From positions 23,922 through 87,921 of IMG/VR virus record IMGVR_UViG_3300008469_000001: a DNA stretch of 64,000 nt; one strand, 5' to 3'. This document shows positions 1 to 64,000 of this stretch, one piece after another (within the stretch, counting starts at the first letter, position 1; each line of letters begins with the position of its first letter). A program made the position numbers and the translations under genes. Origin of the DNA: a virus. The notes under the pieces are model-generated. The model was not told the DNA's origin, did not search any database, and saw only the letters and a list, made by a program, of their open reading frames with translations.

Positions 1-146
1 GCAATGTCTTGTGAAATTTGACCTAGATTAACTTTTCCACCACCATTCTGCGGAGTGGTATTGGTTATAGGTTTTCCGCCTTTTTTGAAGAAAATATCAT
101 TTATATCACCAAATGATTCTCCACCAGAATCTAAATTAAATCCCAT
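1..146 (-). CDS. Partial gene, unknown product (N-terminal 48 residues)
   Basis: Leftward reading frame that starts with ATG at 146 and runs off the left edge of the window, so only about 48 residues are visible. A GAGGAT ribosome-binding site lies in the last codons of the preceding gene, which fits translational coupling. The visible part is glycine-rich (it begins MGFNLDSGGESF) and has no motif I recognise. It is the last visible member of the leftward fibre operon. A terminase or structural gene is possible but nothing here shows it. Confidence 0.6.
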   Translation of the reverse strand, partial: MGFNLDSGGESFGDINDIFFKKGGKPITNTTPQNGGGKVNLGQISQDI

Positions 147-149
147 TAA

Positions 150-857
150 TTAATCCTCAGAGGTGTCAGTTTTTTCACCAATTATAGTATTCAACATCAA
201 TGAAACCTTTTTATCATCTTTTATATTTTCAATAATTGAATTTTCATTATGACTTATGAAACCATTAGAATTTGCTGCTTGTTGAATTGAGTTATTAATA
301 ATAACTTCTTGTAAATGTCCAGGCAGCATAAAAATAGCATCCAACACACCTTTACCTATTCTACCATTGGTCATAATATCAACTTGTGCTTCTTTTATGA
401 ATTTATTAACCCAATAAATTTCTTCACCAGTTTCATCATTTAAAATTTCTTCAGGTGTTTCATCTACTCTTTCTTTAAGTGCTTTATAATTTTCTTCCAT
501 AATTGATATTTCATATTCATGATTTGATTTTGTTTTATAAAAGGCGGATAGGTTATTTTTTCTTTTTTTAATTTGTAGATTTAAAATCTTTTGTTTTCTA
601 TCAGATAAAGAATTAGCTTTCTCTTCTAAATCTTCTATTTCCAATTCTTCAATTTCAATATCTATTTTAAGATCATCATAAGCTCTGTATCTTGTACCTA
701 ATTCGAGAAGAATTTGTTTCAAAATTTTGAAATCAGTCATCTTCTCATTAATAACAAAGTTGTCAATTTGGTATTTTGACATTGTTGTAGGTTGTTTTTT
801 TATAAGTTTTTCGATTTCTAATCTTTCTGATGTTTTCTGTACTATTTCTGTACTCAT
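150..857 (-). CDS. Conserved-looking phage protein, function unknown, central coiled coil
   Basis: 235 residues, preceded by an AAGGAA ribosome-binding site. Residues about 25-130 are charged and helical, with a long Glu/Lys-rich stretch (65-125) that should form a coiled coil; the C-terminal third is mixed. The segment around residue 30, KYQIDNFVINEKMTDFKILK, resembles from memory uncharacterised proteins of marine T4-type phages, but I cannot name a function. It follows the tail-fibre genes with short spacing and precedes the partial gene at the window edge. A virion or packaging role is possible from position only. Confidence 0.7.
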   Translation of the reverse strand: MSTEIVQKTSERLEIEKLIKKQPTTMSKYQIDNFVINEKMTDFKILKQILLELGTRYRAYDDLKIDIEIEELEIEDLEEKANSLSDRKQKILNLQIKKRKNNLSAFYKTKSNHEYEISIMEENYKALKERVDETPEEILNDETGEEIYWVNKFIKEAQVDIMTNGRIGKGVLDAIFMLPGHLQEVIINNSIQQAANSNGFISHNENSIIENIKDDKKVSLMLNTIIGEKTDTSED

Positions 858-880
858 TAAAGATTCCTTTTTAAATTATA

Positions 881-1573
881 TTATACAATTTTTATTTCAT
901 CAAAAATAATATTTAATTCCTCATTTGTAGTAGCAGATTTTATTCTATCAGTAAATAATTGTTTATTACCAATCAATGTACTTATATTCCTTTTATACTC
1001 ATCAGATTTACTAAGTATTTTGTTTACTAATGTTTCGATAGAAACTTTCCTAATTGCAGCTATATTAGTTAAAAATGGTGTATCCACCATATTGTCTTTC
1101 TTGAATGATTGTGCTTCTTCTAATTGTATAGCCCAAGTATCTTTCTCTAAACCATATGATGTATATAAATCTTTTATCTTAATATCATATAATCTAACTA
1201 ATTCATATTGTAGTAAATATTTTTTTGCTTCAATCTGTTTAGCTACATCTTCATCAGACATAATTATTTCTAATTTCTCATTATTTTCATTCATCTGATT
1301 ATATTGGTTATATCTTTTCATGGAATGATTGATAATATTAAATGATTGAAGTCCCTTAGCAATATCATCTGGAATTTCTAACATATTAAAACCATCAATT
1401 ATTATAGGTGTATAACCCACAAACCATTCTGCATCAATAGGAATACTACTAGGAATGAATGTCTTCATGAATGTATTCGGAAATTCACCCTTATTATTTG
1501 CTGTATATATAACTACTTTTTTGCCTTCTATTAAATCTGTTATTGGTAAATCTACCGCTGGTATTTCTTTCAT
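881..1573 (-). CDS. Tail-fibre-associated protein, possible DUF4376-like C-terminal domain
   Basis: 230 residues with a good AGGAG site before the ATG. The first 90 residues describe a compact beta-rich domain without a motif I know. Residues about 145-225 follow the pattern W..Q..EA....DTPFL..IA..R......V.KIL......Y......LIG..Q....R, which resembles the DUF4376-type domain often encoded next to phage tail-fibre genes and linked to fibre assembly. It lies directly downstream of three short-fibre paralogues in the same operon, which supports a fibre-assembly or fibre-tip role. The domain assignment is from memory of the family and is tentative. Confidence 0.55.
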   Translation of the reverse strand: MKEIPAVDLPITDLIEGKKVVIYTANNKGEFPNTFMKTFIPSSIPIDAEWFVGYTPIIIDGFNMLEIPDDIAKGLQSFNIINHSMKRYNQYNQMNENNEKLEIIMSDEDVAKQIEAKKYLLQYELVRLYDIKIKDLYTSYGLEKDTWAIQLEEAQSFKKDNMVDTPFLTNIAAIRKVSIETLVNKILSKSDEYKRNISTLIGNKQLFTDRIKSATTNEELNIIFDEIKIV

Positions 1574-1582
1574 TTTTTTCTC

Positions 1583-1804
1583 CTAATTAAATAAATTATT
1601 AACTTTTTCTTCTAAACCATCAATTGCAGTTGTTAATGAACTAATTCTTGAATCCACCTCTGAATGTGTATAGTATCTGTCATTGTGTGAATGATTATTA
1701 TCTGTAATATTTATATGAGGAGTATTTTTAACAATACCCCAATCTATATCTCCAGCTTCACTAACTATCGACTGTCCTGAAATTTCTAATTCTAATACTA
1801 TCAT
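1583..1804 (-). CDS. Short paralogue of the tail-fibre N-terminal domain (73 aa)
   Basis: A 73-residue protein with its own AGGAG ribosome-binding site. It is collinear with the first 75 residues of the two upstream fibre genes: a beta strand, IDWGIVKNTP, then HSHNDRYYTHSEVDSR and a short coiled coil. The HxHxxRYYT motif is common in phage tail fibres just after an attachment domain. This copy stops where the others continue into a long distal part, so it is either a deliberately short adaptor or capping protein or the remnant of a third fibre. Keeping a clean start and ribosome-binding site argues for an expressed small protein. Confidence 0.75.
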   Translation of the reverse strand: MIVLELEISGQSIVSEAGDIDWGIVKNTPHINITDNNHSHNDRYYTHSEVDSRISSLTTAIDGLEEKVNNLFN

Positions 1805-1814
1805 ATTTTTACTC

Positions 1815-2801
1815 CTAAAATTCTATTGAACTTGCGCCATTTTTATTTGTAGTTAAATCCGTTGCTGAAGAAACTGCCAATGTCAACCATGTCAATTTAT
1901 AAGCTGCAGTAGATGACTGTCCACCTAGTATCATACCATAATATTCAGTTGTTCCAACATTTGAATTGTTAGCATCCGAAACCAAAGTATTAAAAGATTG
2001 CACAACATCTGTATTATATGTATGTTCAAAATTACCATTGAGTTTTGATAACCAATATCCCTTAAATGAACTTTTATTTAAACCAATAGTAGTATCAACA
2101 GTTGTAAACTCGATAATATCTCTTGAAATACCAGATGAATATTGATATTCTCTTAACATACCTGTCCCATTACCTTTTGTATATCCAGTAACAATACTTG
2201 ATAATTGTTGTCTACCAGATGCATTTACAGTTGATGATGGTTTGATAGTCCATGTATCCATCTTTATATCTAATGATGCCCATTGATTAATTCCATCATT
2301 TATAAATCCTTTTGTTTGAATAGCAAAATCAATCATTGAACCTTTAGGTATTATTGGTGCATTTGAAACATTAGTATTAACTAATGTGAATTTATCAAAT
2401 TTTGAAGCAGCTTTAGAACTATTTAAAAAAAACCCAGAATCTTTTGATGTAATCCCTGGGGTATTATTTGGTGAATTACTCAATGTAGTTGATATTTGGC
2501 TAGTTGTTTCATTTGAAAAATTATAGTTATGTATGTTGTTGCCGGTTGATCCACCACCACCCATCATCAAATCCGTTTTATATGCCAATTGTTCTATTTG
2601 TTCTTCTAAATCAGAAATTCTATCTTCTTGAGTTTTGAATTTTGAATTAACAATTGATGTTAAATAATATACACTATCATGGTTATGACCACTTGCAGAA
2701 ACTAAAGTTGATGGTGTATTCTTAAATCTAGTCCAATCAATTCTCTTTGAACTATTTAAAAGTTCTTTACCATCTATTTTTATTTGTGATACTTTTGCCA
2801 T
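1815..2801 (-). CDS. Short tail fibre protein, paralogue 2
   Basis: 328 residues; ribosome-binding site AGGAG. Residues 1-75 hold the shared attachment-like domain (IDWTRFKNTP, then GHNHDSVYY) followed by a coiled coil and a glycine-rich hinge (MMGGGGSTG at about 80-88). The distal part from residue 95 is Ser/Thr/Asn-rich and beta-like. It shares the phrase TKGFIN and a terminal block of the kind YYGMILGG followed by KLTWLT with the next gene upstream, so the two distal domains are also homologous. It is probably a trimeric receptor-binding or whisker-like fibre. Host specificity cannot be read from the sequence. Confidence 0.7.
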   Translation of the reverse strand: MAKVSQIKIDGKELLNSSKRIDWTRFKNTPSTLVSASGHNHDSVYYLTSIVNSKFKTQEDRISDLEEQIEQLAYKTDLMMGGGGSTGNNIHNYNFSNETTSQISTTLSNSPNNTPGITSKDSGFFLNSSKAASKFDKFTLVNTNVSNAPIIPKGSMIDFAIQTKGFINDGINQWASLDIKMDTWTIKPSSTVNASGRQQLSSIVTGYTKGNGTGMLREYQYSSGISRDIIEFTTVDTTIGLNKSSFKGYWLSKLNGNFEHTYNTDVVQSFNTLVSDANNSNVGTTEYYGMILGGQSSTAAYKLTWLTLAVSSATDLTTNKNGASSIEF

Positions 2802-2813
2802 TTTATTAATCTC

Positions 2814-3890
2814 CTATGATTCTGCCATACCAGCAGATGATTGAGGTATTGCTAAAGAACCACCTAAAACATTTGAAGCAGCTTCTGTCGCCCAGACCAT
2901 TTTTTGTACTTTACCATGTTGAGCACCATCATATCCACCCATCATAAAACCTACTTTTTCAGACCCTAATGCATTAGACTCTCCAAATCCTTCTGTAAAA
3001 CAAACAACATTTGAAACAGAATTATTAATCATATCAATTCTCCAATTATTTGCTGTACCATAATCAATCCAATACCCTCTATCTTTATCTTTTGATAAGC
3101 CTGCTGCGTGTTGTCTTATATTTTGGGTTGTTCCAGATGAAGTACTAACAGTTAAATATTCATATTTTAGTGTAGTTCTATCTGCCTGACCAGCTTGTGT
3201 TACATAACCAAAATTCTCAGAAGACAGTCCTTGTCTACCCATTCCATGTCCTCCAAGTGATGAAGATTCTAATGAACAAGTATCAGTCGTTACTGTTAAT
3301 TTTGACCAACCTGCTCCTTCATTACAAAGATATAATTTAGATTGAGAATATATATTATATAATGTAGATTTTGTATTATGATGTGTTATGTTACCAATGT
3401 ATGATTCAACTTCTGTGAGATAAATAATTTTGTCCACATGCCTCCCAGTTCTAGTGTGTATAGAGGTATCATTTGCAGTACTAGTCGATGTATCACCAAA
3501 ATAATAACCTTTTAACTCAGAACTACCACCAGGGGAATATTGTGATGTTACAGAACCAATTTGTCCAATTTCTGTACCCGTTTCAGTAACAGTATTAAAT
3601 CTTTGGACTCTTTGGGCATAAACATATCCACTTTTATATCCACCATTAATAAATCCTTTTGTTTTTAATGGTCTAATAGTTAGTGATTTCGTCATTATTG
3701 CAACTTTATTCATAATATTAGTAAATTCATCTTCTATTGCCGCTTTCGATGTGTATCTATCATCATGGTTGTGTGTACTTGTATCTACCATTGATGATGG
3801 AATTCCATGTATAGCACCATATTCAATTTTACCATCATTTCCAATAATTACTTGTCCATCAGATGATGTTATACCTTTAAGATTAGCCAT
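2814..3890 (-). CDS. Short tail fibre protein, paralogue 1
   Basis: 358 residues; ribosome-binding site GAGGAA. The N-terminal 70 residues carry the family pattern IEYGAIHGIPSS then THNHDDRYTS. The distal part has repeating blocks of one glycine-rich strand followed by a hydrophobic strand: GYVTQAG with LKYEYLT, and GFMMGGYDG with VQKMVWATEA. These resemble the repeated GGY-type blades seen in marine phage fibres and may form a propeller or stacked-strand tip. The gene lies 12 bp before the next paralogue, so the pair is probably co-translated. Confidence 0.7.
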   Translation of the reverse strand: MANLKGITSSDGQVIIGNDGKIEYGAIHGIPSSMVDTSTHNHDDRYTSKAAIEDEFTNIMNKVAIMTKSLTIRPLKTKGFINGGYKSGYVYAQRVQRFNTVTETGTEIGQIGSVTSQYSPGGSSELKGYYFGDTSTSTANDTSIHTRTGRHVDKIIYLTEVESYIGNITHHNTKSTLYNIYSQSKLYLCNEGAGWSKLTVTTDTCSLESSSLGGHGMGRQGLSSENFGYVTQAGQADRTTLKYEYLTVSTSSGTTQNIRQHAAGLSKDKDRGYWIDYGTANNWRIDMINNSVSNVVCFTEGFGESNALGSEKVGFMMGGYDGAQHGKVQKMVWATEAASNVLGGSLAIPQSSAGMAES

Positions 3891-3906
3891 TTATTTTATT
3901 CCTCAT

Positions 3907-4536
3907 TCAAAATATGATAACACACAAACCATTCCAATAATCATTTTTGGATTCGCCTTTTGTTTTCATATCTATTTTTTCTTTGTATTTCAATTTAATA
4001 TTTTCCAGACCAAACTCAATACCAACATCAACGGTTTCAAAATTATAATCATCAAATACCAACACAGAGTCTTTAAACAAACTTTCATACATCACAATAA
4101 ATGTTACTATATCGTTCAATTGATGTGATCCATCATAAAAGATTATATCAAATTTACAACCATACAATTTTTCAAAAATTCCTTTTGAAAATATGTTTCC
4201 ATCAATTTGTGTTATATTATCAAGACCAGAAATATTATCTAAAAATACCTTCTTTGGTTTATTTATATATTTTTGATATTTTTTTTCAATACTTACAACT
4301 TCTTGTTCTTCCCAACTATCTATTGTTGTAATGGTTGATGCAGATAAGGCTATTGGGATAGTGCAGGCACCACAGAATGTCCCTATTTCCAATACATTCA
4401 TATCACTACACAATACATTTAAAAAGTTTTGTGTTTTTGGGCTTGTCAAACCATGAATATCATAAACCCATTGTCTTAATTCAATTTTGTTATTTAAAGC
4501 ATTTTGAACTCTATCTTGTAAGTTTATCACATTCAT
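3907..4536 (-). CDS. Class I SAM-dependent methyltransferase
   Basis: About 209 residues from ATG at 4536; this start overlaps the end of the upstream gene by 26 bp, typical of coupled translation, whereas an earlier start at 4602 would lie deep inside it. SAM-binding motif I is NVLEIGTFCGACT (about residues 47-59), and the later strand FDIIFYDGSHQ with VLVFDDYNF gives the acidic motif and the carboxyl-terminal half of the Rossmann fold, as in the Methyltransf_24/O-methyltransferase group. The substrate is unknown. It sits between fibre genes, so a role in modifying a virion component, a sugar or tRNA are all open. Confidence 0.75.
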   Translation of the reverse strand: MNVINLQDRVQNALNNKIELRQWVYDIHGLTSPKTQNFLNVLCSDMNVLEIGTFCGACTIPIALSASTITTIDSWEEQEVVSIEKKYQKYINKPKKVFLDNISGLDNITQIDGNIFSKGIFEKLYGCKFDIIFYDGSHQLNDIVTFIVMYESLFKDSVLVFDDYNFETVDVGIEFGLENIKLKYKEKIDMKTKGESKNDYWNGLCVIIF

Positions 4537-5530
4537 CACATTTCCAACAATCAAAATTACAGTTTTTTGTAGTTTCAATCCATACATTAAATCTTTTATC
4601 ACTTATATTATATTTATCTTTTAACAAATGAAACTCATCATATATTGGTTCATTCAATCTAAACCTTTCAATGATACCAATACTATTCTTGAATACATTT
4701 TTAGATTCTCTTCCATGCAATTTAAATACATCAATCATACTTAAACCATCTATAAATGATTTATTAAATGGTATATTACTTTTCTTAAATTTATAGGAGT
4801 TATCATTCTTTTCCCATTCAGTACAACTAATTTTATTCATTGATGAATTAAAAAATACATCTGATTGAGTTTCTAAATTATTATGAGAATTATAAAGAAA
4901 GTGTTCTTCCTGAATTGGACAATTACCGACACAATTTTCATTAAACAATATACTCAAATACAATTTTTTATTCAATTTTGTTTCTGCTACTTTTCTAGCT
5001 TCATCAATAATTTTGAGTTTATTTTGGTTTCTCATTAAATTTCTATCTAAATTCACATAATCAAAACCATTCATAAAAGCATCATACACTTGTCTTGGTT
5101 CATCAAGAGCCCAAAGAACAGTATTTTTAATAAACATATCAGGAAACTCTTTTTGAATTTCACCAAACATTAACCAAGATGTAAAAGGAATTGTTATGCT
5201 TCTAAGACCCATATTATAAAGCGGTTTTAAGTGGGTTATAAAGGTTTGTAGGTTATTGTAGTTTGGGGATATAAATTTATTATTGAAAACTGCAGAAACA
5301 GTTACATTAGTTGCTTGTTGAATTATCAAAGCATTACCTATCATTGATACAATATCATCTTCTGAAAAGATTGTTCCCATTGCATCTTGATCGAATGGTG
5401 GTATTCTTACAGTAAAATAAATGTCATAAATTAAATCTTTATTTTCAAAAATAAATGGTATAAGCTCTGTTTCTATATATTCAGGTGTTAAATCAGGGTA
5501 TAAAGGTAGAGAAAAAGTTTGATTTATCAT
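4511..5530 (-). CDS. Peptidase-U32-like TIM-barrel protein with Cys cluster
   Basis: 339 residues. The middle, for example GLRSITIPFTSWLMFGEI and later DYVNLDRNLMRN, resembles the barrel strands of U32-family proteins, which despite their name are often Fe-S enzymes of tRNA or quinone hydroxylation. Cysteines C200 and C204 (NENCVGNCPIQ) and a C-terminal cluster C324-x3-C328-x2-C331-x2-C334 could bind a 4Fe-4S cluster. The first three of the terminal set also match the CxxxCxxC spacing of radical SAM enzymes, although that motif is normally N-terminal. The start codon follows a hairpin that contains the only plausible ribosome-binding site (GGGG). Family assignment is tentative. Confidence 0.5.
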   Translation of the reverse strand: MINQTFSLPLYPDLTPEYIETELIPFIFENKDLIYDIYFTVRIPPFDQDAMGTIFSEDDIVSMIGNALIIQQATNVTVSAVFNNKFISPNYNNLQTFITHLKPLYNMGLRSITIPFTSWLMFGEIQKEFPDMFIKNTVLWALDEPRQVYDAFMNGFDYVNLDRNLMRNQNKLKIIDEARKVAETKLNKKLYLSILFNENCVGNCPIQEEHFLYNSHNNLETQSDVFFNSSMNKISCTEWEKNDNSYKFKKSNIPFNKSFIDGLSMIDVFKLHGRESKNVFKNSIGIIERFRLNEPIYDEFHLLKDKYNISDKRFNVWIETTKNCNFDCWKCDECDKLTR

Positions 5531-5533
5531 GGA

Positions 5534-5565
5534 AAAATAACCCCTAGTTTTTTAAGGGTTATTTT
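5534..5565 (-). terminator. Hairpin terminator after the long fibre gene, overlapping the next ribosome-binding site
   Basis: AAAATAACCC at 5534-5543 pairs with GGGTTATTTT at 5556-5565 (10 perfect base pairs, 12-nt loop). Read leftward it begins 6 nt after the fibre stop codon and ends in a run of five T. The G-run that should serve as ribosome-binding site of the next gene (start at 5530) lies within the distal arm, so the same hairpin may both attenuate transcription and hide that site. Confidence 0.65.
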
Positions 5566-5570
5566 ACAAT

Positions 5571-8500
5571 TTATTTAATTAGTTTTTTTAACTCATCAAT
5601 TTGTTTTTGTTGATCTTTAACTACTTCAACTAACATAGATGTTAGTTTAGAGTAATTCATACCTTCAACTGTTCCATCTTCTGACTTTTCAACCAATTCT
5701 GGAATAACTTTATCAACTTCTTCAGCAATAAAACCTATATCAGATTTTCCACTTTTTTTCCAATCATAAGTAACACCTTGTAATTGTGATACTTTTTCAA
5801 ATGCATTTTCAATTGGTTTAACATTTTCTTTAAATCTTATTGAAGATGTTTCAACAATAGATGTTGCACTCATTGTTCCATTTATAGTTACATCACCTGT
5901 AACAGTTCCACCAGATAAAGGTAAATAATCTAAGTTGTCAACACCTAAAGCAGTTTGTACTTGAGAAATCGTACTAGGTCTAATATAATTATCATCATCC
6001 GTATTAACTTGTGTCATAATATAACCGATTGAAGAATTAGTAGTATCATATTCACTTCTAAATAATCTAGCAGTAATATCACTTGATGAATCCCTTATAA
6101 CCACAGTTGAAGCAGTTGATGCTGTTGCTGAATTATAACCATCTAGTTTATCTGAATCTGCCGCTTTCGATGTTAATCCAAGTTTATTATCTAATGCTTC
6201 TTGTAAACCATCAACATTCGATATTGTATGATTGTGTGAATCATCAGCAACTGTTGCAGTAATAGTTATATTACTACTTCCATCAAAACTAGCAGAACCC
6301 GATAGATCCCCACCAAATGCTATAGTTCTAGCAGTTGTTAATGTATCTGCTTCTGGGTGATAATGATCAGCATAAATTCTTTGGTCGTATTTCCCAACAC
6401 CATCCCAATTTGTTGTACTATCTCTTGAAATTCTATAATAAAGAGCATCTCCATCATATTCTGCATTCAACTGAATATTTGATGTAGAACCACTACCAGT
6501 TAAATTTACCATCATTCCACTATATCCTGAATAACTTACAGAATAAATACCTTGTGCTCCAACTGTATCTTCATCACCTGCATCAATATTTCCTCTGTAG
6601 TGTAAAAATTTATTATCTGATGCTGTTTGGTGATTAGATAAATTTGTTTCGATAGCACTAGATCTCGCATCATTACTTGATACATATCCAGCAAATGATT
6701 CATCATTAGTTGTATCAACAGAATTAATTAAAGTAACAATTTCAGCAAATGAATCTTTATCTGCATCAGATGATGAAAGTATTGCATCGATTCTTGATTT
6801 TTCATTATCAATATTTGTTTGTAAAGTGTTATCTGCTGCAATTCTTGCACTTTCTTCTGAATCAATATTTGTTTGTAATGTATTCTCACTATCTTTTGCT
6901 CTTGTGATTTCATTTGAAAGATTTGTTGTTAGTGTACTTTCACTAGATTTTGCTCTTGTGATTTCATCATTTAAATTAGTTGTTAATGTATTATCTGCTG
7001 CAATTCTTGCACTTTCTTCTGAATCAATATTTGTTTGTAATGTACTCTCACTATCTTTTGCTCTTGTGATTTCATCAGTAACTGATGATTCAATTGTAGA
7101 ACTTCTAACATCATTACTAGAAACATATCCTGCAAATGATTCATCATTAGTTGTATCAACAGAATTAATTAAAGTAACAATTTCCGCAAATGAATCTTTA
7201 TCTGCATCAGATGATGAAAGTATTGCATCGATTCTTGATTTTTCATTATCAATATTTGTTTGTAATGTACTCTCACTATCTTTTGCTCTTGTGATTTCAT
7301 CATTTAAATTAGTTGTTAATGTATTATCTGCTGCAATTCTTGCACTTTCTTCACTATCAATATTTGTTTGTAATGTACTCTCACTATCTTTTGCTCTTGT
7401 GATTTCATTTGAAAGATTAGTTGTTAGTGTATTATCTGTTGCAATTCTTGCACTTTCTTCACTATCAATATTTGATTGTAAATCATTATCTGCATTTGTT
7501 CTTGCTGTAATTTCATTATTTAAATTAGTAGTTAAAGTATTATCTGCTGCAATTCTTGCACTTTCTTCTGAATCAATATTTGATTGTAAAGTAGTTTCAG
7601 ATGTTTCTGCTCTTGATTTCTCAGTATCTACATCAGTATGTACTTCATTAATTGCATTAACTAAATTTGATTGTGTATCAGTATCTAATGCAATAAGTTG
7701 TCCTTCTACATCTTTAGCTCTATCTATTTCAGCAGTTAAATTTGATGTAATAGTTATATTTGCATTTGTTCTAGCAGTAATTTCATCATTTAATTTTGTT
7801 GTAGCACTATTACTTAAATCTGTAATAGCATTATTTAAATCACTATCAGCATTTTCAAAAGCAGTGGTTACATTTTGAATTGCTGCTAGTCTTTCAGCAT
7901 CACTAGACATTGCTGACGAAATAGAATCAAGTTGTGTTTGTAATCCATTTTCAATATCAGTTGCTCTTGTTATTTCTGAAGCTAAATCACTTGTAATTTC
8001 ATTCTCTTTTGATTGTGCTCTTGATTTCTCAGTTGTTAAAGCTGTATTAATTGTATTTTCTGCAGATGTTGCTCTTGAAATCTCTGAATCAATTGAATTT
8101 TCTAAACTATTTTCTTTAGATGTAGCTCTACTAGTTTCACTAACAATACTAGAACTTAAATCATTCTCTGATTGAGTGGCTCTTGTTATCTCATTAGATA
8201 TTGTTGTTGTAATACCACTTTCAGATGTTGTTGTATTTGATACTACTTTGTTTATAGCAGAAACTAAAGATGTTGGTAAGTTACCATCATTATCTTGTAA
8301 CTTATTTGATAACCCTGTTAATAATCCTTCTGTTGAAATTGCTCTTGAAATCTCATTGGTTATGGTTGTTTCGATTTGTTCTTCTTTACTTGTAGCTCTA
8401 GTTACTTCATCATTAATTAAAGTTTCTGAATCTGTATTCATTTCTATTATTTTATTATCCAATGTATCCATAGTTACAATTGTATCTTGAATAATATTAC

Positions 8501-11500
8501 CTTCACCATCAATATATGGAATTTTAACAGATGAATTAACACCTAATTCTTGCCATGTTAAAATTGGTTGAATACCAGATGTTCCTCTATCAACACTAAT
8601 AATACCATCTAAATATGGTGTATCAGTTGTTCCATCATTTAATATAATTTCATTATTTTCTACTGCAAGTGTTACAACATTAGTTACATTTTGATCACCA
8701 ATAATATTTAAATCACCTTCTATTGTAACATTTGTAGCAAAACTAACTTCACCAGTTACACTTTGAGGTGTTGTTTGACCTTTACTCAATGAATCATCTG
8801 AAACTGTTTGTACTAAAGTATTATGTGCTGTTTCTAAATCAGTAATTGTTGCAGCTAATTCAGTTTCTACACCATCTAACTTTGTATCCACAGTTGATTT
8901 ATCATAAATATTATCTGCTGTTATATTTGTTACATTAATTTCTGATGCATTCAACGAACCATTTAATGCTAAACCAGACTCACTAATAATTGTATTTTCA
9001 CCAAGGTAAATTGTATTTGAACTTACATAAACTTCACCAATTTTCTTATCTGGTGATCCAATATTTAATATACTGTCTGTTTCAGGAACTAAATTACCTT
9101 TAAATACAATATCATCACCAGATTTAACAAACATACTATCAATTGTAGTTGATGTAGATGTTGCATTGGTATCAATCTCAGACTTTAATGAATTAATAGC
9201 TTTAGTTAAATCAGTTTTATCATTTGTTGATAAAGTTGAAATATCACCTTCGACTGTCGTTGCTCTTGTAATTTCATTTGTTAAACCATCTGTTAATGTG
9301 GTTTCAGCAGAAGTTGCTCTATCTATTTCATTATCCAAATCTATTCCAATTTGATTATCAAAATCTACTGCTCTACTAATCTCATCATTTAATGATGATG
9401 TTAATGTGGTTTCAGAATTTGTTGCTCTTGATACTTCACTATTTACTGCAGATACAATGTTTGTAGTTACAGATGTACTTAAATTTGCTAAATCCCCTTC
9501 AACAGATTTTGCTCTGGAGATTTCATTATCCAAATCAGTTGTTAAAGTATCAGTTGTTGTATCATTTTCTAATGTTGAAACTCTTAAATCCAATGATGAA
9601 TTAAGTGTTGAAATTTCACCATCTACATAGTTTTGTGTTGCAACTGTTTTATTAACAAATTGTGATGTACCTAAATCCCATTCAGAAATTTGAATATTAG
9701 ATTGATTACCATTCTCATACCATTTAATAACAGTTTGTTCACCTTCATCACCTCTTCTAATTAAAATAGAACCATCTTGTGTTGGTGCTCCAGTAGTAAC
9801 ATTAGAGTTTAATATAAGTTTATTATCATCAACATCAATAGATGTTGCGTTTACAGTAGTAGTAGTTCCTTCAACGGTTAAATCTTTTTTAATAACAACA
9901 CTTTCATTGATTGTTAAATCCGAGTTTAATTCTTGTTCATTTGTTGTTTTATTACTAATATAATCATCAAATTTAGTATTCAATGTAGATTCTACATTTG
10001 TTGCTCTTGTTGTTTCAGTATCAATATTGTTTTGCAGTGTTGTATCAGCATCTGTTCTATCAGTTTTTTCTGTTGTAATAAGACCTTGTAAATTTGTATC
10101 ACCTGAAATTCTTGCATCTATCTCATTATCAATATTACCTTGTAATGATGTGTCTGCAGATGTTCTATTTGTAGTTTCACTTGATAAATCAGTTGATATA
10201 TTTGTTTCACTTAATTTAGCTCTAGATATTTCTTCATTAACTGCATTAACTAAATTTGTTTTATCATCTGTTGTCAAATTTGTTAAATCACCTTCAACTG
10301 TTTTAGCTCTTGTAGTTTCATCAGTAATTGATGATTGTAAATCTAATTCAATTGATTCGGCTCTTGCTTTTTCTGTATTGATTGATGATTGTAGTGTTGC
10401 ATCAGAATTTGTTCTTGCATCACTTTCATCTGAAAGTTGTGTTGTTAATGTATTAACATCTGTTTCTCTTTCAGAAATTTCAGTATTTAAATCAGTTCTT
10501 ATGGTATCTTCAACATTTGTTGCTCTTGTTGTTTCAGTATCAATATTTGATTGAATAGTGTTATCTGATGATATTCTTGCAGATTTCTCATTATCAATTT
10601 GTGTTTGTAAATCATCAATACTATCATTAGATGTGTTTTGTAAATCAGTAATATCGTTAGCTAATATAGTTTCTTGACTTATTGCTCTTACTTTTTCTTT
10701 ATTAATTTCATCTAATGTAAAAATCTTTCCAGATACTTCATCTTGTAAGAATGAACCATTTTGTTGTTTAACTGGAATTGTAACTTTATCATTTGTTTCG
10801 TCAAAAGTAACTAATGCTAAAACACCTTCATCTCCTCTATCAATCTCTAATCCAGCGTCATCTGTTGGTATACCTGAAAACCCTTTATTAATAGTGATTA
10901 TATTGTCTTCAACTGTTAATGTTGTAGTTTGAATATCTACATTCTCACCTTTGATTGTTACATTACCATCAATGTTAGTATTTCCATCTATTTGTAAATC
11001 ACCGTGAATAGTTTGATTACCACCAACTGTTACATCACTATCAATTGAAACTGTTCCATTAATAGTTGTATTATTAGGAATATTTGTTACATCATTAGTT
11101 TCATCCCATTGAACTATAGTTGTTTTAGTTTCATCACCTCTTTCAACTTCAATCCCTGCATTTTGTGTTGGAGTTCCAACAGCATTAGCATTTAATGTTA
11201 CAATATTATCATCAAGTTTGATTTCTTCTGTTTGAATTGTTGTGGTTGTTCCTTTAACAGTTAAATCACCATTAATAGTTTGATTACCACCAACTGATAA
11301 ATTACCTGTTATAGTTTCATTAGCATCAACTGTTACATCATTATTTAATGTAGTTATACCATCAACAACTAAATTGGTATCAACATTTAAGTTACCTTTA
11401 ATTTCTGCATCAAAATCAGCAATAAATTTATTAACAATTGTTACAGTTCCTTGAACTGATAAATTACCACCAATATCAACACTTCCACCTAATGTTTGAT

Positions 11501-12092
11501 CACCAGTGAATGTTGTTGCACCTTCTACATTAAAACTACCTTTAACATCTAAATCTTTTCTTAATGTAGTGTTACCATTCTTCAGTATTTCAACATAGTT
11601 AGTATCAACCTCTATGAAATAATCATTAGGGTTATTTTCATCTTCTGTTACAGCAAAGTTTCTATCGGCAACAATAAATCTTCTATCAACCCAGTCAAAT
11701 GCTTTATTAATAACTATGTAACATTGTCCCGATACTGCTTCTTCAAAAACTATTTCAATTTGATTCTCATCAACATCAACAGTAAAATTTTTTACATATA
11801 TCTTATCATTTTGATCATATATTATAATTTGTATGTTATCAGTTTGAAAATCAATTGGAATTGACCAAATTTCTGAGGCATCAACTTTTTCATATGTAAA
11901 AATCTCTTTTCTATCTGTTAATGGAAACCATCTACCATGATTACTACTATCTAAATCAGCATAAATGAAAAGAATTCCATCAACAACATACAATTCTCCA
12001 TGTCTTGCATATCTTGGTAATTCTTTATCACTAAATGCTGCAGTTATTCTATTGTCCGTCACAATAGATTGAATCATCAATTTTTCAGCCAT
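5571..12092 (-). CDS. Giant long tail fibre with S74 intramolecular chaperone
   Basis: 2173 residues; ribosome-binding site AGGGGAT. Residues 1-160 form an attachment domain. About 160-450 and two later places carry strand-rich modules of the type DDNIVTLNANAVGTPTQNAG then RGDE and a W/F-DE strand (four copies). Residues about 480-1850 are dominated by an 18-residue period (ITRAKDSESTLQTNIDSE and variants), expected to form a very long trimeric coiled coil. A HNH/ADKLDGY-type distal region follows, then the C-terminal peptidase S74 endosialidase-chaperone domain: SSIRFKENV starts at Ser2083, the expected self-cleavage Ser, with the usual YDWKKSGKSDIGFIAEEV core and terminal coiled coil. This should be the host-recognition fibre, folded by an auto-released chaperone. 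Confidence 0.9.
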   Translation of the reverse strand: MAEKLMIQSIVTDNRITAAFSDKELPRYARHGELYVVDGILFIYADLDSSNHGRWFPLTDRKEIFTYEKVDASEIWSIPIDFQTDNIQIIIYDQNDKIYVKNFTVDVDENQIEIVFEEAVSGQCYIVINKAFDWVDRRFIVADRNFAVTEDENNPNDYFIEVDTNYVEILKNGNTTLRKDLDVKGSFNVEGATTFTGDQTLGGSVDIGGNLSVQGTVTIVNKFIADFDAEIKGNLNVDTNLVVDGITTLNNDVTVDANETITGNLSVGGNQTINGDLTVKGTTTTIQTEEIKLDDNIVTLNANAVGTPTQNAGIEVERGDETKTTIVQWDETNDVTNIPNNTTINGTVSIDSDVTVGGNQTIHGDLQIDGNTNIDGNVTIKGENVDIQTTTLTVEDNIITINKGFSGIPTDDAGLEIDRGDEGVLALVTFDETNDKVTIPVKQQNGSFLQDEVSGKIFTLDEINKEKVRAISQETILANDITDLQNTSNDSIDDLQTQIDNEKSARISSDNTIQSNIDTETTRATNVEDTIRTDLNTEISERETDVNTLTTQLSDESDARTNSDATLQSSINTEKARAESIELDLQSSITDETTRAKTVEGDLTNLTTDDKTNLVNAVNEEISRAKLSETNISTDLSSETTNRTSADTSLQGNIDNEIDARISGDTNLQGLITTEKTDRTDADTTLQNNIDTETTRATNVESTLNTKFDDYISNKTTNEQELNSDLTINESVVIKKDLTVEGTTTTVNATSIDVDDNKLILNSNVTTGAPTQDGSILIRRGDEGEQTVIKWYENGNQSNIQISEWDLGTSQFVNKTVATQNYVDGEISTLNSSLDLRVSTLENDTTTDTLTTDLDNEISRAKSVEGDLANLSTSVTTNIVSAVNSEVSRATNSETTLTSSLNDEISRAVDFDNQIGIDLDNEIDRATSAETTLTDGLTNEITRATTVEGDISTLSTNDKTDLTKAINSLKSEIDTNATSTSTTIDSMFVKSGDDIVFKGNLVPETDSILNIGSPDKKIGEVYVSSNTIYLGENTIISESGLALNGSLNASEINVTNITADNIYDKSTVDTKLDGVETELAATITDLETAHNTLVQTVSDDSLSKGQTTPQSVTGEVSFATNVTIEGDLNIIGDQNVTNVVTLAVENNEIILNDGTTDTPYLDGIISVDRGTSGIQPILTWQELGVNSSVKIPYIDGEGNIIQDTIVTMDTLDNKIIEMNTDSETLINDEVTRATSKEEQIETTITNEISRAISTEGLLTGLSNKLQDNDGNLPTSLVSAINKVVSNTTTSESGITTTISNEITRATQSENDLSSSIVSETSRATSKENSLENSIDSEISRATSAENTINTALTTEKSRAQSKENEITSDLASEITRATDIENGLQTQLDSISSAMSSDAERLAAIQNVTTAFENADSDLNNAITDLSNSATTKLNDEITARTNANITITSNLTAEIDRAKDVEGQLIALDTDTQSNLVNAINEVHTDVDTEKSRAETSETTLQSNIDSEESARIAADNTLTTNLNNEITARTNADNDLQSNIDSEESARIATDNTLTTNLSNEITRAKDSESTLQTNIDSEESARIAADNTLTTNLNDEITRAKDSESTLQTNIDNEKSRIDAILSSSDADKDSFAEIVTLINSVDTTNDESFAGYVSSNDVRSSTIESSVTDEITRAKDSESTLQTNIDSEESARIAADNTLTTNLNDEITRAKSSESTLTTNLSNEITRAKDSENTLQTNIDSEESARIAADNTLQTNIDNEKSRIDAILSSSDADKDSFAEIVTLINSVDTTNDESFAGYVSSNDARSSAIETNLSNHQTASDNKFLHYRGNIDAGDEDTVGAQGIYSVSYSGYSGMMVNLTGSGSTSNIQLNAEYDGDALYYRISRDSTTNWDGVGKYDQRIYADHYHPEADTLTTARTIAFGGDLSGSASFDGSSNITITATVADDSHNHTISNVDGLQEALDNKLGLTSKAADSDKLDGYNSATASTASTVVIRDSSSDITARLFRSEYDTTNSSIGYIMTQVNTDDDNYIRPSTISQVQTALGVDNLDYLPLSGGTVTGDVTINGTMSATSIVETSSIRFKENVKPIENAFEKVSQLQGVTYDWKKSGKSDIGFIAEEVDKVIPELVEKSEDGTVEGMNYSKLTSMLVEVVKDQQKQIDELKKLIK
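6683..7265. repeat. Near-identical 142-bp direct repeat within the fibre gene
   Basis: Positions 6683-6824 and 7124-7265 are almost identical (offset 441 bp, exactly 147 codons). They encode a non-coiled insert SSSDADKDSFAEIVTLINSV flanked by coiled-coil units. Between and around them are many shorter 54-bp repeats that match the 18-residue protein period. The in-frame offset means unequal recombination would lengthen or shorten the fibre without breaking the frame. Confidence 0.85.
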
Positions 12093-12111
12093 TTTCTTTA
12101 TCCCCTTTTAA

Positions 12112-12756
12112 TTATTTAACTTCTAATACTTTAAAGATTTGTTTGATTTCATCAATTAATCCATTCATATTATCACTTTTAGTCATTTGACTTTTAACCA
12201 TTGTTTCAATTAAAGTATCAATCGATTTCCAATACTTTGTCTTGTTTAATGATTTACCAGTAATCTCATCTTTACTATCAGCAAATGATTTCTTAACATC
12301 TTTAGTAATCAATTTAATAATTTCATTTAAAGTTTCTGTTTTCATTGATACCATTGGGTGTACAAACATTGTTTGTCCACCATCTTCAAAATCAATAATT
12401 GTTGAACTAGTAGTATGTTGAATTTCAGTCATACCAACCATTTCTTCTATTGTTTTATCAACATCTTCAAAATCTTCATCATCTGTTTCATCTGTTGGTT
12501 CTGATGTTTCACTATCAGTTGTTTCATCTGTTTCTTCCTCAACACCAGCATCATCATTTGCTTCTTCTGCTCCCTCTACAGGTGCTTCATCTGCACCAGA
12601 ATCTTCTGATGGTGTATCATCTTCCAAAGATGCCTCTGGGTCATCAGGTTTTTTAGCAGGTGTTTCAGCAGGTGTTTCAGCAGGTGCTTCTTCATCTGCT
12701 TCTAACAGTTTTTTATTCAAAACTGTTTCTTCAAGAATTTTATTTAATCTAGACAT
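12112..12756 (-). CDS. Acidic low-complexity virion-associated protein, unknown
   Basis: About 214 residues. ATG at 12756 is chosen because GGAG lies 6 nt upstream of it; a TTG at 12768 would place the start upstream of that site. Residues about 15-100 are almost only Glu, Asp, Pro, Ala, Thr and Ser (APAETPAETPAKK and later EETDETTDSE), a disordered acidic region. The C-terminal half is ordered and helical (ETLNEIIKLITKDVKKSF and later MNGLIDEIKQIFKVLE). It is the first gene after a late promoter and precedes the long fibre gene by 20 bp. It may be a minor structural or fibre-linked protein, but no family is recognised. Confidence 0.65.
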   Translation of the reverse strand: MSRLNKILEETVLNKKLLEADEEAPAETPAETPAKKPDDPEASLEDDTPSEDSGADEAPVEGAEEANDDAGVEEETDETTDSETSEPTDETDDEDFEDVDKTIEEMVGMTEIQHTTSSTIIDFEDGGQTMFVHPMVSMKTETLNEIIKLITKDVKKSFADSKDEITGKSLNKTKYWKSIDTLIETMVKSQMTKSDNMNGLIDEIKQIFKVLEVK

Positions 12757-12785
12757 ATTAAACTCCAATTAACACATTTTTTCTT

Positions 12786-12793
12786 TATTTATT
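12786..12793 (-). promoter_or_regulatory. Late promoter motif AATAAATA (fibre operon)
   Basis: On the minus strand, 30 nt before the start at 12756. One mismatch to TATAAATA. It appears to drive the whole leftward operon down to position 1. Confidence 0.55.
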
Positions 12794-12849
12794 ACAACAA
12801 ACTATATTTTTTTATTAAAAAGGTATTTGACTAAAATTGTATAATAGAT

Positions 12850-12857
12850 AATAAATA
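12850..12857 (+). promoter_or_regulatory. Late promoter motif AATAAATA (thymidylate kinase)
   Basis: Located 20 nt before the start at 12877. A TTGTATAAT sequence (12837-12845) just upstream could be a host-type -10 element, so early and late transcription are both possible; no convincing -35 was seen. Confidence 0.45.
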
Positions 12858-12876
12858 AAGAAAAAACGAGGTTTAT

Positions 12877-13587
12877 ATGAAAATTAATAAAATTATAGCT
12901 GTTGAGGGTCTTGATAAAACTGGAAAATCAACTTTTTGTGATAAATTTGATGTTATTTTCTCAAGTATGCAGGGTATAAACTCTCAAGAACTAATGAGAT
13001 ACTCTTTTCCTAATGTTGAATCACCAATTGGTAAAAGAATAAGAGATGAGTTAAATTCATCATCACCAAATTTAGATATTGTAAATACACCAAATTTCTT
13101 ATCTGAAATGAGTCATTTTTGGATGGAAGAATTATTCAATAATACTAAATCAATTAAAGATAATGCAAACAGTAAAGAACATCATATTGTTAATACAAAT
13201 ATTATATTCAATAAAAATTATATTTTTGATAGATATTTTATTTCTACATTAGCATATCAAGCATTTCTTAATAATAGTAGAACAGACTTAGAATTTATAA
13301 AAACAGCTTTAAGAAATAATTCTTTTCTTAAATTACCAACTGATATTATTCTATTAGATATACCAAATGATATTATAATTGAAAGAACATTAGCTGATCA
13401 TGCTTCAGGTTCAAATGACCACAATGATACAATTGATGTGGATTTAATCAATAAAAGAAGAGATGCTTTTGTACAAGCTGTTAAATTCTTTGAAGGTTCT
13501 GGGGTTAATGTTCATTGGTTTGAAGATGTTAGTAAATACACAACAGATGATTTAGTTAAAATTTTAATGGGGAAAATATTTGGTTAA
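12877..13587 (+). CDS. tmk: Thymidylate kinase (dTMP kinase)
   Basis: 236 residues, cytoplasmic nucleotide kinase that converts dTMP to dTDP with ATP. The P-loop is EGLDKTGKST (residues 10-19), typical of TMP kinases. FDRYFISTLAYQAF (about 113-126) is the DR(Y/W) thymidine-binding motif, and LPTDIILLDIPNDIIIER begins the strand that leads to the lid, with the lid region near residues 170-180. Length is close to bacterial enzymes (about 210). It is the only rightward gene between two leftward blocks and ends 12 bp from a convergent gene, so it has the look of an inserted cassette. Starts at ATG with a GAGG site. Confidence 0.88.
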   Translation: MKINKIIAVEGLDKTGKSTFCDKFDVIFSSMQGINSQELMRYSFPNVESPIGKRIRDELNSSSPNLDIVNTPNFLSEMSHFWMEELFNNTKSIKDNANSKEHHIVNTNIIFNKNYIFDRYFISTLAYQAFLNNSRTDLEFIKTALRNNSFLKLPTDIILLDIPNDIIIERTLADHASGSNDHNDTIDVDLINKRRDAFVQAVKFFEGSGVNVHWFEDVSKYTTDDLVKILMGKIFG

Positions 13588-13597
13588 TCCCCATTAA
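13564..13597. terminator. Hairpin between convergent genes
   Basis: TTAATGGGGA at 13564-13573 pairs perfectly with TCCCCATTAA at 13588-13597 with a 14-nt loop. It overlaps the stop of the kinase gene and sits before the convergent gene end at 13600. There is no long T-run, so it may be a weak or RNA-stabilising element. Confidence 0.4.
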
Positions 13598-13599
13598 TG

Positions 13600-13797
13600 T
13601 TACATTACTTTCAATACTTCAATCACGGTAGTTTTTCCACCAAGTTTCTTAGCAATATTTTGTAATTGTCCATATAATGACATATCTTTTTCAGATGCTT
13701 CTCCACTTTGACACTTTGAAAGCCATGCTTTAGCATCTTTGCTTGTAGTTTTACCTTTAAATCCTGGCGCACTTTCTTTTAAGTCTTCTAATCTCAT
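13600..13797 (-). CDS. Small hypothetical protein (65 aa)
   Basis: 65 residues, basic, with the ribosome-binding sequence AAGGATATATAAT before ATG. No known family. Features are a serine/lysine-rich N-terminus (KGKTTSKDAKAWLSKCQSG) and a helical C-terminus ending IEVLKVM. It has its own late-promoter-like motif within the end of the gp15-like gene, so it is probably expressed late, perhaps as a minor virion or packaging protein. Confidence 0.55.
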   Translation of the reverse strand: MRLEDLKESAPGFKGKTTSKDAKAWLSKCQSGEASEKDMSLYGQLQNIAKKLGGKTTVIEVLKVM

Positions 13798-13819
13798 ATT
13801 ATATATCCTTTATTTTTAT

Positions 13820-16657
13820 TTATTTATCCAAATATTTTGTTTTCATTAATTCATCAAGTTCTGGTAAATTTTCAGATAACCATTTTGATTCAGCTTCTAT
13901 ACTATCTATAAACAAATGAGTTTTCTTAATATCATTCATAAACATATCAAATTGATAAGCATAATTTATATAATCACCCATTGTTTTTGGAAGAACCTTT
14001 CTAAACAAATTCATATCATCAAGTCTTTCATCACCATTAATATTCATAAAATATTGATCTAAAAACTTACCCATTACTATTTTATCAATATCTAATCCTT
14101 TTTTCATATACAACATTCTTTTACTTTCTTCATTCATATCAGGAACATAGTAAATTATGAAATCTCTTTCCTTAACCATAATATATTTTATAGATTCAAC
14201 AAACAATCTCATAAATATCAGTCTGTCATCTAACTCTTGTAAATCATAACCTAAAGCTTTAATTTCTTTCTGTTTTCTTTCATCATCCAAAATATCAAAC
14301 CCATTACTTACTAAACCTTTTCCATACAAAATAATATAATCTTTCAGTCCTTGCATATTTGTTTTTTCAGTTAAATAAAATAAAACTTTAAGCGAATCTA
14401 TAATTTTCTTAACTCTATCTTCACTTACTTTATCAGGATCAAATCTCTTATACCATATACCATATTTTATTTCATAATCAAATTCTTCAGGATTATCAAC
14501 AACTGAACCTAATATTTTTAAATCGGTTTGATTAATAAAACCATCTTTATTAACATCATATATTGGTTTACCATTATTATCAAATGATATTGCTTGAGAT
14601 AAATCAGGTACATCATTAACTTGTCCAATAGCCATATCAGTTGGACTAACTCCATCTGGTGGACTTATAATATCTATATTATCAACAATACCATCTATAA
14701 CATTTTTTAAACTACCATAATCACTTAACATGGTTTCAAATGAGCCTCTATATCTTTTTTCATAAATATCTTTATTTTTATTTTTATTATATGATTCTAA
14801 TAAACTTATATTTTCTTTTTTTGATAATCTATCAACCTGTTTACCAAGAAGAGTTGAAATAATGTAATTATCAATATTTAAAAATCTATCATTCAGAAAT
14901 TCATATCCTGAATACAAGCTACCTAAATCATCTATATCTATAATGTCAAGCAATGAATAAGTTTCATCTCCTAATAATAAATCAAGATCACTTAATTTTG
15001 GTAACTCATCTTCATCAACTAATAGAACACCTATTGGTTTGAATTTTGGTGAATTGCTATCAGAAACCATAATAGCCAATGGTACACCAACATTTATTTC
15101 AATAGGAATATCTATACTGTCATCTAGATTCTTTTTTATATTTGGATAACTATTTTTATCAGTAGTTAAGTTTAAAGTTATATTTGATATACTTGAAAAT
15201 ACTCTTAATGTTGTTTGTATTTTATCTCCCACATATTCACTAAATGAATCAAGATATGTTATATTAGAACCATCATCAGATACACTTTTATTATTAATAA
15301 TTTTGAATTCTTCTGGAAACGATTCAAATGGTATCTTGTTCAAACTAAAAGTATAAACCCTTAATTTTTTATTAACAAACTTAGATTTAATAAGTTTATC
15401 TTTATTCAGTTTTATATTTTCAACTGCAGCTAAATATGATTTCAATCTATCCAATTTATCATCAATATCAATTCTAGTCGAACCAAACATATTAAGTTTA
15501 TCAGAATTACTAAAGTTTATATCAGTTTTATTAAACCCAACACTAACAACATTATGATCTAAAAGTGTCATATAAGTATTTAAAGTATCAGTATCATCAC
15601 TAAGAATTTTTTCATAAATTTTTAGATTATCTCTTTGATTATGTTTTTTAAGTGAATCTATTAACAACTCATTAGTATATAAGAAATCAATATCTGCCAT
15701 ATCATCAATCAATAATTCCATCATCTGTAAACCCAATACTCTTTCTTTCCCTTTATATTCGATATTTAAAGGAGTAGTGTCAATAATTTTTGAGTCTCTA
15801 ATTCTGGAATTTTCTACTAATAGATTATAAAGGTCAAGTTTTTCTCCATATTCATTAATCAATGGAGATTTTCTTATAAATTCATCAATAGAGTTAAGTT
15901 TCTCTTCTGTTGGTAATCTTTCTGGTGGTAGGGTATTATAATCTACAATTTCATGTCCAACTGAGAAATCAGTATCATCTAAATTAGCAGGGGTATCAAC
16001 ACCTTTATAGTCTTTATCCAGCATTTGAAACTCAAATGACATATTTGTTGACCAAATTCTTGGTTGTGTTAATAACCAACCATTAAGATTAAATGACATA
16101 GTTATCATAGCAGAATATTTCTGTGATTCTGGTTCTGTATCAATTTCAATACTGTCTAAGAAGACTTCACTAGTTGAAACAGGACACTTTGGTAATGGTT
16201 CTATGGTTACTTGTTGAGGTGAATTGAAATATGGTATTATTTGTTCTGATATTTCAAATGCCTGATAATCAGATGAAGCCCAACATATTAACTCCATAGT
16301 AAATCTTATTGGTGATGGTCTCATAGCCACATAACCAGTACTATATCCTAATGGTCTTAAATCAACGGTAATAGTATCTAATGGAGCTCTTCTTTTTTCA
16401 GGATTTCTTTCTAAAGCTGTCATCCTAAAAGAGAACATTGGTACACTAATATCTTTAATTCTGTTTCTATTTTTTGTTTCCTCATTATCAACATTCATTT
16501 CTAAATGCGAAATAATATCTGATGGTGAGCCATAGTGTATAGGTACACTTTCTAAAATACCTCTTCTATTTTTGTAAGGAATTTCAGAAAATAAGCTTGC
16601 GAAACCAACTAAGTAATTTTTTATTTGTCTACCATCAAAGTAAAAATTATGATTCAT
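13820..16657 (-). CDS. 15: Tail sheath stabiliser/completion protein gp15, with 700-residue extension
   Basis: 945 residues. The first 205 align along their length with T4 gp15: FYFDGRQIKNYLVGFASLFS, then VPIHYGSP, a polar segment, SPIRFTMEL, FEISEQIIPYFNSP, a strand-rich part and MSFNLNGWLL. T4 gp15 has 272 residues and forms the hexamer that caps the tail tube and sheath for head joining. Here about 700 further residues follow, mostly helical and charged, with an EF-hand/dockerin-type loop at 701-712 (DVNKDGFINQTD) that should bind calcium. It follows gp13 and gp14 homologues in the T4 order 13-14-15. The function of the extension is unknown. Confidence 0.8.
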   Translation of the reverse strand: MNHNFYFDGRQIKNYLVGFASLFSEIPYKNRRGILESVPIHYGSPSDIISHLEMNVDNEETKNRNRIKDISVPMFSFRMTALERNPEKRRAPLDTITVDLRPLGYSTGYVAMRPSPIRFTMELICWASSDYQAFEISEQIIPYFNSPQQVTIEPLPKCPVSTSEVFLDSIEIDTEPESQKYSAMITMSFNLNGWLLTQPRIWSTNMSFEFQMLDKDYKGVDTPANLDDTDFSVGHEIVDYNTLPPERLPTEEKLNSIDEFIRKSPLINEYGEKLDLYNLLVENSRIRDSKIIDTTPLNIEYKGKERVLGLQMMELLIDDMADIDFLYTNELLIDSLKKHNQRDNLKIYEKILSDDTDTLNTYMTLLDHNVVSVGFNKTDINFSNSDKLNMFGSTRIDIDDKLDRLKSYLAAVENIKLNKDKLIKSKFVNKKLRVYTFSLNKIPFESFPEEFKIINNKSVSDDGSNITYLDSFSEYVGDKIQTTLRVFSSISNITLNLTTDKNSYPNIKKNLDDSIDIPIEINVGVPLAIMVSDSNSPKFKPIGVLLVDEDELPKLSDLDLLLGDETYSLLDIIDIDDLGSLYSGYEFLNDRFLNIDNYIISTLLGKQVDRLSKKENISLLESYNKNKNKDIYEKRYRGSFETMLSDYGSLKNVIDGIVDNIDIISPPDGVSPTDMAIGQVNDVPDLSQAISFDNNGKPIYDVNKDGFINQTDLKILGSVVDNPEEFDYEIKYGIWYKRFDPDKVSEDRVKKIIDSLKVLFYLTEKTNMQGLKDYIILYGKGLVSNGFDILDDERKQKEIKALGYDLQELDDRLIFMRLFVESIKYIMVKERDFIIYYVPDMNEESKRMLYMKKGLDIDKIVMGKFLDQYFMNINGDERLDDMNLFRKVLPKTMGDYINYAYQFDMFMNDIKKTHLFIDSIEAESKWLSENLPELDELMKTKYLDK
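13821..13828 (-). promoter_or_regulatory. Late promoter motif GATAAATA
   Basis: Minus strand, overlapping the stop of the gp15-like gene and about 25 nt before the start of the small gene at 13797. One mismatch to TATAAATA; adjacent ATAAATAAA repeats extend it. Confidence 0.4.
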
Positions 16658-16666
16658 TTATATTCC

Positions 16667-17422
16667 TTATAGTTTCATAGTCATAATATCTAGACCAGTA
16701 TCAATAGATCTCTTTCTAGGTTTATTAGGTCTTGCACTATCAGTTTTCTTTTTTTCTTGTTTTATTTCTTCATTTGAGGCAGGTTTTTCAGTTCCATCCA
16801 TTATGTCCAAAACAGATTCTAATTTGGTGTAAGTATCTTTGTAACTTTCATCTTCATCATATTTATCCAATTGTGATGTATAATTATCATAAGTAACTTT
16901 AGATAATGTTACCATACAAAATATATTTTCCCAAAGGTTTGCATGACCAAAATATACATCTGCAATCTTATATCTGGTTTTATCCAATACAGTTTCAATA
17001 ATATCACCAATAAGTGGTTTTCTACCCAAAATTTCTTCTACTTCATCAACATGAATGAATAATTGTTGGTCACTACCATTTGGCATTATTACACCCCATT
17101 TAGATAAATCCATTTGATATTCTTGAGGAGTCCAGGTAGCCATCATTTCCCTTGGAGGACCTAGTTCTAAATGAGTGTGATCTTTTAGGGAATTATCAAA
17201 ATCTAATTTTAGTGTTGAGTCATTAGACTCAGGTTTTATAGGGAAGTATAGAATAGGTGCACCATCAAGTTTAACTTTTTCTCTAGCTACTCTCTTTATA
17301 AATGTTACATCTTTAGGTTTATTATTATAAACTTTTCTGGAATTAGGACCAGATTCAACTAATTCTGAATCTAGTTTAAAACCAGTTGGCATAATTTCAT
17401 TTAAAAAATCGGTTCTATTCAT
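16667..17422 (-). CDS. 14: Neck protein gp14
   Basis: 251 residues against 256 in T4 gp14. The central part keeps the gp14 layout: KVKLDGAPILYFPIKPES (T4 has GVECYYVPRE), a block ending DLSKWGVIMPNGSDQQLFIH, then GRKPLIGDIIE (T4 has GKEPKEGDLIY) and a strand-turn-strand before a variable, lysine- and proline-rich tail. gp14 forms part of the neck between portal and tail. The gene lies between gp13 and gp15 homologues and has an AGGGAG site and a nearby late promoter motif. Confidence 0.78.
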   Translation of the reverse strand: MNRTDFLNEIMPTGFKLDSELVESGPNSRKVYNNKPKDVTFIKRVAREKVKLDGAPILYFPIKPESNDSTLKLDFDNSLKDHTHLELGPPREMMATWTPQEYQMDLSKWGVIMPNGSDQQLFIHVDEVEEILGRKPLIGDIIETVLDKTRYKIADVYFGHANLWENIFCMVTLSKVTYDNYTSQLDKYDEDESYKDTYTKLESVLDIMDGTEKPASNEEIKQEKKKTDSARPNKPRKRSIDTGLDIMTMKL

Positions 17423-17446
17423 AACTTTTCTCCCTTATCATACATC

Positions 17447-17454
17447 TATTTATT
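17447..17454 (-). promoter_or_regulatory. Late promoter motif AATAAATA (gp14)
   Basis: Minus strand, 25 nt before the start at 17422 in the short gp13-gp14 gap. One mismatch to TATAAATA. Confidence 0.45.
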
Positions 17455-17487
17455 ACAGATTTTAATAATTTTAGAAAAGGTTATGGA

Positions 17488-18162
17488 TTAACCCATCCAA
17501 ACTCCACCACAATCAATTACAGATTTATCAAACAATTCCTGTTCTAATCTTTCAATTTCTGTTTGAGCTTGTGAAATTAAATCAGAACCATTCATTGAAA
17601 CATCATTTGGTGATGATACTCCAGAAAATTTGCTTCTTATTATTCCTAGATTAAATTTTGCTTGTGCTATGGCATATTTTTGAACCCAAGGATCACCATA
17701 TATTGGTGCTAAGTCTTTATATCTCATAACCTTAGCTGCTACATTTTCATCAGTTGCTGGTTGAATATCTGTTTGAACATATCTTTTACCATCTCTATGA
17801 ATAATTCTACTAGGTATTGGATTAGTTACCTTTTGTAATTCATTATCTTGCAATATCATACCTAACATGGTTATTTCATATGCTTGACCAGTAGTTTCAG
17901 GTATCAATGTTTGTCCCATTCCACCTTTCATTTTATTCATAGATATAATAAAATCTACATCTTCTGGTACTTCATGATAATTCTCACCAGCTTTCAATCT
18001 GATTGCAATATTTTCTTCATTCCATGCTTCAGATGAATTATGTCCATAGTAATTAATGGTGTGGTATATAATCATATCTAAATCCGAATCAGATAATTCT
18101 ACATCAGTTTGTGATGCACCTAACATACCAACAATATATTGTTTTAAAAAATCTTTTGTCAT
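17488..18162 (-). CDS. 13: Neck protein gp13
   Basis: 224 residues; T4 gp13 has 309. The start is like many phage neck/head-completion proteins (FLKQYIVGMLGA...VELSDSDLDMII). The diagnostic part is at about 165-215: DPWVQKYAIAQAKFNLGI, then FSGVSSPNDVSMNGSDLI and a terminal helix AQTEIERLEQELFD, which matches the conserved end of gp13-type proteins. It should join the portal vertex to gp14. Start at ATG 18162 with a GGGGG ribosome-binding site; no late promoter lies directly upstream, so transcription probably reads through a terminator-like hairpin. Confidence 0.72.
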   Translation of the reverse strand: MTKDFLKQYIVGMLGASQTDVELSDSDLDMIIYHTINYYGHNSSEAWNEENIAIRLKAGENYHEVPEDVDFIISMNKMKGGMGQTLIPETTGQAYEITMLGMILQDNELQKVTNPIPSRIIHRDGKRYVQTDIQPATDENVAAKVMRYKDLAPIYGDPWVQKYAIAQAKFNLGIIRSKFSGVSSPNDVSMNGSDLISQAQTEIERLEQELFDKSVIDCGGVWMG

Positions 18163-18183
18163 TATTATACCCCCAGAGTATTC

Positions 18184-18214
18184 AAAAAAAGAAAGCTTTT
18201 ATTCAGCTTTCTTT
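18184..18214 (-). terminator. Terminator overlapping the stop codon of the preceding gene
   Basis: AAAGAAAGCT (18188-18197) pairs with AGCTTTCTTT (18205-18214), 10 bp with a 7-nt loop that contains the stop codon at 18199-18201. Read leftward it is followed by a run of seven T, the classical intrinsic form. Confidence 0.7.
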
Positions 18215-18570
18215 CTTCTGCCTCTTCTTTTTGGAGCCGGTTTTTCTTCTGATTTTTCTACAATTGTATCTTCAATTTTAACTTCTACTTGTTCTATAGG
18301 TGTTTCCACTACTTCTTCAACTTTAGTTATTTTATCAGCTACCTTTGCTTTTGGTTTATTAGTAGTCACTTTTGTTGATTGAGTTTTTTTAGGAGTTTCT
18401 TTTACTTCTCCATTGATTTCTTCAACTAATTTTAAAACTCTTAAATAACCACCTGTCAATTTTTGTTCTAATGTTACTTTAGAACCTTTAAATAATGTTA
18501 CTGTTTGATCTTTACCAGGAATTGTGAAATTAAACACACCAGGCTGTATACTTTCATAAACATATTGCAT
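18199..18570 (-). CDS. Small Lys/Glu-rich protein, unknown
   Basis: 123 residues. Residues 1-50 form a compact beta domain (VYESIQPGVFNFTIPG... VTLFKGSKVTL), while 55-123 are a disordered Lys/Glu/Thr/Val tail ending in the basic run KRRGRRKKAE. Strong GGAG site and an exact late promoter 33 nt upstream indicate high late expression. The basic tail could touch DNA or the acidic capsid surface; a head decoration or internal protein is possible. No family recognised. Confidence 0.6.
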   Translation of the reverse strand: MQYVYESIQPGVFNFTIPGKDQTVTLFKGSKVTLEQKLTGGYLRVLKLVEEINGEVKETPKKTQSTKVTTNKPKAKVADKITKVEEVVETPIEQVEVKIEDTIVEKSEEKPAPKRRGRRKKAE

Positions 18571-18602
18571 TAATACTCTCCTTAAAACACATTGTTTTCT
18601 TT

Positions 18603-18610
18603 TATTTATA
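18603..18610 (-). promoter_or_regulatory. Late promoter TATAAATA
   Basis: Exact T4-type motif on the minus strand, 33 nt before the start at 18570. Confidence 0.7.
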
Positions 18611-18624
18611 TTTTAAACGACTTT

Positions 18625-18972
18625 TTAACTTAACTCAGCTATTTTAGCATTCATGTTTTTTAAAAACCTTCTGAATTTAGATTTCTCTCTTTTTGCCTGA
18701 GCTAGATCTTTTTCTTGATTTTTTATATATAAATCATTTTTTTGCTTATGTGTTAATTGGTCTTTTTTATTAACCGTATTGATAGTAGCATGAACAGATT
18801 TAATGATTCTATCATAGAAATGTAATAATTCATTCAGTCTAGTCTTCGCTCTTGAAAGCTCATTTCTTGTTGGATTTCCATCCAACAACAATCTTATTTC
18901 TTTTTCATTAATAAGTTTTCTTTGAGCTTCTGCTTCAATTTCAGAACTTGGTCCACTAACACTTACTTTCAT
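18625..18972 (-). CDS. Small basic helical protein, unknown
   Basis: 115 residues with AGGAG before the ATG. Almost all helical and rich in Lys, Arg and Glu; residues 15-55 (EAQRKLINEKEIRLLLDG, ELSRAKTRLNELLHFYDR) and 60-110 would form a two-helix coiled coil. It lies 12 bp after the HU-like gene and is probably co-transcribed from the same late promoter. Basic charge and partner suggest a DNA- or nucleoid-related role, but that is inference only. Confidence 0.6.
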   Translation of the reverse strand: MKVSVSGPSSEIEAEAQRKLINEKEIRLLLDGNPTRNELSRAKTRLNELLHFYDRIIKSVHATINTVNKKDQLTHKQKNDLYIKNQEKDLAQAKREKSKFRRFLKNMNAKIAELS

Positions 18973-18984
18973 GATAATCTCCTA

Positions 18985-19266
18985 TTATTCAAATAGGCTT
19001 TTACCTTCTGACATCACTTTACAACCAAGCTCATCTCTAGCCTCTTTCATAAAAGTTTCACCAGTTTTAGGATTTCTAACTTTTCTGGCATTTTTATGTT
19101 TTTTGAATACTTTGAATAGTGAACCAAATTTTACTTCACCACCCTCTTTTACTTCATCAATGATTACTTCTAAGAAACCATTCCAAATTCTTTCACATTC
19201 AGCTTTTGAAACTTTTTCTTCACCAATTATTTCTTGTAGTTGAACTACTATATCTGCTTTTGTCAT
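18985..19266 (-). CDS. HU/IHF-family DNA-bending protein
   Basis: 93 residues, the normal length of HU. It has the helical N-terminal dimer domain (MTKADIVVQLQEIIG...SKAECERIWNGFLEVIID), then the strand EGGEVKFGSLFKVFKKHK and ARKVRNPKTGE, which matches the HU signature around the DNA-binding beta arm. It is expected to bind and bend DNA as a dimer. An exact late promoter lies about 62 nt upstream, so it may act in packaged or replicating phage DNA or at origin-like repeats. T4 lacks an HU homologue, so this is an addition to the core set. Confidence 0.85.
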   Translation of the reverse strand: MTKADIVVQLQEIIGEEKVSKAECERIWNGFLEVIIDEVKEGGEVKFGSLFKVFKKHKNARKVRNPKTGETFMKEARDELGCKVMSEGKSLFE

Positions 19267-19327
19267 TTTATTGTCCTTATTTTAAATTTTTAAAGAGGAA
19301 ACTTTTCCCCTTATTTTATTACATTTT

Positions 19328-19335
19328 TATTTATA
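19328..19335 (-). promoter_or_regulatory. Late promoter TATAAATA (HU-like gene)
   Basis: Exact motif on the minus strand, 62 nt before the start at 19266, in the 136-bp gap between the HU-like gene and the polymerase-like gene. The leader also contains an imperfect GAGGAAA/TTTCCCC hairpin. Confidence 0.65.
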
Positions 19336-19402
19336 TTGAAAAAAAGCCTATTTTGGAAACTTTCTATCAAAACACCTTTTAAATATACCTTTTTTTATTT
19401 TT

Positions 19403-20044
19403 TTAGTTATTTTTTAAAAAATCAATCAAAAGTACATATGCATATCCTATAGAATGCGGTTTTTTATATCTATATTTACCATCATCTCTACCCAATTCCT
19501 TAAATTGTTCATCAAAAACTGGTATACCATAAGTTTCTCTTAGAATTTTTTGAGCTTCTTCTGATTTCTTTTTCAATAGTTTATCAGTATGAATATAATT
19601 TTTCATCTTATCATAATTAGCTACGGAACCAGGTCTAATCAACGCTAAAATAATAGCAATGTCATTTACAGATGAAACTTTAAACTCTCTAAGAATACCA
19701 GGATACTTACTCAATTGATATGGTTCATCATATTCCCACAATGTTGACCATTGGATATTTTCATTTTCTATCAGGTGTATATATTGTATTAATTCATCTG
19801 AGGATATATCATCCAAATAACTATTATTAAGAATATCAATCTTTTGAAAATGATTTTTTTCCATTGATTTATAATCTATAACAGCTAAATCTTGATAAGC
19901 TGGAATTGATTTATAAAAATAAACGCCAGCTGGATGAGGTTGATAATCTCCTCTATCATTCAAAACAGAAGCCCTTAACAAACCATTTCTAATTTCATCT
20001 GAGTCCTTTGCAGGTATATCCAAATCTAAATCTGAAAATTTCAT
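19403..20044 (-). CDS. Very small DNA polymerase III alpha (C-family)-like protein
   Basis: 213 residues, compared with about 1160 in bacterial DnaE. Landmarks of the C-family catalytic core appear in the right order: SDLDLDI at 4-10 (PDFDVDF in E. coli, with the two metal aspartates at D5 and D7), HPAGVYF near 37, IDYKSMEKNHFQKIDIL at 56-72 with D70 at the third catalytic aspartate, NDIAIILALIRPGS (the conserved RPGP loop), TYGIPVFDEQF (YGVIVYQEQVM) and KKPHSIGYAYVLL (NKSHSAAYAL). The PHP domain, most of the palm, clamp-binding and OB parts are missing. It sits directly after gp46/gp47. Polymerase activity is doubtful; homology is well supported. Confidence 0.72.
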   Translation of the reverse strand: MKFSDLDLDIPAKDSDEIRNGLLRASVLNDRGDYQPHPAGVYFYKSIPAYQDLAVIDYKSMEKNHFQKIDILNNSYLDDISSDELIQYIHLIENENIQWSTLWEYDEPYQLSKYPGILREFKVSSVNDIAIILALIRPGSVANYDKMKNYIHTDKLLKKKSEEAQKILRETYGIPVFDEQFKELGRDDGKYRYKKPHSIGYAYVLLIDFLKNN

Positions 20045-20091
20045 ATTAACCTTTCCAACTAATGTTTATTATTATTTTACAATTTTAGTCA

Positions 20092-21939
20092 TCAATCTAA
20101 GTCCGGATTCACATCTAAAGTTGAAATCCCCCTAGATTTTGTAACTAAAATAACTTCTTTTGATTTTTCTTTTATCTCTTCTCTGTGAGAAATCATATAT
20201 ACTCTCATCTTTTCTTGTTTTGCAACATTTTTGATAAAGTAATATACAGATTCTAATAATGTACCATTGATACCACTATCCAAAACTTCATCCATAAACA
20301 GTGCATTAAATTCAACATTATTTTTTAGTTTAAACACTTTCATAAGTGCCAACATAATCATAATATTACCAATCCTTTTTTCACCATTTGAAAGAGTACC
20401 TGATGATACCTCTTTACCAAGCTTCATAATTCTTATTGTGAAATCTGGATTGAATTGTAAATGAATGTTAAAATCAGGAATCAATTTTTTAAAGTTTTTG
20501 AGTATTTCATTTGATTGTTTGATAAATTTTCTTAGAAATTTTCCTCTTATTTTTTGATCATCATTCTGTTTTATAAATGATTTAAACAACCTAACATTCT
20601 CTGAAACCCTATCAATCTCAGTCATATCTATGTTTCTAATTAACTTTGAATTAGCTTCTATTTCTGATAAGAAATGGTTGTCTTGACCTTCAATATTTGT
20701 TAATTCATTTTCTAGATTTTTAACAACAATATCAATATTATCAAGTTCTTTCTTATCAACTTTTGTTTCAACTTCTTCCATTGCTTCTTTTATTTCAGAT
20801 AATAATTCTCTTTTATCAGAAATGGAATGTTTAAGTTGTTTTTTACCTTTATCATGATCGGTAATACTTTTTTCATATATAAGAATTTGTTTTCCATAAT
20901 CAGATAATTTTTTATCACTTTCTGTTATAGCTGTTGCATCTTCCCAATCTTGATTACAAGTAGGACAAATATTACCCTTTAAACTAACATTCTTCTTTTC
21001 TTCTCTTTCATATTTCTCAGATAGAATTTCTATTTCTCTATCTTCTTTATCAATAATGGATTGTACATCTTTTAAATCACTTCTTAATTCAGTAATTGTT
21101 TCTGTCAATTTCAATTTATGTTCTTTCAACTCATCTAAAAATGAAAATTTATCAAGTTCTTCTGCAACATTAACTGTGGTGTAATATTCAATAGATTCAA
21201 CTAAACTATCGATTTGTTTTTTTCTTCTTCTCTCAAATTTTTCTGACGATTCATTTAATCTTTCTAACTGGTGGGTTATTTGTTCATTTGCATAATTAAT
21301 TTCTTTTATACTTGATTCTAATTCTGTTAATTTTATTGTATCATCTCTTACTCTATCTTTAACATCTGTAGCCATTTGATTAGCAGCTTCAAAACTAAAT
21401 ATGTTTTCAAGAACTTTCTTTTGATCACCCGGTCTCATATTCAAAAATGGTTTATTATGCTCACTTGCAACTGAGAATAAAGTAGTTTGTAGGAAGGTTT
21501 CATATTTCATTCCAACAATAGATTCAATAAGATTATTGTTATCTCTTATGTCTGCTTTTGAGATATTGTCCCAAGTATCTTCTACATTTTCAACTGTTTC
21601 AACTTTTTTATAAAGATTAAGAATGTTTGGTTTTCTTCCTCTTTCAACTTTAAAACTGTGTTTATCAATATCAAATTCTAAAGTAACTACACAGTCTTTT
21701 CCTTTTATATAATTAACAACCTCATTAGCTTTAACATTTGATACAGTTTCACCATATAGTGCAAAAGTTATACCAGCAAATATAGTTGATTTACCTGTTC
21801 CAATTTTAGCACCTTCAGTATCTTTATCAATTCCATCAATAAGTATTACTGTAGAACCAAACTCATTAAATTTCAGTTCTTGTTTACTTCCATAACTATA
21901 AAAGTTTTGCAATTCTAATTTTCTAAATTTAACTTTCAT
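20092..21939 (-). CDS. 46: Recombination endonuclease subunit gp46 (Rad50/SbcC-like)
   Basis: 615 residues; ATPase partner of gp47 that resects DNA ends for recombination-dependent replication. Walker A is KIGTGKST (K50), preceded by a slightly expanded loop. Long coiled coils at about 175-300 and 340-450 flank a zinc hook CPTC (325-328). The ABC signature LSNGEKR lies near 515 and Walker B/D-loop LFMDEVLDSG near 550. Length is close to T4 gp46 (560). Gene order 47-46 matches T4. No late promoter motif precedes the pair, which fits early or middle expression. Confidence 0.93.
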   Translation of the reverse strand: MKVKFRKLELQNFYSYGSKQELKFNEFGSTVILIDGIDKDTEGAKIGTGKSTIFAGITFALYGETVSNVKANEVVNYIKGKDCVVTLEFDIDKHSFKVERGRKPNILNLYKKVETVENVEDTWDNISKADIRDNNNLIESIVGMKYETFLQTTLFSVASEHNKPFLNMRPGDQKKVLENIFSFEAANQMATDVKDRVRDDTIKLTELESSIKEINYANEQITHQLERLNESSEKFERRRKKQIDSLVESIEYYTTVNVAEELDKFSFLDELKEHKLKLTETITELRSDLKDVQSIIDKEDREIEILSEKYEREEKKNVSLKGNICPTCNQDWEDATAITESDKKLSDYGKQILIYEKSITDHDKGKKQLKHSISDKRELLSEIKEAMEEVETKVDKKELDNIDIVVKNLENELTNIEGQDNHFLSEIEANSKLIRNIDMTEIDRVSENVRLFKSFIKQNDDQKIRGKFLRKFIKQSNEILKNFKKLIPDFNIHLQFNPDFTIRIMKLGKEVSSGTLSNGEKRIGNIMIMLALMKVFKLKNNVEFNALFMDEVLDSGINGTLLESVYYFIKNVAKQEKMRVYMISHREEIKEKSKEVILVTKSRGISTLDVNPDLD

Positions 21940-22013
21940 TTAAACTCTCTTTTTACCTTTCAAAAATGTCTTTTCAACACCTTTTACATAATTATACATT
22001 AATCAACTTTTTT

Positions 22014-22030
22014 ACCCTTATTAATAAAGG
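22014..22030. repeat. Near-palindrome CCTTATTAATAAAGG between gp47 and gp46
   Basis: Lies in the 99-bp gap between the two recombination genes. It closely matches the palindrome at 23927-23942, and both are followed by ATTAAA. It may be a weak terminator for gp47 or a protein-binding site shared with the origin-like region. Confidence 0.5.
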
Positions 22031-22038
22031 ATTAAAAT

Positions 22039-23097
22039 CTACTCTTGGTAAGAGTTAGATAATTCCTTTAAAAATTTTATTGCTTCTTGGTCTTCATCAA
22101 CTTTTTCGGTTGTTACTAAATTATCAATAACATAATCTGTATATGATTGATTTTCTAATTTATTAGATGTTTCTTCATCATCTTCATCATCAAGATCATC
22201 TAAATCATCCCAAGGTGACATTTGATCATCAAGAACTAAATCATTTATTCCATATTCTAAAATCAATGATGTTTTAAATTCTTCCAATTCACTATATTTG
22301 TATTTCTTATCAATAACTAATTTAAGATTATCTCCTTGATTAAATACTGTAGTTAATTCATCTTCCATCTCTTTCAATACTGACATTTTGAATTTATACA
22401 TTCTAGGGTGTTGGTACTCAATAAATTCATCTTCACCATTTTCACAATCTAATATAGTCCATCCTCTCTCATCATCATCTTCACCATAAAAAAATCTACA
22501 CAAATTTCCAATATATGCTATTTTACCTCTTGATTGTCTTTTATGAAAATGTCCCATAAACACTTTATCATAATTTTTTGTAATTGCATTTGCATTAAGA
22601 CCTTCTTCAGCTTTAACAAATTGGTTTAGCATAAAACCTTGTATTTCAATGTGACCCATTAAAAAGTTTGCATGTGGGAATTCATGTCCTTTCATTATTT
22701 CATTTGGAAAATAAGGTAACATATAAAATGTATTATCATGAATTTCTAGTGTTTTAGGTTCATCTACCAAATGAATATTTGGATAACCAGCAAATATATG
22801 TAGGTTATGTCCATTTGAATCATATGTTTTTTTTGACATGTCATGATTACCAACCAATATATATACATTATCAAATGTATCATTAATTTTAATAAATGCT
22901 TGTGCTAGATAATTTAAGGTTGAAGTGGATATTGATTGTTTTACATCAAGTGTATCACCTAAATTGATCATTGTAGTTATACCATTTTGTTTCGCATGTT
23001 CACATTGTTCATAAATACCTTTAAGTATAATATGGTCAAATTTACCATTTGATTTACCAAAGTGCCAATCGGTACTAATTGTAATTTTCTTATTCAT
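22039..23097 (-). CDS. 47: Recombination endonuclease subunit gp47 (Mre11/SbcD-like)
   Basis: 352 residues (T4 gp47: 339). All five metallophosphoesterase motifs are present: DWHFG (D10, H12), NLGDTLD (D48), LVGNHD (N84, H85), GHIEIQG near 150 and GHFHKR near 183. The C-terminal 70 residues are acidic, including a run WDDLDDLDDEDDEE. With gp46 it forms the exonuclease/endonuclease complex for end resection. It is the first gene of the leftward replication block, beginning at the edge of the origin-like region; an AAAGG site precedes the ATG. Confidence 0.94.
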   Translation of the reverse strand: MNKKITISTDWHFGKSNGKFDHIILKGIYEQCEHAKQNGITTMINLGDTLDVKQSISTSTLNYLAQAFIKINDTFDNVYILVGNHDMSKKTYDSNGHNLHIFAGYPNIHLVDEPKTLEIHDNTFYMLPYFPNEIMKGHEFPHANFLMGHIEIQGFMLNQFVKAEEGLNANAITKNYDKVFMGHFHKRQSRGKIAYIGNLCRFFYGEDDDERGWTILDCENGEDEFIEYQHPRMYKFKMSVLKEMEDELTTVFNQGDNLKLVIDKKYKYSELEEFKTSLILEYGINDLVLDDQMSPWDDLDDLDDEDDEETSNKLENQSYTDYVIDNLVTTEKVDEDQEAIKFLKELSNSYQE

Positions 23098-23135
23098 TCA
23101 TAATTGCCTTTCATCAAGAATATATATTGATATAT

Positions 23136-23141
23136 ATTATA
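23136..23141 (-). promoter_or_regulatory. Candidate -10 element TATAAT for gp47
   Basis: Minus strand TTTGTATAATAT, about 40 nt before the gp47 start. The same TTGTATAAT string occurs at 12837 (+), 24011 (+) and, on the minus strand, near 885 and 32382, always upstream of genes or in gaps. No good -35 was found. Confidence 0.35.
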
Positions 23142-23299
23142 CAAAATTTAATCAGTAATAATTTCATAGAAAATCATATACAATTTGACATTAATATAAT
23201 GGTGTAATTTTATCATAAATTCTTGTGTGAAAATCAAACATAATTATGACCTAAATTATAAGTGTATTTCAAATCAATTTTTTTAAAAAATAAATTCAA

Positions 23300-23337
23300 T
23301 GGCTATGCCAGAGGACGAAGTCCAAGGTACGAAGTAC
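23300..23337. repeat. Three consecutive triloop mini-hairpins
   Basis: TGGC-TAT-GCCA (23300-23310), GGAC-GAA-GTCC (23313-23323) and GTAC-GAA-GTAC (23327-23337). Each has a 4-bp stem and a 3-nt loop, and two have the GAA triloop known to make exceptionally stable DNA mini-hairpins. The stretch is clearly GC-richer than its surroundings. Confidence 0.6.
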
Positions 23338-23477
23338 TATATCTATCTTTATATCATATTTAGGCACTTATAGCGGACAATTCACTAGGCAATAATAAGG
23401 GGGTTTATAGCGACACCCCAAAAAAATCGTGTAAGCTTTGTGGAATTGTCGTGTAAACTTTGTGAAAGCATTTTTTC

Positions 23478-23493
23478 ACCTTATTATTAAGGT
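23478..23493. repeat. Imperfect palindrome ACCTTATTATTAAGGT
   Basis: Close variant of the perfect palindrome at 23927, followed by CTTAAAA. It lies between the first two iteron copies and the TAACTCAAAA block. Confidence 0.5.
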
Positions 23494-23521
23494 CTTAAAA
23501 TGCGAAAAAAAAGGCATGTTT

Positions 23522-23820
23522 TAACTCAAAAAATTTTTCTGATGTTTTTAGGGTACTAAATAACTCAAAATTTGAAGTTGATTAATTTTAAGTTTTTTTT
23601 AAGGTGATGTTTTAACTCAAAATTTGAACTTGATGAATTTTCTAAAAACAGTAGTGTATATAGTAGTTCGAGCAGTCTTATCGTGTAAGTCTTGTGGAGT
23701 TAAATCGTGATTGTAACCAAAAGTTTCTCTATTTGTAAATAACTCAAAATTTGAACTTGATGAATTTTCAAAAATAACTCAAAATTTGAACTTGATGTAT
23801 GAGGGTTTTTTAACTCAAAA
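23522..23820 (+). repeat. Repeat family B (TAACTCAAAA, six direct copies)
   Basis: Exact TAACTCAAAA at 23522, 23561, 23613, 23740, 23775 and 23811, plus one inverted copy at 24074-24083. Four copies continue into TTTGAACTTGATGAATTTT or close variants (23561-23589, 23613-23641, 23740-23768, 23775-23799). The unit differs from family A, so two proteins, or two domains of one protein, may bind here. Confidence 0.85.
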
Positions 23821-23852
23821 ATAAAAGTTGAGTTATTTAGACCTATTTTTCT

Positions 23853-23860
23853 TATAAATA
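23853..23860 (+). promoter_or_regulatory. Exact late promoter motif TATAAATA inside the origin-like region
   Basis: Plus strand, 18 nt before the iteron at 23878 and 276 nt before the Rep start. It could drive a late transcript through the origin or arise by chance in AT-rich DNA. Confidence 0.35.
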
Positions 23861-23926
23861 ACTTAGAAATTAAAAAATCGTGTAAGTCTTGTGGAGTTTA
23901 AAATTTATTTAGTAAAGTCTTAAAAC

Positions 23927-23942
23927 ACCTTATTAATAAGGT
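23927..23942. repeat. Perfect 16-bp palindrome ACCTTATTAATAAGGT
   Basis: Followed by ATTAAA. Its right half plus flank (AAGGTATTAAA) recurs at 24124-24134, directly at the ribosome-binding site of the Rep gene, which hints at an operator. Confidence 0.6.
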
Positions 23943-24013
23943 ATTAAATAAAATCACCATTTGATAAATGTTAAAAAATCGTGTAAGTCTTGTGGAGTTT
24001 AAAATCGTGATTG

Positions 24014-24019
24014 TATAAT
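24014..24019 (+). promoter_or_regulatory. Candidate -10 element of the rep promoter (TATAAT)
   Basis: Lies 15 bp after the last iteron; the spacing would put a weak -35 (TTGTGG) inside that iteron. Binding of the initiator to the iteron would then block its own promoter. Confidence 0.45.
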
Positions 24020-24135
24020 AGGGTATACACGATAATTTGATAAGATTTCCAATGTAAATAACTCAACTTTTATTTTTGAGTTATTTTCTAAATCTATAGA
24101 ATTATAAAAAAAACTTATAAAAAAGGTATTAAAAA

Positions 24136-25467
24136 ATGACAGTAAAAACAACAAAAAAATCACTCCAAAAATCGGCTGGTTTGAACCTAGAATTGAAGAA
24201 ACCATCTCAACTTTGTCAAGTACTATTTTATAAAGATTTCAACAAGGAAGAATATGCAAATCTTACACCATTACAAATTGATATTATCAATGTAACCTTT
24301 AGATTTGTTTCTGATATTATGGAAAAACAAGACTTAACTAGAGAAGAATTATTTGAATGGGCTAACTTAAATCACTTTGAAATAAATTTACAATCGATTT
24401 CTGATGTTCTTGGTAGATATAAGAATGGATATTATGAACCAATAGTACATAATTTACAGGAATTAACTAAAATTCAGGTTTTAACAAATACTCTACACAA
24501 GAATAAAACACAAGAATCAATTTTATTTCACTTTATTAGAAAGATAAGTTGGTTAAAAGACAAACAAACAACCAGTAAAAGAGTTAAAGTTTGGATTGAA
24601 CCAGAACTTTTATCAATGTTTTTAAATCTCAAAGACTATTACAGTAAAATGTATTTACCTATTCAATTAGGTCTTAAGTCCAAATATTCTAAACTATTAT
24701 ATGAAATTCTTAAAGATTATTCTAAATTAAAAGAGATAACTTTAGATTTTGATATGTTGAAAGCATTACTTAATGTTGATGTAAAAGAGAAACCTAGTTT
24801 AGATGCTTGGTCTAATTTTAATAGAGATGTATTAAAAAAAGCTGTTAAAGAAGTTTCTGAAAAATCAGATATTAAAATTGAGTATACTCCAATAAAAGAA
24901 AAATTAGATAAAAAAAGTGAAGTAACTAAAATTAAATTTACTATGAGGAAACAAAGATCTATATTAATTGATGAAGATGATATTGATGAAATGTCATTAG
25001 ATACACATATTGTTTCTGATGATGATGTTAGAACAAAAGAGTTATCAGCTGAAGATATTAAATATATTGAATTAGCACAACAAAGGTTAGATGATGCTAA
25101 AGTATTTGGAACTCAGATAAAAAATGAACAAGCTTATTTAGAAACCATAATTGAAAATCTTAAAAAAGAGAAAAAAGATATTCCAAATATGCTTCTTATA
25201 GATGATATTATCTTAGAATTAAGAGAAGCTTTTGAAGAATTTAAAAATAATAATAACCAACTTATTGTTTTAGAAAATATTGATTCGTATCCAGTTGTTT
25301 CTATTAGTAGTGAGTATTTACTATATTCACCAGTAGATAAATCTAATATTACGAAAAGTGTTGAAGAAACAATAAATAAGATAAATAAATTCAAAACAGA
25401 AGATGGGAAATTTAATATTATTGAGACTCCAGCAAAAATAAAGGAGCTTGATATTTCTTATCTTTAA
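24136..25467 (+). CDS. Plasmid-type replication initiator (Rep_3/RepB family)
   Basis: 443 residues. The winged-helix pair typical of iteron-plasmid initiators (RepE, pi, RepA of pPS10) is visible: WH1 at about 30-165, and WH2 from about 172 with LPIQLGLKSKYSKLLYEILK, then LDFDMLKALLNV, WSNFNRDVLKKAVKEVSE and DIKIEYTPIKE, closing with TKIKFTMRKQ near 275. This order is the Rep_3 signature, where the second domain contacts the iterons. Residues 280-443 are an acidic helical extension beyond the usual 230-300 residues. It should bind the repeats just upstream and start theta replication or regulate its own promoter. Start is ATG 24136 after AAGG; no late promoter is close by. Confidence 0.8.
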   Translation: MTVKTTKKSLQKSAGLNLELKKPSQLCQVLFYKDFNKEEYANLTPLQIDIINVTFRFVSDIMEKQDLTREELFEWANLNHFEINLQSISDVLGRYKNGYYEPIVHNLQELTKIQVLTNTLHKNKTQESILFHFIRKISWLKDKQTTSKRVKVWIEPELLSMFLNLKDYYSKMYLPIQLGLKSKYSKLLYEILKDYSKLKEITLDFDMLKALLNVDVKEKPSLDAWSNFNRDVLKKAVKEVSEKSDIKIEYTPIKEKLDKKSEVTKIKFTMRKQRSILIDEDDIDEMSLDTHIVSDDDVRTKELSAEDIKYIELAQQRLDDAKVFGTQIKNEQAYLETIIENLKKEKKDIPNMLLIDDIILELREAFEEFKNNNNQLIVLENIDSYPVVSISSEYLLYSPVDKSNITKSVEETINKINKFKTEDGKFNIIETPAKIKELDISYL

Positions 25468-25488
25468 TATATAATATGGAGCGCAGAT

Positions 25489-26460
25489 ATGGGAAACAAT
25501 ATGAATGAAACGCAGATTGTAACTGATATAGAACAGAATACAATCTTGAATATAGACCCAAGTATTATTAGTGAAAACAAAATGGCTATTAATCTATTTG
25601 GTGAAGATTTATCTGAGATGGCACCAGCTATTAATGAAAATTTCATTAGATTGATACAAAATTTTTATGGTGAATCTTCACCGCTTAATCCATTAATTGG
25701 TCAACAATGGTTAAATAAAGAAGATAATATTTTGTATAGATGGATTGGTAACAATTGGGTTCAAACAGAAAGAGATAACACATTTGATTCATTTATGTTT
25801 GTTATGTATAACATTGGTGATACTAGTGAATTTGTTTTAGATGAATTTGTATTTAACTTTACTATTGAAAATATCAAATTATATAATCAAGATATGAATG
25901 ATGTTAAATTTGTTATTGACCCATTTGATTCTAGAAAGATAATTTTAAAAGAATCAAATATAACTACATTATATATAATGGTATTTCATCCAGAAGATAG
26001 AATTACAAATCCTTTTAAAAACAGAAAAGTTGAAATTTTTACAGAATCCGGACAAACCCAATTCGATATTGAATCATTTTTATTAGGTTCAGATATTAAT
26101 ACTCTGAGTGTTTCATTAAATGATGTAATGTTAAAAAATAATGAATTTACTGTAACTAATAATATATTAAGTATAAATGGTATGATTTATAGAGTTAGGG
26201 AAAATGATAAATTAACAATTTGGAAACATGGTGGAAGTTTGTCTTCATATTATTCAACATTTACTACAACTGTTAATTCTAGAGAAAGTTATGTTAGAAT
26301 ACCAAAGTTTTTCAAAAATATTATGACTATGGAAATTTTAGATTTAGATACAAATACTATTATTAATCCTATTGAAGTTAATGAATTTGATGACTATTAT
26401 CACTTTGAGTTTTTAGATAAGAAAAATATTAAGATTAATTCTAAAATAAGAATTATATAA
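25489..26460 (+). CDS. Virion structural protein with LWYN-type N-terminal module (baseplate/fibre candidate)
   Basis: 323 residues; GGAG site 9 nt upstream. Residues 30-75 (AINENFIRLIQNFYG, NPLIGQQWLNKEDNILYRWIG) match the short NP..GQ.W.....LY.W.G module seen in many fibre and baseplate proteins of marine T4-type phages. The remainder is beta-rich without a recognised family. It is followed by two genes with the same or related N-terminal module, so the three probably form one substructure. Co-transcribed with the Rep gene unless an unseen promoter exists. Confidence 0.6.
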   Translation: MGNNMNETQIVTDIEQNTILNIDPSIISENKMAINLFGEDLSEMAPAINENFIRLIQNFYGESSPLNPLIGQQWLNKEDNILYRWIGNNWVQTERDNTFDSFMFVMYNIGDTSEFVLDEFVFNFTIENIKLYNQDMNDVKFVIDPFDSRKIILKESNITTLYIMVFHPEDRITNPFKNRKVEIFTESGQTQFDIESFLLGSDINTLSVSLNDVMLKNNEFTVTNNILSINGMIYRVRENDKLTIWKHGGSLSSYYSTFTTTVNSRESYVRIPKFFKNIMTMEILDLDTNTIINPIEVNEFDDYYHFEFLDKKNIKINSKIRII

Positions 26461-26471
26461 GGAGAGTTAAA

Positions 26472-26867
26472 ATGGTATATCCTTTTGTAGCTAATAAAGT
26501 TGAACAATTAGAATTAGACCCAATAAAAAAAGTAGATGGGTATATATGGTATAATACAGTTGAAAAAGTTTATAAAACATGGGTTGGAAATACAATTCAA
26601 ATTTTCATTACAGACTTTAGTTTTGGTCAAAATGTTGATGAGATGGTGCAGGATAAACTTGATACTAAACAATTTACTGTTGGATTTGATTCTGTATATA
26701 GTTTGATTATAAAACATAATAAAAATTCACATTTCTTTAATTACACTATTTTTGACACTATTGATAATGTTCAAATAAATTCATCAGTAGAAATTATTAA
26801 TGATAATGAAGTTAAAGTTGACTTTACAGATCCAGTAACTGGTCATATTTTTATGTATTTCCAATAA
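26472..26867 (+). CDS. Small virion structural protein, module paralogue
   Basis: 131 residues; AAGGAGAG site. Residues 12-45 (ELDPIKKVDGYIWYNTVEKVYKTW) repeat the W(Y/F)N...Y..W module of the neighbours. Residues 75-131 resemble the strand domain that often follows in fibres: an IKHNKNSHFFNYTIFD strand pair, then NSSVEIINDNEVKVDF and a final GHIFMYF. The same kind of C-terminal domain closes the next gene. Probably a fibre-base or baseplate accessory subunit. Confidence 0.6.
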   Translation: MVYPFVANKVEQLELDPIKKVDGYIWYNTVEKVYKTWVGNTIQIFITDFSFGQNVDEMVQDKLDTKQFTVGFDSVYSLIIKHNKNSHFFNYTIFDTIDNVQINSSVEIINDNEVKVDFTDPVTGHIFMYFQ

Positions 26868-26880
26868 TAATAATAAATTG

Positions 26881-26888
26881 AATAAATA
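26881..26888 (+). promoter_or_regulatory. Late promoter motif AATAAATA
   Basis: Followed by further ATAAATAAA, 35 nt before the start at 26923. One mismatch to TATAAATA. Confidence 0.5.
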
Positions 26889-26922
26889 AATAAAAATATA
26901 ATCTAGGGGAAAGGATATTAAC

Positions 26923-28527
26923 ATGATTAAAAGTAAATTACATAATCCAATAATTGCAAATAATTCACACATTGAAAATGCAGTTGTAGAAAAAGTAAAC
27001 TTAACAAATGAAAAAGTGTTCTCAGATTTGGGAAATGCAACACCAATCGTACCAGAAACTGGTAGAGTTTGGTTTAATACTGAATCAGGAACATTTAAAT
27101 TTGCTAATATAGGTTTAGGTGGAGATGGTGAAAATTTTGTAGATGAATTTTTATCTAAAACAGATTTAAGACCTCAAACAGTTGATTCAAAAGTTGATTT
27201 TAAAGATACTGTTAAAGTATTAAATACAGATGGAAGCGAACAATTAGTTATTGATTCTACAAGTAAAATTTTAACTATTGATAATTCTATCGCTGTGCAA
27301 GTAACAAGTGATAATATCACAACAAATGTTATTGGTAAAGTATCGGTGACAGATGGGACAAATGATAAAATTGTTGCAGATAATACAGCTAATTCATTTG
27401 ATTTAAATTATAATACTATAAACACATTAGGTCAGGATGTAAAGTTTACATCATCAAACTCTGTAGTTATAAATGATGGTGTTTCTGATAAATTTATTAT
27501 TGATAACAGTAGTGATAGTGTAACATTGAGTTATGCTACTGTAACTGCTAATACTACATCAACAACATTAAATGCAACTGATACAACTTTTAATGTATCA
27601 AATACATTAAAATTAACAGATGGGACAAATGATAAAATAGTTGCAGATAATACTAATAACGCATTAAATGTTACATATGCTGAAACTACTGTAACAGGTA
27701 ATGCAACAGTTGATGGTAATATGGTTGTAACTGGTGATTTAACTGTAGGTGGTCAAACTACTAAGGTTGATGTTGCCTCTGAAAGTATGGTAATCGCAGA
27801 TAATGTAGTTGTATTGAATAGTAATTTAGATGATACAGTTGATCCTAGGTTAGCATCTGCAATTGTTGATGGTACAGATGTAGATCATGATGCAGGTATC
27901 GCTATTAATAGAGGTAGTGAAGGTATTTTAGATTTAATTAAATGGTTAGAGTCAACTGATACTACTACAACTGAAACTTTAAAAGAAGGAACAGCAAATA
28001 TTTCTATATGGAATTATGAAGCTGCAACACCTGCTTATGAATTACACCAAATCATTGATGAATATACATTAGGTAGACAAGTTAATGGTTTGTCTGGTTC
28101 TGGTTGGGTTGGTTACGATGGTGAGATTGGAACTAATTATGCTAATGCAATTGGTGCAGGAGCAACAGATGGTGAAGCATCAGAATATGCATTTAAAATT
28201 GATGCCGGAAAGCTAGATGATACAATTGATCAAATTGTTCAAGAAATAGATACTGTTAAATTTGATGGTATGAATTCTGCAAGAGTTGGTGAAACACCAT
28301 CTGCTGGAACAGAATTTGTAATAACTCATAACTTAGGTACAGTATTTGTTGATGTCAAAGTTCAAAGAGAGGAAGATAGTAATTGGTATTATGATGTATT
28401 ACCGATTCAAATTATTGATGCTAATACAATTAAAATTGTTGCTACTGAAACAACAAAAATAAGATATATGATTTCTGCTATTCAAGGGTTTGATGTTAAT
28501 CAAGCAACCGAATTAACAATTTCTTAA
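26923..28527 (+). CDS. Fibre-like virion protein sharing modules with the giant fibre
   Basis: 534 residues; AAAGGA site. N-terminal VPETGRVWFNTESGTFKF is the shared W(F/Y)N module. Residues about 95-260 contain repeated beta units with TDGTNDKIVADNT (twice) and a related third copy. About 262-365 hold a module also found four times in the giant fibre: VTGDLTVGGQTTKV, then ADNVVVLNSN, AGIAINRGSEG and an IKW strand. The end (FVITHNLGTVFVDVKVQ) is a HNLGT-type strand domain. Likely a shorter fibre, collar or whisker protein, followed by a strong terminator. Confidence 0.7.
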   Translation: MIKSKLHNPIIANNSHIENAVVEKVNLTNEKVFSDLGNATPIVPETGRVWFNTESGTFKFANIGLGGDGENFVDEFLSKTDLRPQTVDSKVDFKDTVKVLNTDGSEQLVIDSTSKILTIDNSIAVQVTSDNITTNVIGKVSVTDGTNDKIVADNTANSFDLNYNTINTLGQDVKFTSSNSVVINDGVSDKFIIDNSSDSVTLSYATVTANTTSTTLNATDTTFNVSNTLKLTDGTNDKIVADNTNNALNVTYAETTVTGNATVDGNMVVTGDLTVGGQTTKVDVASESMVIADNVVVLNSNLDDTVDPRLASAIVDGTDVDHDAGIAINRGSEGILDLIKWLESTDTTTTETLKEGTANISIWNYEAATPAYELHQIIDEYTLGRQVNGLSGSGWVGYDGEIGTNYANAIGAGATDGEASEYAFKIDAGKLDDTIDQIVQEIDTVKFDGMNSARVGETPSAGTEFVITHNLGTVFVDVKVQREEDSNWYYDVLPIQIIDANTIKIVATETTKIRYMISAIQGFDVNQATELTIS

Positions 28528-28552
28528 TAAAATTCCACTAAAAGTATAATTT

Positions 28553-28588
28553 AATACACCCATCAATTCATTGGTTGGTGTATTTTTA
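28553..28588 (+). terminator. Intrinsic terminator
   Basis: Left arm 28553-28566 (AATACACCCATCAA) and right arm 28571-28584 (TTGGTTGGTGTATT) form a 14-bp stem with one mismatch and one wobble, loop TTCA, then a T-rich tail. It closes the fibre-like operon before the sheath gene. Confidence 0.75.
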
Positions 28589-28672
28589 TATTCAAAAAAA
28601 TTAATATTTATACTAACAAACTTTTTTTCAAAAAAACACTTTTTCAAAAAACACATATTTTTACATTATACT

Positions 28673-28680
28673 TATAAATA
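28673..28680 (+). promoter_or_regulatory. Late promoter TATAAATA (tail sheath)
   Basis: Exact motif, 45 nt before the ATG at 28726. Confidence 0.75.
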
Positions 28681-28725
28681 AAATTGAAAATAAAAAAACA
28701 ATCTTTAACTATAAGGAGAAATATA

Positions 28726-31296
28726 ATGTTAGTAGGTGTAGAAACAAAACTAATCGACAATTCACCATCATTTGTAGGTGGTGGTTCGAGCTTTATTCCA
28801 ACTATTGTAACATTCGCAAGCAAAGGTCCAGTAAACCAACCATATTTATGTGGTTCTGCTAGTGAGGCATTACAAATTTTTGGTGAAGCAGATTTAAGTA
28901 AAAAACAATATGGTATGTTCGCAGCATACGAATTTTTTAAACAAGGTTCAAGTGCTTGGATTGTTAGAGCTGGTGCGGATACTCCGGGCTTTGCTGAAAC
29001 AACAATCAAAGCTAGAGATGGTAAACCATTAATGACAATTAGAAGCAAAAATTCTGGTGAATTTTATAACTCATTTAGAATTGTATTCCAAGATATTAAC
29101 CCTATCAATTTTGATGGTGTTGTAACAATGCAAATCTTAATTGAAATGAAAAATCCATTAACTCCAGATGAGTGGGCAGAAACTGAAACTACTCCATTCC
29201 CAGAGTATATTCCTATTCCAGGAAAAAACAGATTTAATGTTGATTTTGCAACTCAAAGAGTTTATTCAGCAATTGATGATGTAGATCAAGTAAACCATTT
29301 TGGTGAATATTTATATGATGCAGTATCTGATTCTTGTATTAAACAAGTTAATGAAATTGTTAAAATGAATGAAACTGAAGATTTTATGTTTATTTTTGAA
29401 AGAGAACCTTTCACATCAACTATTGTAATTGAAAAATTAAAAGCACAAGTAAACTTTGCTGGTGGTTCAAATGCTATTGAAACTGCATGGGCACCAATCT
29501 TCAACTTAGCTGGATTTAAAAAATATGATGCTGCTAGAAGAGAATTTAGAGCTGAATCTGATTTATATACTATGGCTAAAAATGAGTATGTTCAATTACC
29601 AGTAAATGTACAAAAATATAACAAAGATAATAACATTTTAGTAATTGGTGGATTAACTACCAATGGTATAAAAAAAGAAGTTGTTTACCAAGATAAATTA
29701 GTTGATTGGGGAACATATAACAATGTAGATACTGTTAAAGGTTCTGTAGCATTTGCAACTGCTGAGCCAGTAGTAAGTAATCCAAATGTTGGAGATGATG
29801 CAACAGTAACACTAAGAGATAATGATGGTGTTGAAATTGATGTAAGAGTTGGTGATATTAGAGAATTTGTTATGCCATTAGGTGGAGATGTAAATACACA
29901 TAATTACTACTTAAATATTGATGAAGATAAATTCTTATTACAAGAGTTGTATAAAAAAGATTGTCCTCAAGTTGATGATGGACCTGAATCTTTACCTGCT
30001 ATTGATGGAACAGGTAGATATTATAATGTTACAGTTCAATTTGCAAATGCAATGGAAAAATTAGCAGAAATCATTGAAAAAATGAATAACATTAAAAAAG
30101 ATGTAGCGAACCAAGCATATAGAGTAGATGCATGGTCTCCAGGTGAATGGGGTAATAAATATCAAGTATCTGTTGATTATGATCCAGGTGTTGATGAAGT
30201 TACTATTCATATATTTGAAGAAAGAGGTGCTGAATTAGTAGAAGTTGAAAATGGTGTTTCTCAATCATTTAAAGCTGATCAATTAACATTTAAAAATGCT
30301 AAAATTTATATTGGTACACCAGTAGAAGTAGCAGTATCTAATACTTATCCAGTTAATGATGTTGATCCTGATACAGGTGCTGAACAACCTATGCCATTAA
30401 TGGGTGGTGCTGATATGTTTACTGATAAAGATTATAATAATGATCAAAAATTAGCTCCTTACATTGCTGGTTCAGTTGCACATCAAACTGGTGTATGGGC
30501 TGTATTCAACTTTGAAGAATTTGCATATAAAGCATTAGCTTGTCCTTATTTCTCACAATTTGGTATGGTAAGTGGTGAAATGGTTTCTATGGCAGAAAAC
30601 AGAAGAGATTTCCATTGTATTATTGACACACCTGATTTAATTGCTCCAGCAGCAGTTAATTGGAGAACAAGTGGTAATCATAATTCTAAATTTGAATCAA
30701 TTTATTTCCCATGGTTAATGAAATTAGATACTTATACTAAGAAAGTAGTTCCAGTTCCACCAAGTGGTTCAGCATTACAATCTATGGCATTAACTCAAAG
30801 GAATGGTAAAATCTGTGATGCTCCAGCAGGAACAACAAGAGGTATGATTTTTGATGCTGTTGCAGTATCAAAAGATATTAAATTATCACAAGTAATGAGA
30901 GATAGATTATATGGTATGGGTATCAATCCAATTGTCAAAGGTTTAACTACTGGTATTTGTGTTATGGGTCAAAAGACTACATATGCTAAAACATCTCCAA
31001 TGCAAAAAGTTGGTACAATGATTATGATTGAACAAATTGTAAGAGATTTAACTTTATCTGGTAAAAATTACTTATTTGATTTATCTGTTCCAAGTTTATG
31101 GAATACAATTCAAGGTGATTTTCAATCATATTTAAATACATATATAGCAAATGAGTGTTTATCTGAAGCTGAAGCGAATGTAAGTGCGGAATTTAACCCA
31201 CCAATCGTATTAGCACAATCTAAGTTAAATGCATTAGTTAGAATTAAACCAAGTCCTTATATGGAACATTTAATAATTCCGATTTCTTGTGAATAA
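28726..31296 (+). CDS. 18: Tail sheath protein gp18
   Basis: 856 residues from ATG 28726, chosen because AAGGAG lies 6 nt upstream; a TTG at 28684 would precede this site. T4 gp18 has 659 residues. The N-terminus (SFIPTIVTFASKGPVNQPYL, then FGEADLSKKQYGMFAAYEFF and SAWIVRAG) is the conserved sheath start with the handshake strands. The C-terminal third (FESIYFPWLMKLD, APAGTTRGMI, and the end RDLTLSGKNYLFDLSVPSLW, ALVRIKPSPYMEHLIIPI) is the conserved sheath core that binds the tube. Middle insertions explain the extra length. It forms the contractile outer layer of the tail and is transcribed alone between two terminators. Confidence 0.9.
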   Translation: MLVGVETKLIDNSPSFVGGGSSFIPTIVTFASKGPVNQPYLCGSASEALQIFGEADLSKKQYGMFAAYEFFKQGSSAWIVRAGADTPGFAETTIKARDGKPLMTIRSKNSGEFYNSFRIVFQDINPINFDGVVTMQILIEMKNPLTPDEWAETETTPFPEYIPIPGKNRFNVDFATQRVYSAIDDVDQVNHFGEYLYDAVSDSCIKQVNEIVKMNETEDFMFIFEREPFTSTIVIEKLKAQVNFAGGSNAIETAWAPIFNLAGFKKYDAARREFRAESDLYTMAKNEYVQLPVNVQKYNKDNNILVIGGLTTNGIKKEVVYQDKLVDWGTYNNVDTVKGSVAFATAEPVVSNPNVGDDATVTLRDNDGVEIDVRVGDIREFVMPLGGDVNTHNYYLNIDEDKFLLQELYKKDCPQVDDGPESLPAIDGTGRYYNVTVQFANAMEKLAEIIEKMNNIKKDVANQAYRVDAWSPGEWGNKYQVSVDYDPGVDEVTIHIFEERGAELVEVENGVSQSFKADQLTFKNAKIYIGTPVEVAVSNTYPVNDVDPDTGAEQPMPLMGGADMFTDKDYNNDQKLAPYIAGSVAHQTGVWAVFNFEEFAYKALACPYFSQFGMVSGEMVSMAENRRDFHCIIDTPDLIAPAAVNWRTSGNHNSKFESIYFPWLMKLDTYTKKVVPVPPSGSALQSMALTQRNGKICDAPAGTTRGMIFDAVAVSKDIKLSQVMRDRLYGMGINPIVKGLTTGICVMGQKTTYAKTSPMQKVGTMIMIEQIVRDLTLSGKNYLFDLSVPSLWNTIQGDFQSYLNTYIANECLSEAEANVSAEFNPPIVLAQSKLNALVRIKPSPYMEHLIIPISCE

Positions 31297-31311
31297 CAAA
31301 ATTCTAATATG

Positions 31312-31341
31312 AAAAAAAGGTGAGTTTAACTCACCTTTTTT
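31312..31341. terminator. Bidirectional terminator between sheath and gp26 extension
   Basis: GGTGAGTT and AACTCACC meet with a one-base centre (31319-31335) and are flanked by an A-run on the left and a T-run on the right, so it can end transcription from both convergent genes. Confidence 0.8.
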
Positions 31342-31348
31342 ATTGACT

Positions 31349-31579
31349 TTACTTTGAAGACTTCTTAATTTCTTCACTTTCTTTTTCTCTTTGTTTAATT
31401 AATTCTTCGATCCAAAATTTTCTTTCATTTGGTGTCATCATCATAGTTTCGCTTCTTTGTGTATTCATATGATAATTCAATGCCCATATTTCAAATAAAA
31501 TATTATCATTTTGATTTTTTAGTGACTCGAGGACTGGAACTACATCTTTTGCTGTAAAGTTCTTCAGTCCTCTTCTGAG
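31349..31579 (-). CDS. -1 frame extension of gp26 (tail chaperone/gp51-like), no start codon of its own
   Basis: A 76-residue frame that begins within the end of the gp26-like gene and has a stop (TAA) directly before the slippery heptamer, so it cannot begin further upstream. It has no ATG, GTG or TTG near its beginning; the first ATG would leave under 40 residues. The product (DVVPVLESL, FEIWALNYHMNTQ, MTPNERKFWIEELIKQREKE) is helical and resembles the second half of frameshifted tail-assembly chaperones. A -1 shift would give a fusion of about 335 residues (259 plus 76). In T4 the gene after 26 is 51, a baseplate-hub assembly factor. Confidence 0.65.
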   Translation of the reverse strand, partial: LRRGLKNFTAKDVVPVLESLKNQNDNILFEIWALNYHMNTQRSETMMMTPNERKFWIEELIKQREKESEEIKKSSK

Positions 31580-32355
31580 AAAAAATTAGTAATGTCTACC
31601 ACAACATCAGTTTTCTCTTTGAATCCACAATTAGCACATTTTACATCTAAATCCATAACAGTACCAATCTTATTTACTTCTGTAAAGTGATCTATGATAA
31701 ATTTAAAATCTTTTGGATTTACTTGTTCCACCCATTGTGCAATAAATCTTTTATCTGTAACTGATTGTTTACCATCATCAGTTTCAACATCAACTCTTTG
31801 AATACAACTAACAATCTTGTCTAACTGTTCTGCAACATCATTGTCATTTGCTTTTTGAATTTCAACCGCTTCTTTAAAAATTATTGGAATCATATATATT
31901 TCAAAGTTCTTAAATTTTAACATAAGTTCATCAAAGCTATTTAACATTTTTATTGGTAATTTAGTGTAATCAACATTTAATTCATTTTCATGGTTGCACT
32001 CAGAACATGTCCAACTAACTTTTGTCATTTTACCATAAGTTAAAACCCTTGCTTGTAATAACATAGCTTCAACATCGGCTCTAATTAACAGTTCTGGTTT
32101 TTTTAAACCCAATATTGTATTTTTTAAAACAATCATTGGTGCTTTTAGTTCTTCAACTAATTTTTGATCTGTCCAAATAAGTTCATCTTTAGTTGTTAAG
32201 GCTCTAACTTGAACCATACCATCAGATGAAAGAGCACCTTGCTCAAAAATATCATCTAATACACCATCTTGGGCGTATGGAATACCTTTAGATGGTAATT
32301 TCATTTCGTAATATGTTGGTTCTTTTGACTGTAATAATGGATTATAATTACTCAT
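31564..32355 (-). CDS. 26: Baseplate hub/tape-measure chaperone gp26
   Basis: 263 residues (T4 gp26: 208). The N-terminus (YYEMKLPSKGIPYAQDG...VQVRALTTKDELIWTD) is the conserved start of the T4 gp26 family, and two CxxC pairs, WTCSECNHEN (about 113) and VKCANCGFKE (about 248), could bind zinc. The family is needed for baseplate hub and tail initiation. It is transcribed leftward from an exact late promoter opposite to its neighbours. The last codons contain the heptamer T TTT TTC, which probably shifts some ribosomes into the next frame. Confidence 0.78.
   Translation of the reverse strand: MSNYNPLLQSKEPTYYEMKLPSKGIPYAQDGVLDDIFEQGALSSDGMVQVRALTTKDELIWTDQKLVEELKAPMIVLKNTILGLKKPELLIRADVEAMLLQARVLTYGKMTKVSWTCSECNHENELNVDYTKLPIKMLNSFDELMLKFKNFEIYMIPIIFKEAVEIQKANDNDVAEQLDKIVSCIQRVDVETDDGKQSVTDKRFIAQWVEQVNPKDFKFIIDHFTEVNKIGTVMDLDVKCANCGFKEKTDVVVDITNFFSEED
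31579..31585 (-). promoter_or_regulatory. Programmed -1 frameshift heptamer T TTT TTC
   Basis: Matches X XXY YYZ in the zero frame of the gp26-like gene (codons TTT at 31584-31582 and TTC at 31581-31579), four codons before its stop. In the -1 frame a stop lies just upstream of the heptamer and 76 open codons follow it. Confidence 0.7.
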
Positions 32356-32406
32356 ATATCTCTCCTGAATTAATTTTAGTACTTATTATACAATTAATAT
32401 ATGAAA

Positions 32407-32414
32407 TATTTATA
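32407..32414 (-). promoter_or_regulatory. Late promoter TATAAATA (gp26)
   Basis: Exact motif on the minus strand, 52 nt before the start at 32355. It stands back-to-back with the rightward motif at 32443. Confidence 0.7.
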
Positions 32415-32442
32415 TTAAAAAAAGACAGAATTCTGAAATTTG

Positions 32443-32482
32443 TATAAATAAATAAAAAATAAAGGTTAATTCTTTATAAATA
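32443..32482 (+). promoter_or_regulatory. Two tandem late promoters TATAAATA
   Basis: Exact copies at 32443-32450 and 32475-32482, 69 and 37 nt before the start at 32519. Tandem late promoters suggest strong expression of the following gene. Confidence 0.7.
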
Positions 32483-32518
32483 AAATAAAGAAAAATGTAA
32501 ATCCCAAGGAGAATGATA

Positions 32519-33562
32519 ATGAAATTTGTTGAAATCGTAGAGACAGTAGAGAGTATTGAAAGTAAATTAGATACTTTATCTGAAGCAAAATTAGAATTGT
32601 TAGAAACAATTTTAGAAGAGGGTGCAGATATTGAATTTGATACAGTACACCATATGGATTATTTAATTGAGTTTGTTGATGCTCACACAGATGATAATGC
32701 AACAGTAATTGCTGAGTCAGTTGATTGTGGTACTGTTTTAGAGACTATTTTAGAGTCAGCTAGAAAAAACCCAACTGATATAGAAACATTTATTGCTGAA
32801 GCTATCGAAGCTGCTGGAGAAATTGAGATTGCTGAGTTAGATGATGAAACAGAAACAGCATCTGTGACATTATTATCAATTGTAACTAATACTTTAACAG
32901 AAATGTTAGGTGAAGAAGCTGTTGAAGCATTACCTGCTGAGATGGTATTCGATATTGTTTCTGAAGCAAAAGATTTAGATATTTCTGATGATGCAACTGA
33001 TATGAATTTAGTTGAATTAGTAGAAGAAATTTCTACAAAATTGGAAACAGCTATTTCTGAAGGTGTAATAGATTTAGATTCTGAAGATTATGAAACAGAA
33101 ACTTTAGCTGAATTCTTAAATGATTATGCTGATACAGAAGATTTATTAGAAGAAATGGCACAAGTTAATGAAGAAATTTTAGCAGAATCAGAAGATGAAG
33201 CTGGTGCAGATTTAATGAGAAAAGCTAAAGAAGCTACAACAATAGTTGAAGCAAAAATGGAAATATGTAAACCAAGTGATATGAAATGTAAACAAGAGAA
33301 AGCTAAAAAAGCTAAAGCTTACTTTGCTAAAAATGAAATGCCTGGTGGGGGAAAAGCAAAAGATTTTGCTATGGATAAAATTTCTGGTGACTTAGCTAAG
33401 CATGTTAAAAATGCTGCTAAAGCATCAAAAAAAGCTACTGGTAAACCACTTTCCAAAGAATATATTCAATATGTTTTAGTTCCAGGAATAATTAAAAGAA
33501 TGAGAATGAGAGGTATGAAATTAAAAGCAAAAGATATGAAGAAAAAAGCAGGAATGAAATAA
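32519..33562 (+). CDS. Acidic/basic two-part protein, candidate prohead core or internal protein
   Basis: 347 residues from the second ATG (32519), chosen because AAGGAG at 32506-32511 is only 1 nt from the first ATG but 7 nt from this one. Residues 1-235 are acidic helical repeats rich in Glu, Ala and Ile with many (L/I)xE sequences, the type of site cut by the T4 gp21 protease. Residues 240-347 are very basic (KQEKAKKAKAYFAKNEMPGG, then IIKRMRMRGMKLKAKDMKKK). This charge split and the double late promoter fit an abundant internal or scaffold-core protein that binds DNA after cleavage, but no family is recognised. Confidence 0.6.
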   Translation: MKFVEIVETVESIESKLDTLSEAKLELLETILEEGADIEFDTVHHMDYLIEFVDAHTDDNATVIAESVDCGTVLETILESARKNPTDIETFIAEAIEAAGEIEIAELDDETETASVTLLSIVTNTLTEMLGEEAVEALPAEMVFDIVSEAKDLDISDDATDMNLVELVEEISTKLETAISEGVIDLDSEDYETETLAEFLNDYADTEDLLEEMAQVNEEILAESEDEAGADLMRKAKEATTIVEAKMEICKPSDMKCKQEKAKKAKAYFAKNEMPGGGKAKDFAMDKISGDLAKHVKNAAKASKKATGKPLSKEYIQYVLVPGIIKRMRMRGMKLKAKDMKKKAGMK

Positions 33563-33579
33563 TCCTAACTTTTTCTTTC

Positions 33580-33600
33580 TGAGAGAGAATTTCTCTCTCA
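33580..33600 (+). terminator. Hairpin after the internal-protein candidate
   Basis: TGAGAGAGAA and TTCTCTCTCA (10 bp, one-base centre) lie 17 nt after the stop codon, flanked by T-rich DNA, and 20 nt before the next late promoter motif. Confidence 0.6.
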
Positions 33601-33619
33601 ACCTTTCTTCAAACTCTAC

Positions 33620-33627
33620 AATAAATA
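33620..33627 (+). promoter_or_regulatory. Late promoter motif AATAAATA
   Basis: 20 nt before the start at 33647; one mismatch to TATAAATA. Confidence 0.45.
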
Positions 33628-33646
33628 AAACAAAGGAGAATTTGTT

Positions 33647-34318
33647 ATGATTGTGAGAGTAAAACCCAAATTAGACCCCAAATTAAAAAAACTTTTTGAT
33701 AGATTACTCAACACAGAAGATAAAACTCTACCCCTGCACTTTAAATTCCTTAAAAATATGACATCAGAGTTGAGAGATCAGTTTATGGAATATTTCTCAT
33801 ATACTACAAAATATGACCTTAAAGAATACGAATTAGTCAAAAGAAGATTTAAGAATAATGAAAAACTGTTGATTGATAATATGCTGGATATTGTTACTGA
33901 TTATAAAGATAGTGAAATATGGAAAACAGATCAACTTAAACAAGTAAGAGGAATATATTTAGGGTCTATGTACCAAATCAAATATAAAAATTATCAACAT
34001 GATCCGTTTCCGTTGGCTTTATTTCTAAATACTTATGATAATACCCATCAGAATTTCCAAGCTATCAATTTGCATTATTTTGTTCCTCAATTTAGAACTT
34101 ATTTTATTGATAGAATCCTACAACTTAACAAACCTAGGATAGTAACAGATAAACCACCTATTTTAACTATGGATATGGTTAATACTATTATTCCTAATTT
34201 AGGTGTTGCATTCAGAAATTATAAAGCAGAAGAGATAAAGGTTATAGAAAAAATTAATCATTCTAGATGGAAAACCTATCTTGAAATTGATAGAAGAAAT
34301 ATAAAGATTAAAAAATAA
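33647..34318 (+). CDS. Conserved T4-superfamily protein of unknown function
   Basis: 223 residues; strong AAAGGAG site. The section GIYLGSMYQIKYKNYQHDPF followed by PLALFLNTYDN and INLHYFVPQFR recalls a family found in marine T4-type phages with the pattern M..F.Y....L..YD.FPL........GLNLHYL....R; I know no established function for it. Residues 1-90 are helical and charged. It lies between the internal-protein candidate and the tape measure, under its own late promoter motif, so it is probably a tail or head assembly component. Confidence 0.65.
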   Translation: MIVRVKPKLDPKLKKLFDRLLNTEDKTLPLHFKFLKNMTSELRDQFMEYFSYTTKYDLKEYELVKRRFKNNEKLLIDNMLDIVTDYKDSEIWKTDQLKQVRGIYLGSMYQIKYKNYQHDPFPLALFLNTYDNTHQNFQAINLHYFVPQFRTYFIDRILQLNKPRIVTDKPPILTMDMVNTIIPNLGVAFRNYKAEEIKVIEKINHSRWKTYLEIDRRNIKIKK

Positions 34319-34347
34319 CTTCTTAATATAAAAAACACAATTTTTTG

Positions 34348-34355
34348 AATAAATA
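34348..34355 (+). promoter_or_regulatory. Late promoter motif AATAAATA
   Basis: 33 nt before the start at 34388; one mismatch to TATAAATA. It may also serve the tape measure gene that follows 11 bp after the small gene. Confidence 0.45.
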
Positions 34356-34387
34356 GAATAAAGAAACTATTTTTAAGGAATATTATT

Positions 34388-34867
34388 ATGGGTATATTTA
34401 ATAAATTAAAACATATGACAGGATTTGATGCTCAAAGAAATGAAGATGGTAAGATTATTGATATTAAAAAATGTCTTATTGAAGTTAAAATGAAAAAAGC
34501 TGAATTTATAATGTTAGCAAAATACTATTATAGAGGACATACTTCATACTCATCATATTATAAATTTGTATACCTTAAAAGAGTTAAAAAAATTATTGCT
34601 ATTATGGATGCTGCTAAGAAAAAGGCTGATAATGGTTGTGCTATGGATGCAACTTATATTAAGTTTTATTACAATTCTACACATTTTATAGAACTACCTT
34701 TTGAGGTATTTGCTGATAAGAGAAATATGAATATCAATATTAGAAATACTAAAAGATGGAATGAATTAAATATAAAGAGAATTTTAAAATTGTATCCTGA
34801 TTTTATTGAATATGAAAAAAGTTTAATATCGGAAAATGACATCATCTCAATATTAGAAATTGACTAA
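34388..34867 (+). CDS. Hypothetical protein upstream of the tape measure (159 aa)
   Basis: 159 residues, basic (many Lys and Tyr), AAGGAA site. The middle has KAEFIMLAKYYYRGHTSYSS and a helix RVKKIIAIMDAAKKKADNG, the end is FIEYEKSLISENDIISILE. No family recognised. Its stop is 11 bp before the tape measure, so it is probably translated together with it; a tail assembly function is a guess from position. Confidence 0.6.
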   Translation: MGIFNKLKHMTGFDAQRNEDGKIIDIKKCLIEVKMKKAEFIMLAKYYYRGHTSYSSYYKFVYLKRVKKIIAIMDAAKKKADNGCAMDATYIKFYYNSTHFIELPFEVFADKRNMNINIRNTKRWNELNIKRILKLYPDFIEYEKSLISENDIISILEID

Positions 34868-34878
34868 AATAGGATCAA

Positions 34879-37800
34879 ATGATGAGTAATTATAATGATA
34901 AGCAGGGTACAGCAACACCAGAAATTATGGCCGCAGAATATAAGGGATTATTTTCTAAAATACAAGAATTAGCTAAGGCTCAAAAAGCAGAAACATTAGA
35001 TATTAGTTCTGATGCTGATATTCTAAAAGAAATATTAACTCAAAAAATTGATGATAATGCAGAAACAACAAAAACTATTTCTGATGAAATTGGTACTCTA
35101 TTAGGTGCTAATAAAGTTAGTGATAAAGTTGGTTTTGTTAAAAAAATTCTTGAAAAAATAACTGATGAACAATCAAAAGAATTATATGACAAATTTAATG
35201 AAAGAGATACATCAACACAAAATATAAATATAAAGGACTTTGTTGATGATGTAGTCAATGAAATTCAGAAAAAATCTGATAATACTCCATCTTCTAATCA
35301 GGTTGAAAATGTTTTTGATGCCGAAATAGGTATGTCTTTTGATAGTGTTAGTGAAGGTTTCAGAAGTGAAACAGAAAATGTATTTAATATTTCTGATGAT
35401 GGTAAAACCATTGAAATAACAGACAAAGATGCTGCTTATGCACATGCTGGTGATATAGCTGAAAAGGCGTATGCAGAAATAGAAGAAGCTGATGCACAGA
35501 AAATAAAGTTACAAGAAGAACTTAATAAAACTTCTGATGATGATTTAGAAGAACAAAAAAGAATAAGAGCAGAGATGGAACTGCTTACTAAAAAATCACA
35601 AACTGCAGAAAAAATACTATCAAGTGTACAAGGACTTGATAAGACACAGATGAAATCAGATCAAGCAGGAAAAATTAATGGAGCAACTAACAAACAAGAA
35701 ATAAAAAATCAACAAAAAATGGCTAAAGCTTCAAAAGAAACAATTGGAGCATTTGGCAGAATAGTTCAAGGTTCAACAGGATTTTCAACAGCACTTAGTG
35801 AAGCTAATCAAGCTGTAGGTGGATTAACAGATGCATTAGGTTCAGCAGGTGGGGCTTTAGGTGCCCACACTAGTACCCTTTCAAGTAATTTTTCAGGTTT
35901 ACAACAAACTGTATTGATGACTGGTGGTGTTCTTGGTATGTTTTTGGGAGCTATGACGCTTGCAACTACAGCAATAAAAGGTTTTTATGAAAAATTAGAT
36001 ATTGCTAGAGATATGGGACAAGGTGAAGAATTTGTTGAATCACTTAGAGGAATGGAATTAAATACCCTTCTACCACCAGATCAACTTAAAGCTATGTCTG
36101 AAACAATGTCTAAAAATTTAGGTATGTCATTAACAAACAATTCAAAAAAAATGGAAAGATTGGCTATCAAACAAAGAATGTATGAAAGAATGAATGGTAA
36201 AGAAAATGCTGCTCAAATGTTAGATTCTTTAGATTCATTAAGACATGTATTAGGTTCAAACAGTGCTGATGGAATGATGGCAGAATTATCAGCACAAACT
36301 AACTCGTTGGCTGCTACTTTAGGTATAAGCAATAAGTTAGCATTGGATCAAATAAAAAGATTAGCTGAGAATACAGAAATATTAACAAAAGGATTGGATA
36401 AAGATACAGCTGCAGAGATCCAAAAAGTTATGAAAGATGAATTTGCTGGATTATCCAAAGTATATGGTCAGGATGCTGCAGAAAGAATTACAAAAAAAGC
36501 AGCAGAGGCTATTTCAAGTAAGGAGAATGTTAGAAACCAAGCAAATAAGATGATACAAATAAAAGGTCTTGGTGGTAAAGGTGCGGAAAAGATAGATGAA
36601 ACAAGAAAAGAATTACATCTGAGTAAAAAAGATGTTAATGCTTTATATGCTAGAGCATCTACAATGGATTTCAAAGCATTAACACCAGAAGATCAAAAAC
36701 TATTGGAAAAATTATCTGTAGCCATGACAGAAGCAGAGAATATTACTGTACAAGATTTACAACAAAGAAAGAAAGAGATTAATGCAAAACTTAAAAAAGA
36801 TCCACAAAATAAAGCATTACAAACTGAGTTACAAGGTATACAAACTAAAATTCATTTAGCATCGAATATTGGACTTGAGGGTGATCAGGATGTAGCCAAT
36901 GCACTTAACACCATGTCTGTTAAACAAATTAATAAAATGGAAAAACAAGGAAAGGTTGAATCTGCACAAAGATTGGTTGGTAACACTGCCATGATAGAAA
37001 TAAATAAACTTATTGGTATGCAAGGTCCAAAAAATGTAAAAGATTCGGCAAAAATGCTCAAAGCATTAAAAGAAACTCAGATTGCAAAAGCAGCAAAAGA
37101 TGATCCAAAAAAACTTGAACAATATAAAAATACAAAACAGAGTTTATTAGCAAGTAAAGCTCAAAAAATGGGAATCAAAGATACAGATGGTAAATCATCT
37201 GAGGAACTTATAAAATTATTAAAAGAAAAAAAAGTTACATCTGCTGAAATAGAAAAAATAGACACTACAGCTTTTGCTTCAACAATTGGTCCAGCATTAG
37301 CTAAACAAATTAAAGATGGTAGGGAATCTGGAAAGGGAACAACAAAGATAGCAGGTGCTAAAACTATAGATAATGCTAAATTTAAAAAAGCAGATGAGGA
37401 TGGAACATTAGCGAAAAATCAGACTAAAGGTAAAAGTACACAATTGGAAAATGATCATGATAAGGCAGCTAGATTAGTTATTGAAGCAAATCAGGCTATG
37501 GAAAGAGGTGTTATGTCATTAGTTAATAGTGTTTTACCAGCTTTACATGATGCTCTTGATTGGGTAAAAGATAATTTTCAACTAATAGGTGCTATTCTAG
37601 GTAGTGTATTTGCAGCTAAATTATTATGGATGATAAAAGGACCATTAGGATTTTTAGGAAAAGGTATTATGGGTATAGCAAATACTATTGGTGGAGCAGC
37701 ATTCACTATTACTAAAGGTATCGCAAAAGGTATTCTAGCAGCACCCAAATTAATAATTTCTGGTATAAAAAATGGTATGTCTCTTCTTGGTAAAACATTT

Positions 37801-40800
37801 AGTATTGCCGGACAAGGTATGAAAGCTGCTTGGAAAGCAAGTAGTTTGATGATAAAAGGTGGAGCAAAACTTGCCAATGCTGGAATGTCTATTCTAAAAG
37901 CACCAAAGAAATTATGGGATGGAATAAAGAATGGTTTTTCTGGATTTACAGATAAAGCATCAGGATTATGGGATAGTGTTAAATCAGGTGCAAAAGGTAT
38001 GTGGGATACTGTCTCTAAAGGTGCAAAAGGTATGTGGCAAGGTATCAGTAGTAAATTACAAAATATTGGTGGTGGAGCTACCATAACTAAAGATTCTGAT
38101 GGAAATGATGTTGTTAATGAAACAATGTTTAGTAAATTTGAGAAAGACTCAGATGGAAACGTAAAAAAAGATAAGAGCGGAAAAGCTATAAAGAAAGGAT
38201 TATTTTCATCTGTTGGTGAAGGTCTTAAAGGTTTGGTTGGACCAGCAGCCTTAGCTGGTGTAGCACTGAAAGCATTCCAAGGTGGTATGGAAGGTTGGGG
38301 AAAAGCTAATAAATGGTTTGGTAATTCTCTTAATGATACTGGTGATGCATTAACTAAAAATACAAAATATTCTGAAAATTTAGCTAAATCAATTAATGTA
38401 AATGCAAAATGGGATGAAAAGAAAAAACAATGGGTTGATGAAAATGGTGAAGCTATAAAATCACAAGGAGATTTATTAAAAGAAAATACAGCTGATGGTT
38501 TAAAAATGGCAGAATCACTATCTAAAACGGGTAAAGCGATGTGGGATGGTACTAAATATGTTGATGATTTGGGTAATGCTATAGTTCCATCAGCTTCATT
38601 AGCACAAAAATCTGCATCAGCTGTTGGTGGTGCATTAGAAGCATTATCATTTGGTATGTTAGATGGTAATGAAATGGCTCATAAAACTGCTGATGCATTT
38701 TCATGGATTGGTAAAAAAATGGATGAACTTGGATTAACGGAAACTTTTTCTGAACTCGGTGCATCATTAGCAGCTATTGGTAAGGTTATTATGTCTGTTG
38801 TAGGAAAAATTTTCAATGTTTTATCACCAGTATTTGATGTTGCTGTTCAAGTTTTCTCAGGTATATTTAAGTATATAAGAGGATTCTTCCAAATATTAAC
38901 TGGTATATTCTCAGGAGATTTATCAAAAATTGGTGAAGGTGTTAAAACCATTATGAGTGGATTTGTAGACTTAATATTATCACCAATAACATTGGTCACT
39001 GGATTTATTGATAAAATATTTGGTACGGATATTACCACTAGTGTAACAAATTTTGGTAAATACATTAGTGATTTCTTTGGTGGATTGGTTGATTTTGTTA
39101 TGTCACCATTTGAAAGTATTAAAAAATTGTTTGCTGGTTTTGGTGTTGATATAATGAAACCAATTGAGGCTGTAAGTAACTATTTCTCAACAATATTTGA
39201 TAGTGCTATTAAAGGTGCTTTTTCAATTTGGGATGGTTTAACAGATATGGTTACTAAACCATTTGATTTAATCATGGGTTTTATTGATGGAAAATTTACA
39301 TTTAAAGAAATGGTTTTGGGTATATTTGATTCTGTTATAAATGGTGTTACTAATATATTTGGTGGTTTTATAGATATAGTAACAGCACCATTTAAAGGTA
39401 TACTTTCATTTATAGATACTATGTTTGGAACAAATTTATTAGGGTCATTTTCAACTGTTTTAGGTGGTTTGGTTGATGGTGTAAAAGGGTACTTCACAAG
39501 TATATCTGATGGTGTTATGAATATTGTTGGTGGTTATTGGGATATTATTACTTCTCCTTTCAAAAGAGTTATGGCCTGGATTGATGGTGAATTAACACTA
39601 GGTCAAATGGTTAAAGGAATTTTTAGTGATATGGTTACTGGTGTTACAGAAATTTTTACTGGCTTCTTGGATATTATTACTGCACCATTTAAAGGTATTG
39701 TAACATTTATTGATAGTATATTTGGGACTGATTTACTTGGTTCATTCACTCTTGTTAAAGATAATATATTGGGTGTATTTGATGGTTTTATAGATTTAGT
39801 AACAGCTCCATTTAAAGGTCTTATTTCATGGATTACTACTGATATGTCATTTACTGATGCAATGAGTCAAGCATGGGTAGATGCTAAAGCAGCTTTATCT
39901 AAAATATGGAATAGTATTACAGATGTTATCATGATACCTGTTAATAAAGCTATTGATTATATAAAATCATTAAATCCATTTGCAGATAGTAAGGAAGATG
40001 AAACTACTGATAAATTACAAGAAAATGCTACAGATGACCAAAAAAAATTAGGTGCAGATTTATATAAGAAATTAGGTTTTGAAACTAATATGTTTGGTGC
40101 TCAAAAAGAAAAGAGTGAAAAAGAAATTTCAACTATGGCGTCAGGATTATCTGATAAAGAAATTAAAGCACTTATTGCCTCTGATACTATTGATAATACT
40201 AATATTGAACAACTTGCTAAAATTCTTAATGATAGAAATGCTGGTGGTGGTGATGTTGTTGTTAAACCCGAAAAAGTTGAACAACATGCAGAAGGTGGTT
40301 CAACCGGTGGAATAGGTGATAAATTTGCTTCAGCAATAACAGGATTATTTACATCTGATGAAAAAGAAGTAGCCGGAACTGTTGGTCCTGATGAATTTGT
40401 ATTTAGTTCTGATATGATTCAAGGTTTCTTATCAAAAATAAAAGGTAGTAGTAATGCTACTCAAAGTGTTTCTCCAGATATAGGTAAAATTCCATCTTCT
40501 GCAGAAAAGGTAGCTACTGTAGATAATACTGTATCGACAAATATAAAAAATATTTCCACATCAACAACCAAATCATCTGAAAGTGATAATAAACTAACAA
40601 AAGAAAATGATGAAACATCAGATAAAACATCAATAGTAACTAAAACATTGAATAATGTAGTTACATCAACATCTGATATATTTAAAAGTATTAATAAACA
40701 AACAAGCAAATTTATTAACAATATGGTTGATAATCTGAGTTCAGCGGTATCATCTACAGATGCTATTACTTCGACTAATTCAACAAATACTATGAGTGTA

Positions 40801-42585
40801 ACCAAATTGAAAGAATCACAAAAAAGTGATGATTCATCACCAAAATCTATTGTTACTCAAATGTCTGATTCAGTTTCAGGTGCTGCAAATGGTAGTCATG
40901 GAGAAAGATTATCTATATCAAATGGCATGAATTTAGGAACAACTACTGTAGACAAAAGTAAAATAGATAGCATGAATATTATGAATAATGCTCCAAAACA
41001 TAGTGATGCTATTAATAATATGGTTGAAACAAAAGCCAAAGATGCACAAAAAACAGCTATAAAAGAACAAAGAAAAATTGCAGATGAGACTGTTAAAAAA
41101 CAAACTAAAGATGGTATAGATGATAAACAAGCAACAACTATGGTTGATGCATTAAAATCTATGGCTAAAAAGTTAAACGATGCTACTGGAGGTGTTGCTG
41201 GTAAAGTTGTAGGTGGAGCAGCTGCAGTAGGTGGAGCATACTTAGGTGGTGGTATGGATATAGGAAAAAGCGTTGTTAATGGTATTACTGGAGTTTTAAA
41301 AGGTGATATGAATATTTCTGATGCTTTAACAAATATTGGTGGAACTGCGAAAGATGCATTAGGAAATTTAGGTGCAACAGTTACAAATCTATTGCCTGGT
41401 ACTATTAAAGATGGTATTGGTAAAGTTGGTGGTATGGTTAATAGTGCATTAGGTGCAGCTGGAAAAGTAGGTGGATCTATAAAAGATAATGTATCTGGTG
41501 TGTTAAGTGGTGATGTTAAACCAATGGATGCACTTAAAAATGTGGGCCAAACAATTGTTGGACAACTACCTGGAAAAATAACAGAATCACTTAAAAGTGT
41601 AACTGATAAGTTAGGGACAACTGGTGCCTCTATAACTACTAATTTACAAGGGGTTTTAAGCGGTGATACATCTATTGGTGATGCTCTTAAAAATGTTGGT
41701 GGTACGGTGAAAGAGCAGTTGCTCGGACCATTACAACAAAACCTAACTGGAACATTTAGTAAACTTACTGGTGAAGAAGGATTAGGCGGAGTATTTAATA
41801 AATTCGTTGGTGAAGAAGGATTAGGTGGAGTATTCAACAAATTCACTGGTGAAGAAGGAATTGGTGGAGCATTTACTAAACTTACTGGTGAAGAAGGATT
41901 AGGTGGAACACTTAATAAATTTGCCTCTGGTGGTACTGGTTCATTAGGTAAAGCATTTGAAGCAATTACTGGTGAAGGTGGTTCATTAGGAAGCGCTATT
42001 GGTGATATTGGAAAAAGTCTATCTGGTGCATTAGGTGGATTATTTGGTGGCGGAGACAAAGGTGGTGGAGTTATGGATACTGTATCATCTGTTGGTAAGT
42101 CTATTGGTGGATTCTTAGGATTTAATGATGGTGGTAGAACACCAACAAAATCAGACCCATTATTAGAAAGATTGACTGGCATGGCCGGTGCTGCAGGAGT
42201 TGTACATGCTAATGAATTAGTTGTTCCTAGTGATGTTACTAATAAGTTGGATAAAGCTATATCATCAAATCCAGTAGTAGCTGCAGGAACATCTGGAGTT
42301 AAAGCTATGGGTGGTGTTAAATCAGCTGCAACTATTAATTCAACAAAAAGTTCAAATAGTACAACAAATAGTAACAATACCACAAACAATACAACAAATG
42401 TTTCTGGTGGTGGTAAACAAGATCCAGTTGTTGATAAACTAACCTCTATTGAAGCAACAATGAAACAGGTTGCGAACCATTTAGGTCAAAGAGTACAACA
42501 AGGTAACAAAGCACTCAAAAATGATGCTAATGCAAAAACAGTACAAAATGTAAAAGATATGAAAGGTTCAAGATCTATACATTAA
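34879..42585 (+). CDS. Tail tape measure protein
   Basis: 2568 residues, the usual giant helical protein of a tailed phage. Hydrophobic segments lie near 345-365 (GVLGMFLGAMTLATTAIKGF) and 900-960 (FQLIGAILGSVFAAKLLWMI and following Gly/Ile-rich helices). Residues about 1360-1650 are repeats of the type GGFIDIVTAPFKGILSFIDT and FGTNLLGSF, with a tandem unit of about 99 residues. Two glycine-rich blocks end in GTVGPDEFVFSS (about 1830) and AGVVHANELVVPSD (about 2440), phrases typical of tape measure C-termini. T4 gp29 has 590 residues; about 1.5 angstrom per residue would predict a tail near 380 nm if the whole protein measures. Confidence 0.82.
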   Translation: MMSNYNDKQGTATPEIMAAEYKGLFSKIQELAKAQKAETLDISSDADILKEILTQKIDDNAETTKTISDEIGTLLGANKVSDKVGFVKKILEKITDEQSKELYDKFNERDTSTQNINIKDFVDDVVNEIQKKSDNTPSSNQVENVFDAEIGMSFDSVSEGFRSETENVFNISDDGKTIEITDKDAAYAHAGDIAEKAYAEIEEADAQKIKLQEELNKTSDDDLEEQKRIRAEMELLTKKSQTAEKILSSVQGLDKTQMKSDQAGKINGATNKQEIKNQQKMAKASKETIGAFGRIVQGSTGFSTALSEANQAVGGLTDALGSAGGALGAHTSTLSSNFSGLQQTVLMTGGVLGMFLGAMTLATTAIKGFYEKLDIARDMGQGEEFVESLRGMELNTLLPPDQLKAMSETMSKNLGMSLTNNSKKMERLAIKQRMYERMNGKENAAQMLDSLDSLRHVLGSNSADGMMAELSAQTNSLAATLGISNKLALDQIKRLAENTEILTKGLDKDTAAEIQKVMKDEFAGLSKVYGQDAAERITKKAAEAISSKENVRNQANKMIQIKGLGGKGAEKIDETRKELHLSKKDVNALYARASTMDFKALTPEDQKLLEKLSVAMTEAENITVQDLQQRKKEINAKLKKDPQNKALQTELQGIQTKIHLASNIGLEGDQDVANALNTMSVKQINKMEKQGKVESAQRLVGNTAMIEINKLIGMQGPKNVKDSAKMLKALKETQIAKAAKDDPKKLEQYKNTKQSLLASKAQKMGIKDTDGKSSEELIKLLKEKKVTSAEIEKIDTTAFASTIGPALAKQIKDGRESGKGTTKIAGAKTIDNAKFKKADEDGTLAKNQTKGKSTQLENDHDKAARLVIEANQAMERGVMSLVNSVLPALHDALDWVKDNFQLIGAILGSVFAAKLLWMIKGPLGFLGKGIMGIANTIGGAAFTITKGIAKGILAAPKLIISGIKNGMSLLGKTFSIAGQGMKAAWKASSLMIKGGAKLANAGMSILKAPKKLWDGIKNGFSGFTDKASGLWDSVKSGAKGMWDTVSKGAKGMWQGISSKLQNIGGGATITKDSDGNDVVNETMFSKFEKDSDGNVKKDKSGKAIKKGLFSSVGEGLKGLVGPAALAGVALKAFQGGMEGWGKANKWFGNSLNDTGDALTKNTKYSENLAKSINVNAKWDEKKKQWVDENGEAIKSQGDLLKENTADGLKMAESLSKTGKAMWDGTKYVDDLGNAIVPSASLAQKSASAVGGALEALSFGMLDGNEMAHKTADAFSWIGKKMDELGLTETFSELGASLAAIGKVIMSVVGKIFNVLSPVFDVAVQVFSGIFKYIRGFFQILTGIFSGDLSKIGEGVKTIMSGFVDLILSPITLVTGFIDKIFGTDITTSVTNFGKYISDFFGGLVDFVMSPFESIKKLFAGFGVDIMKPIEAVSNYFSTIFDSAIKGAFSIWDGLTDMVTKPFDLIMGFIDGKFTFKEMVLGIFDSVINGVTNIFGGFIDIVTAPFKGILSFIDTMFGTNLLGSFSTVLGGLVDGVKGYFTSISDGVMNIVGGYWDIITSPFKRVMAWIDGELTLGQMVKGIFSDMVTGVTEIFTGFLDIITAPFKGIVTFIDSIFGTDLLGSFTLVKDNILGVFDGFIDLVTAPFKGLISWITTDMSFTDAMSQAWVDAKAALSKIWNSITDVIMIPVNKAIDYIKSLNPFADSKEDETTDKLQENATDDQKKLGADLYKKLGFETNMFGAQKEKSEKEISTMASGLSDKEIKALIASDTIDNTNIEQLAKILNDRNAGGGDVVVKPEKVEQHAEGGSTGGIGDKFASAITGLFTSDEKEVAGTVGPDEFVFSSDMIQGFLSKIKGSSNATQSVSPDIGKIPSSAEKVATVDNTVSTNIKNISTSTTKSSESDNKLTKENDETSDKTSIVTKTLNNVVTSTSDIFKSINKQTSKFINNMVDNLSSAVSSTDAITSTNSTNTMSVTKLKESQKSDDSSPKSIVTQMSDSVSGAANGSHGERLSISNGMNLGTTTVDKSKIDSMNIMNNAPKHSDAINNMVETKAKDAQKTAIKEQRKIADETVKKQTKDGIDDKQATTMVDALKSMAKKLNDATGGVAGKVVGGAAAVGGAYLGGGMDIGKSVVNGITGVLKGDMNISDALTNIGGTAKDALGNLGATVTNLLPGTIKDGIGKVGGMVNSALGAAGKVGGSIKDNVSGVLSGDVKPMDALKNVGQTIVGQLPGKITESLKSVTDKLGTTGASITTNLQGVLSGDTSIGDALKNVGGTVKEQLLGPLQQNLTGTFSKLTGEEGLGGVFNKFVGEEGLGGVFNKFTGEEGIGGAFTKLTGEEGLGGTLNKFASGGTGSLGKAFEAITGEGGSLGSAIGDIGKSLSGALGGLFGGGDKGGGVMDTVSSVGKSIGGFLGFNDGGRTPTKSDPLLERLTGMAGAAGVVHANELVVPSDVTNKLDKAISSNPVVAAGTSGVKAMGGVKSAATINSTKSSNSTTNSNNTTNNTTNVSGGGKQDPVVDKLTSIEATMKQVANHLGQRVQQGNKALKNDANAKTVQNVKDMKGSRSIH
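41764..41931 (+). repeat. 42-bp tandem repeat in the tape measure gene
   Basis: Four consecutive units encode LTGEEGLGGVFNKF and variants (14 residues). Upstream, a weaker unit of about 65 residues containing GVLSGDVKPMDALKNVG recurs three times (about 41290-41720). Confidence 0.8.
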
Positions 42586-42589
42586 AAAG

Positions 42590-42597
42590 TATAAATA
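42590..42597 (+). promoter_or_regulatory. Late promoter TATAAATA (portal)
   Basis: Exact motif, 28 nt before the start at 42626, directly after the tape measure stop codon. Confidence 0.75.
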
Positions 42598-42625
42598 AAG
42601 TAAATATAGACAAAAAGGTTAATAC

Positions 42626-44116
42626 ATGGAATTACTTAATGAAAACTTAAATCATTATCTAGGTGAATCTGGAAATGGATATGGTTCACAAATGAATGAA
42701 AGTGCTACTCCAATGTGGATGTCATATATGGAAGCATTTACTCAATTTGTTGAACAAAGTGGTAAAAGATTAGAAAGATATGAAACATATGAAGAAATGG
42801 ATAGATACCCTGAAATACATCTAGCATTAGATATTATTTCTACAGAGATATTTGTATTTGATGCATTGATGAATACCCCATTCTTAATTGGAACTGATGG
42901 TAAAGTACCAGAAAATATCATAACAAAAGCAGTTAGTCAATTTACTGATAAACTAAAACTTAAAGAGATTTTACCATTTGCTGTCAGACAATCTCTGAAA
43001 TATGGAGACTCATTTTATTTTGTAGTGAGGGATACTAATAAAAAGATGGCTGGGTTAAGAAGAATTGAAAATAAAGATATTGATTTTATTGAATATGATG
43101 AAGTTGGAATTGAACCTCTTAATTATTATATTGCTAAAAGTAAAATTGATGAGGCTCATATGGGTAGCTATTTAGCATTTTTAAAATTTCAAAATTTAGA
43201 AAAAGCATCTGAACAGAAAATGGCAGCAATAGCTTCAAATGAGGGTGAGGAATTTTATGTTATTCCTAGAAAATCTATGGTAAGATTTATGAATAGAGGT
43301 CAGAATTCAAAGTTTTTTCCTTTTGGAGAATCATATTTAGAATCTATTTTCCCTTACTGGAAAAAAGTATCTTTATTAGAAGATTCGTTGATTATCTATA
43401 GAATAGTAAGAGCACCTGAGAGAAGGGTTTTTTATATTGATGTTGGTAAAGCACCTGCAAAAATTGCAGAAAAAGTTGTATCACAAACTAAAGATGAGAT
43501 TAAGAGAAGAAGAACTGCAGCTACACAAGAAAATAAGGATTTAGGTATTGCTTCATCATTCAATCCATTATCAATGCAAGAAGATTATTTCTTTGCTCAA
43601 AGAGCAGATGGTAGAGGTTCAAGAGTCGAGACATTACCTGGAGCGTCAAATTTAGGCGAAATAGCAGATGTTCACTATTTTTATAAGAAATTGATTGCTG
43701 GAATGAGAGTTCCATCATCATACTTTAATAGTGAGAATCCACCAACATGGAATGATGGTAAAGTTGGTAGTGCTTTAGCAGAAGAAGCTAGATTTGGTAA
43801 ATGGTTGACAGAAATAAGGGAACAATTCCTATGGGATTTTAAAATTTTGTTTCTAGACTTTTTAAATGAAAGGGGTATAAATATAACTGAAGACCAGTTA
43901 GATATGAAATGGAAAGAATCTATTAATGTAGCTGAAAACCAAGAGTTAGAGAAAATGATTCAAAGACAATCAGTATTTACTGGATTCCCTTTGGAACAGT
44001 TTGCTCCTACATTTTTACAGAAGAAAGTATTGGGGTGGTCGGAAGAAGAAATTCAAGAAAACATGACACAATTAGTAAAATGGCAAAAATATAAAGATAA
44101 CAATAACTTGATGTAA
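42626..44116 (+). CDS. 20: Portal vertex protein gp20
   Basis: 496 residues (T4 gp20: 524). The gp20 hallmark is near-identical: LLEDSLIIYRIVRAPERRVF followed by YIDVGKAPAKIAEKVV, then IKRRRTAATQENKD and the tunnel region EDYFFAQRADGRGSRVETLP and GASNLGEIADVHYFYKKL. It forms the dodecameric portal at the packaging vertex and the initiation site for head assembly. AAAGG site before ATG. Confidence 0.96.
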   Translation: MELLNENLNHYLGESGNGYGSQMNESATPMWMSYMEAFTQFVEQSGKRLERYETYEEMDRYPEIHLALDIISTEIFVFDALMNTPFLIGTDGKVPENIITKAVSQFTDKLKLKEILPFAVRQSLKYGDSFYFVVRDTNKKMAGLRRIENKDIDFIEYDEVGIEPLNYYIAKSKIDEAHMGSYLAFLKFQNLEKASEQKMAAIASNEGEEFYVIPRKSMVRFMNRGQNSKFFPFGESYLESIFPYWKKVSLLEDSLIIYRIVRAPERRVFYIDVGKAPAKIAEKVVSQTKDEIKRRRTAATQENKDLGIASSFNPLSMQEDYFFAQRADGRGSRVETLPGASNLGEIADVHYFYKKLIAGMRVPSSYFNSENPPTWNDGKVGSALAEEARFGKWLTEIREQFLWDFKILFLDFLNERGINITEDQLDMKWKESINVAENQELEKMIQRQSVFTGFPLEQFAPTFLQKKVLGWSEEEIQENMTQLVKWQKYKDNNNLM

Positions 44117-44145
44117 TCTTAAAATGTGGTAAAAAAAGATTTTAA

Positions 44146-44153
44146 CATAAATA
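44146..44153 (+). promoter_or_regulatory. Late promoter motif CATAAATA (tail tube)
   Basis: 41 nt before the start at 44195; one mismatch to TATAAATA. Confidence 0.5.
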
Positions 44154-44194
44154 ATTAAAAAGAATAAGAAAATTCCATTAGGAGGAAATATAAC

Positions 44195-44884
44195 ATGGCA
44201 TGGTATGATGGAGATGATACAACATTAACTAAACTTGGTTCTGGTGATGCAGATCCATTTTTAGGGTCTAAAGCAACAGATACAACATTTGGTTCGGAAG
44301 CATTTAGTGTGGGTGATGTAAAGCAACATATAGCTGAAGATGTGGAAATAAAATTAATTCACAGATTTAGAGTAAAATTTGGTGTATTTACACAAGTTGG
44401 ACACCACGTAAAAACTATTACTAAACCAAATGTAACATTTGCAGAGGTAGAAGTTCCAAAGTTAAACTCAAAAGTTTATTTTGCAGGTAGAAAAACTCAA
44501 GATCAAGCAACAGTTGAGTTAGATGATTCATTAGATGGAGCAGTTACAAAAGCTGCACAAACACAACTACAGAAACAAGCTAACTTTGATACAAATTTAC
44601 ATGCAAAATCTGGTGCAGCATATTTCTTTAATATGACAGCAGAAGAATTAGCAGGTGATGGAACACCATTAGGTGCATGGTATTATAATAAATGTGTTGT
44701 TATGACTTGTGATTTTGGTTCATTAGATTATTCTGATGATGCAGGTACAGGAACAGTAAACTTAGGTATTAGATATTCTAACTTCACTACTTGGACATTA
44801 CCTAAATTTATATATGGTCCGGGCGTTGTAACTGAAAAAGATGGTTCTGCAGCAAAAAATGCACCAACAGGTTCACCAGCTTAA
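44195..44884 (+). CDS. 19: Tail tube protein gp19
   Basis: 229 residues (T4 gp19: 163, so about 40 extra at the N-terminus and 20 at the end). The core IHRFRVKFGVF, then KTITKPNVTFAEVEVP, KVYFAGRKTQDQATVELDDS and GTVNLGIRYSNFTTW is the T4-type tube fold, stacked as hexamer rings inside the sheath. It has the strongest ribosome-binding site of the region (TTAGGAGGAAAT) and a perfect terminator, as expected for a protein needed in hundreds of copies. Confidence 0.9.
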   Translation: MAWYDGDDTTLTKLGSGDADPFLGSKATDTTFGSEAFSVGDVKQHIAEDVEIKLIHRFRVKFGVFTQVGHHVKTITKPNVTFAEVEVPKLNSKVYFAGRKTQDQATVELDDSLDGAVTKAAQTQLQKQANFDTNLHAKSGAAYFFNMTAEELAGDGTPLGAWYYNKCVVMTCDFGSLDYSDDAGTGTVNLGIRYSNFTTWTLPKFIYGPGVVTEKDGSAAKNAPTGSPA

Positions 44885-44902
44885 TAGTTACTTAACATTT
44901 AT

Positions 44903-44935
44903 ACATTGTGGGCAACCCCACAATGTTATTTTCTC
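44903..44935 (+). terminator. Intrinsic terminator after the tail tube gene
   Basis: ACATTGTGGG (44903-44912) and CCCACAATGT (44917-44926) form a perfect 10-bp stem with a 4-nt loop, followed by TATTTTCT. Confidence 0.85.
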
Positions 44936-45052
44936 TCTAAACTTAAATCACTAAATAAAATCATAAATTATTAATAAACATACATTAATTCCTATAATTC
45001 CGCTTAAAAATAAGTAAAAAACTCAATCTTTCTATTTTGATGAATAAATACA

Positions 45053-45060
45053 TTTGAAAT
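45053..45060 (+). promoter_or_regulatory. Late promoter motif AATAAATA (head core operon)
   Basis: 65 nt before the start at 45126. A 16-bp palindrome TTTTTTCGCGAAAAAA lies in the leader between the motif and the gene. Confidence 0.45.
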
Positions 45061-45125
45061 GCTAGTTTAAACTAAATGAATTAGTTATTTTTTCGCGAAA
45101 AAAATAAAAAAAGAAGGAGTTTCAT

Positions 45126-45341
45126 ATGTCTAATGTTAGAAATATGATTGATGCAATAGCAGACGAAAACTTTGATGGAGCAAAAGGTGCACTTAAAGCT
45201 TCATTAGCAGAGTATATGGCTGGTAAAAAATATGTATCAAATAAAGATTTATTTGGAGATGCTTATAAAAATCCAAATGAAGAAGAACAAAACCTAAAAG
45301 CTGAGTTATCTGAGACTAAAGTTTGTGGAGAGGGAGAGTAA
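45126..45341 (+). CDS. Small prohead core protein (gp67/gp68 position)
   Basis: 71 residues; AAGGAG site. Position between tail tube and prohead protease equals that of gp67/gp68 in T4, which are small core proteins needed for head shape. The sequence MIDAIADENFDGAKGALKASLAEYM is a helix of the kind that starts gp68-like proteins of other T4-type phages; the rest is acidic. The gene ends 1 bp before the protease start, and its last codons form that gene's ribosome-binding site. Confidence 0.6.
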   Translation: MSNVRNMIDAIADENFDGAKGALKASLAEYMAGKKYVSNKDLFGDAYKNPNEEEQNLKAELSETKVCGEGE

Positions 45342-45342
45342 T

Positions 45343-45984
45343 ATGAGTAAAGATTTATTAATAGAAACTTTAAACCCATCTATTGCTAACTTAAAAGAGT
45401 CTAAACAAGATGATAAACATTGGTATTTAGAAGGTATCTTTATGCAAGCTGAGAAAAAAAATGGTAATGGGAGAATTTATCCTAAAGGTGTTTTAACTGA
45501 AGCTGTAGAAAAGATGAATGATAAAATGGCAAAGGGTTATAATGTATTAGGTGAATTAGAACACCCAGAAGCATTAACTGTAAATCTTAATAATGTGTCT
45601 CATGTAATTGAGTCGTTAAGATGGGAAGGTGATGATGTTATTGGTAAGTGTAAGGTTCTTGACACACCAAAAGGTGAGATTGTTAAAGCATTGTTGAAAG
45701 AAGGAATCAAATTAGGTGTTTCTTCAAGAGGTAGTGGTGCAACAGCTTATAATGAAGGTATTACAATGGTTGAGTCATTTAATTTAATTACGGTTGATAT
45801 TGTTGCTACACCGAGTGCTCCAGAAGCATTTCCAAATAGTTTACAAGAATCATTAGATGTAATATACAATGACCCAAAAATTGTTTCATTAAGTGAAGCA
45901 GTAGTTGAAGATAAGACAGCACAAAAATATTTTGAGCAAGAAATCAGAAACTTTTTGAATTCAGTAATAAATAAAAATAAATAA
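45343..45984 (+). CDS. 21: Prohead core protease gp21
   Basis: 213 residues (T4 gp21: 212). ATG at 45343 is chosen over an earlier GTG at 45325 because the GGAGAGGGAGAG site lies between them. The herpes-type serine protease signature is intact: NVLGELEHPE (catalytic His), NNVSHVIESLRWEGDDVIGK, LDTPKGEIVKALL, LGVSSRGSG (catalytic Ser) and ITVDIVATPSAPEAF. It matures the prohead by cutting scaffold and capsid at (L/I)xE sites, then digests itself. Coupled to the small core gene. Confidence 0.95.
   Translation: MSKDLLIETLNPSIANLKESKQDDKHWYLEGIFMQAEKKNGNGRIYPKGVLTEAVEKMNDKMAKGYNVLGELEHPEALTVNLNNVSHVIESLRWEGDDVIGKCKVLDTPKGEIVKALLKEGIKLGVSSRGSGATAYNEGITMVESFNLITVDIVATPSAPEAFPNSLQESLDVIYNDPKIVSLSEAVVEDKTAQKYFEQEIRNFLNSVINKNK
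45966..45973 (+). promoter_or_regulatory. Late promoter motif AATAAATA (scaffold)
   Basis: Inside the end of the protease gene; repeated ATAAATAAATAAA continues to about 45990. 40 nt before the scaffold start. Confidence 0.45.
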
Positions 45985-46013
45985 ATAAAATAAGCTTGTT
46001 AAGGAGATACACA

Positions 46014-47261
46014 ATGATGCAGGAAATCTTAAAACCATTATTAGAAAATGATGTTTTAACAAATGAAGTAAAATCTTCAATTGAAACTGCTTTAACAGAA
46101 GCTTTCACAGCAAAAGAAGAAGCTGTAAGAGCAGAAGTTGAAGAAGTAGCAAAAGAAAATTTTGAAACTGCTAAAACTAAATTTGAAGAAACTTATAAAA
46201 CTTTAGAAGAGTCATATAAGTCAAAATTAGCTGAAGCAAAGGAAACTGTTGAAACAACTAAATCTGATTTAGAAGAGTTAGAAACAAAAGTTGAGGAATT
46301 AGAAACTAAACCATTCGTTAATGTTACTGAGTCTGATATGGAAGCGGCAGAGAAAACTTTAAGTGAAGAATTAGAAGCAAAATATGAAGCTGCTTTTGAT
46401 TTAGCAAAAGATAAATTCAATAATACATTTGAATTAGTAACAGAGTCTAATGGAGAAATCATTTCTGAATTAGAAGCTCATATTGATAGTCAAGATGAAA
46501 TAATTACTGAATTAACTGAAAAAGTTGAAGAATTATTAGAAACTGATGTTGGTGAATTATTTTCTAAAACATCTTTTGTTTCTGATAAAGTAAATGCTGC
46601 AGTTGCTGAAACAGAAGAAAGAATGACAACTGAAGCTGAAGAAAAAATTGAGGCTATTAAAGAAAACTTAGTTACTTCGACTGAAATTTTCTTAGAACAA
46701 GAATTAGCAGAAGTAAAAGCTGATAAAGAAGCTATCATGAAAGAATCTCAAGGTAGAGAATTATTAGAATCTGTTAAAGGTTTAGTTAAACAATATTGGG
46801 ATGTAGATTCTGAAGTAGCAGAAGAAATTTTAGAAATGAAAAAAGAAGCTGAAGCTAAAGTTGAACAATATAAAGATATGTTGAAGAAAGAACATAACAG
46901 ATTAGAAGAGTCTCAAATTGAAATCGAAGACTTAAAAAAGAAAGTTATTGTTGAGTCAAAAAGCTCAGTTTTAACATCTGATAAAAAAGAAGCTTTAGAG
47001 AAGTTAGCTGAAAACATGGATTCTGATAAATTAGAAACTAAAATTGATGATTTAATGGAATCAGTTGTTGATGCTTTCAATTCGGGTTTCTCTAAAAAGG
47101 AAATTGCTGAAGAGGTAGAGAAAGAAGTTTCTACTAAAAAAACAGAAACTAACGAAAAAGTAATTACTGAATCAGTAAATACAACTATTAGTTCAGGTGA
47201 TTCAGAAGTTAAATCTTCTGATGAATTAGCAAATTTAATGGCTTTAGCAGGTATTAAATAA
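46014..47261 (+). CDS. 22: Prohead scaffold protein gp22
   Basis: 415 residues from ATG 46014, 7 nt after AAGGAG (46001-46006). T4 gp22 has 269 residues. Extremely acidic, helical and coiled (TKSDLEELETKVEELETK and many similar), with numerous (L/I)xE protease sites. The C-terminal part EKLAENMDSDKLETKIDDLM and ITESVNTTISS corresponds to the end of T4 gp22. It lies between protease and capsid genes as in T4. It forms the assembly core and is degraded during maturation. Confidence 0.88.
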   Translation: MMQEILKPLLENDVLTNEVKSSIETALTEAFTAKEEAVRAEVEEVAKENFETAKTKFEETYKTLEESYKSKLAEAKETVETTKSDLEELETKVEELETKPFVNVTESDMEAAEKTLSEELEAKYEAAFDLAKDKFNNTFELVTESNGEIISELEAHIDSQDEIITELTEKVEELLETDVGELFSKTSFVSDKVNAAVAETEERMTTEAEEKIEAIKENLVTSTEIFLEQELAEVKADKEAIMKESQGRELLESVKGLVKQYWDVDSEVAEEILEMKKEAEAKVEQYKDMLKKEHNRLEESQIEIEDLKKKVIVESKSSVLTSDKKEALEKLAENMDSDKLETKIDDLMESVVDAFNSGFSKKEIAEEVEKEVSTKKTETNEKVITESVNTTISSGDSEVKSSDELANLMALAGIK

Positions 47262-47308
47262 GGTTTAGATAAAAAATTCATAGAAATATGGGTTTTTTCT
47301 TTAAAAAT

Positions 47309-47328
47309 TGATAATTTTTTAATTATCA
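47309..47328 (+). terminator. Perfect hairpin directly before the capsid promoter
   Basis: TGATAATT and AATTATCA (8 bp) enclose TTTT. It begins 48 nt after the scaffold stop and ends one base before the exact late promoter of the capsid gene. No T-run follows, so it may be an RNA end-stabiliser or insulator rather than a terminator. Confidence 0.5.
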
Positions 47329-47329
47329 G

Positions 47330-47337
47330 TATAAATA
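47330..47337 (+). promoter_or_regulatory. Late promoter TATAAATA (major capsid)
   Basis: Exact motif, 47 nt before the start at 47385. Confidence 0.78.
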
Positions 47338-47384
47338 AAAATGAAATAATAAAAACACTAAGTTCTTTTTAAGGAGATAACAAA

Positions 47385-48620
47385 ATGGCAAACGTACAAC
47401 CAAAAATGTTAGTAGAATCATTACTTGAAGGTGTAAGCGATCATAAAAAAGATTCAATGAGAGTAATCTTAGAAAATGAAGCAAAATACGCTGAAACTTT
47501 AAATGAAGCTACTTTCTCAGGAGCAATCAAATCAGTTCCAAAATTAATCATGCCTTTGGCAAGAAGAGTAATGACAAATGTTGTTGCAGATCAATTAGTA
47601 GGTGTTCAACCACTTAAAGAGAGAACAGGTATCTGTATGTCTTTAAAATATGTTTACGCATCTGATTCATCTGTTGATTTAGGAGATGCTTCAACTGCTG
47701 AAGCTGAAAAAAATAGATATAATGCATTAGTTACTAATGATCCAGATGCACCAGTTGCAACTGTTGATGGTACTACTGTTACATATCCTGCTGGTTCTGA
47801 AGTTTCTTATGTTGCTGGTGTTAATCAATATGCACAACAAAAAGCTACAAAAGATTTTGAAAAAGGATCAATTGTAAATCCAGTAACTGGTAATACTCAT
47901 AATGAAGGATTTGAACCATTCAAAGAAACTACATTAAAGTTCAACCAAACTACTGTAACTGCTAAAACTAGAAAATTAGCTGCACAATGGTCTTTAGAAG
48001 CTGCTCAAGATGCACAAGCGTCTTTAGGTATTAACATTGAGAAAGAAATGATCACTGCTTTAGCTCAAACTATTGCAAATGACATTGATAGAGAATTATT
48101 AAACGCAATCGAAGGTAAAGTAGGTTATACTGCTAACTATGATTATGCTAATGTTTCTGGAACTAACTCTATGGCTGAAAAATATCAAGCATTATATACA
48201 AAAGTATTAGAAGTTTCTAACCAAATTGCTGTTAGAACTAGAAGAGGTGCTGCTAACTGGATGATCGTTAATCCTAATGTATTAACAATCTTACAAACTT
48301 TAAAATCTTTCAACTTTGCTCCAAGCACAAGTTCTTATGTAGATCCAACTAATATTGGTTTAGCTGGTACTATTGAAGGTAGATTCAAAGTATTTACTGA
48401 TATTATCAGAACATCTGATGACATCTTGATGGGTTACAAAGGTAATACTGAAACTGATACTGGTATTGTTTATATGCCATATGTTCCATTAGAAGTATCT
48501 CCAACTATTTTAGATGGTAATTCATTTATGCCAAGAGTAATGTTAAGTACAAGATATGGTATCGCTGATAACATGTTAGGTGCAGATGCATACTATGGTA
48601 AAGTAAACGTTTCTTTATAA
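47385..48620 (+). CDS. 23: Major capsid protein gp23
   Basis: 411 residues (T4 gp23: 521), HK97 fold. The N-terminal arm up to about 65 would be trimmed by gp21. Conserved landmarks are IKSVPKLIMPLARRVMTNVV and ADQLVGVQPL, then FNQTTVTAKTRKLAAQWSLE with AAQDAQASLGINIEKEM, ANDIDRELLNAI and RRGAANWMIVNP. The short length reflects a reduced insertion domain. AAGGAG 8 nt before the start, an exact late promoter and a terminator make this a single-gene, high-expression unit. Confidence 0.95.
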   Translation: MANVQPKMLVESLLEGVSDHKKDSMRVILENEAKYAETLNEATFSGAIKSVPKLIMPLARRVMTNVVADQLVGVQPLKERTGICMSLKYVYASDSSVDLGDASTAEAEKNRYNALVTNDPDAPVATVDGTTVTYPAGSEVSYVAGVNQYAQQKATKDFEKGSIVNPVTGNTHNEGFEPFKETTLKFNQTTVTAKTRKLAAQWSLEAAQDAQASLGINIEKEMITALAQTIANDIDRELLNAIEGKVGYTANYDYANVSGTNSMAEKYQALYTKVLEVSNQIAVRTRRGAANWMIVNPNVLTILQTLKSFNFAPSTSSYVDPTNIGLAGTIEGRFKVFTDIIRTSDDILMGYKGNTETDTGIVYMPYVPLEVSPTILDGNSFMPRVMLSTRYGIADNMLGADAYYGKVNVSL

Positions 48621-48643
48621 TAAGAAACCTTACTATAAAATTT

Positions 48644-48674
48644 GCCATTGGGTTATCTCCCATTGGCTTTTTTT
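48644..48674 (+). terminator. Intrinsic terminator after the capsid gene
   Basis: GCCATTGGG (48644-48652) pairs with CCCATTGGC (48659-48667) with one central mismatch, followed by seven T. Confidence 0.85.
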
Positions 48675-48731
48675 ATGTTCAAAAAATCGTGAATAAATCT
48701 CTTTTAAACCCTTTATTTTTATACCTTTAAA

Positions 48732-49193
48732 TTACAACCCTAAAGTCTTTTCAGTCCATATATCAAAAATGTAACCATTGTTATTAGCCCATGCTCTAGC
48801 AGCAACCCATTTGTCTTGATTTTTTTGAAAAGTTAATATCTGTTGATTATATCTGTTGAGAGCTTTTTGTGTTTTTTTCTTTGGAGTTACTGGGGGTATT
48901 GTTTGGTCAAAAGGTTTGATTTCGATTAAGTATCTCTTTTGTTCATCACTTTTTGTATTGATTATAAAATTAACATCTATGTAATATCTATGATTTTTTC
49001 CATCTACTTGACATTTGTATGGTATTATTATAGACTCACTAGCCCATTCTATAATTGATGGATGATTATCTAAAAAGAAAAAAACTCTCCTTTCCCAACT
49101 GCTCCTAAAAACTATAGGTAATGTACCTTTATATTTATCTGGGTTTTTTGGTGTGTATTTTCCTTGTTTCCAACCAGTTTTGTTAGTGCTCAT
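48732..49193 (-). CDS. 4: Head completion protein gp4, PD-(D/E)XK nuclease-like
   Basis: 153 residues from ATG 49193, chosen because AAGGAG lies 9 nt upstream; T4 gp4 has 150. Conserved parts are PIVFRSSWERRVFFFLD (SSWE), IIEWASE, the catalytic-type RYYIDVNF and YLIEIKP, which give the Asp and the ExK of a PD-(D/E)XK fold as in TnsA-like nucleases. In T4 it completes the head after packaging, probably trimming DNA at the portal. It is the only leftward gene in the right half of the window and has its own late promoter motif. Confidence 0.88.
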   Translation of the reverse strand: MSTNKTGWKQGKYTPKNPDKYKGTLPIVFRSSWERRVFFFLDNHPSIIEWASESIIIPYKCQVDGKNHRYYIDVNFIINTKSDEQKRYLIEIKPFDQTIPPVTPKKKTQKALNRYNQQILTFQKNQDKWVAARAWANNNGYIFDIWTEKTLGL

Positions 49194-49223
49194 ATAATAC
49201 ATCTCCTTCAATAATATTAACAT

Positions 49224-49231
49224 TATTTATC
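49224..49231 (-). promoter_or_regulatory. Late promoter motif GATAAATA (gp4)
   Basis: Minus strand, 31 nt before the start at 49193, one mismatch to TATAAATA; divergent from the gp6 motif. Confidence 0.5.
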
Positions 49232-49281
49232 AATATTATACTCATAATAAAAGTTTTTTTATTTTGAAATACTAATATTGG

Positions 49282-49289
49282 AATAAATA
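49282..49289 (+). promoter_or_regulatory. Late promoter motif AATAAATA (gp6)
   Basis: 29 nt before the start at 49318; one mismatch to TATAAATA. Confidence 0.5.
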
Positions 49290-49317
49290 AAGGAAATAAA
49301 GATAAAAAGAGGTCACC

Positions 49318-52020
49318 ATGGCAGTAAAGACTTTTGAAAGGGAAGTTAAAAAACTTTCTACAGAATTCCAAAATTTAATAGAGAATTACGACTTTGAAGA
49401 ATATGATTTTCATTCAATTAGACAAACTCTTCAAGATTATATAGAAAGAACATACCCTAATTATAATGATTATTTCAGATCTGATTATGTTATGATGTTG
49501 ATAGAATTATTTGCATTCTATGGAGAAATGATGGCATATAGAATGGACACTAATATGAATGAAGTTTATCTATCATCTGCAAAAGAAAGAAAAAATATTA
49601 TAAAAATAGCCGATATGTTAGGATATAAATATAATAGAATAGAACCTGCCCAATCTATTATGAAAATTGATGTTAGTGATGAACCCGGAGGAACTAGGCT
49701 TCTTAAAAAGAACAAAAAACAATCTGGAATAGGTGATATTTTATCTAAAACACAAGAAATCGTATTTTCACCAATTGAAGCAGATTACAGCTCATATTAT
49801 CCATATAAATTAGATTACATTTTTAAGACTGTTAAATCAGATGAATTTATGAATACTTTGGATAATGTTTTTGATAAACTAACAGACTTTTCATTAACTG
49901 AAAATATTAAAGTGAAAAGAGTGATTGAAGATAGTTTTGAGTTTTATGAAAGGTCTATGTTTATTGATAAATTTCAAATGAGATATGAAGCAAACACAAA
50001 CATTTACATTGATTATGCCGGTGGTACTAAAATGTTTGAATTACAAAATATAAAATTTGATGAAGTATTATATTTTAATTCAGAAGAAACTATAGATACC
50101 CTTACATACAATAGTGAAAATTTATATGCATCAACACCAGAAATAGGATTTGAATTTGTAGTTAGATATGATAAAGGTAATAATATTCTAGATAAGAATG
50201 TTTATATGTATATACCTTCAATTCAGGGTGGAACATTTACTAGGAGCATTGTTGTTGAAAAAGCTGTTAAAAATTTTAAATATGTTGTTTATGAAAAAAA
50301 TATTTTCAATAATCCAACTATTGTTAAACAATTTGATGCCCAAAATAATTTACTTAGAACTTATTATGAAGTTGAAAATTTAAATAATCATCATCATAAA
50401 TATGCATATGAAATAAACAACACACCTGATGGACATATTGAATTAGTATTTGGTGATGGAAAAAATTCAGAAATGTTGATACCGGCAACAAAAACATTAT
50501 TCTATTATAGAAAAAATGCACAAAATTCAGATGAGATAATGAATATTAAGAATGCTTCATTGGATCAAATAGTGCTTCCAATAAGTTTTTATGATATAAA
50601 TGTTGGTAAAACTCAGAATGTATCACAACAAATATTGTTGTATGATGATTTTAACGCTGATAATGGTTCACCAGCTGAAACTGATGAACAAATCAAATAT
50701 ATGGCTAGAAAACTTAGAAGTATTCAAGATAGATTTGTTACTGCTACTGATTATGAAACCGCTGGAATGTTACACCCAAGAGTTAAGTATACTGCAGTTG
50801 TGTTGAGAAGTTATATTGGTAAAAATAGTCCTAGAATGAATAATGAGTTTATAGAATTTTACTTTGATCAAAACAAGAATAATGTAACCGAATTTATTGC
50901 AATTGATGATAAAACACAACAAAAAACAAATACATTTATAACTGCTGAAACAGCATATTTTACACCTTCAACAGTTGCAGAAAAATATGATTCAATAAAA
51001 TTTGTTGAGACGGGTGATGAATATTATTTTGATATTTTTGATTTTGAAGCTGTGTCACCTAATGAATTATATAAATATCCAAATAGATTAACATCATTGG
51101 ATAGTAAGGGTACATCAATAAGATTAATTAATAAAGTTATAAGACCTGATATTATTACGGAGAATTTAACAATTACATCCCTTAATAATATATTGCCCAT
51201 AGATTATAGTTTAACCGATATTAGTTATAATGGTAGTACAAATACTATTTTAAATTGTAGTTTAACAACAAATAAAGTATTGGATATAGATCAGGTTACT
51301 GAAGCTATTGAAAAAGATAAATATAGTATAATTAGTAAGTTTAATAACTTATTTGACAATATTTCTATAAAGAACATAAAACTGATTGAAAATAATGTAG
51401 GATATACATTATCAATGATGTATACAACAAATGATATATTCTTACCAGAGAATGACTTGTCATTTATTTGGACACACTTTAAATCTGATGATATTTACAT
51501 TAATCCAAGTAAATCAAATATCATTGAGATATATGTTACTGGAATTAAGAGGGATTTAAAGAAAAATATTGAAATTTATCAACCACTAACTAGTTCTGAA
51601 ATTAATAAATTGATAAAAGAAATTGATAAAAGAAAGATGATTTCTGATATTGTTCAAGTTTATAATTCTAGCGTTTATGAAATATCAGTTTCTCTAAAAT
51701 TTTATAAAAATAAGAATGTTGGTATAACTGATGAGTTATTGAGATCTAAAATTAATAACAGTTTAGATAACTTTTTTGATATTGTTAATATACCATTGGG
51801 TAAACATTTCCATTTATCTAGATTATTGGAACATTTACATAATGAGATTGATGAGATTCAACATATTGATATGATTAAAGATGCTGATGGTAAACAGTTG
51901 ATGCCAACATCAACTATGGATATTTTGGGTGAAAAAATTATTTTCACTCAAATAGTAGAAGCATTAAAAGAAGTTGATGGCATAAACAGTCCCATTAGAA
52001 GAATAGATATTATTTCATAA
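49318..52020 (+). CDS. 6: Baseplate wedge protein gp6
   Basis: 900 residues (T4 gp6: 660). The N-terminus SIRQTLQDYIERTYPNYNDY, then MMLIELFAFYGEMMAYRMDT with NMNEVYLSSAKERKN and IADMLGYKY is the conserved gp6 (baseplate J-like) start. The core ETDEQIKYMARKLRSIQDRF with VTATDYETAG is the typical J-family central motif. It dimerises to build the ring of the baseplate around the hub. It starts the rightward baseplate operon after a late promoter motif and an AAGAGG site. Confidence 0.92.
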   Translation: MAVKTFEREVKKLSTEFQNLIENYDFEEYDFHSIRQTLQDYIERTYPNYNDYFRSDYVMMLIELFAFYGEMMAYRMDTNMNEVYLSSAKERKNIIKIADMLGYKYNRIEPAQSIMKIDVSDEPGGTRLLKKNKKQSGIGDILSKTQEIVFSPIEADYSSYYPYKLDYIFKTVKSDEFMNTLDNVFDKLTDFSLTENIKVKRVIEDSFEFYERSMFIDKFQMRYEANTNIYIDYAGGTKMFELQNIKFDEVLYFNSEETIDTLTYNSENLYASTPEIGFEFVVRYDKGNNILDKNVYMYIPSIQGGTFTRSIVVEKAVKNFKYVVYEKNIFNNPTIVKQFDAQNNLLRTYYEVENLNNHHHKYAYEINNTPDGHIELVFGDGKNSEMLIPATKTLFYYRKNAQNSDEIMNIKNASLDQIVLPISFYDINVGKTQNVSQQILLYDDFNADNGSPAETDEQIKYMARKLRSIQDRFVTATDYETAGMLHPRVKYTAVVLRSYIGKNSPRMNNEFIEFYFDQNKNNVTEFIAIDDKTQQKTNTFITAETAYFTPSTVAEKYDSIKFVETGDEYYFDIFDFEAVSPNELYKYPNRLTSLDSKGTSIRLINKVIRPDIITENLTITSLNNILPIDYSLTDISYNGSTNTILNCSLTTNKVLDIDQVTEAIEKDKYSIISKFNNLFDNISIKNIKLIENNVGYTLSMMYTTNDIFLPENDLSFIWTHFKSDDIYINPSKSNIIEIYVTGIKRDLKKNIEIYQPLTSSEINKLIKEIDKRKMISDIVQVYNSSVYEISVSLKFYKNKNVGITDELLRSKINNSLDNFFDIVNIPLGKHFHLSRLLEHLHNEIDEIQHIDMIKDADGKQLMPTSTMDILGEKIIFTQIVEALKEVDGINSPIRRIDIIS

Positions 52021-52023
52021 ATA
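52016..52023 (+). promoter_or_regulatory. Weak late promoter motif CATAAATA
   Basis: Overlaps the gp6 stop codon, 30 nt before the start at 52054. Confidence 0.35.
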
Positions 52024-52053
52024 GTATCATAAAAGAATATAGGAAGTAATTAG

Positions 52054-55000
52054 ATGCCTAATTTATTAAAGTCATTACCGAGAGAGATTTTAGATAAAGA
52101 AGATAGTAAATTTATCTATAATGTATTGAATCCTTTATTATTTGAAAAAATAAGAGAGAATAATATTGAAACTCTTAAATCATATACTGTTAGTGAAATG
52201 TTGGATAAAGATATTAACAAGTATGAACAGTTTGATGCAAATTTTAGAATTCCATATAATATTGATTCTAGAAGTTTTCATGTATATATGGGTGATGGAC
52301 AAGAAAAGATAAAACTTGAAAATTATAGAAAAGAAGAATTAATCTTGGAACTTGATGAAATAAAAGAATTTATATTCTTTTATTTTTCAGTAGAAGGATA
52401 TGGTTTTATAAAAAAAATAATTGAAAAATATTATTTTATTAAAAATGAAGTAGAAAAAAACAAAAAATTATACAAAACTAATTATGATAAATATATCATA
52501 TCTGTTGATGTTAAAAAAAAGAAAGTATTTAAACAAACTTTTGAGTATTTTAAGGAAATATATGATGAGTTTAATTTATTATTAACAGAATTTGATGTAG
52601 TTTTTAGAGAACTATCATTAAATGCTGATTATTCTGTGAACCAATTGGTTGATAATATTGCAAGCTCAATTGGTGACTTGTATAAAATTAGAACATTTGA
52701 TAATGATATTGTATTCACTAAAAGTAAACTATTTGCATACCTTAGCAATAATGTAAATTTTGGAGACGATATACTAAAACATACTTTCTCTGGTAAAGAA
52801 ATAATTGGTACAAAAGTCTTTCAACCTAACAATATCATTGAATTAATGAGTATTTTTGCTTTAGAATTGTATGAAATAAAAGCTAAATATTCCACATATT
52901 TATCTATATTGGTTGATAATAATGGTATGGGATATTCATTAAAAAGAAGCAGTGAAAAATTTGTTAAAAATAAAATTTTGAATAATATTATTTTAGATCT
53001 TGATAGTGATAATTTAACATATTTTATAAATGAGGAAAATAATGAATTAGAAATTTATTTATATTTTGACAGAGTTTTTAGGATAGAAGAATCAACACTA
53101 AAAATTAAAATAAATGATAGAAATTATGAAAGATCTATAGTATCATTGAATGGGCATATTCATAATGGTTATACTATGTTTGATTATTTTGATGATACGA
53201 CTAAATATTATAAAATAACAATACACAATTATTTAGTTAAAGATTTAGATGATGAATATGTAAATTTTAATATTGATAATATTGAACTTGAATTTGATGC
53301 TGTAGAATCTGTTATGTATGCTCCAACATCATCAAACGAACCACTAATAGAAACTACTGGATTTTTAGATAATTTTGTAATATATAAAAAAAACTCATCT
53401 TCTGGGTTTTATGAAAGATTTGATATACCATATAAGATAAAAATTAATATTGATGAAAAAGAAGAAAGATATAATAGAATATATGAATTCATGGGAATCA
53501 ATGCAGGTGCACAACAAGCAATCTTGGATGCTGAAGATATTCTTATTTCATGTTATTCTTTTGATTATATGTATGAACCAAAATTATATGTAGATTTCTT
53601 TAAAGATTTATCTAATACTATTGAATTGAGATACCATACAATAGTTCAATATACATTGATAGATGATGTTATAGATAAAGATTTTGAAATACCATATTAT
53701 AGTGAAATTGAAATTTTAGAGTACAATTCTAATATAAAAAAGAATGTGTTGATGTATGATGGAAAAGTATATAGGAGAATATTTGATAACAAAGGTTATA
53801 TGCAATTAGTTAATCCATATAATGAACCAAATAATAACTTTGTTTCAAAAATAAGCTATGATTATTTAGATAAAAGAGACCATGTTAGAGATATACTTAT
53901 AACTGAAAAAGTTGAAAAATTACCATTTTATGCTAATTTAAAATTTTTAGAACCATATCAATATGATAAAGATAGAAACTGTATTATTATATTTTATATG
54001 AATAATCAATATGTTATACCTTTAGATGAAAATCTAGTTAGAAATAATAATTATGAGCAGATAACTTACGATCCTATTTCTGATACATTATTTTATGCAT
54101 CATGTGAAAAATGTAGTAAAGATTTCATTTATGCTAATGAAAAAATATATATTCATAATGATATAACTGACATCTATGATGAATTGGAATTAGTATCAAC
54201 CGAATTAATAAATTTATCAGAAACATCAAATAGAATTTATTATGATATTTTTACAATGAAACATGCTATTAGTATAGGTGGTGAGAAATTTAATTTAACT
54301 AATTTATATTTAGCATCTAATGAGGAAGCACTAAAATATGTTAATCAATCACTTGTATATGTAGAAAAGAAATTTGGTATACCTAGGTTTAAAAGTATAG
54401 ATGGTAACATATATGATATTGAATTTGCAAATGGTTTGATATTAAAAGGTGAAACAGAATTTGAAAGGTCATTAATATATGATGTAAACAATAATACAAT
54501 TGAATATAAACATAACCAATATGATAGTTTCTTTATATCATTAGAAATTGCTGATGAACCAAACAATTATCATAGGCTAGCAGGATTGAATGTGAATTCA
54601 ATTTTCTATGCCGGTAATGCTATGCCTGAAAATTCAAATAAATCTTTCTATGGTAGAGAGAATATTATGAGTTCATTAACTATGCCTGATGATGTTTATA
54701 ATATTGGTAGATCGAGTGATACATTTAATAATTTAAAACAACACAAATTACTAGGTGAACAATTAGATTTGAATGTTGAAAATGCTAGTAAACATAATAT
54801 GGAACAAGAACCATATTTAATGTTTAAATCATCAACATCATCATTAAAAGGTTTAGAATCGTATTTGAAATCTAATTTAAAATCTATCTCACAAGATATT
54901 GAAGTATCACCAGTTTACCTAGTACAAAGAAATAGATTTATTTCAGAGTGGGCAAGAGTTTCTAGTGTTTTACCTACAAACTCATTCGCTGAGAATTCTT

Positions 55001-58000
55001 TAAAAGAATTAGTAGCAGATTTAATGGAAACTAAATTAATAAATGGTGTATATGATGATCTAATTGATATATTCAAAAATAATGAATATGAAAAATTTTC
55101 TTTGGATACTAATAATATACACGGTATTTTAGTTCAATATATTAGAAGATACTTAGAAGATGAATTCTTATTAGAAGACCTAAATTATTATTTAATTCAC
55201 TCACTTTGGATGGATAATAATAGAAAAAAAGTATTAGATTTCATAAAATCTGTAGCTAGCGAAAAAGTTATTAAAATGTTGTCGAGTATGTCCTTTAATG
55301 CTAATTTTGAGAAAGAGAAATTATTTTATACATTTATAGAAGAATTGGAAAAAGTGAATAAAACCACTATTGAATCATACAAACCAATCGCTAATTATTC
55401 TGATTGGTTGGATTATGAGGAGAATAATAAAGTTAAATTTGAGAAACCATTTAGATATGATATAATTGATATTACTGATTTCATAACTATGCCAATCGAT
55501 TGGAAACAACCATTAGTATTGATAAGACCATTAACAGAAGATGGTGTATTCACTAAAAGGGATTATAGATTTTTAGATTCATCGATTGCAACTAATTCAC
55601 AAATTACTTATGATGATTCATATAATGAGTATGTAGAGGATATTAAAAATAAATTAAATAAACCGGTTAATTATTTAGATGAAACATTGAGAATACTACA
55701 AGATTTATCATTAGAAGGAGAATTTGACTTTTTAGGTGTAAATTTAGTAATTGTTAAATGGATTGTTGAAAGATTTTTACCAAATTATATTCTTAGTAAT
55801 GAAATTGGTGATGTAACAACATTCAGAGAGATAGTTAAAAATGAGTTATTGTCTTCCGAACATCCAAATTTGATAGTTTCATATAATAAGATTAAAGAGT
55901 CAATATTATTAAGAGATTTAGGTTCTAATGTTAATGAAATTTATGAAAGTATAACCTCAGGAGAGTTAGTTGTAAATTCATATATTAGATTGGACATTAC
56001 TGATAATATGGAATTGGAATACTTAGATAAAATTAAAAGACCCGCAGAACACTATTTTGATTTCTTGTTTGGTATTGGAAGACATGATATTATAACTAAA
56101 ATTCTCGCTTTATTTACTGAAGATGTTATAGCGTCATCAATGCTAGATTTATCTTTTGCTATTAATATTAAAAATAGTAAAGGTGATGAAACATATGATA
56201 TATATGAAAAAATGATTTATGAATTATTTGATGAATTTTTACCATTCCACTCTGTTTTGGATAAAATAATTTTTACAATTAAAATTATGGAAACAAACTC
56301 TGCTGAAGCAATTTCTAAACAAGCAGAAGTTGAAACTAAAGATGAAATGTTGATTGACATTTTCACTAAATTTGCAGAGAAAGTTAGAATTCAAACATTT
56401 GACAGAGCTATCGTATCATCAAAAATTTCAGCATTATTCCCATCTGAGGGTTTAAAACTTTGTGGTGGTCATGATGAAATTCCATATGATTTTGATAGAA
56501 AAATAAAAGTTGGTGGTCATGATGTTCCTATGCATATGGATGATAGTTATGGTGTTGATGATGATTGGTATATCGTAAATAGAGATAGTTGGAAAGAAAG
56601 ACCTCAGGATATTTATACCCCACCAGAGTTCGCAGATTTATTGTGGTCTTGTATTCCTGAAAATGAGTTTGAAAAAGTAGCTGATGTTTATTTAGATGAT
56701 TACTATCATATTAAACAAAATATTTTTGAAAGAGATGATAGAATTGAATCATATTTTGTAGATTCACTGCAAGCTATTGGTGTTGGATATAATTTAGATG
56801 AAAACCCAGATATTAATGTTACTGAGGATTATTTAATAGCTATTGATTCAACCTTTAATATTAGATTTTATGATATGGAAAATATGCCTCATGATGAATA
56901 TGGTTTAGATGAGGCATGGGGTCCTGAAGACCAAACTACATTGATTGGTGCAAAAGAAAATATGTATCAAACAATTATGCAAGAGTTTTATGACAAAATT
57001 AATGTTAGTGTTATGGATAGTGTGTGGACGGATATTAAAGTATTATATGATTTAACTAATATTCCAGGGCATGATGAATTTGCAGTTGATGAATATTATC
57101 ATCAATTAGGACCAGATAGATTAGGTCAAGAAATTTCAACAATGGTTTATGATGATTTATTACATCAGGGATTTGGTATTACAGCGAATGATATGAGTGA
57201 CATTTCACTTATAGATAAAGAGTTAGCTATTAAATCCATTCAAGATAGTAAATTATTTGCAGATGCAAGAGTAACTGATGATATTCATGTGACTATTGAT
57301 ATATGGGCAGGTAGAAGTAGTATAGAATTTTTAACTCCTAGCGGTGTTTTTGTACCTCCAGGGCATGATGAATTTGCATATGATGAATTCTATCATGATT
57401 CAGCCGACTTAGATAGAGTGGCTAATATGACCGATACTACATTATATGATGCCTTAGGAATTGTTAGAGTTGATTTTGGATTTATGAGAATGTTACCAAT
57501 AGATCCATATCAAGACTTAATTGATCAAAAGTTTTATAGAGCAGATCAACCGGGATCTGAGTTCCAAAAAACTAAAGTTAAAGATACACTTACATCTGAT
57601 GTTAGAATATTTGGTAAAGATATAATTAGAGTTAGTACTTTAGATATGTATATGTTGGATATTATTGATGAAGAATTGAGAAGAGAAATCTATTCTAATA
57701 TTGAAAATGATACACTAACTGGTGATTATTTTGCAGCAGAGTTAGGTGATGTATTAACAAAAAGACATATACATCATGATTTTAGAGAAAATATTGTAGC
57801 ACTAGAAAAATATGCTAGTGTATTAGATGATGAAACTATTTTAGGAATATTTGGACCTAGAGCAGCACAAATAGAAAGAGATAAATTATTTGAATTAAGA
57901 ATTGGTGATAGTTTAAAAAATGATATTAAACTAAAAATACCAGTAGATAGATCATTAACACAAATTGATAAAGATTACCTTAAAGAGATAAGAATTGAAG

Positions 58001-60636
58001 AAGAGGACTATGTTGAATATAAACATGTTGAATATGAATTAGATGTTAGATTTAAAGAGAATTTATTAACTTATTACCAATTCAATGAAAAAGCAGTTAC
58101 ATCATTAAATGAAACAGTTAAAACAATAATTAAACAAATGAATCAAAAAGAGTCATTGGAAACAACTACATTTGATAAAGTACATTATGGTTCACATCAT
58201 AACTTTGATATTGATGGTATGCATATTGGATTATCTGATAGATTAGTTGAATCATGGCAAACTAAAATTCATAAAGATTCTATGGTCTTGAGTGTAACTG
58301 ATGACAAAGCTTTAAAAACAAGTATTGATGTTGAATATGAGTTCAAAGAAGAGAGAATATTACAACCTCATGATTTATATGGTCATATGGGGTATACTGA
58401 TGAGTCATTACAAAGATCGATCGAGTCAAAATTAACTGATTCATTAATCCAACACTCTGAAGAGAGATTTGAAGATAAATTATACACACACACATATGAT
58501 ATGATGATGCATGATATACATCATCATTATGGTGATTATTTGGATGTAATACTTTCAGATTCAATTCATACTTATATACATATAGTTAAAAAACCTTGGA
58601 TATTCCCTGAGTTTGATGAGTTTGGACATAATGAATACCCTCATATGTATAATGGTGATTCTGATGAATTTGATATTACAACAGAATTAAGAGACCAATT
58701 AAAAATTGATGCTAATGCATTTTTATATAATGTTGGAGCATTAGTACAATTCAATGAAAACTTATTAGTTGGTCAACATTGGGATATGGGAAAAGATGAT
58801 ATTATAAGTGCTAGTGTAGTTGATGATTTAAAGGTTATAAATATAGGGTTTAAAGACGACTTAGATGTAAACACAAATGATGTAACAAGATTACAAAAAA
58901 CTTTCTATGAACAACCAACAAATATTAGTATTCAAGATACAGTTTGGTATGGATATAAGCTGAGAGATGAATGGTTGCAGATTGAAACAAAAGACCAAGT
59001 CGATTATGGATATGAAGATATGGTTATGCATGATGTTGTAGTTAATGTTGGTTTAAAAGATTGGTTACTAATGTCATATGGATTTAATGAAGGTAAAGCA
59101 ACAGCACTATTAGATGATAAAATACTTTCTACTGAATTAGGTACATTAGTTTCAGATGAAGTTAGTGTAGCATTTAAAGAAACATTAAGAATAGACGATT
59201 TCCAAGAGTTATTCTATAAAGATGATGTTTCTAAAGTAGGTATAAGTGATAGTGTTACTGTGACAGATGAAATTGATTTAAGTGTAGGTTTGGAAAGAGT
59301 TGATAACCTGGATATTAGTATTACTGAAAGATTAGAATATGGTGAAGGTAAATGGTTTCATGAAGTTGTTAGAGGATACATTCAAAATAGATTGAGTATA
59401 TATGATGGTGATTTAACATATCCACCAAATTTAATGGTTGATTTAGAAGACAGTTTCCATGAATATACAACTATAGCACCATTTAAAGATAGTTTAGGTG
59501 TACAAACATATGAAAGATTAAAATATGGTTTAATTTTCAAAGATAGTATTAATGCTCAAATTTTAAGAGATAACCATTTATTTATCAGTAGAAAATGGGA
59601 AATTGATAGATATGGTGTAAATGATGTAATTCATGATAGAGATGGATATGGTATGGAATATCCAGATGATGTATCAGCAGATAATTCATTCGCCACACTT
59701 ATACAAGATGATATTAAAATTATAGAACATATGGAATTAAAAGATACTTTGGATTTAATATCTGCTGACAGATTATCAACTGCTGATGAATCAAATATGG
59801 TTGATGTTTCAAATAGTGAAGATGGTATTGTTATTTCTAATGTTGATAATTTGATGTATGGTATTGGCAAATATGATTATATTTGGGATGCAAAAGAGTG
59901 GGAACATTATGGTTATAGTATTCCATATGAAGAATGGACTGGACATATTCCTCATGATGATTTCCCTTATGATGAAATGGAACACCAAGATCAGGGTGAG
60001 GATTTATCACAAATTGTTACTGGTGTAACAGAAAATCTTTTATATGGCTTTGATTTTATATTTAAAGATACAATAAATATACAAACTGTAGATAGTGGTG
60101 GTTTTGAAACATGGGGCTACCAATCTGTATTCAAAGAAACAGCAATGGTTTATGTTGATAATAGATTAGAAAGTTCATGGGCTGATACCGATGATAACAC
60201 AACTATGATTGAAATGAGAAAAGAACAAATGAGAGTAAGTTATGATTTTGATGACACTATTAAAGAACATATATTTACTAGAAATGGTATTATTAGTCAA
60301 GAATTGATTAACATTTATGATATAGATACTTTACAATTGATTGAACAAATTTATAAGTATAGAATTTATGAAACATTAGATACTCAAATTAATGATAATT
60401 TATTCACAACGTCATTATTCAAATATGATGATGAATTAAGCTTAGTTACTGATTATAAAACTAAGATTGATTTGTATACTGAACAATCTGATGGATCTGT
60501 AACAAAATCCATGACATTGATTAAAGATAAGACTACAGCTAGAGTAGAATTATTATTTGGAGATGTTATAAATACAAATGTAAAAGATAAGTTACAAGGA
60601 ACTTATGCAAATAGACCAAATGAGTATTTGGAATAA
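52054..60636 (+). CDS. Giant baseplate protein in the gp7 position, with GHDEF repeats
   Basis: 2860 residues, first gene after gp6, where T4 has gp7 (1032 residues). I see no firm sequence match to gp7. Residues 1-1450 are mixed alpha/beta and Asn/Ile/Tyr-rich. From about 1471 to 2700 the protein is acidic and carries a recurring His/Asp/aromatic motif: GGHDEIPYD (1471), GGHDVPMHM, PHDEYGLDE, PGHDEFAVDEYYH (1671), PGHDEFAYDEFYH (1769), FGHNEYPHMY and TGHIPHDDFPYDEMEH, separated by segments of the kind I.DSV..D....L. A stacked-strand fibre with metal-binding turns is conceivable. Likely a baseplate wedge or peripheral fibre arm. Confidence 0.65.
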   Translation: MPNLLKSLPREILDKEDSKFIYNVLNPLLFEKIRENNIETLKSYTVSEMLDKDINKYEQFDANFRIPYNIDSRSFHVYMGDGQEKIKLENYRKEELILELDEIKEFIFFYFSVEGYGFIKKIIEKYYFIKNEVEKNKKLYKTNYDKYIISVDVKKKKVFKQTFEYFKEIYDEFNLLLTEFDVVFRELSLNADYSVNQLVDNIASSIGDLYKIRTFDNDIVFTKSKLFAYLSNNVNFGDDILKHTFSGKEIIGTKVFQPNNIIELMSIFALELYEIKAKYSTYLSILVDNNGMGYSLKRSSEKFVKNKILNNIILDLDSDNLTYFINEENNELEIYLYFDRVFRIEESTLKIKINDRNYERSIVSLNGHIHNGYTMFDYFDDTTKYYKITIHNYLVKDLDDEYVNFNIDNIELEFDAVESVMYAPTSSNEPLIETTGFLDNFVIYKKNSSSGFYERFDIPYKIKINIDEKEERYNRIYEFMGINAGAQQAILDAEDILISCYSFDYMYEPKLYVDFFKDLSNTIELRYHTIVQYTLIDDVIDKDFEIPYYSEIEILEYNSNIKKNVLMYDGKVYRRIFDNKGYMQLVNPYNEPNNNFVSKISYDYLDKRDHVRDILITEKVEKLPFYANLKFLEPYQYDKDRNCIIIFYMNNQYVIPLDENLVRNNNYEQITYDPISDTLFYASCEKCSKDFIYANEKIYIHNDITDIYDELELVSTELINLSETSNRIYYDIFTMKHAISIGGEKFNLTNLYLASNEEALKYVNQSLVYVEKKFGIPRFKSIDGNIYDIEFANGLILKGETEFERSLIYDVNNNTIEYKHNQYDSFFISLEIADEPNNYHRLAGLNVNSIFYAGNAMPENSNKSFYGRENIMSSLTMPDDVYNIGRSSDTFNNLKQHKLLGEQLDLNVENASKHNMEQEPYLMFKSSTSSLKGLESYLKSNLKSISQDIEVSPVYLVQRNRFISEWARVSSVLPTNSFAENSLKELVADLMETKLINGVYDDLIDIFKNNEYEKFSLDTNNIHGILVQYIRRYLEDEFLLEDLNYYLIHSLWMDNNRKKVLDFIKSVASEKVIKMLSSMSFNANFEKEKLFYTFIEELEKVNKTTIESYKPIANYSDWLDYEENNKVKFEKPFRYDIIDITDFITMPIDWKQPLVLIRPLTEDGVFTKRDYRFLDSSIATNSQITYDDSYNEYVEDIKNKLNKPVNYLDETLRILQDLSLEGEFDFLGVNLVIVKWIVERFLPNYILSNEIGDVTTFREIVKNELLSSEHPNLIVSYNKIKESILLRDLGSNVNEIYESITSGELVVNSYIRLDITDNMELEYLDKIKRPAEHYFDFLFGIGRHDIITKILALFTEDVIASSMLDLSFAINIKNSKGDETYDIYEKMIYELFDEFLPFHSVLDKIIFTIKIMETNSAEAISKQAEVETKDEMLIDIFTKFAEKVRIQTFDRAIVSSKISALFPSEGLKLCGGHDEIPYDFDRKIKVGGHDVPMHMDDSYGVDDDWYIVNRDSWKERPQDIYTPPEFADLLWSCIPENEFEKVADVYLDDYYHIKQNIFERDDRIESYFVDSLQAIGVGYNLDENPDINVTEDYLIAIDSTFNIRFYDMENMPHDEYGLDEAWGPEDQTTLIGAKENMYQTIMQEFYDKINVSVMDSVWTDIKVLYDLTNIPGHDEFAVDEYYHQLGPDRLGQEISTMVYDDLLHQGFGITANDMSDISLIDKELAIKSIQDSKLFADARVTDDIHVTIDIWAGRSSIEFLTPSGVFVPPGHDEFAYDEFYHDSADLDRVANMTDTTLYDALGIVRVDFGFMRMLPIDPYQDLIDQKFYRADQPGSEFQKTKVKDTLTSDVRIFGKDIIRVSTLDMYMLDIIDEELRREIYSNIENDTLTGDYFAAELGDVLTKRHIHHDFRENIVALEKYASVLDDETILGIFGPRAAQIERDKLFELRIGDSLKNDIKLKIPVDRSLTQIDKDYLKEIRIEEEDYVEYKHVEYELDVRFKENLLTYYQFNEKAVTSLNETVKTIIKQMNQKESLETTTFDKVHYGSHHNFDIDGMHIGLSDRLVESWQTKIHKDSMVLSVTDDKALKTSIDVEYEFKEERILQPHDLYGHMGYTDESLQRSIESKLTDSLIQHSEERFEDKLYTHTYDMMMHDIHHHYGDYLDVILSDSIHTYIHIVKKPWIFPEFDEFGHNEYPHMYNGDSDEFDITTELRDQLKIDANAFLYNVGALVQFNENLLVGQHWDMGKDDIISASVVDDLKVINIGFKDDLDVNTNDVTRLQKTFYEQPTNISIQDTVWYGYKLRDEWLQIETKDQVDYGYEDMVMHDVVVNVGLKDWLLMSYGFNEGKATALLDDKILSTELGTLVSDEVSVAFKETLRIDDFQELFYKDDVSKVGISDSVTVTDEIDLSVGLERVDNLDISITERLEYGEGKWFHEVVRGYIQNRLSIYDGDLTYPPNLMVDLEDSFHEYTTIAPFKDSLGVQTYERLKYGLIFKDSINAQILRDNHLFISRKWEIDRYGVNDVIHDRDGYGMEYPDDVSADNSFATLIQDDIKIIEHMELKDTLDLISADRLSTADESNMVDVSNSEDGIVISNVDNLMYGIGKYDYIWDAKEWEHYGYSIPYEEWTGHIPHDDFPYDEMEHQDQGEDLSQIVTGVTENLLYGFDFIFKDTINIQTVDSGGFETWGYQSVFKETAMVYVDNRLESSWADTDDNTTMIEMRKEQMRVSYDFDDTIKEHIFTRNGIISQELINIYDIDTLQLIEQIYKYRIYETLDTQINDNLFTTSLFKYDDELSLVTDYKTKIDLYTEQSDGSVTKSMTLIKDKTTARVELLFGDVINTNVKDKLQGTYANRPNEYLE

Positions 60637-60647
60637 ATTATAGAAAT

Positions 60648-60677
60648 AAATTGGTTTTAAAAATAAAAAACCAATTT
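60648..60677 (+). terminator. Hairpin after the giant baseplate gene
   Basis: AAATTGGTTTT (60648-60658) and AAAACCAATTT (60667-60677) form a perfect 11-bp stem with an 8-nt loop. It ends 4 bp before the next late promoter motif, the same arrangement as upstream of the capsid gene. Confidence 0.6.
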
Positions 60678-60681
60678 CTGT

Positions 60682-60689
60682 AATAAATA
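60682..60689 (+). promoter_or_regulatory. Late promoter motif AATAAATA
   Basis: 36 nt before the start at 60725; one mismatch to TATAAATA. Confidence 0.5.
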
Positions 60690-60724
60690 AAATAAAATAA
60701 ATAAATTGTTCAAGGGGAACTGAT

Positions 60725-61252
60725 ATGAGTATGAAAGAATTATCACAACCAAATGTAATTGGTACGTTAAAAGTATATGACGGATTAGATTTAGTAGTTG
60801 AGAAGAAAAATAAGATCAAATTAGACAACTTTGTTAGAACTTTAGCATTCGGTGCTGTACATGGAGATGTTACAAACGCAGATGCTTATAGAATTTCTAC
60901 AATCAGATTTGGTTCGGGTGGAGAAGATCTAGATGGAAATGAAAAAACTCCAGATGTTTCTACAGATACATTATTTGAGCCTATGCACTCAGAAGATGTT
61001 GTTGGGTCAGGAAATGGTATCAAAGTATTAGATATTAAAGATGATGCAAACAATATTATTGAGCCTAACTCAAAAATTATTGAAGTAAATGCAACAATTA
61101 GTTCAACAGAAGCTAATAGTGTTAAATTTAATGAATTAGGATTATTTGATTCTTCAAATAAAAAACTAACTCACATTACATTTGATGGTATTACAAAAAC
61201 TGAAAATAGAACATTATCATTTACTTACCAAGTAGAGATTACAGTTTCTTAA
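60725..61252 (+). CDS. Virion structural protein, baseplate or fibre-attachment candidate
   Basis: 175 residues; AAGGGG site. The beta-rich sequence begins with a strand domain (NVIGTLKVYDGLDLVVEKKN), then DNFVRTLAFGAV and RISTIRFGSGG. The end SVKFNELGLFDSSNKKLTHI followed by TFDGITKTENRTLSF matches a common phage pattern (FNE.GLF.......H.TF..I.K....L...W.I) of baseplate-proximal fibre adaptors. It is bounded by hairpins on both sides and by its own promoter motif, suggesting separate strong expression. Confidence 0.6.
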   Translation: MSMKELSQPNVIGTLKVYDGLDLVVEKKNKIKLDNFVRTLAFGAVHGDVTNADAYRISTIRFGSGGEDLDGNEKTPDVSTDTLFEPMHSEDVVGSGNGIKVLDIKDDANNIIEPNSKIIEVNATISSTEANSVKFNELGLFDSSNKKLTHITFDGITKTENRTLSFTYQVEITVS

Positions 61253-61316
61253 TTTTGTCTGTATAGACAAAACCCTTCAGAACCTTTATTTTATGGGGTA
61301 GTTGTACCCCATAAAA
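61253..61316 (+). terminator. Two tandem perfect hairpins
   Basis: TTTTGTCT/AGACAAAA (61253-61272, loop GTAT) begins directly after the stop codon. TTTTATGGGGTA/TACCCCATAAAA (61289-61316, 12 bp, loop GTTG) follows. The second is the more stable and could terminate in either direction. Confidence 0.65.
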
Positions 61317-61399
61317 CTATACATACAATTCCTATGCAAAATTTCTTATAGTAAAATTAAATAAAAACAATTTAATATTTTTCTGTTCGCAAAAAAGAG

Positions 61400-61407
61400 T
61401 ATAAATA
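61400..61407 (+). promoter_or_regulatory. Late promoter TATAAATA
   Basis: Exact motif, 30 nt before the GTG start at 61438. Confidence 0.7.
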
Positions 61408-61437
61408 AGAGAAATAAAATGAAAAAAAGGATATGCT

Positions 61438-62115
61438 GTGGAATATTTAACACCTGAAATGTTTACAGAAGAAGGTATAGAATTATCATTAGAATCAGAA
61501 ATCAAACAAAAGGAAACTTTTGAGTATCAATTGAATGGATACCAAACTCAGATTGATGACATTAAATATACATATTATAAAGAGCTTTTAGTCTATGAAA
61601 GAAAGAAAATTCAAAATCCAAATACTATCCCAAATAGAGTTGTTTTAGAACAACTAAAACAATTAGAAAATAATGAAATATATAAAGACATTATGAGTAA
61701 GGTTAATAGTCTAAAAAAACAGATAAAACAGATTGATGAAAAAGTTTTAAAAATGAAAAGTAAATTGGTTGGTTTGTTTCAGTTTAAACAAACAGATTGT
61801 GATAATTACATAATAAAATTAGATGAATATTTTAAAGGTACATTAGAATTTAGAGAATTGATGGAGTTTATTTTTGAGAAAGAATTTAAAAATAAAAGAT
61901 TATATAAAATTGTATCAGCTCAAAGAAATTATCCTATTTTAGAAATGTTATTATTAAGAGCACCAGAATACATTAATGAAACATTTAATATTATATTACA
62001 AGAACAAACAAAACTTTTTATATATGAAGAAGATGAAATAATTTCAAAGTATAGAAATAATACTATGGTTGATGTAATGGCCTTTTTATTATTGGAATTG
62101 GAAGGAGATGAATAA
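61438..62115 (+). CDS. Hypothetical baseplate-region protein (GTG start)
   Basis: 225 residues starting with GTG at 61438, 7 nt after AAGG; no in-frame ATG lies nearby. Residues 15-120 are helical and charged and likely coiled (IKQKETFEYQLNGYQTQIDD, DIMSKVNSLKKQIKQIDEKV). Residues 120-225 are helical with Tyr/Phe (DNYIIKLDEYFKGTLEFREL). No family recognised. Its stop overlaps the next start (TAATG), so the two products are probably made in similar amounts and may act together in baseplate assembly. Confidence 0.65.
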   Translation: MEYLTPEMFTEEGIELSLESEIKQKETFEYQLNGYQTQIDDIKYTYYKELLVYERKKIQNPNTIPNRVVLEQLKQLENNEIYKDIMSKVNSLKKQIKQIDEKVLKMKSKLVGLFQFKQTDCDNYIIKLDEYFKGTLEFRELMEFIFEKEFKNKRLYKIVSAQRNYPILEMLLLRAPEYINETFNIILQEQTKLFIYEEDEIISKYRNNTMVDVMAFLLLELEGDE

Positions 62116-63845
62116 TGAGTCAAGATGCTAATGCTTCAAAAACAGCTGCTTCTACAACACCTACAAGAGCATCAATAGGACAAAAGTATCCATCAATAGG
62201 TGAAAAACAACAAGCAACAGAGAAAGCTAGAAAGAAAACTGTAACTGCAAAAAAAGAGAAAGTAAAAAAAGATAAGGTAACAGATGATAAACTAAAAAAA
62301 CTTAATAAAGCAAAATCGGCAAAAATAGCAAGTGAACATAAAATTGAAAATAGTGAAAATACAATAAGCCATAAAGAAGATGTAATAACACTTAATAATT
62401 CAGCTATAGATGATAAAAATGAAGCTATTAATGATAACAATGTAAAAATTAAAGATTTAAAGAAAGATGGTTCACCAGCAGCACTGTCCGAAGCAAAAGC
62501 ATTAGAATCTAAAAATAAGAAATTAATCCAAGAATCAACAGATTTAGTAACGAAAAATAAATCACTTGATAGTGAAATTAAAGATGAAAAACAGAAAATT
62601 AAAGATGAAAAAGCTAAAGAGAACCAATTGGATACTGACATAGATACTGCTAAAAGTGAATATGATGCTGCTAAAAAAGAATCAGATGCTGCTACTAATG
62701 ATCTAGAAAAAGACGAAAATGAGTTAAGCAAAGCAAAAGAAGATGAAGATGAAGCATTTGATGATGTTGCTGAAAAATACCCAAATTCAGTAGGTAAAGA
62801 AATAAAAGCTATGAAAGATGCAGAATCAAAAGCTGCAAGTGATAAAGCAAAATCTACAGCTAAGAAAAATGCAGCAGATAAAGCTAAGAAAGACCAAGAA
62901 GATGCAGATGCATTATATGACAAACATTGGGATGAAGTCTTTGTTAATGATAAGAAAGAACCCCCATTAGCAGATTTTTATGATGATGATGCTGCAAGTG
63001 ATTGTAAAACTCCGGCATGTTTGAATAATCTGTTAAATTCAGCAAAAGCAGCAAGAGCAGCACAGAGAATAAAAGATTTAAAAGAGAAATTAAATTATGC
63101 TAGCTCTCCAGAAGAAGTAGATAAAATAATGAAAGAATTAGGAACTCAAAAAGAAGCTCTTAGTTCAGCAGAAAAGTCATTAAATCAAGGTTTAGCAGCT
63201 GCACTTTTAGGTGCGAGTGGTTCCCCAAAAGTTACAACTGACGGTCAGGTTATTTGGGATTCAAATAAAGCTGGTGTAAATATGCCTGGTAGGTTAGACG
63301 ACCTTATTGCTAAACATATGCAACCAAAATATAAGCATGCTTATTTAGGAGAATTTCCAGAAAAGCTCTCAAATTTAGATTGGATGGTTAAATCTATGGA
63401 TAGACCAAAAATTGATGTTGAGTATGTTGAACAAATGAGAAATAATGTTAAAAGAAATTATCCTATTAAATACAGTTATGGTGATATTAGTTTTACATTT
63501 TGGGATAATGTAGAACATAAAACAATAAGCACCCTTCATGAATATTTTACTGGAAAAGTTTGGAATCATGCAGCAGGGGTTGCAAACCCTGGATTTATAA
63601 TGTTAAGAGACAATACTATTATTCCACAGTTGATAGTATGGGATTTAACTGTTGATGGACAAAATAATATGAAATACATATTTGAAAATGCGGCATTGGT
63701 AAGTTTTGATTTTGATTCAAATGAAGATGAAACAGATGAAGGAGTTCATACTATACAGGCAGTTTTTAAATTTGAAAGATATGATGCTATACCAACTAAG
63801 GGAACGCCCCCTGGATTGGCTATGAAAACGGTTGAATGGTTATAA
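62115..63845 (+). CDS. Coiled-coil protein with tube-like C-terminal domain (gp48/gp54-type candidate)
   Basis: 576 residues; ATG overlaps the previous stop, AAGGAG upstream. Residues 20-360 are Lys/Asp/Ala/Glu-rich and form long coiled coils (KNKKLIQESTDLVTKNKSLD and similar). Residues about 395-570 are beta-rich: NLDWMVKSMDRPKIDVEYVE, YGDISFTFWDNVEHKTIS, NTIIPQLIVWDLTVDG and ALVSFDFDSNEDETDEGVHT. This resembles the tube fold of baseplate-tube junction proteins (gp48, gp54), which start the tail tube; the resemblance is by pattern and context. The coiled N-terminal half is unusual for that family. Confidence 0.55.
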   Translation: MSQDANASKTAASTTPTRASIGQKYPSIGEKQQATEKARKKTVTAKKEKVKKDKVTDDKLKKLNKAKSAKIASEHKIENSENTISHKEDVITLNNSAIDDKNEAINDNNVKIKDLKKDGSPAALSEAKALESKNKKLIQESTDLVTKNKSLDSEIKDEKQKIKDEKAKENQLDTDIDTAKSEYDAAKKESDAATNDLEKDENELSKAKEDEDEAFDDVAEKYPNSVGKEIKAMKDAESKAASDKAKSTAKKNAADKAKKDQEDADALYDKHWDEVFVNDKKEPPLADFYDDDAASDCKTPACLNNLLNSAKAARAAQRIKDLKEKLNYASSPEEVDKIMKELGTQKEALSSAEKSLNQGLAAALLGASGSPKVTTDGQVIWDSNKAGVNMPGRLDDLIAKHMQPKYKHAYLGEFPEKLSNLDWMVKSMDRPKIDVEYVEQMRNNVKRNYPIKYSYGDISFTFWDNVEHKTISTLHEYFTGKVWNHAAGVANPGFIMLRDNTIIPQLIVWDLTVDGQNNMKYIFENAALVSFDFDSNEDETDEGVHTIQAVFKFERYDAIPTKGTPPGLAMKTVEWL

Positions 63846-63868
63846 TAAAATAAAGGAGGGTATATATT

Positions 63869-64000
63869 ATGGGAGTTTTAGATTCTTTAGCAAGTGGTGC
63901 TAGTTCAGGATTTGGTAAAGTTCAAGACCAATTAAGTCCAAGCTCATTAATTGGTGATGATGGGGGTTTTAGTACATCTAATATGGCTACGGATTTACTA
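63869..64000 (+). CDS. Partial gene, unknown product (N-terminal 44 residues)
   Basis: ATG at 63869 after a strong AAGGAGGG site; reads off the right edge. The visible 44 residues are Ser/Gly-rich (GVLDSLASGASSGFGKVQDQ) with no motif. Its short spacing to the previous gene places it in the same baseplate operon. Its glycine-rich opening resembles that of the partial gene at the left end in style only. Confidence 0.6.
   Translation, partial: MGVLDSLASGASSGFGKVQDQLSPSSLIGDDGGFSTSNMATDLL

Follow-up and report, generated by a model that had tools for sequence, protein, structure and literature searches.

How huge phages start replication is largely an open question. About 30% of them show a bidirectional GC skew, according to a huge-phage study in which a word search turned up no replication initiator (PMC7162821); in a survey of 224 jumbo-phage genomes, word searches likewise brought up neither origins nor Rep initiators as a topic (PMC7824862). 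None of the papers searched covered both Rep_3 and jumbo phage. The locus described here lies in a stretch of 64,000 nucleotides (the window) that spans bases 23,922–87,921 of an 87,921-bp IMG/VR virus record. An initial annotation, made from the letters alone, had read it as a plasmid-type iteron origin with a Rep_3 initiator inside a T4-type phage, perhaps an acquired replicon used for early theta replication or for persistence as a plasmid-like element. Does a T4-type phage start its replication from such a module? We consider it likely that the locus serves a huge T4-type phage as a working origin of replication, with the build of an iteron plasmid replicon; its use as an origin is supported by protein family, predicted fold, comparative and strand-bias evidence.

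The source phage and its relatives

The window carries the hallmarks of a T4-type phage, as had been claimed, namely gp23, a tail sheath, gp46/gp47 and a gp55-type sigma factor. The scale needs correction: the T4 gp23-like capsid gene has its best cultured matches, at about 33%, in jumbo phages (e.g., GAP32, 121Q, PA5oct), and the window is one part of a huge T4-type phage genome, not of a classical 170-kb T4-like one. To the left of the locus, on the minus strand, lie a gp47-like (SbcD) nuclease subunit (22039–23097; phrog_100, 8.9e-59; T4 gp47, 6e-32), which opens the divergent leftward block, and a gp46-like (SbcC) recombination ATPase (20092–21939; phrog_77, 3.7e-83; T4 gp46, 9e-21). Adjoining gp46 is a 213-aa DNA polymerase III alpha finger-domain protein (19403–20044, minus strand) that is conserved in relatives and agrees with the split, minimal form of Pol III alpha reported for jumbo subgroup 2.2 (PMC7824862). 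Farther left, a deoxynucleoside/thymidylate-kinase-like ORF, recognized by eye, occupies the opposite strand within the leftward structural block (12877–13587, plus strand).

Relatives were found by scanning IMG/VR viral contigs with the capsid protein (MCP) and with Rep alignments. A first viral scan with a single Rep protein gave no match; by tblastn the window Rep likewise had no counterpart in 50,697 phage records, and among plasmids it had weak matches only, at most 36% identical. The capsid and alignment scans yielded eight rep loci beyond that of the window, nine in all, on contigs of 289,880 bp (G006), 172,404 bp (G002), 306,333 bp (G004), 224,467 bp (G014), 121,946 bp (G012), 18,831 bp (G011) and 12,222 bp (G013); ORFs throughout are greedy predictions. 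G006 and G014 come from one sample, have only 9 reciprocal best hits between them, and each is collinear with its own part of G004 (105 and 39 hits, respectively); they are probably one genome of about 514 kb with two rep genes. G004, which on its own carries two rep genes, and G012 also share a sample and are complementary in like manner, and they are probably one genome of at least 428 kb with three rep genes. At least one contig end each of G000, G006, G002 and G004 falls in a short tandem coding repeat (e.g., GGACCATCA, AAGAAGAACC), and such ends are probable assembly breaks, not genome ends. The early region of G006 has Pfam matches to an anti-Pycsar (Apyc1)-like nuclease, an NAD-dependent DNA ligase, a topoisomerase, DnaJ and a class II tRNA synthetase. 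A scan of genome contigs returned distant fragments only and gave no clue to the host.

The Rep protein

The rep gene (24136–25467, plus strand) encodes 443 amino acids, and its product matches Pfam Rep3_N (PF01051, the WH1 domain; 6.4e-9, 36.8 bits against a curated cut-off of 22.4) and Rep3_C (PF21205, WH2; 4.2e-11, 43.4 bits against 21.1). A sequence search of the PDB matched R6K pi at 1.1e-5, with RepE also among the matches. The absence of a Rep_3 hit had been named in advance as grounds for abandoning the assignment; the hit is clear, and both domains are present in all nine related Reps, that of the window included. An AlphaFold2 model built from nine relatives has a mean pLDDT of 62, rising to 70–90 in the core, which is moderate confidence. 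Compared with the PDB by Foldseek, the modelled core returned 47 matches at E<1e-3, solely RepE54 or RctB entries, with a best target TM of about 0.75. From these profiles and this model, the product is a predicted two-winged-helix Rep_3 initiator, with WH1 at about residues 40–193 and WH2 at about 205–269. The C-terminal extension that follows, about 170 residues, is poorly predicted and has no recognized fold.

The gene also heads a block of rightward-pointing virion structural genes (24136–26867), with 21 bp between it and the next one. Leading a structural block is an odd position for an early initiator, and both early and late promoters may read rep.

Organization of the origin region

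Between the starts of gp47 and rep lie 1,038 bp of non-coding DNA (23098–24135) in which neither a conserved ORF nor an Rfam match was found; a reading of the region as an RNA element was set aside for the lack of an Rfam match. Three relatives have a syntenic non-coding region, and GC content across these regions is 19–25%, region-wide. The repeats, the palindromes and the inverted repeats around the promoter that the initial annotation had described are all there. Five iterons stand on the plus strand: a distal pair (TCGTGTAAGCTTTGTGGAA at 23427–23445 and TCGTGTAAACTTTGTGAAA at 23449–23467, the second 22 bp after the first), a copy of TCGTGTAAGTCTTGTGGAG at 23681–23699 that is found in the window and is missing from the aligned relatives, and a proximal pair of the same sequence, conserved in position, at 23878–23896 and 23979–23997, the last of them immediately upstream of TATAAT. 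The distal and proximal groups are about 400 bp apart. The iteron 16-mer occurs five times with at most two mismatches, whereas none of 100 dinucleotide shuffles had more than 2 copies, and elsewhere in the 88-kb contig the sequence has solely chance matches with five mismatches.

A second family of direct repeats with the core TAACTCAAAA spans 23522–23833 on the plus strand, in copies at 23522, 23561, 23613, 23740, 23775 and 23811, and the core occurs once more, inverted, at 24074. The element is conserved in the aligned relatives, and its copies fall within the candidate AT-rich unwinding region between the iteron groups, where they may have a part in unwinding. A perfect 29-nt inverted repeat has its arms at 23811–23839 (plus) and 24055–24083 (minus), with 215 nt between them; G006 has an analogous perfect pair of 25 nt. 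A perfect palindrome, ACCTTATTAATAAGGT, lies at 23927–23942, and a copy of its core with one mismatch is found at 23479–23492. Palindromes of the TATTAATAAGG type or partial copies of them, followed by T-rich runs, occur both at 23927–23942 and in the upstream regions of the rep loci L035, L036 and L042, and so stand ahead of several rep genes that are not otherwise related.

The putative operator and promoter of rep (24004–24033) consist of a half-iteron ATCGTGAT (24004–24011), the TATAAT (24014–24019) and an inverted half-iteron TACACGAT (24026–24033; p=0.02 for the inverted 8-mer). Opposed half-iterons around a TATAAT are the layout expected of an autoregulated rep promoter, and we assign the element that putative role; a promoter scan of the region gave no more sites than in shuffles. 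The canonical DnaA boxes TTATCCACA and TTATNCACA do not occur in the origin region; DnaA is optional for some iteron plasmids (PMC4980987).

Conservation of the module across rep loci

The search of other genomes for the gene together with its repeats, recommended at the outset, gave eight further rep loci, each with its own iteron array. Three to five direct repeats stand upstream of rep in 9/9 loci, a number never reached in 100 shuffles of each; the iteron sequences differ between loci, and those tested are confined, genome-wide, to their own rep locus. Four of the loci (the window, G006, G002 and G011) are syntenic beside gp46/gp47, and the Reps of the other three are 61% identical to that of the window. 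Within this group the iteron sequences differ from those of the window, but the GTG-N8-GTG half-sites are invariant alignment columns, the 22-bp spacing of the distal pair recurs in all four, and the order of the distal and proximal groups is kept. At the non-syntenic loci the Reps are 31–34% identical over the full alignment and the iterons are unrelated in sequence. Inverted partial iterons at the rep promoter or start reach p<0.05 in six of the nine loci and 0.066 in L034; the inverted half-iteron is not significant in L042 and absent in L038. In L035 (G004, 185.8 kb) an exact inverted iteron of 17 bp overlaps the rep start. Because the four loci are stably syntenic, with Reps about 60% identical to that of the window, we regard the module as an old component of the genome, not a recent acquisition.

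Strand bias at the rep locus

Gene orientation diverges at the origin region, as the initial annotation had it, and in the window GC skew flips there as well. The raw GC skew minimum falls inside the rep upstream region in G006 (120,105) and G002 (134,045), and close by in the window contig. GC skew, however, also follows gene direction. The predicted skew extremum is thus present, but in the 88-kb window contig alone the effects of replication and transcription on strand bias are not separable, and larger relatives were needed. We therefore fitted fourfold-degenerate sites gene by gene, with one term for transcription and another for replication, allowing one switch. In G006, genes co-directional with forks leaving the rep site have a coding-strand GC skew of +0.22 to +0.26, against about -0.08 for head-on genes. 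The best single switch in the combined fit lies at 119–127 kb, where the origin region occupies 119,406–120,157 (block-permutation p=0.0002); the TA skew alone peaks at about 138–146 kb. In G002 the best single switch lies at 133–136 kb, with the origin region at 133,477–134,261 (block-permutation p=0.0002). These two genomes, however, are about 94% identical and together amount to little more than a single case.

A natural contrast comes from G004, in which the module has moved. At its gp47 site there is a gap of 194 bp with no rep, and the raw skew minimum is still there, at the divergent promoter; for this reason we dropped raw cumulative skew as proof of an origin. The rep gene lies 24 kb away, with its upstream region at 67,845–68,606. 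The combined GC and TA fit places the switch at 60–70 kb, which includes the rep site (score 144.7, tied best), while the old gp47 site scores 124.4, 20 units lower. TA alone switches exactly at the rep site; GC alone points to 60–65 kb and third codon positions to 50–59 kb, neither exactly at 68 kb. The corrected fit thus prefers the relocated rep site to the divergent promoter, which makes the rep module the better account of the strand bias. The extra rep copies (G004, 185.6 kb; G014, 203.8 kb; G012, 63.7 kb) are not at strand-bias switches, and they may be conditional, recent or inactive. Taken together, these fits support the rep locus as a working bidirectional origin, and probably the main early one.

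A proposed course of initiation

The scheme that follows builds on the protein family, the iterons, their locus-specificity, their conserved layout and the coincidence with a transcription-independent switch that follows the moved module; its conjectural steps are the binding of Rep, the melting of the DNA, the loading of a helicase, the repression of rep by its own product and the change from early to late replication. Rep would bind the 19-bp iterons, whose GTG-N8-GTG half-sites lie one helical turn apart and whose distal pair is two turns apart, and by analogy with iteron plasmids it would bind them as monomers (PMC4980987). By the same analogy it would melt the A+T-rich stretch between the distal and proximal groups and load a replicative helicase, either a phage gp41-type DnaB or that of the host. 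A gp41-type helicase (DnaB_C) is encoded on G014, which puts a phage helicase at hand, probably within the genome that G006 belongs to; for this reason we abandoned the idea that the phage has no replicative helicase and depends on host DnaB. An early, theta-like round would follow, its two forks moving apart from the origin, and Rep would repress its own promoter through the inverted half-iterons. Later replication would presumably be handed over to recombination, and the adjacent gp46/gp47 relatives fit such a switch.

Alternative explanations

Rep_3 initiators with iterons are typical plasmid replicons, and P1 carries one, which raises the possibility that the phage persists as a low-copy plasmid whose Rep_3 replicon serves that state while lytic replication starts elsewhere. 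Persistence of this kind, one of the two uses offered initially, would lead one to look for partition and integration genes. Searches for a ParA-type ATPase (AAA_31) and a tyrosine integrase (Phage_integrase) found neither in about 1 Mb of related contigs (G000, G006, G014, G002, G004 and G012), records that may be incomplete, whereas P1, the positive control, gave both. Plasmid-like persistence is accordingly the less likely use; the strand-bias switch suggests, moreover, that the site shapes ordinary genome replication, and we judge a phage-plasmid quite improbable. We give as little credence to an accessory module, be it a regulator, a weapon of plasmid incompatibility or a satellite replicon residing in the genome, with a skew switch that stems from divergent transcription. 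It would account for extra rep copies at differing positions without skew switches and for the raw minimum in G004 at a promoter without rep; yet the switch at rep persists in G006 and G002 once transcription is corrected for, G004 fits the relocated rep over the divergent site, position and iteron layout are kept in four syntenic loci, and the neighbourhood of rep showed no further plasmid or satellite genes.

More weight, though still on the doubtful side, belongs to a rep origin that is one of several unranked, parallel origins, like oriA, C, E, F and G of T4, with transcription-primed origins doing most of the work. T4 has at least five origins, oriE with iterons and several where transcription diverges (PMC3016281), and the phages studied here carry more than one rep module. 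Against this, much of the bias left after correction is accounted for by one switch, and the other rep sites are not at switches.

Comparison with known systems

Like the iteron plasmids (F RepE, R6K pi, pPS10, P1 RepA), the locus combines a WH1–WH2 initiator with direct-repeat iterons just upstream of its gene, a candidate A+T-rich unwinding stretch and, at the putative rep promoter, inverted half-iterons. It differs from them in its setting, a huge T4-type phage genome, in the longer protein with its C-terminal extension and in the roughly 400 bp between iteron groups; canonical DnaA boxes and partition genes were not found. The two winged helices are shared, as the sole structural match outside RepE, with domains 2–3 of RctB of Vibrio chromosome 2, also a Rep-like initiator of a large replicon, though there of a cellular chromosome with a different repeat system. 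Among phages, lambda O/ori and SPP1 gp38 likewise pair an initiator with iterons and pass from an early theta phase to another replication mode, in temperate or smaller phages and with initiator families unrelated to Rep_3.

T4 oriE, with repEA/repEB, also has direct repeats at a point of transcription divergence and skew shift in a T4-type genome, but these are 12-nt repeats of undefined role (PMC3016281) and T4 has no detectable Rep_3 initiator: a Rep3_N search found nothing in T4, KVP40, phage G, GAP32, 121Q, PA5oct, XaC1 or Phosso, and was positive in P1 (RepA). The ICP1 satellite PLE, by EMSA and genetics, replicates during myophage infection from a plasmid-family initiator and iterons, so that such an initiator can work in a myophage-infected cell; PLE is, however, a satellite and not a phage chromosome, and its initiator is RepA_N, not Rep_3 (PMC7145576).

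Implications for huge phages

The replicon is of a familiar kind; its setting is new, and a genome holds several such modules. Whether huge T4-type phages have, more broadly, swapped the transcription-primed origins of T4 for a main bidirectional Rep_3 origin, with two or three modules of differing specificity per genome and a working origin that can be moved and exchanged between lineages, is to our mind evenly poised. For a question as open as huge-phage initiation, the locus supplies a concrete protein–DNA pair that predicts the origin, a prediction from the rep/iteron pair that held in related genomes. T4-type phages thereby gain a defined initiator, testable by binding assay or read depth. 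The findings also suggest that origins may be exchangeable cassettes in phage genomes, as they are in plasmids, and that rep modules sharing a genome could escape incompatibility by having different iterons.

Follow-up and report, generated by a model that had tools for sequence, protein, structure and literature searches.

A candidate plasmid-type (Rep_3) replication origin in the core of a T4-supergroup jumbo phage

The best-described origins of the kind discussed here are the Rep_3 origins of theta plasmids, such as F (ori2/RepE), R6K (gamma/pi), pSC101 and pPS10. These combine a WH1-WH2 initiator with a small number of 17-22-bp repeats in the same direction, the iterons, next to the rep gene, and have at the rep promoter an operator with sequence in common with the iterons. 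A phage example is the oriR of P1, where a phage-encoded initiator, RepA, is found with iterons. P1 is a 94-kb temperate phage that is kept as a plasmid (PMC10999674), and its iterons are mentioned in a review which also describes that the WH2 domain of RepE contacts the GTG of its iteron and that the need for DnaA at iteron origins depends on the host (PMC4980987). Direct repeats are also present at oriE of phage T4; these are 12 nt long and iteron-like, with a role that is called ill defined (PMC3016281). PLE, a mobile element and Vibrio satellite of ICP1, likewise encodes an initiator that binds iterons; this RepA is of the RepA_N family, and the iterons are semi-palindromic (PMC7145576).

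In this work we describe a locus in a window of 64,000 nucleotides (bases 23,922-87,921 of an 87,921-base virus record, here G000). Like the theta plasmids, it has a WH1-WH2 initiator and a few same-direction repeats next to rep, and these hold a GTG as the RepE iterons do. It shares with P1 a phage-encoded initiator and iterons, with T4 oriE the direct repeats in a T4-type phage, and with PLE an initiator and iterons of the element's own. Unlike the theta plasmids, the locus belongs to a T4-supergroup phage, its iterons extend over 570 bp and include a left pair that stands apart, its Rep has ~170 extra C-terminal residues, there is no close DnaA box, and conserved 23-bp dyads lie between the iterons. 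Unlike P1, these are T4-type jumbo phages, and ParA was not found in four of their records. T4 RepEB and RepEA are proteins of 45 and 50 aa and not Rep_3, whereas the initiator here is a 443-aa Rep_3 protein, so the locus is not of the T4 oriE type; and in contrast to PLE it resides in a large phage. The kind of origin is already known from F, R6K and P1. For a Rep_3 origin in a T4-type phage, the titles and abstract openings of the literature that we searched on phage iterons gave no report. PF01051 is absent from T4, and Rep_3 was detected in none of 12 named cultured T4-type phages, from T4 to the 490-kb Atu_ph07, by Pfam or by our own Rep profile.

The explanation that we favour, and consider likely, is that the 1.04-kb gap at 23098-24135 together with rep forms a plasmid-type (Rep_3) replication origin in the core of a T4-supergroup jumbo phage.

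The phage, its relatives and the Rep protein

The record is that of a T4-supergroup phage and not of a plasmid. The T4-supergroup markers gp23, gp20, gp21, gp18, gp46/47 and gp55 are present (phrog_138, 213, 207, 23, 77/100 and 234), and the gene content includes SbcC/SbcD (gp46/47), tail sheath, portal, head protease, major head protein, head closure and a late sigma factor. As the initiator is of the Rep_3 family and the remaining genes are T4-type, we have a plasmid-type initiator inside a T4-supergroup phage, beside gp47/gp46.

Searches with the Rep sequence alone gave no match in viral_contigs, phages or genome_contigs, and only 36 weak, partial matches in plasmids. The gp23 major head protein gave 20 viral-contig loci, of which 18 are 81-92% identical; Rep was then found in 4 of the 16 resulting records that were searched for it, most of the others being short fragments. 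Further Rep relatives were added by a Rep alignment search, which in genome_contigs returned 4 partial matches (28-35%). Two distant Reps were used as queries in phages, one giving nothing and the other a single match at E 0.1. The order SbcD, gap, Rep and the same downstream gene is kept in G014 (289,880 bases), G002 (172,404) and G017 (18,831; locus L048), with Reps that are 60-61% identical to the window Rep. G014 and G002 are close, their Reps being 96% identical. More distant Reps, at 31-34% over the alignment, are found in G007 (306,333 bases, two Reps), G018, G019 and G020. L010, which had little to show other than SbcC/D, was dropped. G007 has two different Rep_3 genes (66651-67844 and 185755-186963), each with its own repeats, and in the 224-kb G020 contig a second, weaker Rep_3-like match (211568-212278, E 9.7e-14) lies 7 kb from the first.

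The window Rep matches Rep3_N (6.4e-9) and Rep3_C (4.2e-11), both above the cut-off, as do the WH1 and WH2 Pfam domains of all seven relatives scanned. By sequence, the Rep profile matches R6K pi and F RepE. An AlphaFold model, built on a 9-sequence alignment, has a mean pLDDT of 58.8 and is confident mainly at residues 30-120 and 180-270, with low confidence for the ~170 C-terminal residues. When this model was searched with Foldseek, every one of the 45 PDB matches at E<=0.001 was titled RepE or Rep-complex, the iteron and operator complexes included, with a TM of 0.65-0.77 by target for most of the RepE matches. Rep is thereby predicted to fold like F-plasmid RepE. Between G014 and G002 the dN/dS of rep is 0.045, which is strong purifying selection.

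Some other genes of these phages are of note. Next to SbcC, at window 19403-20044, a 213-aa protein corresponds to only a piece of DNA polymerase III alpha (finger), and G014, G002 and G007 have similar proteins in this position; another short piece of Pol III alpha was matched at record base 19612. G000 also encodes a full HSP70/DnaK (L005:13494-15392) and an HSP20 (15973-16386). HSP70 is found in G007 too, and is absent from G014, G002 and the 12 cultured T4-type phages; the G007 match (14922-17030) is in two pieces within one 743-aa open frame, as if by insertion in the middle. A link between the phage HSP70 and Rep is conceivable, because chaperones activate plasmid Rep dimers, according to the review cited above (PMC4980987).

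Iterons, promoter and dyads

The initial annotation, made from the letters of the window, described five copies of a 21-bp iteron, all pointing the same way as rep. All five were recovered, on the + strand like rep itself (Table 1). The three right-hand copies, described as identical, are so over 22 bases (ATCGTGTAAGTCTTGTGGAGTT), and the last two over as many as 35; the tandem pair at the left end is diverged, as had been noted. At up to 3 mismatches the iteron pattern has 4 matches in the window, against 0.01 expected by chance. A search of the full genome for further copies had also been proposed, with many copies unrelated to replication to be counted against the interpretation; no such copies occur, the same 4 being the sole matches at up to 3 mismatches in the 87,921-base record (a reversed-pattern control gave 0). 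In the 1,038-bp gap, 5 copies of a 16-mer were observed at up to 2 mismatches, a number that none of 100 dinucleotide shuffles reached. The frame GTG-N6-TTGTG occurs 5 times in the gap and once elsewhere in the window, on the other strand. Same-direction repeats of ~17-22 bp that adjoin rep and are specific to that locus, as an iteron origin is expected to have, are therefore present.

Table 1. Features of the candidate origin and its neighbours, in window coordinates.
Feature	Position	Strand	Remarks
SbcC-like nuclease subunit	20092-21939	-	
SbcD-like nuclease subunit	22039-23097	-	upstream neighbour; synteny anchor
Iteron 1, left tandem pair	23427-23447	+	3 mismatches of 20; aligned copy in G017, G014, G002
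Iteron 2	23449-23469	+	22 bp after iteron 1; 6 mismatches of 20
Conserved block CACCTTATT...TTAAAATGCG...TTTTAACTCAAAAAA	23476-23538	+	directly after the tandem pair; from alignment
Second repeat family TAACTCAA	23522-24083	7 copies +, 2 copies -	9 exact copies; overlooked in the initial annotation
Iteron 3, extra copy	23681-23701	+	insertion relative to G017, G014, G002 (alignment), without counterpart there
Half-site TCGTGATTGTA	23705-23715	+	
Dyad AACT-N15-AGTT	23812-23834		inside a 29-bp perfect inverted repeat, 23811-23839 with 24055-24083
Iteron 4	23878-23898	+	from pattern scan and alignment
Iteron 5	23979-23999	+	overlaps the -35 position of the candidate rep promoter
TTGTGG, -35 position	23990-23995	+	18 bp before TATAAT; 3 of 6 consensus bases
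Half-site TCGTGATTGTA	24005-24015	+	between iteron 5 and -10; aligned half-site in G017, G014, G002
TATAAT, -10-like box of rep	24014-24019	+	iteron GTG to box 33, 33, 32, 32 bp in G000, G017, G014, G002
Inverted half-iteron TCGTGTA	24026-24032	-	just past -10; possible operator; overlooked in the initial annotation
Dyad AACT-N15-AGTT	24060-24082		inverted partner of 23812-23834
rep, 443-aa Rep_3 initiator	24136-25467	+	WH1 ~40-193, WH2 ~205-269, ~170 C-terminal residues
Putative virion protein	25489-26460	+	downstream of rep; synteny anchor

The frame GTG-N6-TTGTG is common to the four syntenic loci, and its N6 core is phage-specific: TAAGTC in G000 (TAAGCT and TAAACT in the left pair), ATTCGT in G017, and ATTAGA in G014 and G002. 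Within G017, G014 and G002 the core is the same in all copies, with one additional frame match of differing N6 in G017 that sits between its paired copies. The left pair is spaced by exactly 22 bp in all four loci, and in the 289,880 bases of G014 the frame has just 5 matches, 4 of them in its gap. Because repeat and Rep have changed together in fixed positions, we take the repeats to be probable sites of the neighbouring Rep; the comparison of orthologous loci, in which the layout is kept and the repeat sequence is changed, strongly supports this. The suggestion that the two diverged copies at the left end are lower-affinity sites is not supported as a general design, as the left-pair cores equal the right-hand cores in all three relatives, so that the divergence is peculiar to the G000 phage.

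Direct repeats were also seen upstream of the other rep genes examined. At least 3 upstream copies (3 to 5, by the same scan) are held by each of the nine rep regions examined, and none of 100 shuffles of a region gave as many, except for G007a, where 1 of 100 did. These nine are drawn from eleven Rep loci, leaving out G006, which is near-identical to G007a, and the second Rep of G020 at 211,568. Among the ORF-free gaps of at least 400 bp in G000, G014 and G007, nine in number, four contain a 13-mer at least 3 times, and these are exactly the four beside rep. A scan with the G014-type iteron found G002, G014 and one contig with a single copy, G021, in which no Rep was found. Seven viral_contigs with one exact match each to the window iteron (two with an extra match at 5 mismatches) were taken as chance. 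A block CCTC...CTCCTCTTTAATATTCTTTA..TCTATTCTTTAGG precedes the iterons at the distant Rep loci of G007 (both), L052, L054 and L055.

The last iteron had been placed over the rep promoter, as a direct design for autorepression. The geometry bears this placement out, with the GTG of the last iteron 32-33 bp before a TATAAT or TAAAAT in all four orthologous loci; from this -10-like box to the ATG there are 122, 112, 38 and 37 bp in G000, G017, G014 and G002. The rep promoter is missing from a consensus scan because TTGTGG agrees so poorly with the -35 consensus, and this weak match would be in keeping with a -35 sequence that is dictated by the iteron. Autorepression of rep through the last iteron is consistent with this geometry. 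The inverted half-iteron just past the -10 box is absent from the aligned G017, G014 and G002 and was therefore rejected as a conserved operator; it could act as one in the G000 phage alone. At the G007b locus an inverted iteron copy flanks the promoter (seen by eye, and listed in part by the scan). Upstream of the second rep of G007, at L046:5677-5790, the TTCATTTTCTATTGGGA repeats form a long inverted pair that flanks the promoter and reaches into the annotated rep start, a layout that is more operator-like than that of the window.

The second repeat family, TAACTCAA, is part of a conserved 23-bp dyad, AACT-N15-AGTT, and also occurs in diverged half-dyads of the window. There are 2 dyads in the gap of G000, 4 in G017, 6 in G014 and 5 in G002, where the counts for G014 and G002 each include the first iteron as one copy. 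When spacers of 8 to 24 were scanned, the gaps of G017, G014 and G002 had only spacer 15, and G000 also had 3 with spacer 10. In G014, 6 of the 13 copies in the genome fall in its 752-bp gap. The dyad clusters in the gaps of all four syntenic loci (window 23562-24082) and is otherwise near genome background; the iterons share a similar 23-bp outer frame with it. It could mark the melting region or be the site of a second, dimeric protein. An iteron origin is also expected to hold an A+T-rich unwinding element with short repeats; the TAACTCAA repeats and dyads are there, but the duplex stability is only moderately low, and a stability computation gave no unusual instability for the gap as a whole. 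Beside the iterons, the DnaA box TTATCCACA has no match at up to 1 mismatch and only 2-mismatch matches. A short ORF in the conserved block 3' of the left pair is too short to judge.

GC skew and competing readings

The cumulative GC skew has its minimum inside the gap in two phages, at 120,105 in G014 (gap 119,406-120,157) and at 134,045 in G002 (gap 133,477-134,262). Since gene direction also flips at the gap, third-codon skew was fitted to gene strand and chromosome arm. The arm effect left after the gene-strand covariate is 0.129 in G014 and 0.166 in G002, with strand-corrected breakpoints at 119.5-120.5 kb (bootstrap 5-95% 113-120.5 kb) and 133.5-134.5 kb (bootstrap 130-136 kb), and for G014 the gain in fit is 162 versus at most 29 in 100 gene-order permutations. 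As G014 and G002 are close relatives, this coincidence counts as about one case and not as two independent ones. In G007 the uncorrected minimum, 44,422, is at the SbcD boundary, though this is a 194-bp gap without rep, and the corrected breakpoint at 50 kb (bootstrap 47-58 kb) corresponds neither to that boundary nor to the rep gaps at 67.8-68.6 and 185.3-185.8 kb. One reading of this mismatch is that the replicon has moved and the skew lags behind, another that rep does not set the skew. For the G000 record the corrected scan was not significant and the raw minimum is 441 bp outside the gap; G018 and G020 have no skew break at rep.

The skew minimum might be a mere effect of divergent transcription at the SbcD/rep boundary, with the repeats as the regulatory region of two divergent operons. 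The gene strand does flip at the same place, and the uncorrected minimum of G007 stays at the boundary without rep. However, the arm effect survives the gene-strand covariate in G014 and G002 with the best breakpoint at the gap, and the plus-strand genes of G007 to the right of the boundary (44.5-50.6 kb) keep left-arm skew, so the skew does not simply follow gene strand, and we hold this to be the least probable of the readings. It is also very unlikely that the cassette is a weapon of incompatibility or a passenger that mainly titrates or out-competes resident plasmids or rival phages instead of serving the phage's own replication. Iteron cores that differ among otherwise syntenic phages would agree with such a role, as would the mobility seen in G007, where the SbcD boundary lacks the cassette and two copies lie at other sites; against this, the position is stable in four contigs and coincides with the skew switch, rep is under strong purifying selection, and the plasmid Rep matches are only weak and partial.

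A further reading is that Rep and the iterons keep the genome as a plasmid in dormancy, as in P1 or the mycobacteriophage Miko, and that lytic replication starts elsewhere. The plasmid-state origin of P1, a Rep_3/iteron replicon, is a precedent for this. In Miko, repA is described as dispensable in lytic growth and needed for the extrachromosomal prophage (PMC7157519), and G007 has two rep loci with the skew switch at neither. Yet a ParA-type ATPase (PF13614) was found in none of the four records G000, G014, G002 and G007, while the controls were detected in 14 of 14 cases; the genes are of T4 type and include a late sigma factor, and the skew switch is inside the gap in G014 and G002. We therefore think a phage-plasmid module unlikely.

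A model of initiation and its implications

For the Rep_3 origin that we favour, we propose the following course of events. Judging by family membership and comparison, the five iterons, which all point in one direction, would be bound by Rep monomers; each iteron may consist of a GTG and a TTGTG half-site, separated by one helical turn. Bound Rep would bend the DNA, and A+T-rich DNA would melt among the TAACTCAA dyads that separate the left pair from the right iterons. The T4-like replisome of the phage, or a host helicase, could then load at the melted DNA and give rise to bidirectional forks, presumably during lytic growth. At high levels Rep would cover the last iteron and block the rep promoter, and the amount of Rep would be limited in this way.

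A bolder proposal, which we consider rather doubtful, is that the whole lineage has exchanged a T4-style main origin for a Rep-iteron replicon, that drift in specificity has produced phage incompatibility groups, and that phages such as G007 escape these with two different replicons. If true, a superinfecting phage or plasmid of like type would be kept from initiating by the Rep and iterons of the resident phage.

The start of replication in T4-type phages is only partly known. In a T4-type lineage whose skew switch coincides with iterons and a textbook initiator, initiator-driven origin firing becomes directly testable, and four syntenic loci with three iteron types are a natural experiment on the joint change of initiator and repeat specificity.
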